This document shows, piece by piece, positions 1 to 51,764 of a stretch of 51,764 nt of DNA. The notes beneath the pieces were generated by a model. The model did no database searches, was not told where the DNA came from, and saw only the letters and a list, made by a program, of their open reading frames with translations. The stretch spans positions 1-51,764 of the forward strand of contig DASYCE010000003.1 in the NCBI GenBank assembly GCA_036500345.1. The letters are read 5' to 3'. A program made the position numbers and the translations under genes. Numbering within the stretch: position 1 is the first letter of the stretch; every line of letters starts with the position of its first letter. The stretch comes from Gemmatimonadales bacterium (lineage in GTDB: Bacteria; Gemmatimonadota; Gemmatimonadetes; Gemmatimonadales; GWC2-71-9).

Positions 1-1
1 T

Positions 2-1756
2 GCGTGGGTGTCACCGGACGATTCCAACACCGTCATCGTCGCGAGCGATCAGGGAACGATCATCTCGCGCAACGCCAAGGAAGATGACCCGTCGAATGTG
101 ACGTGGAGTTCGTGGCTCAATCAGCCGACGGCGCAGATGTACCACATCTCCGTCGACTACCGCTTCCCGTACTGGGTCACCGGCGCGCAGCAGGACAGCG
201 GATCGGTGGCGGTCTGCTCGCGCGGGTTCTTCGCCGAGATCTCGATGCGAGACTGGGCACCGATCGGCGCGGGTGGCGAAAGCGGCTACACCGCTGGAGA
301 TCCGTTGCATCCGGGGATCATTTACGGTGGCTCGGGTTCGCGGTTCGACCTGATGCTGAATACCGCGGCTCCCGGGAGCAGCGCGCCGCGCGGGCGCCAG
401 GACTGGACGCAGCCGCTGGTCCTCTCGCGTGCCGATCCGCGCGCGCTCTATTACGGCAGCGAAATCCTCTACAAGAGCAGCGATACCGCCGAGACGTGGA
501 ACCCGATTTCTGGCGACCTCACCCGCGCCGATCCGGGAGTTCCTCCCAATCTCGACGCGGCCGCAGCGGCGCAAGTTGATCGCAACGGCAAGCGCGGCGT
601 CATCTACACCATTGCGCCGTCACCGCTGGTGATTCCGATGGTCTGGATCGGAACCGACGACGGCTATATCCAGGTCACCACCAACGACGGGAAGACCTGG
701 CAGAACGTCACTCCCCCGGCGGTCACGGCATGGAGTCGTGTGACGATGATCGAGGCATCGCACTTCGACTTCAACACGGCCTACGCGTCGGTCGACCGGC
801 ACCAGCTGCAGGACTTCGATCCGTACATCTATCGCACCCGCGACATGGGTCGTACCTGGCAGCGGATCAGCAACGGACTTCCGGCCGGCGTGTATGTGCA
901 TACCGTCAAGGAAGACCCGATGCGCGAAGGGCTCCTCTTTGCCGGCACCGAGCGGGGGGCGTACATCTCGTTCGATGCGGGTGACAACTGGCAGCCACTG
1001 CAGTTGAACCTTCCGGCGACGTCGGTCCGGGACTTCGAGGTGTACCAGAGCGACCTGATCGTCGGCACGCACGGACGCGGGATCTGGATCATCGATGACA
1101 TCTCGCCGCTGCGGCAGATCACCGACGCAGTCCTTCGCGCCGACGCCTATCTCTTCAAGCCGGCGGACGCGATCAACTACATCCGCGGCGGCGACAATGG
1201 CACACCGCTGCAGAAGGACGAGCCGCAGGCGCAGAATCCGCCGGACGGCGCCGCGATCGACTACTACCTCAAGGCTGCGGGGAGCGTGACGCTTGAGATT
1301 CTCAACTCGAGCGGCGACGTGGTGCAGACCTACACCAGCGGCGAAGCGCCGGCAGCTGGCGGCGGTCGCGGTGGTCGGGGGGGCGGAATTCCAAACACCT
1401 CGCCGCTGTGGCGGACCACACCCGAAGCGTTCTCGGGAAGCGCCGGGATGCATCGCGTTGTCTGGGCGCCGGGTAGCGGTGGCGGCCGCGGGTTCGGTGG
1501 TGGAGGGGGCGGCCGAGGCGCTGCGACTCCTGTTGGTGGCGTCGCCGGAGCGATTGCGGGTGGCGTCGTCGGCTCTGCTACAGGAGCTGCCGCTGGCCGT
1601 GGCGGTCGGGGCGGCGGCGGTGGTGGTGGTGGGCGCGGCGGCCGCGGCGCAGCTGTCGAGTCGACCGGGACGTTCACTGCAAGGCTGACTGTGAACGGGA
1701 AGGCCTACAATCAGTCATTCACGATCCGGCCCGACCCGCGAAGCGCGGAACGATGA
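2..1756 (+). CDS. Sortilin/VPS10-type beta-propeller protein, 3' part
   Basis: The reading frame is open to the left edge of the window, so the gene begins upstream and only about 584 C-terminal residues are seen. The sequence holds several Asp-box (BNR) turns of the S/T-x-D-x-G-x-T-W type, at about residues 227 (TNDGKTW), 277 (TRDMGRTW) and 321 (SFDAGDNW). It also has the propeller strand GTHGRGIWIIDD near 355, as in large exported 'glycosyl hydrolase' or VPS10 proteins. After the propeller there is an Ig-like C-terminal part interrupted by two Gly/Arg-rich low-complexity tracts (about 450-460 and 490-551). The family is usually secreted or periplasmic; its substrate is unknown, and no glycosidase activity should be assumed from the propeller alone. 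Confidence 0.8.
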   Translation, partial: AWVSPDDSNTVIVASDQGTIISRNAKEDDPSNVTWSSWLNQPTAQMYHISVDYRFPYWVTGAQQDSGSVAVCSRGFFAEISMRDWAPIGAGGESGYTAGDPLHPGIIYGGSGSRFDLMLNTAAPGSSAPRGRQDWTQPLVLSRADPRALYYGSEILYKSSDTAETWNPISGDLTRADPGVPPNLDAAAAAQVDRNGKRGVIYTIAPSPLVIPMVWIGTDDGYIQVTTNDGKTWQNVTPPAVTAWSRVTMIEASHFDFNTAYASVDRHQLQDFDPYIYRTRDMGRTWQRISNGLPAGVYVHTVKEDPMREGLLFAGTERGAYISFDAGDNWQPLQLNLPATSVRDFEVYQSDLIVGTHGRGIWIIDDISPLRQITDAVLRADAYLFKPADAINYIRGGDNGTPLQKDEPQAQNPPDGAAIDYYLKAAGSVTLEILNSSGDVVQTYTSGEAPAAGGGRGGRGGGIPNTSPLWRTTPEAFSGSAGMHRVVWAPGSGGGRGFGGGGGGRGAATPVGGVAGAIAGGVVGSATGAAAGRGGRGGGGGGGGRGGRGAAVESTGTFTARLTVNGKAYNQSFTIRPDPRSAER

Positions 1757-1763
1757 ATCGCTG

Positions 1764-2129
1764 ATGCAAGCAGTCCAACGCGTCCGATCGGCAGCCGCGA
1801 TGACCGCCGTCTGGCTTGCGGCGTCTAGCGGCGCGTTGGCTGCGCAGGATCCCTTGAATGCGGGAACGAGTTCAAGGCCGATCGAGCCCGACATATCCTC
1901 TCCGGTCTTCGGAGGGATCGGGATGGGACTGGCCGGGTTTGCGCTCGGCGCGTACATCTGCGGCCACGAGGGCCAGAACTGTTCGTGCGACGGCGAGGGC
2001 GGCCTTGAACACGCGTTTTACGGAGCGGCAATCGGCGGGACCGCCGGGATGGCGCTCGGAATTCACCTGGGCAACCGGCGGCGGAACGCTGGCAGTTTCG
2101 CTTCCGTTCCCAGCGATTCACTGATCTGA
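1764..2129 (+). CDS. Small exported Gly-rich (glycine-zipper-like) protein
   Basis: This is a 121-residue protein with a clear signal peptide: basic start, hydrophobic core, and an AxA-type site near residue 27 just before AQDPLN. The mature part has two Gly/Ala-rich hydrophobic segments (about 51-67 and 84-104) that resemble glycine-zipper membrane segments. They are separated by a short polar loop with two cysteines (NCSCDGEGG). The ATG lies 7 bases after the stop of the propeller gene, so the two are probably cotranscribed. No family is recognised. It could be a small outer-membrane or periplasmic protein. Confidence 0.65.
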   Translation: MQAVQRVRSAAAMTAVWLAASSGALAAQDPLNAGTSSRPIEPDISSPVFGGIGMGLAGFALGAYICGHEGQNCSCDGEGGLEHAFYGAAIGGTAGMALGIHLGNRRRNAGSFASVPSDSLI

Positions 2130-2163
2130 CCCGACAACGGCGCGGATCTCCTCGGCGTCGTGA

Positions 2164-2237
2164 TGCCCCCGGCAGGATTTGAACCTGCAACCTCTGGCTT
2201 AGGATGCCCTTGCTCTATCCAGTTGAGCTACGGGGGC
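2164..2237 (-). tRNA. tRNA-Arg (anticodon CCT)
   Basis: On the minus strand the sequence folds as a complete cloverleaf of 74 nt. The 7-bp acceptor stem is GCCCCCG/CGGGGGC, the D stem is GCTC/GAGC, the anticodon loop is ATCCTAA with anticodon CCT, and the T arm is GCAGG-TTCAAAT-CCTGC. The discriminator base is A and CCA is not encoded. The two outer positions of the anticodon stem (27-43 and 28-42) read as A-G and G-A and do not form Watson-Crick pairs. Confidence 0.93.
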
Positions 2238-2250
2238 GAACTTGCGCGGA

Positions 2251-2256
2251 ATTATA
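2251..2256 (-). promoter_or_regulatory. -10 element for tRNA-Arg
   Basis: On the minus strand a perfect TATAAT lies 13 bases upstream of the tRNA 5' end, a fitting distance for a short tRNA leader. No good -35 hexamer is seen at 16-18 bases further upstream, so the promoter call rests on the -10 element and its placing. Confidence 0.5.
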
Positions 2257-2423
2257 GTGATCGACGGCACCAATCCCGGAATTGTTTTGCCAGCCGGGCC
2301 GCGTTCACAGTGCTGGCCGGTTGAGAATCAACCCGTCAGTCGCCGCGATCCATATCACGGATGACTTGAAGCTCGTCGTCCAAGATATTGTATCTTTGAT
2401 AGTTACATCGATCGATAACGACC

Positions 2424-3086
2424 TCAACCATTTTCTTCTGATCCGCCAGTCGAACGCGCGGATCGATACGATCTGGCCAATTCGATCACAATCGGCAGGA
2501 CCGAAACCACAATGATCCCGAGGATCACAAGGGAGAAATTCTCGCGAACCTTGGGGAGGTTTCCGAACCAGTAACCGGCGCACGAGAAGAGACCAACCCA
2601 CGCCAGCCCGCCGGCCAGATCGTACCCCAGAAACCGTGAATATTTCATCTTCCCTACCCCGGTAACGAACGGCGTGAAGGTCCGGACGATCGGGACGAAT
2701 CGAGCCAGGATCACCGCCCGTGGCCCATACCGTTCGAAAAACTGGTGGGTTCGCTCGAGGTGCCGGCGACTCAGCCAGCGGTAGTCATGGGTGAACGCCC
2801 GCGACCCGATCTGCCGGCCAATGAAGTAATTGGTGTTGTCCCCGATCACAGCGGCGGCAAAAAGGACGGCCACGAGGACCGGCAATGAGAGGGAGCCGAT
2901 CGCGGCAAGCGAGCCAGCGGCAAAGAGGAGCGAGTCGCCCGGAAGAAACGGTGTAATGACGAGCCCGGTCTCGCAGAAGATGATCAGGAAGAGGATGCCG
3001 TACGCCCACGGCCCGTAGTCGTGGACCATGGCGCCGAGGTGGCGGTCGAGATGGAGAACGAAGTCGACGAGGGTGTGCAGCGTCAT
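2424..3086 (-). CDS. DedA family (VTT domain) membrane protein
   Basis: This 220-residue integral membrane protein carries the DedA/SNARE-associated signature: an acidic residue followed by the re-entrant motif FLPGDSLLFAAGSLA (about residues 48-62). The second re-entrant region is RFVPIVRTFTPFVTG (about 129-143), and about four further hydrophobic helices are present. DedA proteins act in the inner membrane and have been linked to recycling of undecaprenyl phosphate or phospholipids and to proton-motive-force homeostasis. The ATG directly follows the pcm stop (TGA-ATG), so it is the third gene of a surE-pcm-dedA unit. The exact lipid substrate cannot be told from sequence. Confidence 0.9.
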   Translation of the reverse strand: MTLHTLVDFVLHLDRHLGAMVHDYGPWAYGILFLIIFCETGLVITPFLPGDSLLFAAGSLAAIGSLSLPVLVAVLFAAAVIGDNTNYFIGRQIGSRAFTHDYRWLSRRHLERTHQFFERYGPRAVILARFVPIVRTFTPFVTGVGKMKYSRFLGYDLAGGLAWVGLFSCAGYWFGNLPKVRENFSLVILGIIVVSVLPIVIELARSYRSARSTGGSEENG

Positions 3087-3743
3087 TCAGCCCTGGCCCG
3101 CGAAGCCGTACTGTCCCAGCAGCGGGACAAATCGCACGTCATGGATCGAGATCTGGTCATGCCCGCTCCCATCCTTGTGCCGGGTCACCAGCGTCAACTC
3201 CTGCGACTCCTTGGTACCGACCGGAATCACCAGCCGGCCGCCGGGGGTCAGCTGATCGACCAGCGGCTGAGGGACCATCGGTGCTGCGGCGGCGACGATC
3301 TCTCCCTGATAGGGAGCATTGGAACTCCACCCCAATGATCCGTCGCCGTGAATCACCGTCACATTGTTGAGGGCGAGCGAACGGATCACCTCGTGCGCCT
3401 GATGCGCGAGCGACGCAATCCGCTCGATGGAAAAGACCGACTCCGCGAGCATCGACAGGAGCGCGGTTTGATACCCCGATCCGGTACCGATCTCGAGGAC
3501 CCGCTCGCGTCCCGTGAGCGCGAGAAGTTCGCACGACCGGGCCTGCACGAACGGCTGCGAAATCGTCTGACCATTGCCGATCGGAAGCGCTTCGTCCTCG
3601 TACGCGCGGTGCCGCAGTGATTCGGGGACGAAGAGGTGCCGTGGGATCGTACCGATTGCGCGCAGGACCGCCATATCCCGGATCCCCTGCCGCTGCAGCG
3701 TTTCGACCAGCTGCGACCGGTACCCTGCAAACCCGTCGGTCAC
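3087..3743 (-). CDS. pcm: Protein-L-isoaspartate O-methyltransferase
   Basis: The 218-residue enzyme has the usual length for the family. It repairs damaged proteins by S-adenosylmethionine-dependent methylation of isoaspartyl residues. The SAM-binding motif VLEIGTGSGYQ is at residues 82-92, preceded by the family segment IGNGQTISQPF (55-65). The later motif GGRLVIPVG precedes the C-terminal strand. The frame stays open far upstream, but the GTG at 3743 is the sensible start. It overlaps the surE stop by 4 bases (GTGA), which signals translational coupling. The surE-pcm pairing is widespread in bacteria and links nucleotide and protein repair in stationary phase. Confidence 0.93.
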   Translation of the reverse strand: MTDGFAGYRSQLVETLQRQGIRDMAVLRAIGTIPRHLFVPESLRHRAYEDEALPIGNGQTISQPFVQARSCELLALTGRERVLEIGTGSGYQTALLSMLAESVFSIERIASLAHQAHEVIRSLALNNVTVIHGDGSLGWSSNAPYQGEIVAAAAPMVPQPLVDQLTPGGRLVIPVGTKESQELTLVTRHKDGSGHDQISIHDVRFVPLLGQYGFAGQG

Positions 3744-4492
3744 GGCGCGTCGAGCTTCCAATCGCGCACGGTCTCGAGCAATTGATGGTTGGTGAGATCG
3801 AGCTGGAGCGGAGTCACGCTGACGTAGCCAGCCGCGATCGCCGCCTGATCGGTGTCGGTATCTTCGGTCCAGATGATCTTGCCGCCGCCGACCCAGAGGA
3901 CTTCCCGACCCCACGGATCCTTCTGCCGGGCAACCGAATCGGCAAAGATTCGTGAGCCAAGCCGGACGACGTTGATCCCCCGGACCTGATCGGCGGGGAT
4001 CGGTGGCAGGTTGATGTTGATCAGTGTGTTGCGCGGGTAGGACGCGAGGGCGCAGATCTTCGCAACCAGTCGACCGACCAGGTCGCGGTACCCGTTCATC
4101 AGATCGGCCTGCCGCCCGGCGAACGAGAGCGCGATCCCCGGGATGCCAAGGGCCACAGCCTCCATGGCAGCCGACACCGTACCCGAATAGAGCACGTCTT
4201 CGCCGAGATTCGGCCCGTGGTTGATCCCGCTGAAGACGAAGTCTGGGTGGCGGGGCATCAGCGCCTCGAGCGCCAGCAGGACGCAATCGGTCGGCGTTCC
4301 ATCGACCTGCCAGGTGCGTTCCCCGACCGATACCGGCCGGAGGGGCCGGCTCAGGGTCAGCGCATGGGACTGCCCACTCTGCTCACGGTCTGGTGCGACG
4401 ACGGTGACGTTCCCGACCTGCCGGCAGGCGTCAGCCAGCACCTGGATGCCTAGTGACAGGATTCCGTCATCATTTGCAACTAGGATCTCCAT
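3740..4492 (-). CDS. surE: 5'/3'-nucleotidase SurE
   Basis: This 250-residue protein starts MEILVANDDGIL. The metal-binding Asp8-Asp9 pair is in the family's N-terminal NDDG motif. VVAPDREQSGQSHALT follows near residue 37, and SGINHGPNLGEDVLYSGTVSAAMEA carries the second metal and phosphate site (about 91-116). SurE is a cytosolic, metal-dependent phosphatase for nucleoside monophosphates and short polyphosphates. The start at 4492 was chosen because the frame upstream of it has no family similarity. It is divergent from the gene at 4529, with only 36 bases between the two starts. Confidence 0.94.
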   Translation of the reverse strand: MEILVANDDGILSLGIQVLADACRQVGNVTVVAPDREQSGQSHALTLSRPLRPVSVGERTWQVDGTPTDCVLLALEALMPRHPDFVFSGINHGPNLGEDVLYSGTVSAAMEAVALGIPGIALSFAGRQADLMNGYRDLVGRLVAKICALASYPRNTLININLPPIPADQVRGINVVRLGSRIFADSVARQKDPWGREVLWVGGGKIIWTEDTDTDQAAIAAGYVSVTPLQLDLTNHQLLETVRDWKLDAP

Positions 4493-4528
4493 GGCCGGGA
4501 AGATAGTCCTGACCGATCCCCGTACCCC

Positions 4529-5218
4529 ATGGTGAGACGAGTGCGTCGCTGCGCGCTGCTGATCGACTTTGGCGGGACCCTTGATGCCGACGGCGAGCCG
4601 TGGGTTGAGCGCTTTTTCCGGCTCTATCAGGCGGCCGGAGGGATCGGCGATCGGAACCGTTTCCGGACGGCGTTTGCCCGCTCCGATTCGCTGCTGGCGC
4701 GCCTTCCAGGGATCGCCGCTCTCGGATACGCGGCCACCGTCGCCACCCAGGCGAGCCTCCTGGCGGAACTCCTCGCCGATGGTGCCTGCCTCGCCGGCAC
4801 CGACCTCTCGGATCGCTTCGTGGAGGACGCGGTCGGGGTGGCGCGGCGGAATCGTGACGTGCTTCTCGAACTCTCGGAGACCCATCAGCTCGCCGTCGTG
4901 TCAAACTATCAGGGGAACCTGCAGCCGTGCCTCGATGAACTCGAACTCGGCGACCTCTTCGACGTGGTCTCCGATTCCGAAGTGGTTGGCGCGCGCAAGC
5001 CCGATCGCCGGATCTTCGACGCGACCCTTGCCGCGCTCGACTGCGAGCCGGCGCGCTGCTGGATGATCGGTGACTCGCCGCCCAACGATATCGCCGCCGC
5101 TGCGTCGCTCGGCATGGCAACCTGCTGGCTGGCGGACGCGGCGCGACCAGCGGTCGGCATCGCACCCGATGTGCGCGTGAGCCGGTTCGATCAGGTCCCT
5201 CGGGCACTCGCCGCATGA
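4529..5218 (+). CDS. HAD-superfamily hydrolase, first gene of the CDP-headgroup cluster
   Basis: A 229-residue Rossmannoid HAD protein. Motif I is DFGGTLD with the nucleophile Asp13. Motif II is VVSN near 127, motif III Lys is in GARKPDRRIF near 154, and motif IV is MIGDSPPNDIAAA near 185. The acid/base Asp normally at nucleophile+2 is Gly15, so a plain phosphomonoesterase mechanism is not assured; phosphonatase-like and dehalogenase HADs also lack it. A cap inserted between motifs I and II gives a C1-type layout. The stop overlaps the next start (ATGA), opening a run of seven coupled genes. The likely job is removing a phosphate, or a similar step, in headgroup synthesis (inference). Confidence 0.82.
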   Translation: MVRRVRRCALLIDFGGTLDADGEPWVERFFRLYQAAGGIGDRNRFRTAFARSDSLLARLPGIAALGYAATVATQASLLAELLADGACLAGTDLSDRFVEDAVGVARRNRDVLLELSETHQLAVVSNYQGNLQPCLDELELGDLFDVVSDSEVVGARKPDRRIFDATLAALDCEPARCWMIGDSPPNDIAAAASLGMATCWLADAARPAVGIAPDVRVSRFDQVPRALAA

Positions 5219-5913
5219 TGCACGGCCTGGTGCTCGCCGGCGGTGAGGGGTCCAGGTTGCGCGCCAGCGGCGTCACGGTGCCGAAGGCGCTCCTCGCGAT
5301 CACCGGTGAGCCGCAGATCGTGCGGATGGCCGCGGCGTGCCGTCGCGCGGGATGCGCCACGGTAACCTGCGCCGTGCGCAGCGCTCTGGTAACGGCAGTC
5401 GAATCGGCGCTGGCCGGGCGCGACGTCACGGTCGTCAGCGTCTCGACACCGACGTCCCTGCAGACCCTCGATCTCGGCCTCCGTGCGGTCGGCGCCGGCA
5501 ACGTGCTGTGTACCCTGGTCGACACGATCATGCCGGACGACGCCTGGGATCGCGCCAACGAGCGCGCGGTCGGTGCATTGGCCGGCGTCGACGCGGTGGT
5601 GGCGGTCACCCCGTTCGTCGAAGATGAGTCGCCGCTCTGGGTCGATGTCGAGGACGACATGACCGTGCGTTCGTTTGGTCATGCTGGAGCGCGGCGTCTC
5701 GCGACCGGGGGCGTCTACTGGTTCTCACCGCGGGCGCGGGAAATCGCTGCGGCGTCAGTCGCCGCCGGTGTCGAGCGGATCCGCGGATTCCTTGGTGCGC
5801 TCATCACCGATGGTGCGCGGGTCCAGGCGGTCGAGGTGCCGCGCATCGTCGACGTGGATACCGATGCGGACATTCGCAGTGCTCTCCAACTGGTTGGAGG
5901 ATATACCCAATGA
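5215..5913 (+). CDS. Sugar/alcohol-phosphate nucleotidyltransferase
   Basis: This 232-residue protein has the nucleotidyltransferase signature LAGGEGSRL (residues 7-15) followed by VPKALL (22-27), whose Lys contacts the triphosphate. The central strand reads CTLVDTIMP with the metal-binding Asp in place of the usual xGD. It belongs to the MobA/GlmU/IspD-like fold and probably makes an NDP-activated alcohol or sugar from its phosphate. A CDP-alcohol phosphatidyltransferase is encoded in the same run (8043-8933), so CTP is the best guess for the nucleotide. That resembles the inositol-phosphate cytidylyltransferase plus DIPP-synthase pairing, but no inositol-specific feature was verified. Confidence 0.82.
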   Translation: MMHGLVLAGGEGSRLRASGVTVPKALLAITGEPQIVRMAAACRRAGCATVTCAVRSALVTAVESALAGRDVTVVSVSTPTSLQTLDLGLRAVGAGNVLCTLVDTIMPDDAWDRANERAVGALAGVDAVVAVTPFVEDESPLWVDVEDDMTVRSFGHAGARRLATGGVYWFSPRAREIAAASVAAGVERIRGFLGALITDGARVQAVEVPRIVDVDTDADIRSALQLVGGYTQ

Positions 5914-6734
5914 CCATGCGCCTGGTCGCCATCTATCGGAGCGCGACCTTCTCTCCCGGACGCCATCGCAGCAACGACGCCGCGATCATGGATGCCACCA
6001 CGGAGCAGATGGCACTGCGTGGCTGGTCGGTGGAGCGGCTCGGCGAGGGTGACGTCGAGGCCGGCATCATTCCCGATGCCGATCTCTACCTCAACATGTG
6101 CCAGGGAAGCGCTGCCTCCGGCGAACTGCTCGATCTCGAAGCGAGCGGTGCGCGGATTCTCAACCGGCCGTCGAGCGTGCTCGGATGTCATCGGCATCAT
6201 CTCGTCCGCACCATCGAAGATTCCGGTCTCCCCTTCCCGGCGACAGCGATGCTGTCAACCGCCGAGTGGAATCTCGACGACGTTCCCGACGGTGAACTCT
6301 GGGTGAAGCGCGGCGACGTCCATGCCCAGCAGGCGACCGATGTCGTGAAGGTCGCGCGCCACGACCTGCCGCGTGCGCTGCAGGTCTTCGCTGACCGCGG
6401 CGTGGTCGACGTCGCCGTGCAGGCGCACGTGCCGGGTCCGGTGGTCAAGTTCTACGGTGTCGGCGACGGCTCGCTCTTCCACGCCTTTCGCGAGGACGGA
6501 CGCCCGGTCGACGCAGACACTGTCGATATCAGGGCGCTGCGGTCGACGGCCTTTGCCGCGGCGCGCGCGGTCGGCCTCGGCATCTTCGGCGGCGATGCGG
6601 TGATCGCGGCGCGCACCCGTCCGGTCCTGATTGATCTCAATGACTGGCCGAGTTTCGCGCCGGTCCGTGACGAAGCGGCAACGGCGATCGCCGACTACGC
6701 CGACGCGTCGATCCCCACTCGGAGTATTCGATGA
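5910..6734 (+). CDS. ATP-grasp family enzyme (RimK-like)
   Basis: This 274-residue protein has ATP-grasp features. ELWVKRGDVHAQ (about 128-139) fits the ATP-binding Lys strand, and VQAHVPGPVVKFYGVGD (about 171-187) matches the second nucleotide strand and hinge. GGDAVI...PVLIDLNDWPSFAPV (about 228-251) carries the metal-binding Asp/Asn residues. ATP-grasp ligases join a carboxylate, through an acyl phosphate, to an amine or another nucleophile. Its neighbours make an amine (aminotransferase) and activate an alcohol, so ligating an amino acid or other acid to the headgroup amine is plausible, but that is inference. Both ends overlap neighbours by 4 bases (ATGA). Confidence 0.78.
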   Translation: MTMRLVAIYRSATFSPGRHRSNDAAIMDATTEQMALRGWSVERLGEGDVEAGIIPDADLYLNMCQGSAASGELLDLEASGARILNRPSSVLGCHRHHLVRTIEDSGLPFPATAMLSTAEWNLDDVPDGELWVKRGDVHAQQATDVVKVARHDLPRALQVFADRGVVDVAVQAHVPGPVVKFYGVGDGSLFHAFREDGRPVDADTVDIRALRSTAFAAARAVGLGIFGGDAVIAARTRPVLIDLNDWPSFAPVRDEAATAIADYADASIPTRSIR

Positions 6735-8065
6735 CCGCTACCGCACCAATGACAACCGTTCCCGGCCCACTATCCGTCGAGACCTGCGCGGCGGAGTCGC
6801 AGTTCGCAGCACCTGGGACGCAGGGGGTCGCGCTCTTCTCACAACTGGCACTTGATCGCGGCGAAGGAGCAATCCTCTGGGACCGCGACGGGAATCGCTA
6901 CATCGACCTGATGGCGGGGATCTGTGTTGCGTCGCTTGGCTATGGGCATCCACGCTACGTCGAGGCGCTTCAGCGCCAGGTCGCGAGATTGCACGTCGGC
7001 TCGTTCGCGACAGCGCATCGGGCGGAACTGGTGAAGCTGATCGCCAGCATCACCCCGGGCGACTGCAACCGGACCCAGTTCTATTCGAGCGGCGCGGAGG
7101 CGGTGGAAGCTGCGCTGCGGCTGGCCAAGTCATACACCAAGAAGACGGAGGTCGTTGCCTTCTGGGGCGGGTATCACGGCAAGACTGGCGGCGTCCTCCC
7201 GCTGCTCGGTGGCACCTTCAAGCACGAGCTCGGCCCGCTCATGCCCGGCTGCTATCTCTCGCCTTACGCGAGTATGTCGCGAGACGAGTTCGCGTCGGAA
7301 TCTGCGGAAGAATGCCTCGCTCGAGCGATGAAGTTCCTGCGCCGAAAGATCTCGCTCGAGACGACCAACAACGTGGCGGCGATCATTGTGGAGCCGATCC
7401 AGGGGACCGCTGGGAACATCGTTCCCGTGCCCGGTTTCCTCCGCGAGTTGCGCAAGCTCGCCGACGAAATTGGCGCGGTCCTGATCGCCGACGAGATGAT
7501 CACCGGCTTCGGCCGAACCGGCAAGATGTTCGGCGTGGGACACGACGGCATCGTGCCCGATATCATGACGGTCGGCAAGGCGTTCGGCGGCGGCTTTCCG
7601 ATGAGCGGGGTGATCGCCTCCGACAAGGTCGCGTTCTCGACGCCGTGGGCCAATCCGAGCGGCAGCTCATCGAGCTACGGCGGCAACCCCCTCGCTGCGG
7701 CGGCAGCGCTCGCGGCGATCAGCATCACCATCGATGAGGATCTCCCGGCGCGGGCGCAACGGATCGGCGACAAGATGCTCGCCGTGATGCGCAGTTGGGA
7801 AGCGACGATTCCGATCGTCCGCGACGTGCGCGGGCGGGGACTGATGATCGGGATGGACCTGGTGCATCCGCGAACCGGCAAGTTGCTCGATCGCAGCGTG
7901 ACCCGGGAGATCTTCGATGCCCTGCTGGCTCGCGGCGTCCTGTCGATGTTGTACAGCGCCGAAGTCCGGATCAACCCGCCGCTCGTCATCGAGGAGTCCG
8001 ATGCCCTCGAGGCGCTGGCCATCATGGAGAATGTCCTTGTCGATGCCTGCGACCGGATCGTTTGA
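6731..8065 (+). CDS. Class III PLP-dependent aminotransferase
   Basis: A 444-residue enzyme of the acetylornithine/4-aminobutyrate/GSA-aminomutase family. The PLP ring is held by Asp254 in LIADEMITGFGRTG, and the Schiff-base Lys is K283 in TVGKAFGGGFPMSG. FYSSGAEAVEAALRLAK (about 117-133) binds the cofactor phosphate, and FWGGYHGKTGG follows. It moves an amino group onto a keto or aldehyde substrate. The placing beside a Gfo/Idh/MocA oxidoreductase suggests an oxidise-then-transaminate pair acting on a polyol or sugar. HemL or ArgD identity is unlikely here because no haem or arginine genes are nearby. The end overlaps the next gene by 23 bases. Confidence 0.9.
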   Translation: MTATAPMTTVPGPLSVETCAAESQFAAPGTQGVALFSQLALDRGEGAILWDRDGNRYIDLMAGICVASLGYGHPRYVEALQRQVARLHVGSFATAHRAELVKLIASITPGDCNRTQFYSSGAEAVEAALRLAKSYTKKTEVVAFWGGYHGKTGGVLPLLGGTFKHELGPLMPGCYLSPYASMSRDEFASESAEECLARAMKFLRRKISLETTNNVAAIIVEPIQGTAGNIVPVPGFLRELRKLADEIGAVLIADEMITGFGRTGKMFGVGHDGIVPDIMTVGKAFGGGFPMSGVIASDKVAFSTPWANPSGSSSSYGGNPLAAAAALAAISITIDEDLPARAQRIGDKMLAVMRSWEATIPIVRDVRGRGLMIGMDLVHPRTGKLLDRSVTREIFDALLARGVLSMLYSAEVRINPPLVIEESDALEALAIMENVLVDACDRIV

Positions 8066-8933
8066 CAAGGGGGCGGCGATCGAGGAGTGGACCGACCTCC
8101 ACTTCTTTCGCCCGATCGGACTTCGTGTCGCGCGCCTCTGCGCTCCGACGTCGATCACCCCCGACCAGGTCACCCTCGTTGCGCTGATCACCGGCCTGGT
8201 TGCCGGGCGCCTGCTCTTCTATCACAGCGTGGCGCTCAACGCCGCTGGCGTGGCGATGTTCATTGTGTCCGACATCTTCGACAGCGCCGACGGTCAACTG
8301 GCGCGAATGCGCGGAACGTCGACCAAGCTGGGGAAGATCCTCGACGGACTCTCAGACGGGTTGCGATTCATCAACCTGTACATCCAGCTGATCGCACGGA
8401 TGATCATTGCCGGCGCCGCGTGGTGGTGGGTGGTCCCCCTCGGCGTCGCGGCCGGGCTGGCTCACGCACGCCAGAGCGCCGCGGCGGATTACATGCGCCA
8501 GCTCTATCTCCATCTTGGCGAGCGAGGTGCCGGAGAATTCGCGCTGCCGGAGGATATGGACCTGATGACGCCAAGGACGCGCTTTCAGGCATTTCAGGTC
8601 GGTGTCTATCGCGACTATCTCGAGAGCAACGGCCGCATGGTTCCGCGTTCGCTCGAACTCGTGCGCGCCATCCGTTCCGGTACCACGACGGCGGAGATCA
8701 GTGACGGGTGGGCCGCGATGCAGCGTCGGGTCGTGGCGCAGTGTGCCTGGATTGGCCAGAACATCCGGTTCCTGCTCCTGGCGCTGACAGTGGTCCCCGG
8801 GTCGCCGGTTGCCTTTCTCGTCGTCACACTCGTGCCGATGACGCTCGTCATGGTGGCGATTCTCGCGACCCATGAGGGAAACGTGTCGATCCTGCTCCGC
8901 CAGGGATCATCGCAGCTCGCCGAGGCGGCGTAG
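8043..8933 (+). CDS. CDP-alcohol phosphatidyltransferase
   Basis: A 296-residue membrane enzyme with a perfect class-I CDP-alcohol phosphotransferase motif, D-x2-DG-x2-AR-x8-G-x3-D-x3-D. The residues are D80, D83, G84, A87, R88, G97, D101 and D105. These coordinate the two metals and the CDP leaving group. Several hydrophobic helices follow, including one close to the C-terminus. The ATG at 8043 was chosen; ATG 8031 and more upstream codons are possible but lie deeper inside the aminotransferase gene. The enzyme should move a phospho-alcohol from a CDP donor to an acceptor lipid or alcohol, and the partner nucleotidyltransferase is three genes upstream. The acceptor is unknown. Confidence 0.9.
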   Translation: MPATGSFDKGAAIEEWTDLHFFRPIGLRVARLCAPTSITPDQVTLVALITGLVAGRLLFYHSVALNAAGVAMFIVSDIFDSADGQLARMRGTSTKLGKILDGLSDGLRFINLYIQLIARMIIAGAAWWWVVPLGVAAGLAHARQSAAADYMRQLYLHLGERGAGEFALPEDMDLMTPRTRFQAFQVGVYRDYLESNGRMVPRSLELVRAIRSGTTTAEISDGWAAMQRRVVAQCAWIGQNIRFLLLALTVVPGSPVAFLVVTLVPMTLVMVAILATHEGNVSILLRQGSSQLAEAA

Positions 8934-9940
8934 TGCCGGTGAAGCAGGGCGTTGTGATCGGCGCGGGGGGCGTTGCGCGCCTCGCCCACCTGCCGGGCTA
9001 TACCCGCGATCCGGGATTGGCCGAGCGACTGCACATCGTCGGCGCAGTCGATCCGGTGGTCACGACGGCGGACCTCCAGGGGCTCCCCGTCTTCCCCAGC
9101 CTCGATGCCGCGCAGAGCATGCTGTCGCTCGATTTCGTCGATATCTGCACGCCGACCTCGACCCACGAGCCGTTGATCCTTGACGCCCTCGGTCGCGGTC
9201 TTCACGTGCTCTGCGAGAAGCCTGTCGCGATTGCTCCCGCCTCGGCGCACACGCTGACCGCAGCCGCCCGCGCGGCGAATCGGGTCCTCTTCCCGTGTCA
9301 CCAGTATCGACAGAACCCGGCATGGCGCGCGCTGCGCCGGTGGATCGAGAGCGGAGAGATCGGCCGCTGGCATCTCGCCGAATTTCACGTCTATCGCGGT
9401 GAGGCCGATCGGGGTACCGCGGCGGCGGGCGTGCCCTGGCGTGCCCGAAGCAGCGTCTCGCTCGGCGGCGTCCTCCTCGACCACGGGACGCATCTCCTCT
9501 ACCTCCTCCGTGACGTCGCCGGGATGCCGCGCACGGTGCAGGCGCATCTCTCCCGGCTGGCGCATCCCGAATACGAAGTGGAAGACACCGCGCATCTCCT
9601 GCTCGACTACGGCGACCGTGCCGGAACGCTCACGCTGACATGGGCCGGCCAGGGGCGGGAGAACCGGATCCGTTTCATCGGTGAGACGGGAATGGTCGAG
9701 TGGGTGGGCGGGATCCTTCGCCTGGTGCGCAGTGACGGCTCGGTCGAGACCGCCGACTTTGCTGCGCAACTCGACAAACGCGAGTATGCTGTATGGATGA
9801 GTCGCCTGCTGAACGACTTCGCCGACGCAATCGATCACGGATGCAATGATCGCGGGCTGCACGAGATCGAGGAGGTCGCCATCCTGCTCGATGCGGCGTA
9901 CCGGTCATCTGCCGAAGGCCGCCGGATCACCACCGGATGA
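8933..9940 (+). CDS. Gfo/Idh/MocA family NAD(P)-dependent oxidoreductase
   Basis: This 335-residue protein has an N-terminal Rossmann domain with VIGAGGVARLAHL (about 8-20) and the family signature CEKPVA (about 94-99), whose Lys is catalytic. The C-terminal mixed sheet includes LGGVLLDHGTHLLYLL (about 179-194), with an H-x3-H-like pair. Members oxidise or reduce hydroxyl groups of sugars and inositols. The start is GTG, overlapping the previous TAG by one base. In this cluster it most likely makes the keto group that the aminotransferase uses, or reduces a product. It is unlike the second Gfo/Idh gene at 30771, which has a lipid A context. Confidence 0.88.
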   Translation: MPVKQGVVIGAGGVARLAHLPGYTRDPGLAERLHIVGAVDPVVTTADLQGLPVFPSLDAAQSMLSLDFVDICTPTSTHEPLILDALGRGLHVLCEKPVAIAPASAHTLTAAARAANRVLFPCHQYRQNPAWRALRRWIESGEIGRWHLAEFHVYRGEADRGTAAAGVPWRARSSVSLGGVLLDHGTHLLYLLRDVAGMPRTVQAHLSRLAHPEYEVEDTAHLLLDYGDRAGTLTLTWAGQGRENRIRFIGETGMVEWVGGILRLVRSDGSVETADFAAQLDKREYAVWMSRLLNDFADAIDHGCNDRGLHEIEEVAILLDAAYRSSAEGRRITTG

Positions 9941-10935
9941 GCCGGTCGGTTCGCATCGGCGCATTCCTGCTCGGTGCGACCTTGCTGACCGTCCTGATCC
10001 TCCACAGCGGGCCGGCGATGCTCTGGCGCACGCTGCGTGATTCGATCTGGGTCGTTGGTCCGCTGGTCGTGCTCTGGGCGGTGGTGTATGCCTGCAATAC
10101 TCGCGCGTGGCAGTTGCTCATCCCGCATCGGCCGCCACAGTTCACCTTCTGGCGGGCGTACCTGCTCTCGATCAGCTCGTTCGCAATGAACTACGCGACG
10201 CCGATCTTCTCGCTCGGTGGCGAACCACTCAAGGTGACCGGGGCCACGCCGCTGCTCGGTCGCCACCGTGCCATGGGCTCGGTGGTCGGATTCCGGTTCC
10301 TCCACGCGATCTCGCACATCATTGTCTTCCTGCTCGCGGTCATCCCTGCCGCGGTCCTGCTGCCGCACACCTTCCCCGTCATGGCCATTCTGCTGGTGTC
10401 GGCGCTGGCGCTGTCCCTGGTCGCCACATACCTCCTTTCGCAGCATCGGGGCGGCATATTCGAGCGAGGGGTGGCGGTCCTGAGCCGCCTCGGTCCGTTG
10501 CGCAGGGTCGCGCGGCGCCTTGAAGAGAACCGTCCGCGCCTGCAGGAACTCGACCGCGAACTGACCGCGATTCACGCGGCCCCGGGGCAATTCAAATGGG
10601 CGGTCGCGACGGAGGTTGCCGGGCGGATCCTTTCCACCCTCGAGTTCACCATCATCCTGTACGGGCTCGGGCTTGGGCTCGACTTCGCGCGCGGGTTCGT
10701 GATCGCGAATATCTCGTCGCTCTTCACCAACCTGTTGTTCTTCCTGCCGTTCGAGATGGGATCAAAGGAGGGTGGTGCGTTCGTCGTGTTTGCGTGGCTC
10801 GGGTTCGATCCGAAGCTCGGGACCACGGCCGCGCTCCTCTCGCGCGTTCGCGAATTGGCGTGGACCGGGATCGGCCTCACGGCGCTGCTGCTCAGTGGTG
10901 GTGGGGCGCGCGAGGCTCCGCACGTCGGGAAGTAG
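9937..10935 (+). CDS. Lysylphosphatidylglycerol synthase TM-region/flippase-like membrane protein
   Basis: A 332-residue polytopic protein of the UPF0104/LPG-synthase TM family with about eight hydrophobic helices. The typical segment FAMNYATPIFSLGGEPLKVT is at about 78-97, and NLLFFLPFEMGSKEGG is near 265-280. MprF-like proteins pair this region with an aminoacyl-transferase domain to make and flip aminoacyl lipids. Here the catalytic half is missing and only the membrane part exists. As last gene of the headgroup cluster, coupled by an ATGA overlap, it is a natural candidate for moving the finished lipid across the inner membrane (inference). Confidence 0.83.
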   Translation: MSRSVRIGAFLLGATLLTVLILHSGPAMLWRTLRDSIWVVGPLVVLWAVVYACNTRAWQLLIPHRPPQFTFWRAYLLSISSFAMNYATPIFSLGGEPLKVTGATPLLGRHRAMGSVVGFRFLHAISHIIVFLLAVIPAAVLLPHTFPVMAILLVSALALSLVATYLLSQHRGGIFERGVAVLSRLGPLRRVARRLEENRPRLQELDRELTAIHAAPGQFKWAVATEVAGRILSTLEFTIILYGLGLGLDFARGFVIANISSLFTNLLFFLPFEMGSKEGGAFVVFAWLGFDPKLGTTAALLSRVRELAWTGIGLTALLLSGGGAREAPHVGK

Positions 10936-10940
10936 GCCGG

Positions 10941-11456
10941 TCAGGCCAGGGTCAGTTGTTCTCCGTGCGAAGTGGTCCCGCGCGCGGCGTGCGAATCCTC
11001 GAGTGCTGGCCGCACGGATGCGGCAGTGTCCACGGACCTTACGCTGACAGATTCCGCCGGTTCAGATACTGTTGGCGCCGGCACCGTCTCCACCGGTTGG
11101 CCGCCATCGAGAACCCGAAGGACGTCAGCCAAAGCCCGCCGCACATCATTCACCGTTTCGAAGCGCATGGCATCCTTCGCCGCCGCCTTGATCTCGCCCG
11201 TCTGCCGGTAGTGGTCGAGGCGCTGGCGCGCTCCGTCAATGGTGAACTTCTCGGTGTAGAGCAGGTGCTTGACCAGCATGATCAGCTCGACCTCGCGCGC
11301 CTTGTACACCCGGTTTCCCGATCGGTTCTTCGCCGGGTTGAGAAAGCGGAACTGGCTTTCCCAGTATCGCAGGACATGTGGCTTGAGGTCGGTGAGCGCG
11401 CAGACCTCCCCGATCGAAAAGAATTGCTGCACCGGATGCGGCAGTGTCATCCCCAT
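10941..11456 (-). CDS. MerR-family transcriptional regulator
   Basis: A 171-residue protein with a winged-helix MerR DNA-binding domain at about 10-80: FFSIGEVCALTDLKPHVLRY for the helix-turn-helix, then ESQF..NRVYKAREVELI for the wing and following helix. The C-terminal 70 residues are Ala/Pro/Val-rich with no effector domain recognised. This MerR subtype is common beside housekeeping genes and usually lacks metal-binding cysteines, as here. ATG 11456 is preceded by AAGGCGG. ATG 11450, making a 4-base overlap with the gpsA stop, is an alternative start. It is the last gene of a der-plsY-gpsA run. Confidence 0.87.
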   Translation of the reverse strand: MGMTLPHPVQQFFSIGEVCALTDLKPHVLRYWESQFRFLNPAKNRSGNRVYKAREVELIMLVKHLLYTEKFTIDGARQRLDHYRQTGEIKAAAKDAMRFETVNDVRRALADVLRVLDGGQPVETVPAPTVSEPAESVSVRSVDTAASVRPALEDSHAARGTTSHGEQLTLA

Positions 11457-12445
11457 TGTTCCGCCTTGAGAGTTCGTTCCATCAGGAGTTGAATCGAATC
11501 GCGCGGCGACACCCCGTCGAACAGCACCGCTGAGACCTGGCCGATGATGGGCAGGTCGACGCAATGCCGCTGCGCCAATCGGGTCGCCGCGAGCGCCGTG
11601 TTGACCCCTTCGACCACCGTGCGATGCGTGCCGCGATAGGTATCGAGCGACGTGCCGCCGGCAAGCGCGATCCCGAGCTGACGGTTCCGGGAGAGTGCCC
11701 CGGTACACGTCAGGAGAAGATCCCCCATCCCGGCGAGCCCGGCGAACGTCGCCGGTCGCGCGCCGAGCGCTTCGCCAAGCCGCGCGATCTCGGCCAACGC
11801 GCGGGTGAGGAGCGCGGCACGCGGATTGTTTCCCATCCCGAGGCCGTCGAGAATGCCGGCGGCGATTGCGATGGCATTCTTGAGCGACCCGCCAAGCGTC
11901 ACGCCGGTGACATCGTCACTGGAATACACCCGGAACGTTCGCGTCGCGAACAGCTGCTGGATCTCGGCTGCGACGCGAGCGTCCTGCGATGCAGCGACCA
12001 CGGCGGTCGGTTGCCCCGCCTGTACCTCTTCGGCAAAGCTCGGTCCTGACAGCGCCACGAACGTCGCGTGCGGGATCGTCGTCGCGGACACGTCGCCCAT
12101 CAGCATCAACGTGTCGGTCTCGATCCCCTTCGTGGCGGAGACCAGCGGCGTGCCGTCGGCAACGTGCGGAGCGATCTCCGCGAGGACGGTCCGGGCAACA
12201 TGGCTTGGCGTGGCGCAGCAGATGACGTCAGCACCTCGCACAGCCGCGCGGAGGTCATTGGTTGCCGTGAGCGACGGATGCAACGCGATCCCCGGAAGGA
12301 ACGTCTCGTTCTCATGGCGCGTGCTGATACCGCGGGCGACGTCGGGTTCAAATGCCCAGAGCTGGACGGTGCACCCCTTCCGCGCCAGCAGATCAGCGAG
12401 GACCGTCCCCCAGCCTCCGGCGCCGAGGACAGCAACGGTCGTCAC
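11447..12445 (-). CDS. gpsA: Glycerol-3-phosphate dehydrogenase [NAD(P)+]
   Basis: This 332-residue cytosolic enzyme reduces dihydroxyacetone phosphate to sn-glycerol-3-phosphate for phospholipid synthesis. The nucleotide motif VLGAGGWGTVLADLL is at about 6-20. The family stretch SGPSFAEEV is at about 134-142, and the catalytic Lys is in GGSLKNAIAIAAGILDG (about 188-204). Length is normal. It overlaps plsY upstream by 4 bases, and plsY uses the glycerol-3-phosphate that GpsA makes. Confidence 0.96.
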   Translation of the reverse strand: MTTVAVLGAGGWGTVLADLLARKGCTVQLWAFEPDVARGISTRHENETFLPGIALHPSLTATNDLRAAVRGADVICCATPSHVARTVLAEIAPHVADGTPLVSATKGIETDTLMLMGDVSATTIPHATFVALSGPSFAEEVQAGQPTAVVAASQDARVAAEIQQLFATRTFRVYSSDDVTGVTLGGSLKNAIAIAAGILDGLGMGNNPRAALLTRALAEIARLGEALGARPATFAGLAGMGDLLLTCTGALSRNRQLGIALAGGTSLDTYRGTHRTVVEGVNTALAATRLAQRHCVDLPIIGQVSAVLFDGVSPRDSIQLLMERTLKAEQWG

Positions 12446-13065
12446 TGGGTTCCCCGCGCGAGCGGCTCAGCACGCCCAAAGCGATTCTCCGTCCCGTTGA
12501 GCAGGCGACGGATGTTGCCGCGATGCATCCAGATCACCAGCACCGCAAGCGCGGCGAACCACCCAGCCAACCCGCGGCGCATCGGATCGAGAAACCAGAT
12601 GGCAGCGGGGAGGATCGCGGCGGCGATGATGCTTGCTAGGGAGACATACCCCGAGAGTGCCAGTGTCGCGCCCCAGATGGCGAGCGCGGCGGCGAAAGCG
12701 GCGGGCGCAAGGCCGAAGACAACGCCGGCGCTGGTGGCCACGCCTTTTCCGCCGCGAAATCGAACGAAGACCGAGAAGACGTGACCGATCACCGCGATGA
12801 AGCCGAGGACGAGTGATCCGACCATTCCCGCATGGATCCACGGGCCGAAGACGGCCACCGGAATGGCGCCTTTGCACGCATCGAAGAGCGCCACCGGAAA
12901 GGCGTATTTCCAGCCGAGCATCCGATAGAGATTGGTCGCGCCGAGATTGCCGCTGCCGACCATCCGGAGATCGAGGCCGCGCGCGGCACGCGCTACCAGA
13001 TATGACGTGGGAATCGCGCCGAGAAAGTACGACGCCGCGGCGGCGATTCCCCACGTCATCGTCAT
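12442..13065 (-). CDS. plsY: Acyl-phosphate:glycerol-3-phosphate acyltransferase
   Basis: A 207-residue five-helix membrane enzyme that makes 1-acyl-glycerol-3-phosphate, the first step of phospholipid synthesis. Its conserved loops are all present: VGSGNLGATN (about 37-46), FRGGKGVATSAG (about 104-115), and a third loop near SGYVSLASI. The ATG at 13065 overlaps the der stop (ATGA); the upstream extension of the frame is antisense-like and was dropped. Confidence 0.95.
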   Translation of the reverse strand: MTMTWGIAAAASYFLGAIPTSYLVARAARGLDLRMVGSGNLGATNLYRMLGWKYAFPVALFDACKGAIPVAVFGPWIHAGMVGSLVLGFIAVIGHVFSVFVRFRGGKGVATSAGVVFGLAPAAFAAALAIWGATLALSGYVSLASIIAAAILPAAIWFLDPMRRGLAGWFAALAVLVIWMHRGNIRRLLNGTENRFGRAEPLARGTQ

Positions 13066-14387
13066 TTTGGCTTGCTGCCCCGCCGTGAAAGCGTCAGTCG
13101 CAGCGGCGCGCCAGTGAATCCCCATGCTTCACGGAATCCGCGGACGAGATATCGCTGGTACGATTCGGGAATCGCCTCCGGCCGATTACTGACGATCGCG
13201 ATCGCCGGCGGCGCCGTGCCGATCTGCGCGGCGTACAGCAGCTTGACCTCCTCACCTTCCTTCTGTGGTGGTGCGGCACGCGCCAGCAATTCCTGCAGCA
13301 CGCGATTCACCTCGGCGGTCGGCACGCGATGGGTGCGCCCCTCCTCCACGGTGATGATCAGATCGAGCAGCTTGCGGACCCGCTGCCCGGTCACTGCCGA
13401 GACGTAGACGAACGGGACATTCTCGAGAAACGGCGCCTTCTCCACCAGCAGTGCCTTGCCGCGTTCGGCGGTGTTGGCGTCCTTCTCCTCGACGAGATCC
13501 CACTTGTTGACGACGATGATCAGCCCGCATCCGCGTTCCCACGCTTCGGTGGCAATGCGCAAATCCTGGTTGTGGAGACCGATCGCGGCGTCAACCACCA
13601 GCAGGCAGACCTCTGCCCGTCCCAGCGCGCGTTCGGTGCGCATGCCGGAATAGAACTCGAGATTGTCCTCCACCTTTGCCTTGCGACGCAATCCCGCAGT
13701 ATCGATGAAGGTGAGCGTCTTGCCGTGGTACTGGAGATTCGAGTCGATGGCGTCGCGCGTCGTTCCGGCGATCGGCGTGACGACATGCCGCTCCTCGCCG
13801 AGGAGCCGGTTGGCGAGCGACGACTTCCCCACATTCGGTCGTCCGACGATCGCGACACGGATGGTATCCGGCGCGTCCTCGTTTTTCGCTTCGGGAAGCG
13901 CCTCGACGATGGCATCGAGCAGGTCGCCGCTCCCCTGCCCGGTCGCCGCGGAAACCGGCCACGGCTCACCCAGCCCGAGTGCGTAGAACGGGAAGCGGGC
14001 GTCGTGCAGGCGCAACTCATCGAGCTTGTTGACCGCGAGCATCACCGCTCGCCCCGAGCGGCGGAGGCGCAGGGCGATATCCTCGTCGATCGGATTGATG
14101 CCGTCACTGCCATCGACCAGCAGGAGCACGAGATCCGCCTCCGCGACGGCGCGCTCGACCTGCTCGCGGATCGCCCGGTCCATCGTCTCGTCGGAATCGG
14201 GAACGAGGCCACCGGTGTCGACGACCCAGAAATCACGGCCATTCCATGTGGCGTCGCCGAAGTGGCGATCCCGCGTGGTGCCGGCGCGATCCGAGACGAT
14301 CGCCTCGCGCCCGCCGACCAAGCGGTTGAACAAGGTCGACTTGCCGACATTCGGACGGCCGACGATTGCCATCGTTGGTTTGTTCAT
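13062..14387 (-). CDS. der: Ribosome-associated GTPase Der (EngA)
   Basis: A 441-residue double-GTPase needed for 50S ribosome assembly. The first G domain has P-loop GRPNVGKS (10-17), DTGG and NKLD. The second starts near 178 with GRPNVGKSSLANRLLG and has DTAGLRRK and NKWD. The C-terminal KH-like domain includes TAEVNRVLQELLARA (about 358-372). The length is normal. It sits between plsY and the DUF512 gene, an arrangement also common in Firmicutes, and shares a 4-base overlap with each. Confidence 0.97.
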   Translation of the reverse strand: MNKPTMAIVGRPNVGKSTLFNRLVGGREAIVSDRAGTTRDRHFGDATWNGRDFWVVDTGGLVPDSDETMDRAIREQVERAVAEADLVLLLVDGSDGINPIDEDIALRLRRSGRAVMLAVNKLDELRLHDARFPFYALGLGEPWPVSAATGQGSGDLLDAIVEALPEAKNEDAPDTIRVAIVGRPNVGKSSLANRLLGEERHVVTPIAGTTRDAIDSNLQYHGKTLTFIDTAGLRRKAKVEDNLEFYSGMRTERALGRAEVCLLVVDAAIGLHNQDLRIATEAWERGCGLIIVVNKWDLVEEKDANTAERGKALLVEKAPFLENVPFVYVSAVTGQRVRKLLDLIITVEEGRTHRVPTAEVNRVLQELLARAAPPQKEGEEVKLLYAAQIGTAPPAIAIVSNRPEAIPESYQRYLVRGFREAWGFTGAPLRLTLSRRGSKPK

Positions 14388-15703
14388 GCGGCGAGCGGCT
14401 CGGTGAGCGCATCGACGAAAGTGCGCGAGAGCCGTACCGGCATCGGGAGGCCGGCGGCAACGGCATCGACAGAGAGCGAGTCGATGAAAAGGCCGTTGTC
14501 GTTCACCGATTCTCCGGGCAGGAGCGCGAGGTCATATCCGCTCAATCCGCGCAGCGCTTCGGCCATTGCTGACCCGGGCAGGAGTCCGGCCGTAGTCACG
14601 CTCGCGCCAAAGAGGTCGTTCGTCACCGGGATCAGGGTGAAATCAGCACCGGTCGCTTCAGCGAGCGGCGCGATGACCATCGGCATCAACGGCCCCATCG
14701 ATCTGCCGGTCACAACGGCGATCCGGCGATTGTTCCACCCGCTCAGCGCGCCGTTTCTCGTGCCCTCTGCCACACGCTGCTGCAGCCAGCGCACCGACCC
14801 GACGCCGTTCTCAACCTGGTCGAATGACCCGTAGGCGGACGCGGGTGGAAGGGTCAATCCAGCGCGGAGGTAGAGTTCATCGGCCCCGTGAGCCCACGAT
14901 TCGCCGCGGCTCGCACGGGCACGGTCGGCAGCGGCTTCGACGAGTACCACCGCGGCGCGACACTCAGCTTCCGTCGGCTCGCGCACCAGATGGTGCTTGC
15001 TGAACTCGGTCAGGCCGACCGGGACGACCGACACTGACAGGACCGCCGGGCCAAACTGCCACAGCTCATCGAGCGTCTGCTGCAGTGCCACTCCGTCGTT
15101 GACGCCCGGCGACATCACGATCTGGGTGTGGAATTCGATGCCGTGGTCGGCGAAATGGCGCAGCTGCGGAATGATCTCCGGCGCCTGCGGGTTGCGGAGC
15201 ACCCAGCGACGGACCTGCGGATCGGTGGCATGGACCGACACATACAGCGGCGACAGCCGATACCGGATGATCCGGTCGGTGTCGTGGTCCTTCAAGTTGG
15301 TAAGCGTCGCGAAGTTTCCGTAACGGAACGACAGTCGGTAGTCGTCGTCGCGGATGTACAGCACGTCGCGCACACCGTCGGGATTCCCTTCCACGAAGCA
15401 GAAATCGCACCGGTTGGCGCATCGCCGGATTCGCGCCGCCTCGACGTCGACGCCGAGACGCTCCTCGATCGGGCGTGACACCTCGACCTCGAATTCGTCG
15501 GCCGCGCCGGGATTGCGGTAGACGAGCGAGAACTCCTCCTCTGACGTCAGGAATTCCCAGTCGAGAAAGTCCTCGAGCTCCTGGCCGTCGACGGTGAGCA
15601 GTTCGGAGTCGGGAAGGAGCCCGATCGCTTCACCGATCGAGCCGTGTTCGATGGATGTGACCTTGATCAACGGGAGGGAACCGGGGTCGTCTGCATGCGC
15701 CAA
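14384..15703 (-). CDS. DUF512 protein (PDZ-like plus radical-SAM-like)
   Basis: A 439-residue protein. The N-terminus is a PDZ-like domain (about 10-80: VTSIEHGSIGEAIGLLPDSE). Next is a CxxxCxxC cluster, C95, C99 and C102 in RRCANRCDFCF, expected to bind a radical-SAM 4Fe-4S cluster, and then the DUF512 domain to the end. Its function is not established. The frame has no stop far upstream, so the start is uncertain. The TTG at 15703, preceded by GGAG 11 bases away, fits because everything before it lacks similarity. It is coupled to der by an ATGA overlap. Confidence 0.85.
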   Translation of the reverse strand: MAHADDPGSLPLIKVTSIEHGSIGEAIGLLPDSELLTVDGQELEDFLDWEFLTSEEEFSLVYRNPGAADEFEVEVSRPIEERLGVDVEAARIRRCANRCDFCFVEGNPDGVRDVLYIRDDDYRLSFRYGNFATLTNLKDHDTDRIIRYRLSPLYVSVHATDPQVRRWVLRNPQAPEIIPQLRHFADHGIEFHTQIVMSPGVNDGVALQQTLDELWQFGPAVLSVSVVPVGLTEFSKHHLVREPTEAECRAAVVLVEAAADRARASRGESWAHGADELYLRAGLTLPPASAYGSFDQVENGVGSVRWLQQRVAEGTRNGALSGWNNRRIAVVTGRSMGPLMPMVIAPLAEATGADFTLIPVTNDLFGASVTTAGLLPGSAMAEALRGLSGYDLALLPGESVNDNGLFIDSLSVDAVAAGLPMPVRLSRTFVDALTEPLAA

Positions 15704-15823
15704 TATGGTGCTATCTCCATTGATTGACAAGAGCTTAGATGGCCAGACCTCAAGCGACTTCGCAGCGCATTGGATGCGTGCCGCCTGCGGGCCCGTGCGC
15801 TGATTCCCATTACTTTTTCGCAA

Positions 15824-17722
15824 GTGACTCACCGCAAACCTGCTGCGCTCGTTCTTGGCGCCCTGGCCCTGATTGCCCTGATCGCCATGCTGGCGACCTG
15901 GAGCTGGGGCGATGTCCGTCAACGGGTTCGTTCCCTCGGCTCGGCTGCCCGTCGAAACGGCACCGCGGTCGACACCCGCCCGCTCGAGGCTGCCCAGCAG
16001 CTGGAGCAGCTGGCCCAGACCAGGACCGAGCGCAGCTATGCGGCCGAAGCGCTCCGGTTGGGCGATTACTCGGTCGACTTTGCCTTTGCCGCCGCGATCA
16101 GGCAGGCCGCCAACGCGCCGACGCCCTCCACACCGGAGACTCGCGCGGTGATGGCCCGTCTGACCGGCGCGTCGGCCGCGCTCGATTCGACGCGCGGCCT
16201 GATCAAGGTGCTGACGGCTCGGTTGGCTTCCGGCCCTGCCGGCGCCTGCGACGCCACGCAGCAGCAACTGGACGAAGCGCAGGCGCAGCTCGAACTCCAG
16301 CAGGATGAGATCGACGACGCGCGCCAGGACCTGATCCGAGCTGGAGGCGATCGCCTCGCGGCGATCCAGCGGGTCCGCGATCAGCATGACTCGGCGCAGC
16401 ATCATCCCGCTACGGCAACGGAGGCTGCCTCCGCAACGCCGCAAGCGACGTCAGTCGAACTGACCCGTTCGTCGAATCTCCTCGATCAGGCAGCGGCGTG
16501 GCTCTCGCTCGAATCGAAGCTCAAGCTCCTGCGGCAGGCGCGGCAATCGGCGCTCGATCGCGTGACCGCGTTCTCCCTGGCCCACGACACGCTGGAAAAG
16601 CAGGTTGCCGCGGAGCGAGGCGCGCAGCGAATTCTCCATCCACAGGGTCGCAATGCCGGCACTGTAGCGCTCACCGGCGGAGCGAAGCCAGCCGATAGCG
16701 GCGCCCGCCGTGCGTCCCCGTCCGCGGCATCACCGTCCATCGCAACGGATTCTGCCGTCGGCGACACGCGGCTCGTCTTTCTCAAGGACCTCGCCACCGA
16801 CCAGAAGGATCTCTCCGATCTCGATCGTCGCGTCGAAAACGAGCAGGACCTCGCAGCCGTGTATGCCAGCTGGATCGACTATGTGACGATCCGGCAGCAG
16901 AGCTTTGTCCACGGCGGATTCGTCGCCGCGTTCTGGGCGCTGCTGATCGCGCTGATCATCGTCGTCGCCAATCGCGGCGTGCGTCGGGCCGTCGCCGGAA
17001 TGGCCCAGACCAATCGGACACTGCACACCCTCGGCACGGTGGCGCTTTTCACGGCGCAGGCGATCGGCATTCTGGTGATTGCGCTCGTCATCTTCGGGAT
17101 TCCGAGCAACTTCGCGACGGTGATCGCATTGACAGGCGCGGGACTGGCGCTCGCGCTCCAGGATTTCATCGTCGGATTCTTCGGCTGGTTCGTCCTGATG
17201 GGAAAGGACGGGATGCGTGTCGGCGACTGGGTGGAAATCAACGGAGTGAGCGGCGAAGTGCTCGACGTCGGCGTCTTCCAGACCGTCCTGCTCGAGACCA
17301 GCGATGGTTCGGGCGCCGCCGATCCGACCGGCCGAAAGGTCTCGTTCGTCAACAGCTTTGCCATCGAGGGCCACTACTTCAATTTCTCGACGTCTGGCCA
17401 ATGGCTCTGGGATGAGCTCGAAGTCGACGTGCCGACGGGGATGGATCCGTACACGATTGCCGAGGAGATTCAACGCGTCGCCGCGGAGGAGACCGCCGCC
17501 AATGCGGCCGAGGCAGAAACCGACTGGCAGAGCGCGATTCACGCCCCGGGGAAGCGGCCGTTCTCTGCGGCGCCGGCGGTCAGCGTGCGCCCCGCAGGGG
17601 GCGGCGTCACGGTCCAGGTGCGCTATCTCACCAAGATCACCGAACGCCAGGCCACACGCGCCACGATGTATCGCGCAATGATCGAACTACTGCGCGGCAA
17701 ACCGATCGAGTCACGACCGTAG
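15824..17722 (+). CDS. MscS-type mechanosensitive channel with long periplasmic coiled-coil region
   Basis: About 632 residues from the GTG start at 15824; a TTG at 15770 is the main alternative. An N-terminal hydrophobic segment (about 8-27) is followed by roughly 330 polar residues rich in Ala, Gln and Glu heptads (AQAQLELQQDEIDDARQDL near 149-167). Membrane helices lie at about 364-386 and 404-428. The MscS pore helix is GAGLALALQDFIVGFFGWF (about 440-458), followed by the beta domain VGDWVEINGVSGEVLDVGV. It should open under membrane tension to release solutes. The layout is like KefA/MscK-type relatives. It converges on the next gene, overlapping its stop by 12 bases. Confidence 0.88.
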   Translation: MTHRKPAALVLGALALIALIAMLATWSWGDVRQRVRSLGSAARRNGTAVDTRPLEAAQQLEQLAQTRTERSYAAEALRLGDYSVDFAFAAAIRQAANAPTPSTPETRAVMARLTGASAALDSTRGLIKVLTARLASGPAGACDATQQQLDEAQAQLELQQDEIDDARQDLIRAGGDRLAAIQRVRDQHDSAQHHPATATEAASATPQATSVELTRSSNLLDQAAAWLSLESKLKLLRQARQSALDRVTAFSLAHDTLEKQVAAERGAQRILHPQGRNAGTVALTGGAKPADSGARRASPSAASPSIATDSAVGDTRLVFLKDLATDQKDLSDLDRRVENEQDLAAVYASWIDYVTIRQQSFVHGGFVAAFWALLIALIIVVANRGVRRAVAGMAQTNRTLHTLGTVALFTAQAIGILVIALVIFGIPSNFATVIALTGAGLALALQDFIVGFFGWFVLMGKDGMRVGDWVEINGVSGEVLDVGVFQTVLLETSDGSGAADPTGRKVSFVNSFAIEGHYFNFSTSGQWLWDELEVDVPTGMDPYTIAEEIQRVAAEETAANAAEAETDWQSAIHAPGKRPFSAAPAVSVRPAGGGVTVQVRYLTKITERQATRATMYRAMIELLRGKPIESRP

Positions 17723-18220
17723 CTCCTGTCGCAGTTCACGCGCGGCCGCGTTCAGGTCCAAGGTGCGATCCGCCTGACTCTCCACCAACGGTGTTCGCAC
17801 GACACCCAGAAAGAATCGCATCAGCACGACGCCGCACACGATCAGGGATGCGTGAAAGCCGTACTCGATGTAGAGGAGGCCGGTGAGGTTCATGCCGACG
17901 TGCTGGTGGAGGCTATCGTGAGCCCACCAGTTCATCAACAGCCACGAGATTGCCAGATGAGCGGATCGCGTGAGCGGGAACGGTCGACCCGCCGACGCTG
18001 CGACCATCGGCTTTCCCAAGAGAAGAAAGGCGAGCCCCAGCCCAAGTGCGACCGCCTCCAGGAGGCCGAGCAATGCGAAGAGCGCCATCTGTACGCCCGC
18101 GGGGATTGGCATTTCGGCTGCCGGCGGCCAGAAACCGCCGAGTGGCGAGTGCGATTCGGTGAGGAAGCCAAGAATCGCGGTGATGATGACAAGCGCGACG
18201 ACCTTCGCTCTGGATTGCAT
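17711..18220 (-). CDS. Hypothetical four-helix membrane protein
   Basis: A 169-residue protein with about four hydrophobic helices: residues 6-20, 41-68, 85-98 and 117-142. Two histidine-containing stretches, WWAHDSLHQHVG (about 98-109) and the nearby EYGFHAS, lie on one side and could bind metal or haem, but no known motif is complete. A short charged C-terminal tail follows. No family is recognised. It stands alone, converging with the MscS gene and followed on its upstream side by a repeat region and tRNA-Gly. Confidence 0.7.
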   Translation of the reverse strand: MQSRAKVVALVIITAILGFLTESHSPLGGFWPPAAEMPIPAGVQMALFALLGLLEAVALGLGLAFLLLGKPMVAASAGRPFPLTRSAHLAISWLLMNWWAHDSLHQHVGMNLTGLLYIEYGFHASLIVCGVVLMRFFLGVVRTPLVESQADRTLDLNAAARELRQELRS

Positions 18221-18305
18221 GGTGTGCTCCTGACTGGTCCCGCAACATCGCAGGGGTATGGCGGCGGAGTACAGTCCGGGATTCTGCGAGGGGACTTCGG
18301 GGATT

Positions 18306-18429
18306 AAGCGGGCGACGGGGTGGAGCTGAACACGCTCACCCCGTCAATTGGCCGGAAATATCTCTTGAAGCGGGCGACGGGGTGGAGCTGAACACGCTCA
18401 CCCCGTCAATTGGCCGGAAATATCTCTTG
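18306..18429 (-). repeat. Two exact 62-bp tandem repeats copying the 3' end of tRNA-Gly
   Basis: Copies at 18306-18367 and 18368-18429 are identical over 62 bases. A third, partial copy of 16 bases starts at 18430, and this is the real 3' end of tRNA-Gly(CCC). So each unit carries the T-stem 3' half, acceptor 3' strand and discriminator of the tRNA, plus 46 unrelated bases. Inside each unit gacggggtg and caccccgtc form a 9-bp inverted repeat. No T-run follows, so it is not a standard terminator. The remaining part of 18221-18305 shows no gene. Confidence 0.92.
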
Positions 18430-18430
18430 A

Positions 18431-18503
18431 AGCGGGCGACGGGGTTCGAACCCGCGACCCTCAGCTTGGGAAGCTGATGCTCTACCAACTGAGCTACACC
18501 CGC
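18431..18503 (-). tRNA. tRNA-Gly (anticodon CCC)
   Basis: The minus strand folds as a 73-nt tRNA. The acceptor stem is GCGGGTG/CGCCCGC with a T-G pair, and the D stem is GCTC/GAGC. The anticodon arm is TCAGC-TTCCCAA-GCTGA with anticodon CCC, and the T arm is GCGGG-TTCGAAC-CCCGT. CCA is not encoded. Its last 15 bases are repeated twice just downstream. Confidence 0.95.
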
Positions 18504-18511
18504 GTCACAGC

Positions 18512-18540
18512 AAGCTAGCGCGCGGCGACAGGACGATCAA
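18512..18540 (-). promoter_or_regulatory. Probable promoter of tRNA-Gly
   Basis: On the minus strand TTGATC (18540-18535) and TAGCTT (18517-18512) stand 17 bases apart, and the -10 element ends 8 bases before the tRNA. Both hexamers are only partial matches to sigma-70 consensus; spacing and place make the case. Confidence 0.4.
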
Positions 18541-18569
18541 CGCCCCCATCGCCGCGCCATCGATCACCG

Positions 18570-20012
18570 CTACTTCTTGTGGTACCGCCAGGCGACGATC
18601 CCCGCCCCGGTGGCGGTGACATTGATATCCTGCTTGGCGTTGGGCTGCAGCGCCGGCAATGCGACCTCTTGCGACGTCACCACCGCACCCTTGTTGTCGA
18701 GGAATTCGAAGACCAGCGTCATCGCCGCCGGCGGAATGGTCTTGTCGCTCGAATTGACCGCGGCATTGCCGGTGGCAGAACCAGTCAACGTGGCGCCGTC
18801 CTTGTTCGGGATGAATTTCTCGATCGACACGCCGACCGTCATCCCCTGCAACTGCGTCGCGGCGGCGACCCACTTGTTCGTGTCCGCCGTCAACCGATAT
18901 CCGTTGGCGAGCAGCTTGACGTTGGAAATTCCCATCGGATCGATCGCGATCAACTTCTCCGATACACCGATGAGATTCTTTCCATCGTTCATCGCAAGGT
19001 ACGAATTCGCCAGGTTGTACAGGGCATCATGATTGAATGGCTCGATTACCAGGATCTTCTGGAATGCATCGGCGGCCCCGGCGTAATCCTTCCCCTGGAA
19101 CGCTCGGACTCCCATCCCTGCCAGCTCGGGGACGGTCAGCGACCCCGACGACATCAGCTGCGATTCGTACTGGGCTGCCTCGGCAGTATTCCCGCTCGCA
19201 CGCAATGTCGCCGCGAGCGAACGCTTGGCGTCGGCGTTGTTGGGATCGAGAGCGAGGTACTTCTTCAGCCACTCGATGGCATGCGGGTAGTCGTTTGTCT
19301 GCTGATACAACGTGGCGATGTTGTACGTCGCATCCTGGCCGGTCTTCGCGAACTGCGAATCGGCCTTCGATTTCTCCACCGCGATCTGGAAGTAGTAGAG
19401 CGCGCTGTCGTACTGCTTGGTGCGGACAAATGTCGCGCCGAGGTTGTAATACCCCTGCGGGTAGTAGCGTGCAATGGTCAACGCGTCACGCAGGACGGCG
19501 AGCGAGGAATCGGTCTGACCGGTCCGGATGAACTCCGAACTCGGATTGACCAGTGGGACCCATGCCTGCTGGCGCATTGCCTTGATCGCGGCGGAGCAAT
19601 CGGGCGAGAGCGCCTCGAGTTTGGTCAACGCCGAATCGGCGCCGCGTACATCACCGAGCTGCAGGTCTGCGCGGCCGAGATAGTACCAGCCGGCGGCGTT
19701 GTTCTGATTGGCCTGCACGGCATCAGAGGCGGACTTCACCGCCCTGCCGACGATATCGACGTACTTCTTGGAATCGACCTCGCTGCGGGCACCGCCGGAG
19801 TTGTCGTCCTGCATCCCCTCGGCCGAGGTCTTGAGATAGAGTCCCGCGCTGCTGCTGCGGAAATCTCCGCCCTTGAGCGGACAGATCGGCGGCTCGTACC
19901 GCCCATGCGGATGCATCGCCTGACGGACCCGAAGGTTGTATACCGTTTGCGCGCTGAGCGGCGCTGCTGCCACTACCAGGCTCGCCAGGGTGGCGACCGT
20001 CATCTTCTGCAT
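18570..20012 (-). CDS. Exported tetratricopeptide-repeat protein
   Basis: A 480-residue protein with a signal peptide (residues 1-21, ending PLSAQ). About six TPR-like helical pairs follow: AGWYYLGRADLQLGDVRGAD near 106, YNLGATFVRTKQYDSALYYF near 192, ATLYQQTNDYPHAIEWLKKY near 233 and YAGAADAFQKILVIEPF near 308. The last 90 residues form a beta-rich domain. The start has a good ribosome site (GAGGAGT). TPR proteins act as protein-binding scaffolds. This one is periplasmic or cell-surface, and its partner is unknown. The 140 bases upstream hold GC-rich hairpin potential but no gene. Confidence 0.85.
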   Translation of the reverse strand: MQKMTVATLASLVVAAAPLSAQTVYNLRVRQAMHPHGRYEPPICPLKGGDFRSSSAGLYLKTSAEGMQDDNSGGARSEVDSKKYVDIVGRAVKSASDAVQANQNNAAGWYYLGRADLQLGDVRGADSALTKLEALSPDCSAAIKAMRQQAWVPLVNPSSEFIRTGQTDSSLAVLRDALTIARYYPQGYYNLGATFVRTKQYDSALYYFQIAVEKSKADSQFAKTGQDATYNIATLYQQTNDYPHAIEWLKKYLALDPNNADAKRSLAATLRASGNTAEAAQYESQLMSSGSLTVPELAGMGVRAFQGKDYAGAADAFQKILVIEPFNHDALYNLANSYLAMNDGKNLIGVSEKLIAIDPMGISNVKLLANGYRLTADTNKWVAAATQLQGMTVGVSIEKFIPNKDGATLTGSATGNAAVNSSDKTIPPAAMTLVFEFLDNKGAVVTSQEVALPALQPNAKQDINVTATGAGIVAWRYHKK

Positions 20013-20153
20013 GCTGGCTACTCCTCAAAGTCAGGTAGGGCCGGAGGTTCCGGCGCCCGTTGCAGTTACGTCCGGGGCTGGGTCGGGGTTGCACCCGGCC
20101 GCCGGGGTGTCGCGCGGGTCAAAATATCCCCGGTCAAGCGGTCTCCGGCAATC

Positions 20154-21302
20154 TTACGGGTTGCGGTACAACCAGCCGGCTCCGGTGTTGAACACGATGA
20201 GCCGGTCTTCCGGGGCGATCGCCCCGGTGCGCTGGAGCTCCACCGCAGCGGCGATCGCGGCGCCGCCTTCGGGCGAGAAGTCGACCCCCTCCTGCTCAGT
20301 TCCGAGCCGGGCAAGGCGGGTCATCTCCTCATCGGGAACGGCGACTGCCCCGCCGCCGGTTTCCCGGAGGATCCGGAGCATCAGCTTGTCTCCCAGGGGC
20401 CCGGGGACGCGGAGACCGCTCGCGACGGTCCATGGGTCGGGCCACGGGTCGGCTTTTTCCGCCCCGTCGGCGAACGCCTTGACCACGGGGGCACAGCCAG
20501 TGCTCTGGACGGTGTACATCCTCGGCAGCGCGCCGTTGATCCAGCCGGCGGCTTCCAGTTCCACGAACGCCTTCCACATCCCGATCAACCCGGTCCCGCC
20601 CCCGGTTGGATAGACGATCGCATCCGGCAGCGTCCAGTTGAACTGCATGGCGATTTCGAGGCCGAGAGTCTTCTTCCCTTCGATCCGATACGGTTCCCGC
20701 AACGTGCTCAAGTCGAGCGCGCCGGTCTCGGCGGCAAAGGCGCGAGACGCCTTCCCGCAGTCTCCGATGTGACCGTCGAGGAGCACCAGATCGGCGCCGT
20801 ACTCCTGGATCTGCGCCAGAATGGTCCGCGGGGTGGTCTTCGGTGCAAAGACCCGCACCGCAACCCCGGCGCGAGCGGCATAGGCGGCGCTCGCCACACC
20901 GGCGTTACCCGCCGTCGGGATCACGAAGCGCGTGGCACCGGAGTGGACGGCGCGGGTGATGGCGGCGCTCAGTCCTCGGGACTTGAAGGATCCTGTCGGG
21001 TTGCACCCTTCGTCCTTGACCCAGATGTCACCGAGTCCGAGGGCCGATGCCAGGCGTGGCGCCGCGATCAGCGGTGTATCGCCTTCCCCGAGGGAGATCG
21101 GCTCCTCATCGGGCTCGAGTGGGAGAAAGGAGCGATATCGCCACATCCCGCGGCGGCGGCGCGCTTCGGCGCGTTCGCCGACCGACTGATCGCGGGCGGG
21201 ATAGCGAACCAGCCAGGGCCGGCCGCACGCCGGACAGACGGTGGGCAATCCCTCCGGAGAACCGGTGGTGCCGCAATCAGAACACTCGAGATGCCAATCC
21301 AT
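20154..21302 (-). CDS. thrC: Threonine synthase
   Basis: A 382-residue PLP enzyme converting O-phosphohomoserine to threonine. It begins with a zinc-ribbon-like knuckle (C7, C10, C23, C26), as in the archaeal/cyanobacterial-like subtype. The PLP Lys is K107 in NPTGSFKSRG. The cofactor-phosphate loop is PTGGGTGLIGMWKA (about 222-235), and TAGNAGVASAAYAARAG is near 137. The start codon directly follows the uvrC stop (TGA-ATG), making it the last gene of the long minus-strand array. Other PLP fold-II enzymes are possible, but the length and ribbon favour ThrC. Confidence 0.9.
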   Translation of the reverse strand: MDWHLECSDCGTTGSPEGLPTVCPACGRPWLVRYPARDQSVGERAEARRRRGMWRYRSFLPLEPDEEPISLGEGDTPLIAAPRLASALGLGDIWVKDEGCNPTGSFKSRGLSAAITRAVHSGATRFVIPTAGNAGVASAAYAARAGVAVRVFAPKTTPRTILAQIQEYGADLVLLDGHIGDCGKASRAFAAETGALDLSTLREPYRIEGKKTLGLEIAMQFNWTLPDAIVYPTGGGTGLIGMWKAFVELEAAGWINGALPRMYTVQSTGCAPVVKAFADGAEKADPWPDPWTVASGLRVPGPLGDKLMLRILRETGGGAVAVPDEEMTRLARLGTEQEGVDFSPEGGAAIAAAVELQRTGAIAPEDRLIVFNTGAGWLYRNP

Positions 21303-23105
21303 TCAATGTGCCTTGAGATAGTCCAGAATCTTGTGAGCAAGACCTTCCGAAAAACCCGCAACTCCCGCGATGTCGGCTGCGGTCGCCGCGCGCACGCCGG
21401 CGAGCGAGCCGAACGCCTGCAACAGCTGCTGACGCCGGCGCGGACCGATCCCCGGAATGTCCAGCAGCGCCGACGTGATGGTCCGCTCGGATCGCCGCTT
21501 CCGGTTGTACGCCACTCCGAACCGGTGCGCTTCGTCGCGGGCGCGCTGCATCAGCCGCAGCGCATGCGAACGTCGTGGCAAGCGCAACGGCTCCGCGCGG
21601 TCAGGAAAGTAGATCTCCTCTTCCCGCTTCGCGAGCGACACGACGGGGACGCCTTCGACGCCCAGCGACCTGAGTGCCTCGAGGGCAGCGCCCAGCTGAC
21701 CCTTGCCGCCGTCAATCACGACGAGATCGGGAAATGGCTTCGCTTCGTCGAGCCGACGCCTGAAATATCTTGTGATCACCTCGTGGATCGCCGCAAAGTC
21801 GTCCTGCTGCGCGATTCCCTTGATGCGAAACTTGCGATACTCCGCTTTACGAGGTCTCCCGCCTTCGAACGTGACCAGCGATCCCACCGTGTCGCGGCCC
21901 TGATTGGTCGAGATGTCGACGCAGATGAAGGTTCGCGGCACGTGCGTGAGTCCGAGTTCCCGACCCAGCGCGTACACCGGATCCTCGGCGCGCTCTTCGG
22001 TTTCGAATGCCTCGAGGCGGAGGCTTTCAAGCAGATGCCGCGCATTCTGCTCGGCGAGATCGAGCCACCGCGCCGCCATCCCGCGTTGCGGAATCAATAC
22101 CTGCCGCTGCTCGAGCAGCTCGGCGATTGACTCGAAGCCGGTCGGCGCAAATGGAAGGACCAAGCGTTGCGCCTTGTCGTCGCTCGGCAGATACCACCGG
22201 ACCAGGAACGCGCTCAGCACTTCGGGATCGGCTTCATCGAGGACATTCTCGAGAAACCGGTGCTCGCGGCCGACGACCCGCCCCTCACGGATCCTGAACA
22301 CCACGGCAACCGCGTCCTCGCCGTCGCGCGCATAGCCGATCGCATCGGCGTCGCCACTTCCCACGGTCTCCACGACGGTTGGCTGCTCCGCCTGGTCGAG
22401 CCACTTGACCGCATCGCGGAAATCCTTGGCGCGCTCGAAGTCCTGGCGCTCGCTCGCCGCGAGCATCAGCGCCCGGATCCGCGCCTTGAGGTCGACGGTC
22501 CGCCCCTCGAGAAAATCGACGACCTCCCGGATCATCGCGCGATAGGAAGCGACATCCTGCCATCCAACGCACGGCGCCCGGCAGCGGCCGATGTGAAAAT
22601 CGAGACAGGGGCGGTCGCGCTGCGTCGCCGGAAGGTCGTCGCTGCACGAGCGGACCGTGAACATCCGCCGGATGAGGTTGAGTGTGCGGCGCATCTCGCC
22701 GACATCGGTGTAAGGTCCGAAGTAGCGGGCGCCCGGAATGTCGCGACGGCGCGTGACAAGGATCCGGGGAAATGGTTCGCCGAGTGTGACGGCGATCGAG
22801 GGATAACTCTTGTCGTCCTTGAGCCGCACGTTGAAGCGCGGCTGGTATTCCTTGATGAGGTTGTTTTCGAGGAGCAGCGACTGCGTCTCGTTCGCGACGA
22901 CGATCGTCTCGACGTCGGCAATCCGGGAGACGAGCAAATTCTGGGTCGGAGTCTGCAGCCGGTCGGCAGCAAAGTAGGAGCGAACCCTGGTCCGCAGGTT
23001 GGCCGCCTTGCCGACGTACAGAATCTCGCCCGCTGCATCCTTCCAGAGATAGACACCGGGACCATCGGGAAGCGTGTCGAGCTTGCGTTGCAGGACCTCG
23101 TTCAC
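21303..23105 (-). CDS. uvrC: Excinuclease ABC subunit C
   Basis: A 600-residue nucleotide-excision repair nuclease. The N-terminal GIY-YIG domain has GPGVYLWKD (about 15-23) and ILYVGKA. The UVR motif lies near 205-225 (DFERAKDFRDAVKWL), the RNase H-like 3'... 5'-incision domain is central (VVIDGGKGQLGAALEAL, about 467-483), and paired helix-hairpin-helix motifs end the protein (LLDIPGIGPRRRQQLL). The start was set at GTG 23105, one base after the murJ stop, with GGGAG 8 bases upstream. ATG 23132 inside murJ lacks such a site. Confidence 0.95.
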   Translation of the reverse strand: MNEVLQRKLDTLPDGPGVYLWKDAAGEILYVGKAANLRTRVRSYFAADRLQTPTQNLLVSRIADVETIVVANETQSLLLENNLIKEYQPRFNVRLKDDKSYPSIAVTLGEPFPRILVTRRRDIPGARYFGPYTDVGEMRRTLNLIRRMFTVRSCSDDLPATQRDRPCLDFHIGRCRAPCVGWQDVASYRAMIREVVDFLEGRTVDLKARIRALMLAASERQDFERAKDFRDAVKWLDQAEQPTVVETVGSGDADAIGYARDGEDAVAVVFRIREGRVVGREHRFLENVLDEADPEVLSAFLVRWYLPSDDKAQRLVLPFAPTGFESIAELLEQRQVLIPQRGMAARWLDLAEQNARHLLESLRLEAFETEERAEDPVYALGRELGLTHVPRTFICVDISTNQGRDTVGSLVTFEGGRPRKAEYRKFRIKGIAQQDDFAAIHEVITRYFRRRLDEAKPFPDLVVIDGGKGQLGAALEALRSLGVEGVPVVSLAKREEEIYFPDRAEPLRLPRRSHALRLMQRARDEAHRFGVAYNRKRRSERTITSALLDIPGIGPRRRQQLLQAFGSLAGVRAATAADIAGVAGFSEGLAHKILDYLKAH

Positions 23106-23106
23106 T

Positions 23107-24687
23107 TCAGAGGCTCCCACCCCGGGCGACATGGCGAATGCGATTGGTCAGGACCGCAGCCTCGGGAATATTCCACCAGAAGGTGATGGCGAGATAGGTG
23201 ATCGCATTGGCCGGCACGGCGAGCAGCGCCAGCGGGATCGGAGGCAATCCGGTCGCCAGTCGCGCGACCACGACACCGACGGCGGCAGCCGCAATTCCGG
23301 CGATCCAGAGTTTGACCAGCTCGATTGCAGGCACGTTGAATCGCCCGATCCTGCGGTACAGGCCGCGACGAAGCAACGCGAATTCGGCCCATCCCGCGAT
23401 CCCTGCCGACGCCGTCAAGCCGGCGACCCCCCATCGCTTGTTGATGTGCAGTGCGTCCGGGAGGACGAGCGCAGCGGCGATGCCGAGGATTGCCGTCAGT
23501 GCCACCCGTACCACGCTGCACCAGAGCGGCGTCCGAGTGTCGTGGAGGGCGTAGAAGGTTGCGGCGTAGAGCCGCCCCAGCGTCGATGCCAGGAGCCCGG
23601 TCGCCGATCCTGCGAGGACCATCCAGACGAACTGCGCGTCATTCTTGTGGAACAATCCACCCTGGAAAACGGCTCCCGCGATCACGCCGCCGAGGGTGAG
23701 GAAACCGAGCGCCGAGGGGACGATGTAGAAGGCGAGTTGCTGCGTCGCACCCGAAAGACGGATACGCAGTGCATTCGCCACCGTCGCCGGGTCACCCTGC
23801 TCGCGCGACATCTCGGGAAGCTCGGCCGCGGAGACCGCCATCCCGAACAGCGACACCGGCAACGTGTACAGCACCTGCGCGTTGGTCATCGCCGCCACAG
23901 CACCGGTGATCGTGATCTTGCTGGCGATGAAGAGATCGACGAAGGCAGAGATCTGGTTGGCACCGCGAGACGCCAGGTTGGGAACGAACGCGCGGACCAC
24001 GTCGCGGATCTCCGGCACGTTGCGCCACCACTGCAGCCGGATGGCACCGCCGACCGCGCGAACCGCCGGCCACTGCACCAGGATCTGCAGCAATGAGCCG
24101 GTCACGGCCGCCATCGAGACCGTCACGGCGAACCGTTGTTGCGGCTGGTGGCGGGCAAGCAGCAGCGCCGTGGCAATGATGGTCGAGTTCCACACCACCG
24201 GCGACGCGTACGACAGGAGAAAGCGGTGATGGGAATTGAGGACACCCAGGCACCAGGCCGAGATGACCAGCAAGCCGACGCCCGGGAAAAGAATCCGCAC
24301 CAGGTGCCCGGTCAGCGCCCGCTTCTCTGGAGACCAGTCGTGCGAGACGAGAATGTCGAGGAGCCACGGAGTGGCGAGTTCGCCGGCCAATACCAGAACG
24401 GCGATGGCGAGAATCAGCAGCGCGAGAAGCGCACCGGCGAGCCGGCGTGCTTCCTCCTCCTTCCCCTTCCCGAGCAGCCTGGAATAGCTCGGGATGAATG
24501 ACGCCGACAGCGCGCCTTCGCCGAGAAGGTTCTGCAGGAAATTCGGGATCCTGAACGCTGCAGCCAGCGCATCAGCGGCATCGGTCTGCAGGCCGAGATA
24601 GTGCGCCAGCACGCGCTGCCGCACCAGGCCGAAGAGCCGGCTGAGAAGAATTCCCGTGGCGACGAGGAGCGAGCCCCGACGACTCAC
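23107..24687 (-). CDS. murJ: Lipid II flippase MurJ (MviN)
   Basis: A 526-residue MOP-superfamily transporter with about 14 membrane helices. It flips undecaprenyl-linked peptidoglycan precursor to the periplasm. The family N-terminus has LLVATGILLSRLFGLVRQ (about 6-23) and FRIPNFLQNLLGEGALSASF (about 43-62), with conserved Arg and Asn. The start is GTG, overlapping the bshC stop by 4 bases (GTGA). Possible longer starts run into bshC and add no hydrophobic helix. Confidence 0.93.
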   Translation of the reverse strand: MSRRGSLLVATGILLSRLFGLVRQRVLAHYLGLQTDAADALAAAFRIPNFLQNLLGEGALSASFIPSYSRLLGKGKEEEARRLAGALLALLILAIAVLVLAGELATPWLLDILVSHDWSPEKRALTGHLVRILFPGVGLLVISAWCLGVLNSHHRFLLSYASPVVWNSTIIATALLLARHQPQQRFAVTVSMAAVTGSLLQILVQWPAVRAVGGAIRLQWWRNVPEIRDVVRAFVPNLASRGANQISAFVDLFIASKITITGAVAAMTNAQVLYTLPVSLFGMAVSAAELPEMSREQGDPATVANALRIRLSGATQQLAFYIVPSALGFLTLGGVIAGAVFQGGLFHKNDAQFVWMVLAGSATGLLASTLGRLYAATFYALHDTRTPLWCSVVRVALTAILGIAAALVLPDALHINKRWGVAGLTASAGIAGWAEFALLRRGLYRRIGRFNVPAIELVKLWIAGIAAAAVGVVVARLATGLPPIPLALLAVPANAITYLAITFWWNIPEAAVLTNRIRHVARGGSL

Positions 24688-26183
24688 TCTGCTCCCTGCG
24701 GCAGCGCATCCGCCCACTGGTGCGCAGCATCGAAGATGGCGTTGAGCCATGCCGGGCCGAATCGGCCCAGGTAGACCGGTGAGATCAGGACCCGTTCCTG
24801 CGGCGCGCCACGAGGGCGGAGCCCCTGTAGTAACCGTTGATATTGCGCGTGGGCGATGGTGGTGCGCCGCCGCAGGTGCCGCTGCAGGGAGGCGTCGATC
24901 TCGCCGGTGATCTCGCCGAGGCGCCGCATCCGGCCGGCGACGGAACGGGAAAGGACCGGATCAATCCGCTTGCCGGCGGCGCCGACGACCGGTGCGCTTC
25001 GGGCGATCTGTTTCCTGAGCGCTTCGAGCGCCTGCCGTGCATCAGCCGGAAAATCACGTTCGAGAATCGAGCGTCCGAGTGTGCCGTCGTCGTGGAGCAC
25101 CTCGTCCGCCGTGATGCCCAATCGTTCCAGGAGCCGCTCGGCCCACGGCGCGACCACGGTGCCCGCCCAGCGCGGTACCGGCACCTGATGCGTCACGCCG
25201 AAGCGCGGATAGAGTGCGCTGCTCTGATGCTCGAGATAGCGCATCTCCGCAGGGCCAGCGGCGTAAGCCACGGTAGGAAGGAGTGCCGCCTCGATCACCG
25301 GACGCAGGAGCACGTTGGCCGAGAAACGCTCGGGCTCGCGCTGGAGCAGGTCGTCGAGCTGGGCCGTGGTGAAGCGATCGCCGGACCGGCGCGTGCGGAA
25401 GCCGCTGCCGTCGATCATCAACCGTTCTCTTCCCGCGGCAGTGGTGAGGAAGACGAGCGATGCGCCCTCTCCACTCGCGATCCCGGTGCCGGCGTCGGGA
25501 AGCGCGGCCAACGCCTGATCGAGTTCGGCCGCGCGCGTCAAGGCATCCGAGAGGATCGGCGCCTGCGCCACCTTCGCGGCGCGGTGGGTCGGGTCGAAAC
25601 AGAGGATGCCTGCGGGAGCAAGAATTTCAGCGATCGCGCCGGCGAACGACTGGTGAATCGTGCTCCCGGCGACGTAGTGCCGTCCAAGCCACGTCATCGT
25701 CTCATCGGCGCGGGGCCCAGGCGGCAGCGACCTGCGCAATTGCTCGAGCCCGACGGCGATCACCGGCGGCAGCGGTTCCTGCGACATCGGCCGCTGCGGT
25801 TCCGATGCTGGTCGGGCGGGGAGCCGCCAATCGACCAGCGTGCCCACCTGATCGACCCACGTCGCTGCGCTCGCCTCGGCGTAGTCGTGGTCGTCGCCCG
25901 CGACCCAGAAGATCGGAATGACCGGCCGCTGCCACCGGCGTTCGAGGACGGCGGCCAGCGCGGCAGCTGAGAGCGCCTTGTGCACGGTGAAGATCGGCCC
26001 GGTGAAGAGCCCCGGTTGCTGCCCCGTGGTCACAACGAGGGCCCGCGGGTCGCGGAGCCGCTCGCGTTGGACCGCCGTGCCCGGCGCATCGATCAGGGCG
26101 GCGTCGAGTTCGTGACGCCACGTCGCGGAACGCGGAGGCACGGACGGGAGGGGGCCGATCGGATGCGAGATTAGGCGCAGCAA
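24684..26183 (-). CDS. bshC: Bacillithiol biosynthesis cysteine-adding enzyme BshC
   Basis: About 499 residues from the TTG at 26183, which has AAGGGAG 9 bases upstream and begins one base after the rlmH stop. ATG 26213 (509 residues) is the alternative. The family marks TTGQQPGLFTGPIFTVHKA (about 51-69) and PIFWVAGDDHDYAEA (about 88-102) are present. BshC joins cysteine to GlcN-malate to finish bacillithiol, a low-molecular-weight thiol. Genes bshA and bshB are not in this window. The length is a little below the roughly 540 residues typical of Bacillus. Confidence 0.92.
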   Translation of the reverse strand: MLRLISHPIGPLPSVPPRSATWRHELDAALIDAPGTAVQRERLRDPRALVVTTGQQPGLFTGPIFTVHKALSAAALAAVLERRWQRPVIPIFWVAGDDHDYAEASAATWVDQVGTLVDWRLPARPASEPQRPMSQEPLPPVIAVGLEQLRRSLPPGPRADETMTWLGRHYVAGSTIHQSFAGAIAEILAPAGILCFDPTHRAAKVAQAPILSDALTRAAELDQALAALPDAGTGIASGEGASLVFLTTAAGRERLMIDGSGFRTRRSGDRFTTAQLDDLLQREPERFSANVLLRPVIEAALLPTVAYAAGPAEMRYLEHQSSALYPRFGVTHQVPVPRWAGTVVAPWAERLLERLGITADEVLHDDGTLGRSILERDFPADARQALEALRKQIARSAPVVGAAGKRIDPVLSRSVAGRMRRLGEITGEIDASLQRHLRRRTTIAHAQYQRLLQGLRPRGAPQERVLISPVYLGRFGPAWLNAIFDAAHQWADALPQGAE

Positions 26184-26184
26184 C

Positions 26185-26652
26185 TCAGGGGGCTCCCTTG
26201 TGATACGGCTCACCGCGCAGAATGGTACTCGCGCGGTACAGCTGTTCCATCATCACCACCCGTGCCAGCTCATGCGGCAGGGTCAGCGGCCCGAGGCTCC
26301 ATCGTACCGTGGCGCGCCGGCGGACATCATCCGAAACGCCTTCCGCACCGCCCAGGACCACCGCATGATCCCTGGCGCTCGCCCGCCATCGATCGAGTCG
26401 CGTGGCGAGCATCTCGCTCGACCAGGGCTCGCCCTCGCGGTCGAGCAAGACCACCGGTGTACCGGCGGGAAGCGCGGCGATCAGGCGCTCCCCTTCGATC
26501 TCGCGCTGGCGGGCGACCGACGGCGCCCGCCCTGCTTCACGCACCTCCTGCTCGGACACCGCAACGTAACGGCGCAACCGGCGCAGGTAATCGTCGCACA
26601 CCTCGCGCAGCGCAGGGCGCAGCTTGCCAACCGCCACGACCCGGAGCTGCAT
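26185..26652 (-). CDS. rlmH: 23S rRNA (pseudouridine1915-N3)-methyltransferase RlmH
   Basis: A 155-residue SPOUT methyltransferase that methylates pseudouridine 1915 in helix 69 of 23S rRNA. The knot is at the C-terminal half, with VVLGGAEGVSDDVRRRA (about 98-114). The conserved tail LYRASTILRGEPYHKG ends the protein (about 138-153). It overlaps the dehydrogenase stop by one base (TGATG). Confidence 0.95.
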   Translation of the reverse strand: MQLRVVAVGKLRPALREVCDDYLRRLRRYVAVSEQEVREAGRAPSVARQREIEGERLIAALPAGTPVVLLDREGEPWSSEMLATRLDRWRASARDHAVVLGGAEGVSDDVRRRATVRWSLGPLTLPHELARVVMMEQLYRASTILRGEPYHKGAP

Positions 26653-27962
26653 CAGGCATACAGCCCGCGCATCCGGTGCATCGCGGCGACCCGATCGATC
26701 GCCTGCATGTACGCACCGATGCGCATGCTCACCTTGTGCTTCTCCGACATGTTGTGCACTTCGTTGAACGACCGCGTCATGATGTCGTGGAGACGCTCAT
26801 TCACCGTTGCTTCGTCCCAGAAATAGCCGCTGCGATCCTGCGCCCACTCGAAGTACGACACGGTGACGCCGCCGGCGTTGGCCAGAATGTCCGGAATGAC
26901 ATAGACGCCCTTGCGATCGAGGACCTCGTCTGCCTGTGCGGTGGTTGGCCCGTTGGCGCCTTCGCAGATGATCTTCGCCTGGATATCGTTGGCGTTTCGG
27001 CTGGTGATCACATTTTCCAGGGCAGCCGGCACCAGGACGTCGCACTTGAGCGCCAGAAGCTCTTCGTTGGTCACTCGCGTGCCCTTGCGATATCCCTCGA
27101 GAAATTTCTTCTCACGGACCCACTTGAGGCAGTCGGCCATGTCGAGGCCCTTGCTGTTGTAAATCCCGCCGCTCTTGTCGCTGACGGCGACGATCTTCAT
27201 CCCCGCGTCCGCCATCAGGCGCGCAGCGGTCGATCCGACATTGCCGAATCCCTGCACCGCCACCGTCGTTCCGGATGCCTTCATCTTGCGCTGGGCGAGG
27301 GCGGCCAGCGTCACGACGAGACAGCCGCGGCCCGTCGCATCGCGACGGCCGAGCGAGCCCCCCATCGCCACCGGCTTCCCGGTGACGACGCCAGTGACGG
27401 TATGGCGCTTGTGCATCGAGTAGGTGTCCATGATCCACGCCATTACCCGTTCGTTGGTATTGACGTCGGGAGCGGGCACGTCGGATTCGGGGCCGAGCAC
27501 TTCGATGATCGCCGACGTGTAGCGGCGAGTCACCTTCTCGACTTCCCGATCTGACATCGTCGCCGGATCGCAGATCACGCCGCCCTTGGCGCCGCCGAAG
27601 GGGAGGTTGACTACGGCGCATTTCCACGTCATCCAGGCCGCGAGCGCCTTCACCTCATCGAGCGACACATTGAGGTCGAAGCGGATTCCGCCCTTGGCAG
27701 GACCGCGCGACGTGTTGTGGAGCACGCGGAACCCGGTGTAGACCTCGATCTCACCGTTGTCGCGGGAGATCGGCACCGAGACGATGATCTGCTTCTCCGG
27801 TGCGCGAAGGACGCGGTAGAGTCCCGGCTCGAGCTTCAGATGCGTCGCCGCATCGTCGAACCGCGACATCATCGCTTCGAATGGGTTCCCTTCCGCGGCA
27901 AATCTGCGGTCGCGATCCGGTTTCATCAGGGGTGCCTTCGCGGACGACTTCGATGCAGCCAT
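26652..27962 (-). CDS. Glu/Leu/Phe/Val dehydrogenase, probably glutamate dehydrogenase
   Basis: A 436-residue enzyme for reversible oxidative deamination of glutamate to 2-oxoglutarate. The substrate site has [19 protein letters not shown] (about 86-104) and the catalytic-Lys motif LPFGGAKGG (about 119-127). The nucleotide domain has [14 protein letters not shown] (about 224-237). The start ATG 27962 has GGAGAGG just upstream; an ATG 21 bases further up is less favoured. An NAD-type GudB/RocG enzyme fits, but coenzyme preference cannot be fixed here. A 42-base gap separates it from lpxK. Confidence 0.92.
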
Positions 27963-28004
27963 GATCCTCTCCGTACTCGTCAATTCGAGGGTTGAGAAAA
28001 GTAT

Positions 28005-29036
28005 TCAGCGCCCGACCACACGACCGAGCGCTTCCCGCAATGCATCTTCGCCGGCTTCGAACGTCACGTCCAGGAGCGCCACCGACGGTTCCGGAACGCT
28101 TGCGGGCCATCGGTGGCGCAGCTTCACCGCATCCTTCGCCGTGACGACGACACGATCGGCGCGGCGGGCGGCATGCGCCAGCCATGCGACATCCTCGTCG
28201 CGAAAGATGTGATGATCCTTCCAGGTGGCGACCTGCACCTGCGCGCCGGTCCGCTTGACCTGCGCCACGAACGACGCCGGATCGGCAATCGCGCTCGCCA
28301 CGACCACGCGCTGTCCGCTGAGCGATGCCACCGACGACTCCCGCGCCGTCACGAGGCCGCGCAGACGAGAGAGGTCGAGACGTGCGAGCGCCACAGCCTT
28401 CCCGGTGCGAGCGCGTACCTCGGCGACGAGACCGTCGGCGATCTCCCGGCTGGCCCGCTTGCGCGTCACGATCACCAGGTCGGCGCGATCGAGCGCACCA
28501 AATCCTTCGCGCCAGGGGCCGGCCGGCAGGGGCCACCGGACAGCCTGCGTTGATTCCGCACTGATGAGGCAGATGTTGAGGTCGGGCCGAATATCGAGCC
28601 TTTGATATGCGTCGTCGAGCACCGCGATCACGGCGCCATCGGCCACCGCCCGCGTCGCCGCACCTCTGCGATCGGGGTCGGCGATGACGATCGCCTCGGG
28701 AACGGTCTCGCGATGGACCTCGACTTCGTCGTCGCCGACACCGCGGAGCAGGATCGCAGGCCGAATCCCCTGCGCCGCGTACTGGGCGGCGATCCACCCG
28801 GTGATCGGCGTCTTCCCCGACCCGCCCACCGACAGATTCCCCACCGCCACGCTCGGCAGTGCGAGTGGCGCCGCCGAACTGATCCCGCGGCGATACGCCC
28901 ATCGGCGCGTCGCCATTGCAGCGCTCCAGAGGGCGCTCGCAGGGAGGAGTGCGCCGCGAGTGATTTTCGCGCCTGCATCGCCGCTGGTCCAGAGCCAGCG
29001 GATAAAGCGGTGCGAATCGCCGCGGCGCGCGGTCAA
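28005..29036 (-). CDS. lpxK: Tetraacyldisaccharide 4'-kinase
   Basis: A 343-residue membrane-anchored P-loop kinase that phosphorylates the 4' position of the lipid A disaccharide to give lipid IVA. The P-loop is VGNLSVGGSGKTP (about 64-76), preceded by a hydrophobic N-terminal segment. The metal-binding Asp lies in VLDDAYQ (about 139-145). It is coupled to the DUF374 gene by a 4-base overlap, and lpxB is the gene before that. Confidence 0.93.
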   Translation of the reverse strand: MTARRGDSHRFIRWLWTSGDAGAKITRGALLPASALWSAAMATRRWAYRRGISSAAPLALPSVAVGNLSVGGSGKTPITGWIAAQYAAQGIRPAILLRGVGDDEVEVHRETVPEAIVIADPDRRGAATRAVADGAVIAVLDDAYQRLDIRPDLNICLISAESTQAVRWPLPAGPWREGFGALDRADLVIVTRKRASREIADGLVAEVRARTGKAVALARLDLSRLRGLVTARESSVASLSGQRVVVASAIADPASFVAQVKRTGAQVQVATWKDHHIFRDEDVAWLAHAARRADRVVVTAKDAVKLRHRWPASVPEPSVALLDVTFEAGEDALREALGRVVGR

Positions 29037-29665
29037 CAGGCCAGCTCGCGTTCGACGTGTGCCAGTGCAGCCTTGCAGCGCGCCAATCCCTCTGCCAATC
29101 CGTCCGGGCCCGAACTCACCGAAAACGGTTCACCATAGGCAACGTCGATCTGGGCGAACGGCTTCGGGACGAGCATTCGATCCCACGAACCCATCGACCA
29201 TGCTGACGCGCTCACGGCGTGGAGCGGGAGAATCTGCGCGCCGGCACGCTGTGCGGCGCGAACGATGCCGGGCTTGATGTCGCGGCGCGGTCCGCGCGGA
29301 CCATCCGGGGTGATCGCCACGGTGCACCCGTCATCGAGCGCCCGGATCGCGCCGAGGAGCGCGCGGGCTCCTCCGCGTGTGGACGAACCCTGCACCAGGT
29401 GATACCCCAGACGCTGGGCGTAGTCGGCGAGATATCGCCCTTCGCGCGCTTCACTCACGACGATGGCGATCTGCTGCTTGCGGTGCTGCCAGAGCAGCGG
29501 GAGGAGTGCCTCGTGCCAGAGCAGGAAAATGAATGGACGCCGGCTGGCGACGAGATCTTCCCAGCGATCGGGTCGATGCACGCGAATCCGCCAGGAGCGG
29601 ACCAGCGGATTGATCACGGCCGGGGCAACCAGCCGCACGACGCCAGGAGACAACCTGAATTTCAC
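29033..29665 (-). CDS. DUF374 lysophospholipid acyltransferase family protein
   Basis: A 210-residue protein of the acyltransferase superfamily that includes PlsC and LpxL. The HxxxxE/D-like catalytic motif is LLWHEALLPLL (about 48-58), and PDGPRGPRRDIKPGIVRAAQ (about 119-138) is the substrate-binding block. In other Gram-negative bacteria DUF374 genes lie beside lpxK or waaA and may add a secondary acyl chain to lipid A. No classic lpxL or lpxM is present in the window, so this gene could fill that role (inference). Confidence 0.86.
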   Translation of the reverse strand: MKFRLSPGVVRLVAPAVINPLVRSWRIRVHRPDRWEDLVASRRPFIFLLWHEALLPLLWQHRKQQIAIVVSEAREGRYLADYAQRLGYHLVQGSSTRGGARALLGAIRALDDGCTVAITPDGPRGPRRDIKPGIVRAAQRAGAQILPLHAVSASAWSMGSWDRMLVPKPFAQIDVAYGEPFSVSSGPDGLAEGLARCKAALAHVERELAC

Positions 29666-30768
29666 GCGGCAAGGAGCTCCCCGGCGAGTTGCGCCACGCG
29701 GTCGCTCGCCCCCGGGCCGCCGAGTCGGCGCCGGACCTCTGCCAGCCCGATGCGTTGCGCCCGCGCTTCGTCGGAATCGCGGTGCAGTAACGGCCGGGTT
29801 CCGGCGACCAACGTCTCCACCGAGAGGCGTCCCTGCAGGAGTTCCGGGACGATTTCACGTTCGGCGATCAGATTGGGAAGTGCCACCCATCGGGCCGTCA
29901 GCAGGCGGCGCATCAATTTCGCCGAGACGGCATTCATCGAGTACGCGACTACCATCGGAACATCGGCGAGCGCCGCCTGCAACGTGGTGGTGCCGGATTT
30001 CGCAATGACTGCATCGGCGGCGGCGAGAATGCGACTCGAATCGTCCCGAAGAATCCGGAGCCGTTCGGCGCCGTCGTATTGTCCCCATGACGTCGCGGCC
30101 ACGAGCACCTCGGTGGCATCACCGGCGTCGAGCAACTGTATCGCCGCGTCGCGCATGACGGGCCAGAGGCGGGCTACCTCGTGGTGGCGCGATCCCGGAA
30201 AGATCGCGAGCACCCGTGCGCCCGGTGCGATGCCAAGCGCGGCCCGCGCGGCTTCCCGGCACGGTGGTGCGTCGCCGTCGAGGAGTGGGTGTCCAACGAA
30301 GGTCGCCTCGACGCCTACCCGCTCGAAGAAGCGCGGCTCGAAGGGGAGGATCACAGCCAGGCGGTCAACGGCCCGGGCAAACCGTACCGCGCGCCCCGGC
30401 CACCACCCCCAGAGCTGCGGTGCGATGTACCAGAGCACCGGAATCCCGCTGCGCTTGGCGGCGCGAGCCAGCCGCGCATGGAAGCCGGGATAGTCGATCG
30501 GGATCACCAGATCGTACCGGTGCGCGCGAAACGCTCGGACCAGTTCGCGCTCGAGACGCCAGTGCTGCGGAATCTTGCCGACGATCTCCACCAGTCCGAT
30601 GGCGGAGAGGCCCTCGATCGACCGCCGCATCGTGGCGCCGGCCGCCTTCATTTGCGGACCGCCGACGGCTTCGATCTCCGCCTGCGGAAAATGAGCGCGC
30701 AGTGCTGCGATGACGCGGCCGCCGTGCAGATCGCCGGAAGGCTCCCCTGCCGTGACGAGAATCCGCAC
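29662..30768 (-). CDS. lpxB: Lipid-A-disaccharide synthase
   Basis: A 368-residue GT19 glycosyltransferase that joins UDP-diacylglucosamine and lipid X to form the beta-1,6 disaccharide. The family N-terminus TAGEPSGDLHGG is at 6-17. PDYPGFH-like text (IPIDYPGFHARLA, about 94-106) and LAIFPGSRHHEVARLWP (about 196-212) are both conserved. It begins two bases after the upstream oxidoreductase stop. Confidence 0.95.
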   Translation of the reverse strand: MRILVTAGEPSGDLHGGRVIAALRAHFPQAEIEAVGGPQMKAAGATMRRSIEGLSAIGLVEIVGKIPQHWRLERELVRAFRAHRYDLVIPIDYPGFHARLARAAKRSGIPVLWYIAPQLWGWWPGRAVRFARAVDRLAVILPFEPRFFERVGVEATFVGHPLLDGDAPPCREAARAALGIAPGARVLAIFPGSRHHEVARLWPVMRDAAIQLLDAGDATEVLVAATSWGQYDGAERLRILRDDSSRILAAADAVIAKSGTTTLQAALADVPMVVAYSMNAVSAKLMRRLLTARWVALPNLIAEREIVPELLQGRLSVETLVAGTRPLLHRDSDEARAQRIGLAEVRRRLGGPGASDRVAQLAGELLAA

Positions 30769-30770
30769 CG

Positions 30771-31739
30771 TCAGCGACCCAGCGCGGGGACCGGGACGCG
30801 CTGCACGGCGTTGGTCACGTCGAGGGCCAGCGCGAGCGCCGCCCGCCCCTCAGCGGCGCTCACGATTTCGGATTCATCGCCGCGGACGGCTGCAACGAAC
30901 GCTGCGAGCTCCAGCCCGAGAGCGTCGGCTTCGGGAGCGGAGAGCGCCACCGTCTCGACGATCTCCTCGAGGGAGCTGCCGGTGCCTGGGCGCCACCCTT
31001 CCCGAAGGCGCATGAAGGTCGCCTCGCCGGTCGCGAGATCGAGTGAGATGTATCCCGACGGCTGGAAGAGACGCAGGCGGCGGACTCGATCGCGCGCCAC
31101 GCGCGACGACACCATGCTCGCCACTGCGCCCCCCGCGAATTCGACCCGTGCGTTCACGATGTCGAGATGCGGCGAGACGATCGACACTCCGCTGGCGCGA
31201 ACTTCGACCGCCGGTGCCCCGCCGACGAGATGGATCGCCAGGTCGAGGTCATGGATCATCAGGTCGAGCACGACTGCGACGTCGGTCCCGCGTGGCTGAA
31301 ACGGGGCCAGCCGGATCCCCTCGACAAACGCCGGGCGGTCGAGGACGCTGCGCGCCGCGCGCACCGCGCGATTGAACCGTTCGACATGTCCGACGGCGAG
31401 CACCACTCCCGCTGCCTCGGCCGCTGCGACCAGTTCGTCCGCTTCGCCAAGCGTGACCGCCAGCGGCTTCTCCATCAGGACCGCAATCCCCCGCTGCAGA
31501 CAGGCCAGCCCGACGTCGTGGTGCGAGGGTGTCGGGACCGCGACCGTGACGGCGTCCACATTCCGGAGCAGTTCTTCGCTGGTGGCGAACGCTCGGCAAC
31601 CGTGGGTCGCTGCGGCCTCCGCTGCGTGCGCCATGTCGGTGTCGAAGACGCCGACCAGCTCGACGCCAGGCATCGCGGCCAGATGACGTACATGATGGCG
31701 ACCAAGTGCGCCGACACCAATCACCCCGACGCGAATCAC
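30771..31739 (-). CDS. Gfo/Idh/MocA oxidoreductase between lpxA and lpxB (GnnA-like)
   Basis: A 322-residue protein with Rossmann motif VGVIGVGALGRHH (4-16), the EKPLA catalytic block (about 93-97), VGHVERFNRA (about 118-127) and DVAVVLDLMIHDLDLAI (about 148-164). The gene overlaps lpxA by 4 bases and lies 2 bases from lpxB. In Acidithiobacillus ferrooxidans, gnnA and gnnB lie between lpxA and lpxB. GnnA oxidises UDP-GlcNAc at C-3 and GnnB aminates it, giving lipid A with amide-linked chains. Here the gnnA-like gene is present, but no gnnB (DegT-type aminotransferase) is nearby. A GnnA role is likely but not proved. Confidence 0.82.
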   Translation of the reverse strand: MIRVGVIGVGALGRHHVRHLAAMPGVELVGVFDTDMAHAAEAAATHGCRAFATSEELLRNVDAVTVAVPTPSHHDVGLACLQRGIAVLMEKPLAVTLGEADELVAAAEAAGVVLAVGHVERFNRAVRAARSVLDRPAFVEGIRLAPFQPRGTDVAVVLDLMIHDLDLAIHLVGGAPAVEVRASGVSIVSPHLDIVNARVEFAGGAVASMVSSRVARDRVRRLRLFQPSGYISLDLATGEATFMRLREGWRPGTGSSLEEIVETVALSAPEADALGLELAAFVAAVRGDESEIVSAAEGRAALALALDVTNAVQRVPVPALGR

Positions 31740-32512
31740 GCCGGAACGCCGCGCTGGGACGAAGAGACGAATTCGAGGAAGCGGTCGACTTCAGTGGTCG
31801 GCGGAAGATCGGTTCGCGCCCGCTCCAGCGCCTGACCGAGGTTGAGATCGGAATTGAAGCAGAGCCGGTAGGCTCGCTTGAGCGCGGCCACCGTCGCCGG
31901 CGGAAACTTGTGGCGCTGCAGGCCGATGGTGTTGAGGCCGTACAATTCGACCGGGTTGCCGACCGCCTTGACGAACGGCGGAATGTCCTGGCTCACGCGC
32001 GTCATTCCGCCGATGAAGGCGTATTCGCCGATCCGCGCGAACTGGTGCACCGCGACGAGCCCGGAAATCACGACGTAGTCCTCTACCGTCACATGACCGG
32101 CGAGCTGCGTCCCGTTCGCCATGATGACGCCGTCGCCGATATGACAGTCGTGCGCGAGGTGCACGTACGTCATGATGAAGCAGTTGCGTCCGACCGAGGT
32201 CACGCCCGACGCGACTGTGCCGCGGTTGATCGTGGTGAATTCGCGGATGCGCGTATTCTCGCCGATCTCGACCCAGGTCTCCTCGTCGGCGTACTTGAGG
32301 TCCTGGGGCGGACCGCCGAGAATCGACCCGCTGCCCACGCTGACTCCGGCGGCAAGGCGGACGTTGCGCTCGAGTGTGGCCCGCGCCCCGATGCGGCATC
32401 CCCGGGCGATACTCACCGAGGGGCCGATGATGGCGAACGGCCCGATTTCGACATCGCGATCGATCACGGCCGAGGGATCGATCAGCGCCGAGGGATGAAT
32501 GCGTGCGATCAT
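31736..32512 (-). CDS. lpxA: UDP-N-acetylglucosamine acyltransferase
   Basis: A 258-residue left-handed beta-helix enzyme built of hexapeptide repeats. It performs the first step of lipid A synthesis (3-acylation of UDP-GlcNAc or UDP-GlcNAc3N). The catalytic His lies in TYVHLAHDCHIGDG, followed by GLVAVHQFARIGEYAFIGGM. The start ATG 32512 overlaps the lpxC-fabZ stop (ATGA); the upstream open frame was discarded. Ahead of the C-terminal helical domain is GLNTIGLQRHKF, which matches LpxA (GLNLEGLRRRGF-type) rather than LpxD. Confidence 0.96.
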   Translation of the reverse strand: MIARIHPSALIDPSAVIDRDVEIGPFAIIGPSVSIARGCRIGARATLERNVRLAAGVSVGSGSILGGPPQDLKYADEETWVEIGENTRIREFTTINRGTVASGVTSVGRNCFIMTYVHLAHDCHIGDGVIMANGTQLAGHVTVEDYVVISGLVAVHQFARIGEYAFIGGMTRVSQDIPPFVKAVGNPVELYGLNTIGLQRHKFPPATVAALKRAYRLCFNSDLNLGQALERARTDLPPTTEVDRFLEFVSSSQRGVPA

Positions 32513-33783
32513 CGGTCCATCACCGTGGCCATCATGCTCTCCGCCTCGCAGACGACTTGACCATCGACGAACGCGCGACCTCTGGTCTGACAATGCTTGC
32601 CGCGCACGTGTACCACTTCCACTTCGAATCGCAACTGATCGCCGGGAAGAACCGGGCGGCGGAAACGTACCCCGTCGAGGCGGGTGAAGTAGACGACCTT
32701 CGAGTCGGGATCCTCGAAATTACCCATCAGCAGCATCCCGCCGACCTGAGCCATCGCCTCGACGATGAGCACACCCGGCATGATCGGGTGGCCCGGGAAA
32801 TGGCCCGGGAAAAACGGCTCGTTGATCGTGACATTCTTGATGCCGACGATCCGGACCCCTGGTTCGATTTCCACGATCCGGTCGACCAGCAGGAACGGGA
32901 ACCGATGTGGCAGGACCTTCATGATACTGGTGATGTCGAGCCGGGTCGGGTCGGTGCGCTGCGCCTGCCGCGCGATCGCAGTGGCCAGTGCAACATTCCC
33001 CTGATGGCTCGGTCGTTCCGCGATGATGCGCGCATCGACCCGGGCTCCGAGGAGCGTGAGGTCGCCGAGAATGTCGCCCAGCTTGTGGCGCACGAATTCG
33101 TCGGGCCAGCGGAGATCGCCGGTCGCGACCGCCGTATCGGAGAGGACCACGGCGACTTCCTTCGATGCGCCCTGCAGCAACCCTCGCTGCTGCAGCGTCT
33201 CCACTTCGTGGATGAATCCGAAGGTCCGGGCGGGAGCGATTTCACGCGCAAACGTCTCACGCGAAACCGCATAGCTCGCCGACTGCCTCCCGATCACCGG
33301 GTGGTCCCATTCGATCGTCGCGGTGAGCGAGAGTCCACGGCCGGGCGCCACGATGTAGGTGGCATCCCCCTCCTTGACCGTGAATGGCGTCGTGACGCGG
33401 ACCATTGCAGGATCACCTTCGCGCTCCGCGACCCCTGCCTGCTCGATCGCCTCGTACCATGGGAGAAACGACCCGTCCAGGATCGGCGGCTCCGGGCCGT
33501 CGATCGCAATCAGCAGGTCGTCGAGCTCCCACGCGTGCGCGGCGGCAAGGAGATGCTCGACGGTGTCGACGGTGGCACCGCCGGCCGAGAGGCCGGTCCG
33601 GCGTTCGGTCGCTTCGACGTTGGCGATTCTCGCCGGAATGAGCGGCCGGGCGGGAAGATCGTCGCGCCGGAAGACGATGCCGGCGCCCGGCTCTCCCGCG
33701 CTCAGCCGCACGCGCGAGTGCGCTCCGGTATGGAGGCCGGTGCCGCTCAGTTCAACCGAACCGGCAAGGGTACGTCTAGGCAT
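32509..33783 (-). CDS. lpxC: Bifunctional LpxC deacetylase / FabZ dehydratase
   Basis: A 424-residue fusion. Residues 1-280 are LpxC, the zinc deacetylase that commits lipid A synthesis. They contain [11 protein letters not shown] (about 72-82), [16 protein letters not shown] with zinc ligands, and the third His in SHQGN. Residues about 285-424 are FabZ (HotDog) 3-hydroxyacyl-ACP dehydratase, with [13 protein letters not shown] and [16 protein letters not shown]...E as the active-site tunnel. The same fusion is known from Bacteroidota and relatives. Both activities draw on the same 3-hydroxyacyl-ACP pool. ATG 33783 overlaps lpxD by 8 bases. Confidence 0.95.
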
Positions 33784-34804
33784 CGTCGCGCTCCCGGGCA
33801 AGCTGTTCGAGGAGATCGCCATACGGACCGAGTCGGTACATCGTCGACACGCCGCGGAGGAATTCACGATGCGGACGGGCCGGGTATCCAGACACCGTGG
33901 TCCCGGCGGGAACGCTGGACATCACGGCTGATTTCGCACCGACCTTCACGTCGTCACCAAGGGTGATATGGTCGATGCAGCCGGACTGGCCCGCGAGAAT
34001 CACGCGGTCGCCGAGCGTCGTGCTTCCGGCGATGCCGACACACGCCATGATCAGGCAATCGCGCCCGACGTGCACGTTGTGCGCGATGTGGACCTGGTTG
34101 TCGATCTTGGTGCCGCGGCCGATGTGCGTGTCGTCGAGTGATCCGCGGTCGATGCAGCTGTGGGAACCGACCTCGACGTCGTCCTCGAGAATGCAGCCGC
34201 CGACGTGCGGGATGCGAGTGTGTCCCGAGGCATCCGAGGTATATCCGAAGCCGGTACCGCCGATGACGACAGACGCCTTGCACCAGACCCGGGCGCCGAG
34301 CGTCACGCCGTGATAGAGCACGACATGCGCATCGAGGCGGGTATCGTCGCCGATCGTCGCGCCGTCCTCGATCACCACGTGACTGCCGATCTGCACGCGT
34401 GCGCCGATGGTGACGCCGGCGCCGACGACAGCGTACGCCGCGACCGAACTCCCTTCGCCTATCCGCGTGCGCTCGCCGATCCGTGCTGTTGGCGCAATCC
34501 CCGCCGCTGCCGCAGTCGCGGGATCGAGCGCGCGCGCGACCGTCGCGATGGCCCGTGCGGGATCGGCAACGACGATGCGAGTCGCCGGCCCGGGTCCGTC
34601 GGCCAGTTCATCGGGAATCAGGACAGCGCCGGCTCGCGATCGTTCCATCGCGGCCACATACTTGCGCCCGGCACAGACGCTGAGGGCATCCGGGTCCGCT
34701 CGTTCCAGCGAGCGAACCCGCCGGATCGATATATCTCCCGGACCAAACAAGCGGCCGCCGACGAGGTCAGCGACCGCTTGGGCTGTCAGCGCTCTGGTGG
34801 GCAC
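33776..34804 (-). CDS. lpxD: UDP-3-O-(3-hydroxyacyl)glucosamine N-acyltransferase
   Basis: A 342-residue enzyme adding the second 3-hydroxyacyl chain. The N-terminal uridine-binding domain covers about 1-100, and the hexapeptide beta-helix covers the rest. VVIGGTGFGY is near 195, and the catalytic His is in HIAHNVHVGRDCLIMA (about 238-253). GTG 34804 was chosen: the stop of ompH is 5 bases earlier and the open frame before it is antisense-like. No strong ribosome site is seen, so expression may depend on coupling to ompH. Confidence 0.94.
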   Translation of the reverse strand: MPTRALTAQAVADLVGGRLFGPGDISIRRVRSLERADPDALSVCAGRKYVAAMERSRAGAVLIPDELADGPGPATRIVVADPARAIATVARALDPATAAAAGIAPTARIGERTRIGEGSSVAAYAVVGAGVTIGARVQIGSHVVIEDGATIGDDTRLDAHVVLYHGVTLGARVWCKASVVIGGTGFGYTSDASGHTRIPHVGGCILEDDVEVGSHSCIDRGSLDDTHIGRGTKIDNQVHIAHNVHVGRDCLIMACVGIAGSTTLGDRVILAGQSGCIDHITLGDDVKVGAKSAVMSSVPAGTTVSGYPARPHREFLRGVSTMYRLGPYGDLLEQLARERDDA

Positions 34805-34809
34805 AGCGC

Positions 34810-35415
34810 TCAGGACTGGTCCGACGGTTGGTTGGTCCCCTCGGGTGGCTTCTTGGGAGGGGTCCCGGCCGGTGCTGCGCTCTTGAGCCGGTCGATCACT
34901 CGCGAAGTGAGGTCGAGCGACTTGTCCGCCGAAGCGATCCCGGCGGCCTGGTTGCTGACGTCGAAAATGATCGAACACTGGAGCTCGGCGCGCAGCCCAT
35001 CGATCACGTCGGTGACGCGGGCTTCGATCGGCTGCAGCACCTGCTGGCGTCGCTGGCCGGCGCGCTGCTGCAGATCATTGACATGCGCCTGCAACGAATC
35101 CTGGCGCTCGCGGAAGCGCTTCGATTCCGATGCCTTCTGCGTCGCCGACATCAACGCCGCCTTGTCCTGCAGCGCCAGCCCGATCGAGTCCAGTGCCGCC
35201 GATTGCTTGGCGATGTCGGCCTGATAGCCACGCTCTTCGATCCGGAGCTGGGAATCGGCGGCGACATATTCGGGCATGTTGGCAAGGATCTGCGCACCGT
35301 TCAGGTACGCCACCTTGCTGGTTGCGCACGGTGACTGCGCCACGGCGGGGGCCGCCGCAATCATCAGCGCCCCGATGGCGCATGCCGCACTCTGTACTCC
35401 TGCTCGACGCATCAT
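34810..35415 (-). CDS. OmpH/Skp family periplasmic chaperone
   Basis: A 201-residue protein with a signal peptide (cleavage near AVAQ, residue 27). The Skp-like core begins SKVAYLNGAQILANMPEY and continues as a long coiled-coil (about 58-130) rich in Gln, Arg and Glu. A second strand (IIFDVSNQAAGIA) closes the body, followed by a Pro/Thr/Ser tail. Skp holds unfolded outer-membrane proteins in the periplasm. Its place between bamA and lpxD is the classic bamA-skp-lpxD-fabZ-lpxA order. Confidence 0.92.
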   Translation of the reverse strand: MMRRAGVQSAACAIGALMIAAAPAVAQSPCATSKVAYLNGAQILANMPEYVAADSQLRIEERGYQADIAKQSAALDSIGLALQDKAALMSATQKASESKRFRERQDSLQAHVNDLQQRAGQRRQQVLQPIEARVTDVIDGLRAELQCSIIFDVSNQAAGIASADKSLDLTSRVIDRLKSAAPAGTPPKKPPEGTNQPSDQS

Positions 35416-35463
35416 CCGTGTCCTTGTCCTCGCGGACGAAATGGTGGTGGCCTCTCGGCCGGA

Positions 35464-37881
35464 TCAGAAGAAGTTGCCCAGGCGGAAATGCACTTTCCAT
35501 CCTGGTGCCGGGTGACCCAGCAGGTCAGTCTTGTCGATCCCGTATGCCAGGTCCACGCCGATCGGACCAAGCGGGGAAACTAATGCCGCGCCGATACCGA
35601 CGCCGCGGAAAAGTCTGGTCGGATCGTACTGTCGCACCGTGCGATAGACATTGCCCGCATCGAAGAACGCGTCAACGTAAATCGCCTGGTTGATCCGGGC
35701 GCCAGCTTCAGTGGTAAACTCCGCGTACGAATTGCCGAACGAGGCCGGCGTGGCGCTCGTCGACGACGCGTTCGGATCGTAGCCGTTCGGCGTGATCGAG
35801 AATTCGTCATATCCGCGAAGCGGGATCCCGTACTGGACGCCACCCATGCTGTAGAGTTCGGTGAAGAACGAGCCGGTGTTGCCGAAGATGAAGCCCGACT
35901 TCGCCGTGATACCGAGCGTGAACTGGACGCCGCCGCCGAGCGAGCCCCGCTTGCCACCCAGCGTGCCGAGCGGCGTGAACCAGCGGCTGTCGATGTTGAG
36001 CTTCTGGTAGTCGGCATTCCCGCCCAGCGGACCACCGTTCTGCTCCACGCTGACGTTGACCATGTTCCCGGCTGTCGGGAACGGCAATCCGATCCGGGTG
36101 TCGCGCAGGAACGAGAGACCGAGGGTCGACCGCGTGCACGGGGCGCACTGGAACGCCTGCTGCAGGTCAACCGATCCACCAGAATAGCGGACGTGCTGCA
36201 AGCCGTAACTCGCGAAGACGCGCGAATAGCGTGACCCGAGGAACGGAAATCCGACCTGCACCGACCCACCGGTCGAATTCTGCTGGCCCAGATCGCCGAC
36301 GACGTACCGCAGCTGCGAATCGTAGAGCGTCGCCGTCCCGGACATCCGCGAATCGAAGAGCGTCGGATCGGTGTAGCTGAGCTGGAAGTCGGTGATGTTC
36401 TGCCCGAACTGCCACTGCAGCTTTCCGTGCTTTCCGCGGCCGAAGAGGTTCGGTTCCTCAAGTCCGAGGAAGCCGCCGAGGCCGGTCCCCTGTCCAACCG
36501 ACGCACCGAAGTTGATGTTGCCGGTGTGCTTCTCCTGGACGCGGAATGTGATGTCGACGGTCGACCCGTCCTGTGACGGATTGATATCCGGATTCGGCAT
36601 CGGCTGCTGGAAGAATCCGAGGTTCCCGATGTTCTGGTACGAACGGATCAGCTTTTCACGGTTGAAGAGTTCACCCGGCAGGAGCACCACCGCCTGGCGG
36701 AGGATCCCGGTGTGGGTCACCTCGTTCCCGGCGAACTCGATCTTGCGCACGATCGCCGGGTTCCCTTCGGTGATCCGCCACCGCAGATCGATGACCGGTG
36801 AACCATCGGCCAGCGTGCGGGGTGATTGCTCTGCGCTGATCTGCGGGAACATGTAACCGTTGTTCTGATAGAGCTCGGTCGCCTTGCTTGTCGCGTCTTC
36901 CCACGCCGACCGATTGTAGACCGATCCGATCATCTTCCCGCTGCCGACCTGGTCCGGGGTGACGAAGGGAATCAGCGTCGCGAGCTCTTCGCTCGAGAAT
37001 CGCCGGTTGCCGATGATGTTCACCGTGCCCACGTGATAGACCGGGCCTTCTTCCAGCGTCATCCGCAGAATCGCCTTGGGCGAATCGGGCTGGGCGATCA
37101 GTGTGTCGTGCACCACCTGCATGTCGATCATCCCGTGCTGGCCATACCAGGTGGGGAGATGATCGCGCACGTCGCGATCGACCTTCCGTTCGTCGTACGA
37201 GCCCGACCGGAACCACAGGAATCCTTCCGGCTTGGAATCCATCTCCTTGATGAGCTGATCGGCTTTGAAATGTTCGTTGCCGGCGATTTCGACCCGCGCA
37301 ATCGTCACGCGGCTCCCCTCGACGACCGAGAAGAGCAGTGTGACGCCGTCCTTGACCGGCGTTTCGGTGACCGTGGTATGCGCGGCGTAGAAGTTCGCCT
37401 TGTGATACGTCGAGTCGATCAGGTAGCGCGCGTTCGCTACCGCGGAACGATCGAGTGGTCGCGCCTTCACCAGATGGATGAGATCCTCGATCTGGTGGGC
37501 GGGGATCTGCTCGGGGCCCACGACCTTCCAGTCGATCAGGAGCGGCCGCTCCTTCACGCTGATCACCAGCACGAATTTGGTGCCGAGGATCTGCTGCACG
37601 ACTTTCACATCGTCGAACTGCCCGGTGCTGTACAGATTGTCGATTGCCTTGGCGACGTCATGATAGGTCGGCGTCGAGTGCGGCTGCAGCCCCGACACGA
37701 GCACGATCTGCGATGCGGCGTTGCGCACGTTTCCCTGCACCGCGATGCTGTCGACCGGCGGCGTCGGGGGCGGCGCGGCTGCCTGCGTCTGCGCGACGGC
37801 GCGCCGCGGGAGCAGCAGCGCCGCGGCGATGACCGCGACCACGCCCACGGCACGGATGACGCAGGTTCGAATCCTTCTCAC
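35464..37881 (-). CDS. bamA: Outer-membrane assembly factor BamA
   Basis: An 805-residue protein. The signal peptide (1-30) is followed by five POTRA domains (about 40-430; SIAVQGNVRN, RVTIARVEIAGNEHF and HVGTVNIIGNRRFSSEE mark their strands) and a C-terminal 16-strand barrel. The last residues WKVHFRLGNFF form the terminal-Phe beta-signal. VDLAYGIDK and the conserved L6 VRGF-like segment (PLRGYDEFSI near 700) are present. It inserts barrel proteins into the outer membrane. It starts 8 bases after clpC. Confidence 0.96.
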   Translation of the reverse strand: MRRIRTCVIRAVGVVAVIAAALLLPRRAVAQTQAAAPPPTPPVDSIAVQGNVRNAASQIVLVSGLQPHSTPTYHDVAKAIDNLYSTGQFDDVKVVQQILGTKFVLVISVKERPLLIDWKVVGPEQIPAHQIEDLIHLVKARPLDRSAVANARYLIDSTYHKANFYAAHTTVTETPVKDGVTLLFSVVEGSRVTIARVEIAGNEHFKADQLIKEMDSKPEGFLWFRSGSYDERKVDRDVRDHLPTWYGQHGMIDMQVVHDTLIAQPDSPKAILRMTLEEGPVYHVGTVNIIGNRRFSSEELATLIPFVTPDQVGSGKMIGSVYNRSAWEDATSKATELYQNNGYMFPQISAEQSPRTLADGSPVIDLRWRITEGNPAIVRKIEFAGNEVTHTGILRQAVVLLPGELFNREKLIRSYQNIGNLGFFQQPMPNPDINPSQDGSTVDITFRVQEKHTGNINFGASVGQGTGLGGFLGLEEPNLFGRGKHGKLQWQFGQNITDFQLSYTDPTLFDSRMSGTATLYDSQLRYVVGDLGQQNSTGGSVQVGFPFLGSRYSRVFASYGLQHVRYSGGSVDLQQAFQCAPCTRSTLGLSFLRDTRIGLPFPTAGNMVNVSVEQNGGPLGGNADYQKLNIDSRWFTPLGTLGGKRGSLGGGVQFTLGITAKSGFIFGNTGSFFTELYSMGGVQYGIPLRGYDEFSITPNGYDPNASSTSATPASFGNSYAEFTTEAGARINQAIYVDAFFDAGNVYRTVRQYDPTRLFRGVGIGAALVSPLGPIGVDLAYGIDKTDLLGHPAPGWKVHFRLGNFF

Positions 37882-37889
37882 CAGCGGCT

Positions 37890-40370
37890 TCAGGCGCCAG
37901 TCCCCGTCAAAACCCGGAAGACAAGCTTTTCACCGTCGGGTGCCACGTCGACCTCGATCTCGTCGCCGTGCGTGAAATCACCGCTGAGGATTCGTTCGCT
38001 GAGCGGATCTTCGACGTACCGCTGAATTGCGCGACGCAACGGCCGGGCACCGTAGCTCTGGTCGTAGCCGTGTTCGACCAGGAACTCAAGCGCCGCCGCC
38101 GTGAGTCTGACTTCGTCGCCGACCCGCCGGGTGACATCCTTGAGCAGCACGCGAACGATTTCGGAGATGTGCTCGCGCGTCAGCGGATGGAAAACGATGA
38201 CGTCGTCGAGGCGATTGAGGAACTCGGGATTGAAGACCTTCCCGATTTCGTCCTTGACCGTCTCCGTCATCTTGTCGAACGTCTGCTTCGAATCGCTGGC
38301 GTGGAAGCCGAGACCGGTTCCCTTCATCAGGTCGCGAGCGCCGACGTTCGACGTCATGATCACGACGGTGTTCTTGAAATCGATGACCCGTCCGTAGTTG
38401 TCGGTGAGGTGGCCCTCGTCGAGCACCTGCAGCAGGATGTTGAAGACGTCAGGATGAGCCTTTTCGATTTCGTCGAGGAGCACGACGGAATACGGCTTGC
38501 GCCGAACCGCCTTGGTCAGCGTCCCCGAATCCTCATAACCGACATAGCCCGGCGGCGCACCGATGAGGCGCGACACCGAAAACTTCTCCATGTACTCCGA
38601 CATGTCGACGCGGATCAGCGCACTCGGGTCGCTGAAGAGGAATCGCGCCAGCGCGCGCGCGAGCTCCGTCTTCCCGACGCCGGTGGGCCCGGAGAAGATG
38701 AACGACCCGATCGGCCGGTTGGGATCCTTGAGTCCCGCACGCGAACGACGGATCGCGCGCGACACGGCATGGATCGCTTCGTCCTGGCCGATAACCGACA
38801 CGTGGAGTTCGTCCTCCATGCGCAGCAACCTCGCCGCTTCGGCTTCCTGGATCCGGGTGACAGGGATCCCCGTCCACCGGCCCACGATGAACGCGATCGC
38901 CTCTTCGTCGATCACCGGGCGCTTGGTCTGCCGTTCGGCCTCCCATTCGACCTGCACCTGGCGGATCTGCCCCTGCAGCTCGCGTTCGCGGTCGCGGAGC
39001 GCCGCGGCCTTCTCGAAGTTCTGCTCGCGCACCGCTTCTTCCTTGTCGGCGGTGACGTGTTCGAGCTGCAGCTTGAGTTCGCCGATCTCTGCCGGCGGAT
39101 GCTGCGATGCGAGCCGCGCGCGGGCGCCCGCCTCGTCGATCACGTCGATCGCCTTATCCGGCAGGAAGCGGTCGGTGATGTACCGTTCGGCGAGTTCGGC
39201 CGCAACTTGCAGCGTCGCATCGGGGATGACGACGCGGTGATGTTCCTCGTACTTCTTGCGCAGCCCCTTCAGGATCTCGACCGTCTCGGGCACGCTCGGC
39301 GGATCGACCATGACGGTCTGGAAGCGGCGCTCGAGTGCACCGTCCTTCTCGATGTATTTGCGATATTCATTCAGCGTCGACGCGCCGACACATTGCAGTT
39401 CACCGCGCGCGAGCGCCGGCTTGAGCATGTTGGAGGCGTCAATCGCGCCCTCGGCGGCACCGGCGCCGACGAGCGTGTGGAGTTCGTCGATGAAGAGGAT
39501 CACGTTCTTGCTCTGCGCGATCTCGTTCATCACCGCCTTGAGCCGCTCCTCGAACTGGCCGCGGTACTTCGTCCCGGCGATCACGGCAGCCATGTCGAGC
39601 GACAGCACGCGGTGATCGCGCAGCACATCCGGGCACTGGGCGTTGGCGATCAGCAGCGCCAGCCCTTCGACGATCGCGGTCTTCCCCACACCGGGCTCGC
39701 CGATCAGGACCGGGTTGTTCTTCTTGCGGCGCGCCAGGATTTCCATGACGCGCTCGATCTCCTTCGCCCGTCCGATCGTCGGGTCGAGCGCCCCTTCGGC
39801 TGCGAGGATCGTAAGATCACGGCAGAAATGATCGAGCGCAGGGGTCTTCGATTTTTTCTCGGTCTTGGGTGGAACTGCCTGCGGACCACTGGCGGCCTGA
39901 CCGCTGGTCGGCTGTCCCTGCGGCAGGTCGCTCCCCAGGAGCCGCAGCGTCTCCGCGCGCGACTGTTCGAGCGTGACACCGGCGTCGGTGAGGACCTGGG
40001 CCGCGATTCCCTTCTCCTCGCGCAGCAGACCAAGGAGCAGGTGCTCGGTGCCGACATACGAGTGGTTGAGTTCGCGTGCTTCCATCATCGCGAGCTCGAG
40101 CACCTTCTTGGCGCGAGAGGTGTACGGCAGTTCGGGGCCGGCCGCCGTGGCAGCTTTCCCCTTCTTGACCGTCTCCTCGATCTTCTGCTGGATGTCTTCG
40201 AGTTCGACACCGAGATTGGTGAGCACCGCCGCCGCAACGCCTTCACCTTCGCGGATCAGGCCGAGAAGAATGTGCTCCGTGCCGACGTATTCGTGATGCA
40301 GCCGCGCCGCCTCTTCGCGGGCCATCTGCAGGACTTTGCGCACCCGGTCGGTAAAGTTGTATCCGTTCAT
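37890..40370 (-). CDS. clpC: ATP-dependent Clp protease ATP-binding subunit ClpC
   Basis: An 826-residue AAA+ unfoldase. The two N-domain repeats both keep the GTEH glutamates (E32 and E109) that in Bacillus ClpC bind phosphoarginine. AAA1 has GEPGVGKTA (about 222-230), a UVR-type middle domain is near 430-475, and AAA2 has [11 protein letters not shown] (about 555-565). With ClpP (not in the window) it degrades proteins tagged by McsB. It overlaps mcsB by 4 bases. The usual ctsR repressor gene is absent from this neighbourhood. Confidence 0.97.
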
Positions 40371-41443
40371 GGTCGTTCACCCTCCTCGAACAGCCGGCGC
40401 ACGAACGACGCGCGATGCACCGGCAAGGCATCGTCGTCCAGCGACACACCGGCATCGCGCGCGATGTGCGCATTCTGCGTCAGCACCAGCAGCCGGTTCA
40501 GTAGCTGCAACGGGATCGCGGGAAGGATCCCCGTCGTGACACCCAGGCGGACGCTGCTCAGCAATCCCACCACTTCGTCAAACGTCAACGCGCGAGCGTG
40601 CCGCAGCACTGCCCACGCGCGCCAGACGCTGTCCTCGAGTGCGGTCGATGCGTCGCGGCGCACCTGATCGCGCGCCCGCAACTCGTAATCCATCACCTGC
40701 CGCACCATTCGCGACAGATGGTCGAGCAACTCGGCTTCGGACTTTCCCAGCGTCGTCTGATTGGAGAGCTGGAAGAGGCTCCCGATCGCCTCGCTTCCCT
40801 CGCCGAACAACCCGCGCGATGTCAACCCGACCTGCATCAGACCCTCGAGAACCTTGCCGATTTCCCGCGTCATCACGAGGGCGGGAAGATGAATCAGCAC
40901 CGACGCCCGCAACCCCGTTCCGACGTTCGTCGGACACGCCGTAAGATAGCCGAACTCAGGGTGGAAGGCGAAGGAAAGCCGTACGCCAAGTTCGCGATCT
41001 GCCAGCTCGGAAATGCGGTAGGCAGCCGCGATTGCCAGCCCGGATTGCAACACCTGCAACCGCAGGTGGTCCTCCTCGTTGACCATCACGCTCGCCGTCC
41101 GGCCGAGGAGGAGCGCAGCCCCGCTCCGGACCCTCCCCTGCGTGTCAGTCCCTGCCAGGTTCCGCGACACCAGCTGGCGCTCGTTGAGCCAGTGCCGGTC
41201 AGCGGCCGGCATCGTATCGAGCCGATGCAGCACCGCATCGGCCAGCGACGGCGCGCTGTGCGCCGCGGCCAGCACGGCACCGACGATCACCTCGCGCTGC
41301 TCCGGAACGTTCCGCCCGCGAAACGGCTGCCCGGTCAGATTGCGCGCAAGCCGGATCCTGGTGGAGAGCACCATCGCGCTCTCCGGTCCGCTGGCATCGA
41401 GCCACGGCATCCCGCCGTCGGGAATCACCCCGGCGCCGCTCAC
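40367..41443 (-). CDS. mcsB: Protein arginine kinase McsB
   Basis: A 358-residue member of the phosphagen-kinase superfamily. It phosphorylates arginine side chains of proteins, marking them for ClpC. The ATP-binding arginines lie in VLSTRIRLARNLTGQPF (about 20-36), and later blocks YLTACPTNVGTGLRASVLIHLP (about 174-195) carry the reactive Cys and substrate loop. The C-terminus has the phosphoarginine-reading RxxxVMxxP-like helices. Length is normal. It is coupled on both sides (mcsA, clpC) by 4-base overlaps. Confidence 0.96.
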   Translation of the reverse strand: MSGAGVIPDGGMPWLDASGPESAMVLSTRIRLARNLTGQPFRGRNVPEQREVIVGAVLAAAHSAPSLADAVLHRLDTMPAADRHWLNERQLVSRNLAGTDTQGRVRSGAALLLGRTASVMVNEEDHLRLQVLQSGLAIAAAYRISELADRELGVRLSFAFHPEFGYLTACPTNVGTGLRASVLIHLPALVMTREIGKVLEGLMQVGLTSRGLFGEGSEAIGSLFQLSNQTTLGKSEAELLDHLSRMVRQVMDYELRARDQVRRDASTALEDSVWRAWAVLRHARALTFDEVVGLLSSVRLGVTTGILPAIPLQLLNRLLVLTQNAHIARDAGVSLDDDALPVHRASFVRRLFEEGERP

Positions 41444-41955
41444 ACGTCCTCGGGGGCGCGCAATTGATCGCGAAGCTCGGCCGCGCGCTCGAACTGCTCC
41501 GTATCAATCGCGATCCGGAGCTGCTCTCGCAGTTCCTCCCGGGAACGCGCCCGCATCTCCGTCGGTGACACGTCCGCCGTCACGGGGCTGGAATACGTCG
41601 CACCAGTGTGCCGCGTGGCACCATGCAATCGCCGCAACAGATCTCGCAGTGGACGTTCGAACGTGATCCAGCACTGGGCACAACCCACTCGTCCCGATGC
41701 CCGGAAATCCTGCAGCGTCGCACCGCATTCCGGACACGTCTCGCCGGCGGCGACCGCGGTCGCGATGGTGGCCCCGCTCTTCCCCATCGCAGCGAGGAAC
41801 GCGCCGAGCGGCGTCTGGGTCACGGTCGCTTCGGTCTCGATTCCGCGCTCCGCCGCGCATTTGCTGCAGAGATGCAGCGTGGTGACGTTGTCGCCCTCCA
41901 CCTGGGTCAGCCGGACCACCGCTTCCCCTTCGTGGCAGATCTGGCACTGGTTCAT
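41440..41955 (-). CDS. mcsA: McsB activator McsA (UvrB/UvrC motif protein)
   Basis: A 171-residue protein with two pairs of zinc-knuckle cysteines. C4/C7 with C30/C33 form the first site, and C74/C77 with C92/C95 form the second. A C-terminal UVR motif covers about 138-170 (EELREQLRIAIDTEQFERAAELRDQL). McsA activates the arginine kinase McsB. The layout matches Firmicutes McsA. It overlaps lolD by 4 bases. Confidence 0.94.
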   Translation of the reverse strand: MNQCQICHEGEAVVRLTQVEGDNVTTLHLCSKCAAERGIETEATVTQTPLGAFLAAMGKSGATIATAVAAGETCPECGATLQDFRASGRVGCAQCWITFERPLRDLLRRLHGATRHTGATYSSPVTADVSPTEMRARSREELREQLRIAIDTEQFERAAELRDQLRAPEDV

Positions 41956-42650
41956 GCCAACGTGTCCGCCGTCGCCGGTCGAAGGACGCCATCCTCCAGC
42001 GTCAACACGCGGTCCGCTCGCTGCGCCAGGGTTCGGCTGTGCGTCACCGCAACGACTGCGGTGCCGCTCGATTGCGCCAGCGTCGTGAGCAGGTGCAGCA
42101 TGTCACCCGCCGTATGCGGATCGAGATTGCCGGTCGGTTCATCGACCAGGAGGACCGCCGGCGCCGTGACGAGCGCGCGCGCCAGGGCGACCCGCTGCTG
42201 TTCGCCGCCCGACAACAGCGTGACTCGCGAACTGGCGCGCGGCATGAGACCGACCTCGCTGAGCGCGCGGTCGGCACGCTCGCGAGCGGCCATCATCGAC
42301 TCTCCGCCGATCAGCCAGGGCATCATGACATTCTCTCGAGCGGTGAAATCACGCAGCAAGTGATGAAACTGGAAGACGAATCCGATCCGGCGATTGCGGA
42401 CATGCGCCAGTTCGGCATTGTCCATCGACTGGTACGAACGTCCCTCGAGTGTCACGTCGCCGGTATCAGGCCGGTCGAGTCCACCGAGCAGGTGGAGCAG
42501 CGTGCTCTTCCCGGATCCGCTGGCACCGATGATCGCCACGAATTCGCCCTTCGTGACGATGAGATCAAGATCGTGCAACACCGTGAACGCGACACCGTCG
42601 CCGCCGATGAAGCGACGGCCGAGCTGCCGGGCCTCCAGGATGCCGCTCAT
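41952..42650 (-). CDS. lolD: Lipoprotein-releasing ABC transporter ATPase
   Basis: A 232-residue ABC ATPase. The Walker A is IGASGSGKST (about 39-48), the Q-loop is FQFHH, the signature is LLSGGEQQRVALARAL (about 140-155), Walker B is VLLVDEPTGNLD, and the His loop is AVTHS. With the LolC/E permease next to it (4-base overlap) it should power release of lipoproteins from the inner membrane. MacB-type ATPases are close relatives; the FtsX-like partner favours Lol. Confidence 0.92.
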   Translation of the reverse strand: MSGILEARQLGRRFIGGDGVAFTVLHDLDLIVTKGEFVAIIGASGSGKSTLLHLLGGLDRPDTGDVTLEGRSYQSMDNAELAHVRNRRIGFVFQFHHLLRDFTARENVMMPWLIGGESMMAARERADRALSEVGLMPRASSRVTLLSGGEQQRVALARALVTAPAVLLVDEPTGNLDPHTAGDMLHLLTTLAQSSGTAVVAVTHSRTLAQRADRVLTLEDGVLRPATADTLA

Positions 42651-43912
42651 TCCGCCCGGATCGCTTCCACCGGCAGGAGCGACGCCGCGCGACGAGACGA
42701 CGGAATGGTCGCCAGCACAGCCACCGCGATGCTCGCCACCACGACCACAAGCACATCGGTGATTTCCACGCGGACCGGGAGCCGGTCGATGAAATAGATC
42801 GTCGGATCGATATGGATCCGCTTGTCGACCAGAAACGCGACCGCCAACCCGAGGACCAGTCCCAGACCGGTGCCGACGAGTCCGACCACCGCGCCTTGCG
42901 CGAGAAAGACGCGAGCAACGCCGCGAGCCGGCAGCCCCATCGCCTCCAGAATTCCGATCTCCCGTGTCTTGAACGCGACGACCATCGTGAGCGTTCCCAC
43001 GATGTTGAACGCCGCCACGATCATGATGAAGAAGATCACCAGGCCCATCGCGAGCTTTTCCAGCTGCAACGCAGAAAAGAGCGTGCTGTTCTGCGATTGC
43101 CATGTCTCGACGCGGAAGGGATAGCCGAGCGCTGCGGTGAGTCGATCACCGACCGTTGCAACCCGCCACGGATCGCGTACTCGCACGCCGATTGCCGACA
43201 CGGCAGTGTCGAGCCCGACGAATCGCTGGGCCGTGGCGCGGTCCATCACCACGTAGGAGTTGTCGTAGATGTACATCCCGGTCTCGAAGACACCGGTGAC
43301 TTCCATCGACCAGCTGCGGGGGACGTCGAACTCACCGGTGATCCGGTTGCGATGCGTCACCGGCGGAATCATCGAGATGATGTCGCCGGGGTATGCCGAC
43401 AGATGATCGGCCAGTCGCTTGCCAATCACCACGGCGCCGTCGACGCTGTCCTTCGGCAGTGTCGCCTTGAAATTGAGATCGCCTTCGGTCATCGCGCTGT
43501 CGAGATGAATGACCTGGCGCGTGCCGACGCCCGGCTCGAGCCCCGCGACGAAGACGCCCTCGGGAAAACCCGCCGAATTCATCACCAAGGATTGTGCGTC
43601 GACTTCGGGCGCCGCGGCCACGACGTCAGGGTCGCGCCGGATCCGCGCGAGTTGCGCCTGCCAGTCGGCGATCTGGAGTGTGGTACCGAAGGTGAGCACG
43701 CGAAGCTCCGGCGACCCGACCAGGATCCGGTCGCGCAGGTCGTTGCGCAAGCCGTTCATCACGCCGAGGACGACGATCAGCGCGCTGACGCCGAGGGTGA
43801 TGCTGCCGATCGAGATCACGGTCTGCAGCGAGGCGTTCCGGGTACCACGCTGCCCGCGGAGGTACCGCAACGCAATGCGTCGCTCAAGCGCCGTCGGCCA
43901 CCAGGAGAACAC
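42647..43912 (-). CDS. Lipoprotein-releasing ABC transporter permease (LolC/LolE)
   Basis: A 421-residue permease. One N-terminal helix (about 29-51, ISIGSITLGVSALIVVLGV) is followed by a large periplasmic domain (about 52-285) and three C-terminal FtsX-type helices (about 290-320, 335-362 and 385-405). LDSAMTEGDLNF and LLPVEAIRAE are typical of LolC/E. Only one permease gene is present, so it may act as a homodimer, as in LolF/CD types. It precedes lolD in the same run. Confidence 0.92.
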   Translation of the reverse strand: MFSWWPTALERRIALRYLRGQRGTRNASLQTVISIGSITLGVSALIVVLGVMNGLRNDLRDRILVGSPELRVLTFGTTLQIADWQAQLARIRRDPDVVAAAPEVDAQSLVMNSAGFPEGVFVAGLEPGVGTRQVIHLDSAMTEGDLNFKATLPKDSVDGAVVIGKRLADHLSAYPGDIISMIPPVTHRNRITGEFDVPRSWSMEVTGVFETGMYIYDNSYVVMDRATAQRFVGLDTAVSAIGVRVRDPWRVATVGDRLTAALGYPFRVETWQSQNSTLFSALQLEKLAMGLVIFFIMIVAAFNIVGTLTMVVAFKTREIGILEAMGLPARGVARVFLAQGAVVGLVGTGLGLVLGLAVAFLVDKRIHIDPTIYFIDRLPVRVEITDVLVVVVASIAVAVLATIPSSRRAASLLPVEAIRAE

Positions 43913-43921
43913 GTCCGCCCC

Positions 43922-45463
43922 TCACGCCCCCGCGGGCGGACGAGGCTGATCGCTCTCGGGGCGCATCGCAGGAAAGAGGATCACGTCGCGGATCGAACCC
44001 TGATCGGTGAGGAGCATCACCAGGCGATCGATTCCCAGGCCGAGCCCGCCGGCCGGCGGCATCCCGTATTCGAGCGCGCGCACATAGTCGGCATCGATCG
44101 GGTGGGCTTCCTCATCACCCGCGGCGCGCTGGCGCACCTGGTCCTCGAATCGCGCCAGCTGATCGTCGGGATCATTCAATTCACTGAACGCATTCGCCAG
44201 TTCGGTACCGTTGACGAACAGCTCGAAGCGCTCGGTGAGGCGCGGATCACTCCGATGCGCTTTCGCGAGCGGCGAGAGCGGCCGCGGATAGTCCACCACG
44301 AACGTGGGCTGAATCAGCGTCGGCTCGAGCGTGTGCTTGAACAGTTCGTCGAGCAGGCGGGCGCCGGCAAGGTCACGGACCGCATCCGCCGATTCGCCGG
44401 CGTCGCGGAGAAACTGGCGCAGTTGTTCCTCACCCGCTTCGAGGGGATCGAACCCGGCGATGGCGCGGATCCCGTCGACGAATCCGACGCGGGCAAACGG
44501 CGCGGCAAAATCGATCGTCGTTCCGGCGGACGTCACCTGTTGACCGCCACGACATTCCTGCACGACCGCCACCAGCAGCTGCTCGACCATCGTCTGCATC
44601 TCGTGATAATCGGCGTACGCCTGATACCACTCCAGCATGGTGAATTCGGGGTTGTGGGTCCGGTCCATCCCCTCATTGCGGAAGTCGTGGCCGATCTCGT
44701 ACACCCGCTCGAATCCACCGACGAGGAGTCGCTTGAGATAGAGCTCGTCGGCGACCCGCAGGAAGAGCGGCATGTCGAGCGCTCGATGATGCGTCATGAA
44801 CGGATGCGCCGCGGCACCCCCGTACATCGGCTGAAGGACTGGTGTCTCCACCTCGAGAAAGCCCCGCGCATCCAGGAAGCGGCGGATCGTCGCGATCGCT
44901 TTGGCACGCAGGATGAACGTCTGCCGCAATTCCGGATGCACCGCGAAATCCGCGTACCGCTGGCGATAGCGGACTTCGGGATCGGTCAATCCGCCGTGCA
45001 CCACCGTCGTCCCGTCGGCGAGGCGCTCGGTCTTTCCGCGCGGCAGCGGCCGCAGCGACTTTGACAGTAACTCCACCGCAGCGACCGCAATGGTGATTTC
45101 GCCGGTGCGGGTGCGGAACAGCGCCCCGCTCACACCGATATGGTCATCGAGATCGAGCAGTTCGACCAGGTCCCACGCCGCGCCCAGCGTGTCCTGCTTG
45201 AAGTAGAGCTGGATCCGCCCCGACTGATCCTCGAGATGACCGAAGATCGTCTTCCCCTGGCCGCGCAACGCCACGATCCGTCCCGCGACGTCCACCTGCG
45301 GCCCCGCATCGGGCGTGGCATCATTCCATGCCGCGAGCGCCGCCGCGGCGGAATGGCTCCGTTCGAACCGGTATGCGAACGGCCGCACCCCGAGCGCTTC
45401 GATGCGCGAGCGCTTCTCCCGTCGAGCCTCTTCGACATAGGTGCGTTCGAGGGGATCGATCAC
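43922..45463 (-). CDS. lysS: Lysyl-tRNA synthetase, class II
   Basis: A 513-residue synthetase. The N-terminal OB-fold (about 60-165) carries VDVAGRIVALRGQGKTIFGHL. Motif 2 is the block GHDFRNEGMDRTHNPEFTML (about 273-292), and motif 3 is LGLGIDRLVMLLTDQGSIRD (about 474-493). The start is coupled to the prfB stop by an ATGA overlap. prfB-lysS adjacency is also seen in E. coli. Confidence 0.97.
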   Translation of the reverse strand: MIDPLERTYVEEARREKRSRIEALGVRPFAYRFERSHSAAAALAAWNDATPDAGPQVDVAGRIVALRGQGKTIFGHLEDQSGRIQLYFKQDTLGAAWDLVELLDLDDHIGVSGALFRTRTGEITIAVAAVELLSKSLRPLPRGKTERLADGTTVVHGGLTDPEVRYRQRYADFAVHPELRQTFILRAKAIATIRRFLDARGFLEVETPVLQPMYGGAAAHPFMTHHRALDMPLFLRVADELYLKRLLVGGFERVYEIGHDFRNEGMDRTHNPEFTMLEWYQAYADYHEMQTMVEQLLVAVVQECRGGQQVTSAGTTIDFAAPFARVGFVDGIRAIAGFDPLEAGEEQLRQFLRDAGESADAVRDLAGARLLDELFKHTLEPTLIQPTFVVDYPRPLSPLAKAHRSDPRLTERFELFVNGTELANAFSELNDPDDQLARFEDQVRQRAAGDEEAHPIDADYVRALEYGMPPAGGLGLGIDRLVMLLTDQGSIRDVILFPAMRPESDQPRPPAGA

Positions 45464-46564
45464 GCCGCCTTCGCTCCGAATCGCTTGAGGTACGCTTCGA
45501 TGAACCCATCGAGATCGCCGTCCATCACGCGCTGGACGTCGGTCACCTTGAGTTCGGTGCGGTGATCATTCACCATCGTGTACGGCTGGAACACGTACGA
45601 GCGGATCTGGTTTCCCCACGAGTTGTCGGTCTTGGTCGCTTCCACCAGCGCGCGCGCAGCCTCCTGCTCCTCGAGCTTCAGCTGATAGAGCGCCGCTCGC
45701 AGCATCTTCATCGCCACGTCACGATTCTTGAACTGGCTCCGCTCCTGCTGGCAGGAGACCACGGTGCCGGTGGGCATGTGCGTGAGGCGCACGGCCGATG
45801 ATGTCTTGTTGACGTGCTGCCCGCCGGCGCCGGACGCACGGAAGACGTCCATCTTGATGTCTTCCTCGCGCAGGTCGATCTCGATCGTGTCGTCGACGTC
45901 GGGATAGACGAACACCGACGCGAACGACGTGTGGCGCCGAGCCTGGCTGTCGTACGGCGATATCCGCACCAGACGATGCACCCCCTTCTCGGCCTTGAGA
46001 TACCCGTATGCGTACTGACCCTTGATCTCGATCGAGACCGATTTGATTCCCGCCTCCTCGCCGGCCATCAAATCGAGAATCGTCACTTCAAATCCCTTTC
46101 GCTCGGCCCACCGGACGTACATGCGCATCAGCATCTCCGCCCAATCCTGCGATTCGGTGCCGCCGGCGCCGGGGTGGATCGTAAGGATCGCTCCACGGCC
46201 GTCATCCGGTCCCTGCAGCATCGTCTGCAGTTCGAACCGCTCCAGCTGATCGACAACGCGAGCAAGCTCCCCCTGCAGCTCGGCCGCCATTGATTCGTCC
46301 GGCTCGGAGGCAAGCAGCTCCGACAGCCCCGACACGTCGTCGAGTCTCGACTGGAGCTGATCGTGCGGGGTGATCCACCCCTTGAGGGTACGGATTTCTT
46401 CGACCTGCTCTCGCGCCCGGGCGGAGTCCGCCCAGAACGCAGGATCGGCCTGGCGAGCCTCGAGGTCCCGGAGCCGCGCTACCTTGCGATCGAGGTCAAA
46501 GAAAGTCTCGGAGTTCGGTGAGCCGCTGCTTCAACTCGACGACACGGTCGGCCAGATCGGGCAT
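45460..46564 (-). CDS. prfB: Peptide chain release factor 2 with programmed +1 frameshift
   Basis: RF2 of about 367 residues, read in two frames. The first 22 codons run from ATG 46564 to CTT at 46501-46499. Next comes the in-frame TGA (46498-46496) in the classic CTT-TGA-C slip site, and the second frame runs from 46497 to the stop at 45460. The protein has GGQ in ASGAGGQHVNKTSSAVR (hydrolysis) and SPY, where E. coli has SPF, in RISPYDSQARRHTSF (stop-codon reading). The frameshift lets RF2 set its own level. No strong AGGGGG-type element is seen just before CTT. The stop overlaps lysS. Confidence 0.95.
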
Positions 46565-46624
46565 GGATCGAATCCCTGAAAAGAATGCCCAAAGATAGCC
46601 GCACACCGCGCGGCATCGGCATCC

Positions 46625-47341
46625 TTACCCGAAGAGCGAACGCCCCTCTGCAAGAATCTCGTTGAGCGCTTCGGTGAAGTACGGCGTGTTGGCGGCGACG
46701 TCGTGTCCCACCTGCTCGCTGTACTCCTCCCAGCTCTTCCGGATCTCTTCGCCGAACAGCTCCTTCAGGTTTCCCTCCGCGAGCCCGCGCTGACGCTTCT
46801 CTGGATAGTAGACCACCAGGTCCGACACGAGCGCCCGCGCCAACCGCCGGGCCCGCGTCGACGGGTCCTGCTGCAGGAATGGGTTGTTGAACCGGCCAGC
46901 CTGCGACGCCGCGGACGACGGAGGCGGCGCGGCGGCGGGCGGCGGAGCTGGTGAAGTGGCCGGGGCGGCCGCCGCTTCAGCGGGCGCGGGTGGCTGCGGT
47001 GCCGGTGGCGCTGCCGCGTTCCCCATCCCGATCCCGTACGCCGGGACCGGGTCGGCAGCGGGAGCCACTTGCTGGTGGACCGGGATCGCCGGGGGCTGTG
47101 GCGGAGCCGCAGCCGGCTGGTTCGTTGGGGGTGCCGGAGGAGCCTGCGACGGCTGGGGCGCTGTCGCCGGCGCGGCCAGTTCGACCGGAGCCAGTGACGG
47201 CGATGGTGGCGCGGCAATCGGCGGTCGCCGGACCGCGATCAATCCCGAACAGACTGAGCAGCGGGCGCGGACCCCCTGCTCCGGGACCTTGGCCGGGTCC
47301 ACGCGGAACACCGTGGCACATTGCGGGCAGGTAACGTTCAT
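46625..47341 (-). CDS. MJ0042-type zinc-ribbon protein with Pro/Ala-rich linker
   Basis: A 238-residue protein. Residues 2-38 are an MJ0042 zinc-ribbon with C5, C8, C28 and C31 (VTCPQCATVFRVD, RCSVCSGLIAV). About 45-155 is a Pro/Ala/Gln-rich disordered linker. The last 80 residues are a helical domain of unknown type (STRARRLARALVSDLVVYY, SWEEYSEQV). Start ATG 47341 has GAGGAAC upstream. Such proteins in Deltaproteobacteria and Gemmatimonadota are linked to signalling or gliding, but the role here is unknown. It is followed, 7 bases upstream, by the GGDEF gene. Confidence 0.8.
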   Translation of the reverse strand: MNVTCPQCATVFRVDPAKVPEQGVRARCSVCSGLIAVRRPPIAAPPSPSLAPVELAAPATAPQPSQAPPAPPTNQPAAAPPQPPAIPVHQQVAPAADPVPAYGIGMGNAAAPPAPQPPAPAEAAAAPATSPAPPPAAAPPPSSAASQAGRFNNPFLQQDPSTRARRLARALVSDLVVYYPEKRQRGLAEGNLKELFGEEIRKSWEEYSEQVGHDVAANTPYFTEALNEILAEGRSLFG

Positions 47342-47348
47342 CGGTTCC

Positions 47349-48338
47349 TCAAGCGCTGCGGGCGTCGCGTCCGCCGGGGCCGCTCCGGATCTCCATGTCT
47401 CCCCGGCGGCGGTCAACGACGAACAGCGACCCGGGAAGTGTTTTCGCGTAACTCTTCATTTCGGTCGCCAGTTCACTCACCTGCGCTGGATGAGTGAACC
47501 GGTGATGCTGATTGGTGACGACGCCGATCGAGAGCGTCATCAATGGGACCCGGTGCAACTGTCCGCGCCGGTCCTTGCCAAAAAAATACCCTGCTCGCCT
47601 GTCCTGCTCACTGTACTGCAGCGGGATCAGTTCGTCGAACACCGTGAGAATCTCGGCGCAGACCGGCGCGAAGTCGTTGAACGACGTGACAAAGATGAAA
47701 TCGTCGCCACCGATATGCCCCACGAACCCGTCCGAGCCCAGCAGGCCGCGAACAACATCGTGAAGGACGCGGGAGAGGATGTAGATCACCCGGTCGCCAT
47801 CGTAATAACTGTATCGGTCGTTGAATTCCTTGAAGTGATCGAGGTCGGCATAGCACACGGCAAAGGCGCCGCCGCCGTCGAGTCGCCGCCGGATTTCGCG
47901 TTCGATTTCGTTGGTTCCCGGCAGGCGCGTCGACGGATGCACCGCAACATCGCGTTCGGTGCGCACCGTCAGCGCGTCGAGTCGCGCGCGCTGCTCCGCA
48001 GCATCAACCAGCGGAGAGAGGACCTCGTCCGCTCCAGCCTCGTACCATTTGACGATCGACCCGGCGTCGTGCTGGTCGGTGAGGACGGTCATCGGAACGA
48101 TCGCCGTCGACGGATCGCCCTTGAGCCGATGGACCAGCGCAAGACCGTCCTCATGACACGAGCGTTCGTCGATGAAGAGCAGCGCACCTCGCCCCCGCAA
48201 TACCAGCGTGGCGATGTCGACCGGGTCCGCGTGCTGCTCGATCCCGAGCCCGCGCGCGTCGGCCCAGCGCGCGACCAACTCGGGCGGCGGGCGATCAGCT
48301 GCGCCGCAGTACAGGATGACGCGACGCTGATGTGGCAC
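47349..48338 (-). CDS. Receiver-like plus GGDEF-domain protein
   Basis: A 329-residue two-domain protein. Residues about 5-115 resemble a response-regulator receiver: ALLFIDERSC holds the likely phospho-Asp, but the Lys of the KP switch is replaced by SP in VLSPL. The GGDEF domain (about 145-310) has ADLDHFKEFNDRYSYYDGD and the site HIGGDDFIFV (GGDDF instead of GGDEF). No RxxD I-site precedes it. It may make or just bind c-di-GMP or related dinucleotides; activity is uncertain. Confidence 0.83.
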   Translation of the reverse strand: MPHQRRVILYCGAADRPPPELVARWADARGLGIEQHADPVDIATLVLRGRGALLFIDERSCHEDGLALVHRLKGDPSTAIVPMTVLTDQHDAGSIVKWYEAGADEVLSPLVDAAEQRARLDALTVRTERDVAVHPSTRLPGTNEIEREIRRRLDGGGAFAVCYADLDHFKEFNDRYSYYDGDRVIYILSRVLHDVVRGLLGSDGFVGHIGGDDFIFVTSFNDFAPVCAEILTVFDELIPLQYSEQDRRAGYFFGKDRRGQLHRVPLMTLSIGVVTNQHHRFTHPAQVSELATEMKSYAKTLPGSLFVVDRRRGDMEIRSGPGGRDARSA

Positions 48339-48392
48339 GCCAGAACTCCGGAGGAGGGGCTGACGGCAACGTAGACTCGGCGTTGGAAGCCG

Positions 48393-50033
48393 TCAAATGA
48401 ACCACGCCGCCGCGGCAATCATCAGGTACAATGCGAGCAGTTGGACCCCTTCGAGCCAGTGGGACTCGCCATCGAGAACGATCAGGGCGGAGACGATGAC
48501 GGCCGCAGCCAGCGCCCCGACCTGGAACCCCGGGAAGACCAGGTTCATCCCCGATCCGATCACGCCGCCGACCAGCACCAGAATCGGCGCCACCAGCAGC
48601 GCGACCTGGGTGCTCGACCCCAGCGCGATCTGGATCGCCAGTTCAATCCGCCCGCGCCGCGCAGCAACGATTGCGCTGGCGTGCTCCGCCGCGTTGCCGA
48701 CGATCGGTACGACGATCAGGCCGAGGAACCCTTGCGATACGCCGAGTGATCGCGTCACCGGTCCAATAGTCTCGACCAGAAACTCCGATTCGACAGCGAC
48801 CAGCACCGTGGCAACCGCCAGCACCACGACGGTGATCCCCAGTGGCCAGCGAGTGTGCGGATCCTCCCCTGACGCTGCGCCGGTAAAGATCCGGCGGTGC
48901 GTTCGGAGGGAAAAGAGCAGTGAGGCGAGGTAGATGATGGCGAGGAGGACGGCCACGAGTTTCGACAGGGCCTGGAGGTGCGAATCAGCCGGTGTCCCGC
49001 GCAGCATCGACGGGAGCATCAACGCCGCGACAGCAATCGCGAGCATGGCGCTGCTCATTCCGGCAGCGGTGCGATTGAACTTCAGAATCGGCTGGCGGAG
49101 GCCGCCCGCGAGGAGCGCTGCACCGAGAATCAGCAGCAGGTTGCCGAGGATCGACCCGGTGAGCGACGCCTTCACGAAATCGACGTAGCCGGCATGCAAC
49201 GCAGCAATCGCCACGATTACTTCCGTGGCATTTCCGAACGCTGCGTTCAGCACCGCACTGACCGTCGGTCCGGCATGATCGGCAAGATGCTCCGTGGCCT
49301 GCGCGATCGCCCCCGCAAGAGGAATGATCCCGAGACAGGTCACCGCGAACACCCACCCCGAGCTCACGCCGAGGTATTTCAGTCCCACCGTCAGCGGCAC
49401 GGCGAGGAGGCCAATCCAGAGCACCCAGGAATGCTCTTTCGGCGCAGCAGTTGGAGCCGGTGCTGGACGCGGAGGCGGTGCGAGGCGCGGGCGCTCCGGA
49501 GCCCGGGCTTCGGGAATGTCGTCGATTTCAGGATCGCGTTTCCGCGCTACCGGTGCCGGTTGCACCGGTTGACCACTGCGTTCGCGCGGCGGAGATCCAT
49601 CCCGCCGTTTTCCGGACCGCGCCGCCGGAGGAGGCGCAACGAGTCTGCGTAGCTCTGTCGGTCGAGCCTTTGCCATCGTCAACGCGCGCGCGATCGCGCC
49701 GCGCGGTTCCTTGATCAGGGCGAGAAAGAGATCGTCGCCGTTCGGATCGCGCCCTGCGACGGTCGCCGACTCAGCTGCGGCGGCCAGCGCGCGTTCGGCA
49801 TGGGAGGACAAGGCATTCGATGTCTCGCCTTCGCCGGCTGGACGCGGTGCTCGCCGGCTCGCGATGATCGTCCGGAATTCGTCGGCGGAAATCCCCGCCT
49901 GCACCAGCGCCTGCTGGGCTAGACCATCGTCCAGGAGCCACGCAAGAAAAAGATGCTCCGCTCCCACGAATCCGCTTCCCTGGGCGGTCGACTCCTCCAC
50001 CGCCCGGGTGCGCAGCGTTTCAAGGCTTGTCAT
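48393..50033 (-). CDS. Fusion of Clp N-terminal repeats to a CaCA-type Ca2+/H+ antiporter
   Basis: A 546-residue protein. Residues 1-60 and about 75-132 are two Clp-N (Clp R) repeats; the first keeps GAEH with Glu26, and the second has GDDL where ClpC has GTEH. A charged Pro-rich linker spans 135-200. Residues 201-546 are a CaxA/ChaA-like antiporter with about 11 helices. The two alpha-repeats GNATEVIVAI (267-276) and VGNAAEHASA (445-454) form the cation site. The start is ATG 50033. Antiporters of this family export Ca2+ or Na+ for H+. A Clp-N front is not part of the family as known to me. Confidence 0.88.
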   Translation of the reverse strand: MTSLETLRTRAVEESTAQGSGFVGAEHLFLAWLLDDGLAQQALVQAGISADEFRTIIASRRAPRPAGEGETSNALSSHAERALAAAAESATVAGRDPNGDDLFLALIKEPRGAIARALTMAKARPTELRRLVAPPPAARSGKRRDGSPPRERSGQPVQPAPVARKRDPEIDDIPEARAPERPRLAPPPRPAPAPTAAPKEHSWVLWIGLLAVPLTVGLKYLGVSSGWVFAVTCLGIIPLAGAIAQATEHLADHAGPTVSAVLNAAFGNATEVIVAIAALHAGYVDFVKASLTGSILGNLLLILGAALLAGGLRQPILKFNRTAAGMSSAMLAIAVAALMLPSMLRGTPADSHLQALSKLVAVLLAIIYLASLLFSLRTHRRIFTGAASGEDPHTRWPLGITVVVLAVATVLVAVESEFLVETIGPVTRSLGVSQGFLGLIVVPIVGNAAEHASAIVAARRGRIELAIQIALGSSTQVALLVAPILVLVGGVIGSGMNLVFPGFQVGALAAAVIVSALIVLDGESHWLEGVQLLALYLMIAAAAWFI

Positions 50034-50041
50034 TGATGGCG

Positions 50042-50215
50042 TCAGGGGAGCGGCAGTGCTTCGTCGATGAGCATGATGGGGATGTCGTCTTCCACCGGGT
50101 ACACCAGCCGGCATGCGTGGCAGACCAACGCTTCATCGGGGCCCGTCTGGTACTCGAGGTCGCCCTTGCACTTGGGGCAGACCAGGATCTCGAGAAGTTG
50201 CGGCGAAAGTGACAT
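50042..50215 (-). CDS. Trm112/YcaR-like small zinc-ribbon protein
   Basis: This 57-residue gene reads [20 protein letters not shown], then [23 protein letters not shown]. Cysteines C13, C16, C32 and C35 form a zinc-ribbon, and the tail [14 protein letters not shown] is the hallmark of the UPF0434/Trm112-like family. Its ATG overlaps the era stop by one base (TGATG), and the next gene starts 8 bases after its stop. Family members are methyltransferase partners or lie near lpxK/kdsB in Proteobacteria. The role here is open. Confidence 0.88.
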
Positions 50216-51087
50216 CACCTTCCCTCGGTGGCAGGGAGCGGAAAGCCGAATCGCGTGAGCGCGCCGGCGTTTCGCCGCCAGTGCGGGAGGACCTTGAGCC
50301 AGGTTTCCAGATAGACCGGCTCGCCGAGAAGCGCCTCGATCCGGCCTCGTGCGTGACTGCCGATCAGTCGAAGGGTCTCGCCGCGCTTGCCGATCACGAT
50401 CCCCTTCTGCGATTCGCGTTCCACGAACAATGTCGCCCGAATGTAAATCGGAGAACGCCCCTCACGGAACTCGTCGACCTCCGCGGCAAATGAGTACGGC
50501 ACCTCGTCTTCGAGGTACTCGAACGCCGCTTCACGGAGGTACTCGGTCACGAAGAATCGGGTCGACTGCGTGGCGAGGTCATCGGCCGGAAAACGGAACG
50601 CACCGGCCGGCAGGCGCTGGCGCAATTCGGCGAGGAGACCGGCGATCGAGTCGGGGTCCTTGGTTGATGTCACAATGGCGCTCTGCCGAAGGCCGGCGGC
50701 GGTTGCCCGCGGGACGAGATCGCCCTTGGTGTAGACCGGCACGACCGGAGCCGGGAAGGCCGGCGCGTCGGGGACGAGTGTGGCAAAGGAGGGCGCCGGA
50801 GCTTCGGTTGCCGGGTGAAGGTGGAGGACGAGATCGGCGGTCGGGAGTGCGTCGAGCGCCAGCGCCCGCATCCGCTGCTGCATCAGGTACCCGGGGTCGA
50901 GCAAGCCGGGGAGGTCGACGAGTTCGATCTGGGTCGCTGCATCGGTGACAATTCCGGTTACCGGCAGGCGGGTCGCCTGCGCCTTGGGTGATACCAGCGA
51001 GAGGTGGGTGCCGAGGATTGCATTGAGGAGCGACGACTTCCCGGCGTTGGGCTTGCCGGCGATGGCTACTCGGCCGAATTGGAGCAT
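50215..51087 (-). CDS. era: GTPase Era
   Basis: A 290-residue 16S-rRNA-binding GTPase for 30S assembly. G1 is [11 protein letters not shown] (about 11-21), G3 is DLPGLLDPG (Leu in place of the usual Thr) and G4 is TKGD. The C-terminal KH domain includes [20 protein letters not shown]. The G3 and G4 variations are conservative, but distinct from E. coli. It lies downstream of the rRNA operon terminator. A 100-base gap before the terminator holds no gene. Confidence 0.94.
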
Positions 51088-51186
51088 GGGGTAAGGTAAC
51101 GGGCGTGCGGTATTGGTTCCTAATTGGTGATCAGACTGCGCGTTGCGGTCTCACACATTACGTGAACTTGCAGGGTGCGTTGAGGG

Positions 51187-51228
51187 AAAAGCGAAGCCCG
51201 TCCGACTCGGTTGAGCGGGACGGGCTTC
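51187..51228 (-). terminator. Intrinsic terminator of the rRNA operon
   Basis: On the minus strand an 11-bp perfect inverted repeat, GAAGCCCGTCC and GGACGGGCTTC with a 14-base loop, is followed by GCTTTTCCC. It lies 8 bases after the 5S 3' end, as expected for rRNA operon termination. Confidence 0.85.
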
Positions 51229-51236
51229 ATTGGGGT

Positions 51237-51354
51237 GGCTGACGACGGTCTACTCTCCCACCACCTCGCGATGGTAGTACCATCGACGCTACGGGGCTTA
51301 ACTGCCGTGTTCGGAATGGGAACGGGTGTGGCCCCCGCGCGCTGGTCGCCAGCC
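51237..51354 (-). rRNA. rrf: 5S ribosomal RNA
   Basis: The minus strand has the conserved 5S core CCCATTCCGAACACGG, and a 10-bp terminal helix pairs GGCTGGCGAC at the 5' end with GTCGTCAGCC at the 3' end. Length is 118 nt. It lies just downstream of the 23S end, followed by a terminator. Confidence 0.95.
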
Positions 51355-51427
51355 ATAACTTGGCTGAAAACAACGGAAGGGAGGGATGTTGTGCATGGGA
51401 AGGTACCGAAAACCTAAAAAAATGGGG

Positions 51428-51764
<337 letters not shown>

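Follow-up and report, generated by a model that had tools for sequence, protein, structure and literature searches.

The tyrTV locus of Escherichia coli (tyrTV/rtT; RttR, RF00391) is the closest described system and is used here as the control. It is made up of tandem 178-bp units directly 3' of tRNA-Tyr, and each unit carries an exact 19-nt copy of the tRNA-Tyr 3' end together with the RttR RNA and the tpr ORF. Two further systems invite comparison. Partial tRNA copies of the attR type place a copy of a tRNA 3' end downstream of an intact tRNA that is a target of integration. Terminator or trailer hairpins of bacterial tRNA genes are strong hairpins located just downstream of the tRNA.

The window is the whole 51.8-kb stretch of DNA that was analyzed, and its own genome, that of a Gemmatimonadota bacterium, is referred to as G000. 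The genus set is composed of 10 genomes, G000 included, and the phylum set of 395. A glycine tRNA locus in the window possesses two 62-bp units (18306-18367 and 18368-18429) with 100% identity to each other. The 16 bases that open each unit occur a third time at 18430-18445, where they form the tRNA's own end. The locus contains the following features.

18431..18503, minus strand: tRNA-Gly(CCC) gene, 3' end facing the array (ARAGORN; Rfam RF00005, 71 bits)
18430..18445, minus strand: 16-bp tail, parent of the tail copies in the units (three-copy repeat family, 100%)
18368..18429, minus strand: tRNA-proximal 62-bp unit of spacer, hairpin, and tail (repeat search, Tandem Repeats Finder)
18376..18407, minus strand: hairpin of the proximal unit, 31/32 identical to that of the relative G009 (pattern search, comparison, folding)
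18306..18367, minus strand: tRNA-distal 62-bp unit, same sequence as the proximal unit (repeat search, Tandem Repeats Finder)
18314..18345, minus strand: hairpin of the distal unit (pattern search, folding)

Along the tRNA strand, each unit begins with a spacer of 22 nt, continues with a hairpin of 32 nt, and closes with a copy of the tRNA tail. The order of the locus from 5' to 3' is tRNA, spacer, hairpin, tail, spacer, hairpin, tail, and the first hairpin starts 22-23 nt past the tRNA end. The 16-bp shared stretch is made up of the last 15 bases of the tRNA and one flanking base. Tandem Repeats Finder describes the array as period 62, 2.3 copies, 100% matches, and a score of 280; the three remaining arrays in the window score 57-68. 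Chance cannot account for the exact 62-bp repeat.

A sequence-only reading of this DNA had described two exact 62-bp tandem units, each holding the last 15 bases of the tRNA, and both descriptions are correct; for the second, the repeat search and ARAGORN agree. It had placed the tRNA 3' end from 18430. The third tail copy does start there, but the tRNA itself ends at 18431. It had also proposed a genome-wide search for other copies of the unit or an integrase. G000 contains no further copy of the unit, with all other matches being tRNA genes, and the window's contig has no PF00589 integrase. An Rfam scan of 16-21 kb identified no known RNA besides the tRNA.

The array shares the tyrTV layout in that its tandem units follow immediately 3' of a tRNA and each reproduces the tRNA 3' end exactly. 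It differs from the E. coli locus in the tail copy (15 nt plus one base, against 19 nt), in the unit (62 bp with no ORF, against 178 bp with RttR RNA and tpr), and in the tRNA, which is tRNA-Gly(CCC) and not tRNA-Tyr. The RF00391 covariance model matches the E. coli control and 0/10 genus genomes. The likeness is therefore one of layout without homology, apparently reached independently. As with attR-type copies, a copy of a tRNA 3' end lies downstream of an intact and genuinely targeted tRNA. Unlike them, the array shares 16 nt and not 45-49 nt with the tRNA, is tandem at 62-bp spacing, and has neither an integrase nor an intervening element. As with terminator or trailer hairpins, a strong hairpin is found just downstream of the tRNA. 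Unlike those, the 3' arm enters the tRNA tail copy, there is no T run, the structure is tandemly repeated, and its sequence is conserved, including most of the loop. A literature search found nothing on a tRNA-tail array of this kind.

The hairpin of the unit is a 12-7-13 inverted repeat that folds into 12 pairs with one bulge at -21.6 kcal/mol, an energy reached by 0/1000 mononucleotide shuffles. The 9-bp inverted repeat claimed earlier is visible by eye, and folding extends it to these 12 pairs. The program repeat search, where the minimum arm is 12 bases, does not list this 9-base arm. Compared with dinucleotide shuffles, the tRNA and array folded together have a z of -6.6, to which the tRNA itself contributes.

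The array is rare. G009, a member of the same genus, also possesses it at tRNA-Gly(CCC), 83% identical over 198 nt. Searched with up to 3 mismatches, the hairpin is found in 2/395 phylum genomes, G000 and G009, and a tail-only pattern that is independent of the hairpin identifies the same two of 395. Downstream tail copies (≤2 mismatches) were also sought within 1 kb of the tRNA genes in the fetched loci, which hold part of the tRNA complement of each relative. Of 242 rows, 241 usable distinct tRNA genes were retained; one tRNA cut by the locus end, where matches are meaningless, was dropped. Of these rows, 49 came from G000; the downstream stretch exceeded 500 nt in 48 of them and was a single base in the other. 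Only the G000 and G009 loci have such a copy.

Matches elsewhere are few. The unit DNA matches four of 102 family genomes: G000, G009, G006 (a partial tRNA on contig C4), and G010, where the match is 24 nt and is taken as chance. A relaxed hairpin pattern matches four of 288 order genomes; the extra two, G221 and G147, have no tRNA in the 3-kb locus and are also taken as chance. The hairpin or its 3' arm occurs in 0 IMG/VR contigs, and no phage or plasmid record contains the array region. Distribution within the genus is patchy. G001 has no array though it is closer to G000 (84% Der protein identity) than G009 is (75%), so losses or transfer are needed.

G000 and G009 are well diverged. At the fourfold sites of the nearby der gene, 97/203 (48%) are identical between them; the value is also 48% for G000 and G001, and the sites are saturated in both comparisons. 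The hairpin differs at one of its 32 bases, in the loop (binomial 2e-9 against the der fourfold sites), and none of its pairs covary between the two species. The spacer behaves differently. Its alignment with G009 unit type A is no better than shuffles (312/500 reach it), and with type B it is weakly better (102/500). Types A and B of G009 have four differences, all in the spacer, with the hairpin and tail the same. One tail base tracks the host tRNA, G in G000 and T in G009: the tRNA and units read CGCCCGC in G000 and CTCCCGC in G009. With a hairpin this nearly identical, a spacer near random, and host-matched tails, it follows that the hairpin is constrained or was recently shared between the species, that the spacer drifts freely, and that the tails are kept equal to the tRNA.

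Contigs C6 and C10 of G009 both end inside the array and overlap by exactly 104 nt, and the overlap starts at the point where types A and B diverge. Since a 104-mer present once should have been merged by the assembler, we infer at least three units, A, B, B, a count that comes from assembler reasoning and is not a measurement. C10 runs on into the DUF512 gene and der, as in G003, so in G009 no gene lies between the units or between the array and the DUF512 gene. The sequence-only reading had counted variable copies without inserts in relatives against integration, and this is the pattern found in one relative, G009, given its inferred three or more units. It had also held that the perfect copies are either recent or kept equal. 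They are indeed kept equal; plain recent slippage is too simple, because the hairpin is common to species with saturated synonymous sites.

The gene neighborhood is conserved in part. Relatives share, wholly or partly, a gene order of uvrC, a threonine synthase-like gene, a TPR gene, tRNA-Gly(CCC), a variable interval, a DUF512 gene, and der. The names uvrC, threonine synthase, and der are our own reading of the sequence; Pfam confirms the TPR and DUF512 genes. In the 7 kb searched upstream of the G009 tRNA, there is no match to uvrC, the threonine synthase-like gene, or the TPR gene. The interval between tRNA-Gly and the DUF512 gene is gene-free in G003, G005, and contig C20 of G006. In G000, the interval contains two ORFs (15770-18220 of the window, with ordinary GC).

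15770..17722, plus strand: MscS-type channel ORF (PF00924)
17711..18220, minus strand: 169-aa ORF directly beyond the array, in the tRNA-Gly/DUF512 interval (no Pfam match)

For the MscS protein, the other nine genus genomes offer no close relative; the only matches there are partial ones of 27-28%, in G004 and G005. The segment was considered as an island bounded by tail copies, and there is no support for this: its GC of 0.649 is close to the window's 0.654, and the window contains no tRNA 11-mer outside the array except for an overlapping pair at 20376, which is not part of this segment.

Strong downstream hairpins are a property of this tRNA in the genus. A hairpin of ≤-24 kcal/mol is found within 90 nt downstream of 6/7 genus tRNA-Gly(CCC) genes, G000 and G009 included, and in 30/200 random windows under the same settings. 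The exception among the seven is G001 (-17.6 kcal/mol), where an island follows. An eighth tRNA-Gly(CCC) comes from another genus (G074); its downstream sequence stops after 33 nt and folds at -26.1 kcal/mol. The hairpins in the same place at most other genus tRNA-Gly(CCC) genes are unrelated in sequence to that of the array. Among 48 G000 tRNA genes, hairpins of ≤-15 kcal/mol are not enriched (26/48 vs. 86/150 random windows); only the tRNA-Gly(CCC) comparison is significant.

These positions point to a possible terminator role for the array hairpin. A classical intrinsic terminator, a GC-rich hairpin followed by a T run, is doubtful because the hairpin is followed by CGCTTCAAGA, with no T run, and because it is absent from a promoter and terminator consensus scan of 18.0-18.9 kb, which lists one weak terminator-like site elsewhere. 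Moreover, the conservation of the loop exceeds what a terminator needs. Precursor folding was considered as evidence of a processing role and rejected, since the two species disagree: the fold favors pairing of the 5' acceptor strand with the last tail in G000 but with its own tail in G009.

tRNA-Gly(CCC) is, from the sequences compared, an integration hotspot in the genus. Islands fill the G001 interval, with two PF00589 integrases that each lie ~100 bp from a full or partial tRNA-Gly(CCC). Contigs C1 and C10 of G001 contain four partial tRNA copies of 45-49 nt, starting from the anticodon loop, and partial copies are also present in G006 and G008. Seven IMG/VR contigs contain the 3' half of a tRNA-Gly(CCC). 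The G001 island run covers C1:33431-52651 and C10, and its two integrases are mutually related. G000 has five PF00589 matches (C7, C8, C11, C16, and C26), with integrases next to tRNA-Ile and tRNA-Pro(CGG) among them. At C11:20124-20878 of G000, an integrase lies at tRNA-Pro(CGG), and a 45-nt direct repeat of the tRNA 3' half is found ~15.9 kb beyond; the 45-nt repeats are likely the two ends of an island.

Several tRNA-Gly(CCC) genes of relatives are unusual. The partial tRNA of G006 (C4:4687-4769) has a 38-bp insert in the T-arm that resembles a repetitive extragenic palindrome. Here the T-arm loop is replaced by a hairpin, followed by CAGCTCC and then the tail. It is identical to the G000 unit over 23 nt; 7 of these lie outside the part that the unit has in common with the tRNA. 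In G004 (C401:3307-3346), a tRNA-Gly(CCC) is intact for its first 40 bases and continues into unrelated sequence from the anticodon loop; a broken tRNA and an assembly chimera are the candidate readings. A third gene, in G006 (C20:597-669), pairs a GCGGGTG 5' acceptor strand with a CTCCCGC 3' strand, with one mismatch. Perhaps the 3' half was swapped in by integration, or the bin is of mixed strains.

We favor, with a probability of roughly 0.5, a functional reading where the array would be a recombining 3'-trailer repeat of tRNA-Gly(CCC), with its trailer hairpin and tail amplified and homogenized as tail copies recombine. Because another species of this genus shows the arrangement too, with a hairpin that is almost the same, the array looks like an old feature of the tRNA flank that recombines, and not the fresh scar of one integration. 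The proximal hairpin would act as a transcript-end or processing structure of the tRNA, since a strong hairpin of unrelated sequence occupies this place at most other tRNA-Gly(CCC) genes of the genus. The 3' arm of the hairpin would be continuous with the tRNA tail, and the 16-bp tail copies would let the array gain or lose units by unequal recombination or slippage, giving two in G000 and probably at least three in G009. Exchange between tail copies would keep the units alike and spread the tRNA's own tail sequence.

The sequence-only reading had suggested an integrase attachment site and a remnant of integration and excision. The first part holds to the extent that this tRNA is an integrase target in the genus, as in G001. 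A relic of site-specific integration, where an attR-like partial tRNA copy (an enlarged-loop T-arm and tail) later shrank and was tandemly copied, is possible though not probable. The hotspot, with its islands, integrases, partial copies, and IMG/VR contigs, is in keeping with this origin, as is the patchy distribution of the array. The core of a tyrosine recombinase is about the size of a 12-7-13 inverted repeat. The hairpin-bearing partial tRNA of G006 is a hint, but no proof, that the unit originated as a decayed att copy. However, the remnant reading meets several difficulties. Islands duplicate ~45 nt (45-49 nt from the anticodon loop in G001 and G006, and 45 nt at the G000 tRNA-Pro island), whereas the units share 16 nt with the tRNA. 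No attL/attR pair flanks an integrase element; the copies are 62 bp apart with no gene between them, the contig has no integrase, and nothing is inserted between the G009 units. No parent element appears among the IMG/VR contigs or the phage and plasmid records, and a dead remnant should not retain 31/32 bases at saturated divergence.

A fresh, functionless slippage duplication in G000 alone is unlikely. The units are identical, direct repeats of 8-16 bp are available as slippage points, and G000 may well have gone from one unit to two only recently, but the unit is tandem in G009 too and is older than G000. Nor does any other tail copy occur within 1 kb downstream among the 241 scanned tRNA genes. 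Improbable too, as we judge it, is a selected mimic of the tRNA 3' end that tunes tRNA-Gly(CCC) maturation, or a DNA-level role for the inverted repeat. In the mimic, the hairpin would replace the T-arm, joined to a copy of the acceptor 3' strand, and the tails would rival the tRNA's own 3' strand in pairing with the 5' acceptor strand. In the DNA-level version, the 12-7-13 inverted repeat would be a recombinase site, acting as a landing pad or decoy beside the integration hotspot. An assembly artefact is very improbable because a second species, in its own assembly, carries the same kind of array at the same tRNA. Short tandem repeats do confuse assemblers, and the G009 contigs break at the array, but at 140 bp the array is roughly as long as an ordinary short read.

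The array extends the tyrTV-type layout of tandem tRNA-tail repeats to another phylum and to an integration-hotspot tRNA, and its hairpin is far better conserved than neutrality predicts. Should the tail copies influence tRNA maturation or integration, this would be a small, testable system. If they have no effect, it would be a neat case of a tRNA gene homogenizing its own flank.

Follow-up and report, generated by a model that had tools for sequence, protein, structure and literature searches.

Clp_N domains carry a Glu-His pair that is a general signature of the family, including domains that are not known as phosphoarginine binders. The domain also exists outside unfoldases; plant ClpT1, a part of the chloroplast Clp core, has the Clp_N fold without an ATPase and without a transporter. 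Studies of Staphylococcus aureus ClpC have reported the binding of phosphoarginine at two pockets in which E32 and E106 are crucial, with activation depending more on E106 than on E32, and in resting ClpC the N-domain touches the M-domain and AAA1 via these pockets and K85 (PMC12583610). The closest functional precedent for a Clp_N domain outside an AAA+ ATPase is mycobacterial ClpC2, a soluble DNA-binding repressor that senses and sequesters ClpC ligands and titrates cyclomarin (PMC10030653). Among antiporters of the CAX type, YfkE of Bacillus subtilis has been reported to require both E72 and E255, the loss of E72 abolishing Ca2+ transport (PMC10227063). In plant CAX1, the N-terminal domain is autoinhibitory, and the protein also has a signalling role that is independent of transport (PMC12366789). 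Literature and library searches returned no earlier description of a protein joining Clp_N to CAX. Both halves belong to known families, and it is their combination and its conservation that are apparently undescribed. The window analysed here, a stretch of 51,764 nucleotides from a Gemmatimonadales bacterium (contig DASYCE010000003.1), encodes such a fusion of 546 aa on the minus strand (48393..50033), and 21 further genomes carry it.

Architecture and predicted fold of the fusion

The gene starts with the ATG at 50033, 8 nt past the stop codon of trm112. Its first part, aa 1-132 (49638..50033, minus strand), is a double Clp_N domain of the ClpC type. Pfam places PF02861 at aa 11-60 (E 5e-10), and repeat 1 scores 39.8 bits against a gathering score of 20.7; repeat 2 is below the Pfam threshold in the window protein and above it in the relatives at L066 and L069. 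By sequence, aa 1-138 resemble ClpC N-domains with a best E of 6e-6. An AlphaFold2 model built on an alignment of 17 fusions (mean pLDDT 79.6) folded aa 1-132 into eight helices arranged as two sets of four, the double four-helix fold of the ClpC N-domains of Bacillus subtilis (5hbn, 2y1q) and Mycobacterium tuberculosis ClpC1. In VIA-align 2, aa 1-137 matched ClpC N-domains with Z up to 16.8, including 15.7 for 5hbn, a phosphoarginine complex, and a Z of 15.9 was obtained against ClpT1 (4y0b); middling values of this kind are possible for unrelated helical bundles, and for the fusion sequence and fold are concordant. The fold prediction proposed in the preliminary description of this DNA has thus returned the Clp-N fold for the N-terminal part, in agreement with its reading of the first 132 residues as two Clp-N repeats. 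Unlike ClpC, ClpA and ClpB, the fusion has no Pfam AAA match and hence no AAA+ modules, and it is joined to a membrane transporter. It also differs from ClpC2 in being membrane-bound by its fold and linked to an antiporter, with no match to a DNA-binding domain.

The C-terminal part, aa 200-546 (48396..49436, minus strand), contains two Na_Ca_ex stretches (PF01699, E 4e-38) and scores 327 bits against the TIGR00378 calcium/proton exchanger equivalog, for which the NCBIfam cut-off is 211. By sequence it matches VCX1 (E 8e-71), YfkE and CAX1. This part was modelled as a CAX bundle that aligned in VIA-align 2 with VCX1 (4k1c) at Z 45.5 and an rmsd of 2.2 over 344 residues, and with YfkE (4kjs) at Z 43.8, within a range of Z 41-45 for the antiporter half against this group. 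E271 in the motif GNATE (from G267) and E450 in GNAAEH (from G446) occupy the positions of YfkE E72 and E255, so that both cation-site repeats are present, as the preliminary description had stated. Together with N268, N298, N447, H451, S473 and Q476, these two glutamates are kept in all complete fusions except that of genome G037. The identification of this part as an antiporter holds, with one detail on its extent: residues 133-199 form a linker, and the antiporter begins at about aa 200. Lys and Arg residues in the predicted loops number 24 on the side of the N-terminus and 2 on the opposite side, and this positive-inside balance predicts a cytoplasmic location for the Clp_N domain (N-in), the orientation shared with other CAX proteins. 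Sequence and model together identify the C-terminal half as a complete Ca2+/H+ antiporter of the CAX type, located in the inner membrane and predicted to be working. YfkE and VCX1 differ from the fusion in lacking a folded N-terminal domain, and in plant CAX1 the autoinhibitory region at the N-terminus is short and is not a Clp_N domain.

The two halves are separated by a disordered linker rich in Arg and Pro (aa 133-199; 49437..49637, minus strand; 15% R and 25% P), in which aa 135-195 have a pLDDT below 50. Within it lies a conserved linear motif at aa 166-184, RDPEIDDIPEARAPERPRL (49482..49538, minus strand), which contains three Arg. The mean majority fraction within the genus is 0.71 for aa 161-185, which include the motif, vs 0.48-0.51 elsewhere in the linker, and the conservation of this stretch is about equal to that of the folded domains. 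The motif may possibly serve as an intramolecular ligand of the fusion.

Locus, distribution and evolution

Thirteen genes from era to bamA, the fusion gene among them, follow one another in the same direction (35464-51087, minus strand), with tiny gaps or overlaps between them. The order is era-trm112-(Clp_N)CAX-GGDEF-zinc-ribbon-prfB-lysS-lolC-like-lolD-like-mcsA-mcsB-clpC-bamA, and the run mixes genes for translation, lipoprotein export, the McsAB-ClpC system and outer-membrane assembly. The block opens with the GTPase gene era (50215..51087, minus strand; Pfam MMR_HSR1 and KH_2), followed by the trm112-like gene (50042..50215, minus strand; PF03966) directly upstream of the fusion. Directly downstream is a gene for a GGDEF-type protein (47349..48338, minus strand; E 6e-10) with a GGDDF signature, which is 88-89% identical to its counterparts in two genus members and more conserved than the fusion. 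Further on are mcsA (41440..41955, minus strand; UVR motif and zinc fingers), the protein-arginine kinase gene mcsB (40367..41443, minus strand; PF00217, E 2e-54) with NEEDH and CPTN motifs, and clpC (37890..40370, minus strand), which has its own double Clp_N with both GTEH glutamates and an LGF loop. A ClpP gene is present in the same genome. The gaps between the block genes range from -34 to 94 nt, from which co-transcription is plausible.

The preliminary description had drawn attention to the closeness of mcsA-mcsB-clpC, and these genes indeed lie on the same strand (41955-37890), 6.4 to 10.5 kb from the fusion stop. The gene order from era to bamA is kept across the family, and largely across the taxonomic order, with or without Clp_N, and the block that includes mcsA-mcsB-clpC is the same in six genomes in which cax is unfused (G013, G024, G040, G063, G065 and G066) and largely so in G092. 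As the same order, housekeeping genes included, is common to unfused relatives, cax and mcsA-mcsB-clpC were adjoined before the fusion arose, and their closeness was rejected as a sign of a functional link. In unfused G024, G040, G063, G065 and G066, a PorV-like outer-membrane gene stands between trm112 and cax (L040:1784-2773:+, with the equivalent position in L041, L042, L045 and L052); it is missing where Clp_N is fused.

In all, 22 genomes carry the fusion at the corresponding locus (G000, G001, G003-G009, G012, G021, G023, G026, G030, G037, G038, G041, G051, G052, G055, G102 and G104). They represent at least 11 genera, all from the one Gemmatimonadota family to which the window belongs. 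This count comes from a search of 101 genomes with inspection of the locus, plus G102 and G104; it includes two genes that run into a contig end (G006 and G023) and one with a frame break within the CAX part (G003). The preliminary description had named absence from close relatives, as expected of an assembly or frame error, as the observation that would undo the fusion. The homology search has instead recovered it repeatedly, and recurrence on this scale rules out chance and such errors as its source. Three other genomes of the family (G013, G024 and G040) have a cax without Clp_N at this locus, and in G002, G016, G018, G046 and G101 a contig end cuts the locus before the N-terminus. Outside the family, no fusion was present in 40 sampled genomes of the same order, 8 of which had a CAX match, or in 19 further genomes of the same class from outside the order; the distribution as a whole rests on smaller samples. 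One contig scan retrieved close relatives only, namely Gemmatimonadetes MAGs including palsa_1233.

Selection was estimated as pN/pS on six pairs, and the figures given are from the four closer pairs, dS being saturated in the more distant ones. Values were 0.15-0.33 for Clp_N, 0.26-0.42 for the linker and 0.06-0.29 for CAX, which indicates purifying selection on Clp_N. The constraint on Clp_N is laxer than that on CAX in the closest pair, and the CAX part is the slower-evolving of the two. A special case is the fusion of G037 (L077:9340-11163, minus strand), an open frame of 608 aa at the syntenic locus. Its antiporter carries the replacements E271T, N298T, N447A, H451R and S473G, and identity between its CAX half and those of the sisters G102 and G104 is 37%, compared with 75% between the two sisters. 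Its Clp_N is 55% and 53% identical to those of the same sisters, which share 52% between them. The model of this protein retains a high-confidence Clp_N fold and a CAX half of lower confidence. Codon GC1 is 0.78 in G037 vs 0.60 in a sister, which fits relaxed selection on its CAX half. Judged by its residues, the antiporter of G037 looks dead, and gating is thus not the sole role of Clp_N there. This single genome points to a Clp_N domain that matters independently of Ca2+ transport.

Trees of CAX required three changes of state for the fused rows, and a single fused clade had a p-AU of 0.079, at which one origin of the fused CAX is neither shown nor rejected. The position of unfused G013, which branches beside a fused group with weak support, suggests a loss of Clp_N. 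In the Clp_N tree, where support is weak and branches are long, the fusions stand apart from ClpB and are not placed inside ClpC. Most fusions score higher against ClpC N-domains than against ClpB, and the window protein is nearly equidistant. Clp_N was probably captured once, in an ancestor of most of the family in which cax and mcsA-mcsB-clpC were already neighbours.

Two further Clp_N proteins were observed in the family. G008 encodes a stand-alone double Clp_N of 149 aa that lies near ClpC in the tree (L079:1727-2173:-), and G019 encodes a double Clp_N (Pfam E 1e-31) joined to a GntR-type winged-helix DNA-binding domain (E 1e-14; L080:1703-2587:+), possibly a ClpC2-like ligand-sensing transcription factor. 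The occurrence of Clp_N alone and fused to GntR in the same family indicates that the domain is reused as a module. Stand-alone candidates in G047 and G068 were rejected, as they proved to be the starts of ClpB.

Possible roles of the Clp_N domain

The reading we prefer, tentatively and at somewhat less than an even chance, is that a cytosolic, membrane-tethered ligand-binding domain of the ClpC type serves as an N-terminal regulatory and scaffolding module on a CAX predicted to be working. The Clp_N domain would retain the general ligand binding of ClpC N-domains, for exposed peptides, substrates, adaptors such as McsA-McsB, or cyclic peptides. On its flexible linker it would be positionally analogous to the autoinhibitory region of plant CAX1. 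Binding of a ligand may then shift the domain or the linker, with gating of Ca2+ efflux as the result, or Clp ligands may be held at the membrane.

A fairly unlikely alternative, which still deserves weight, is that the CAX half is mainly an anchor and that Clp_N acts as a decoy or scaffold at the membrane, sequestering or concentrating ClpC substrates, adaptors or ClpC-targeting natural products much as a membrane-bound ClpC2 would. The precedent of ClpC2 (PMC10030653) argues for it, as do the stand-alone and GntR-fused Clp_N proteins of the family and the G037 fusion, in which Clp_N has outlasted the catalytic residues of the antiporter. However, G037 is a single case, and the other complete fusions keep these residues under a strong constraint that would be needless for a mere anchor.

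It is distinctly unlikely that the domain is a passenger, a captured helical Clp_N kept for folding or stability without a specific ligand. Its faster evolution relative to CAX and the very variable linker agree with such a history, and the locus works without Clp_N in G013, G024 and G040, so that the domain is not indispensable. Against this stand the purifying selection on Clp_N, its invariant E26-H27 pair and its preservation in G037 after the antiporter had decayed.

The preliminary description had further linked the domain to phosphoarginine, and it had correctly read Glu26 as kept and Asp-Asp (D100, D101) as present in repeat 2. E26 and H27, which correspond to ClpC E32 (the glutamate of pocket 2) and H33, are invariant in 17/17 fusions, and the position of ClpC Thr81 is Ser or Thr in all 17. 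As the Glu-His pair is general to Clp_N, its retention is not diagnostic of phosphoarginine binding. The position of ClpC E106, in pocket 1, is D100 in the window protein and Asp across its genus; it is Glu in 6 of the 17 fusions and lost in the other 11. In the genus, the initiator Met takes the position of ClpC Thr7, a residue of pocket 2, and a search for an upstream start restoring Thr7 found none, the ATG behind trm112 being the same across genus members. The residues would allow one functional phosphoarginine pocket at best. A gated antiporter, in which McsB-tagged proteins or the linker's own Arg would fill the E26 pocket and control Ca2+ efflux, is accordingly a decidedly doubtful reading. 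The conserved E26-H27 and Ser/Thr positions are compatible with it, as are the working-looking McsB, the ClpC and the ClpP encoded in the genome and the Arg-rich linker with its conserved three-Arg motif. These points are offset by the generality of the Glu-His pair, the loss of the E106 equivalent, the Met at the Thr7 position and the ancestral proximity of mcsA-mcsB-clpC, which is common to unfused relatives, and the phosphoarginine link is supported as far as plausibility and no further. The other part of the proposal, in which Clp_N would regulate or recruit, remains the most economical reading. Docking to ClpC, in which Clp_N would mimic the ClpC N-domain, contact the M-domain or AAA1 and recruit or activate ClpC-ClpP at the membrane, or in which the antiporter would be a ClpC client, recalls the contacts of resting ClpC (PMC12583610) and the presence of clpC in the same gene block, but is very unlikely, as the anchoring T7, R9 and K85 are not conserved in the fusions and are the initiator Met, Ser and Glu in the window protein.

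In this architecture an ion antiporter is combined with the domain by which a protein-quality-control machine recognises its substrates, and this union is conserved. The G037 fusion, with an antiporter that looks dead and an intact Clp_N, and the natural absence of the domain in G013 make its role testable by comparison. It is unlikely, though conceivable, that Clp_N ties arginine phosphorylation and Clp proteostasis to the flux of Ca2+, and perhaps of phosphate, across the membrane, with ClpC ligands, phosphoarginine proteins or the McsB-phosphorylated linker gating the antiporter; if so, protein damage would be read out as a change in Ca2+. More generally, if the Clp_N domain of the fusion binds ClpC ligands, it would give a Ca2+ transporter a new type of input, or else be a counterpart of ClpC2 that is bound to the membrane.
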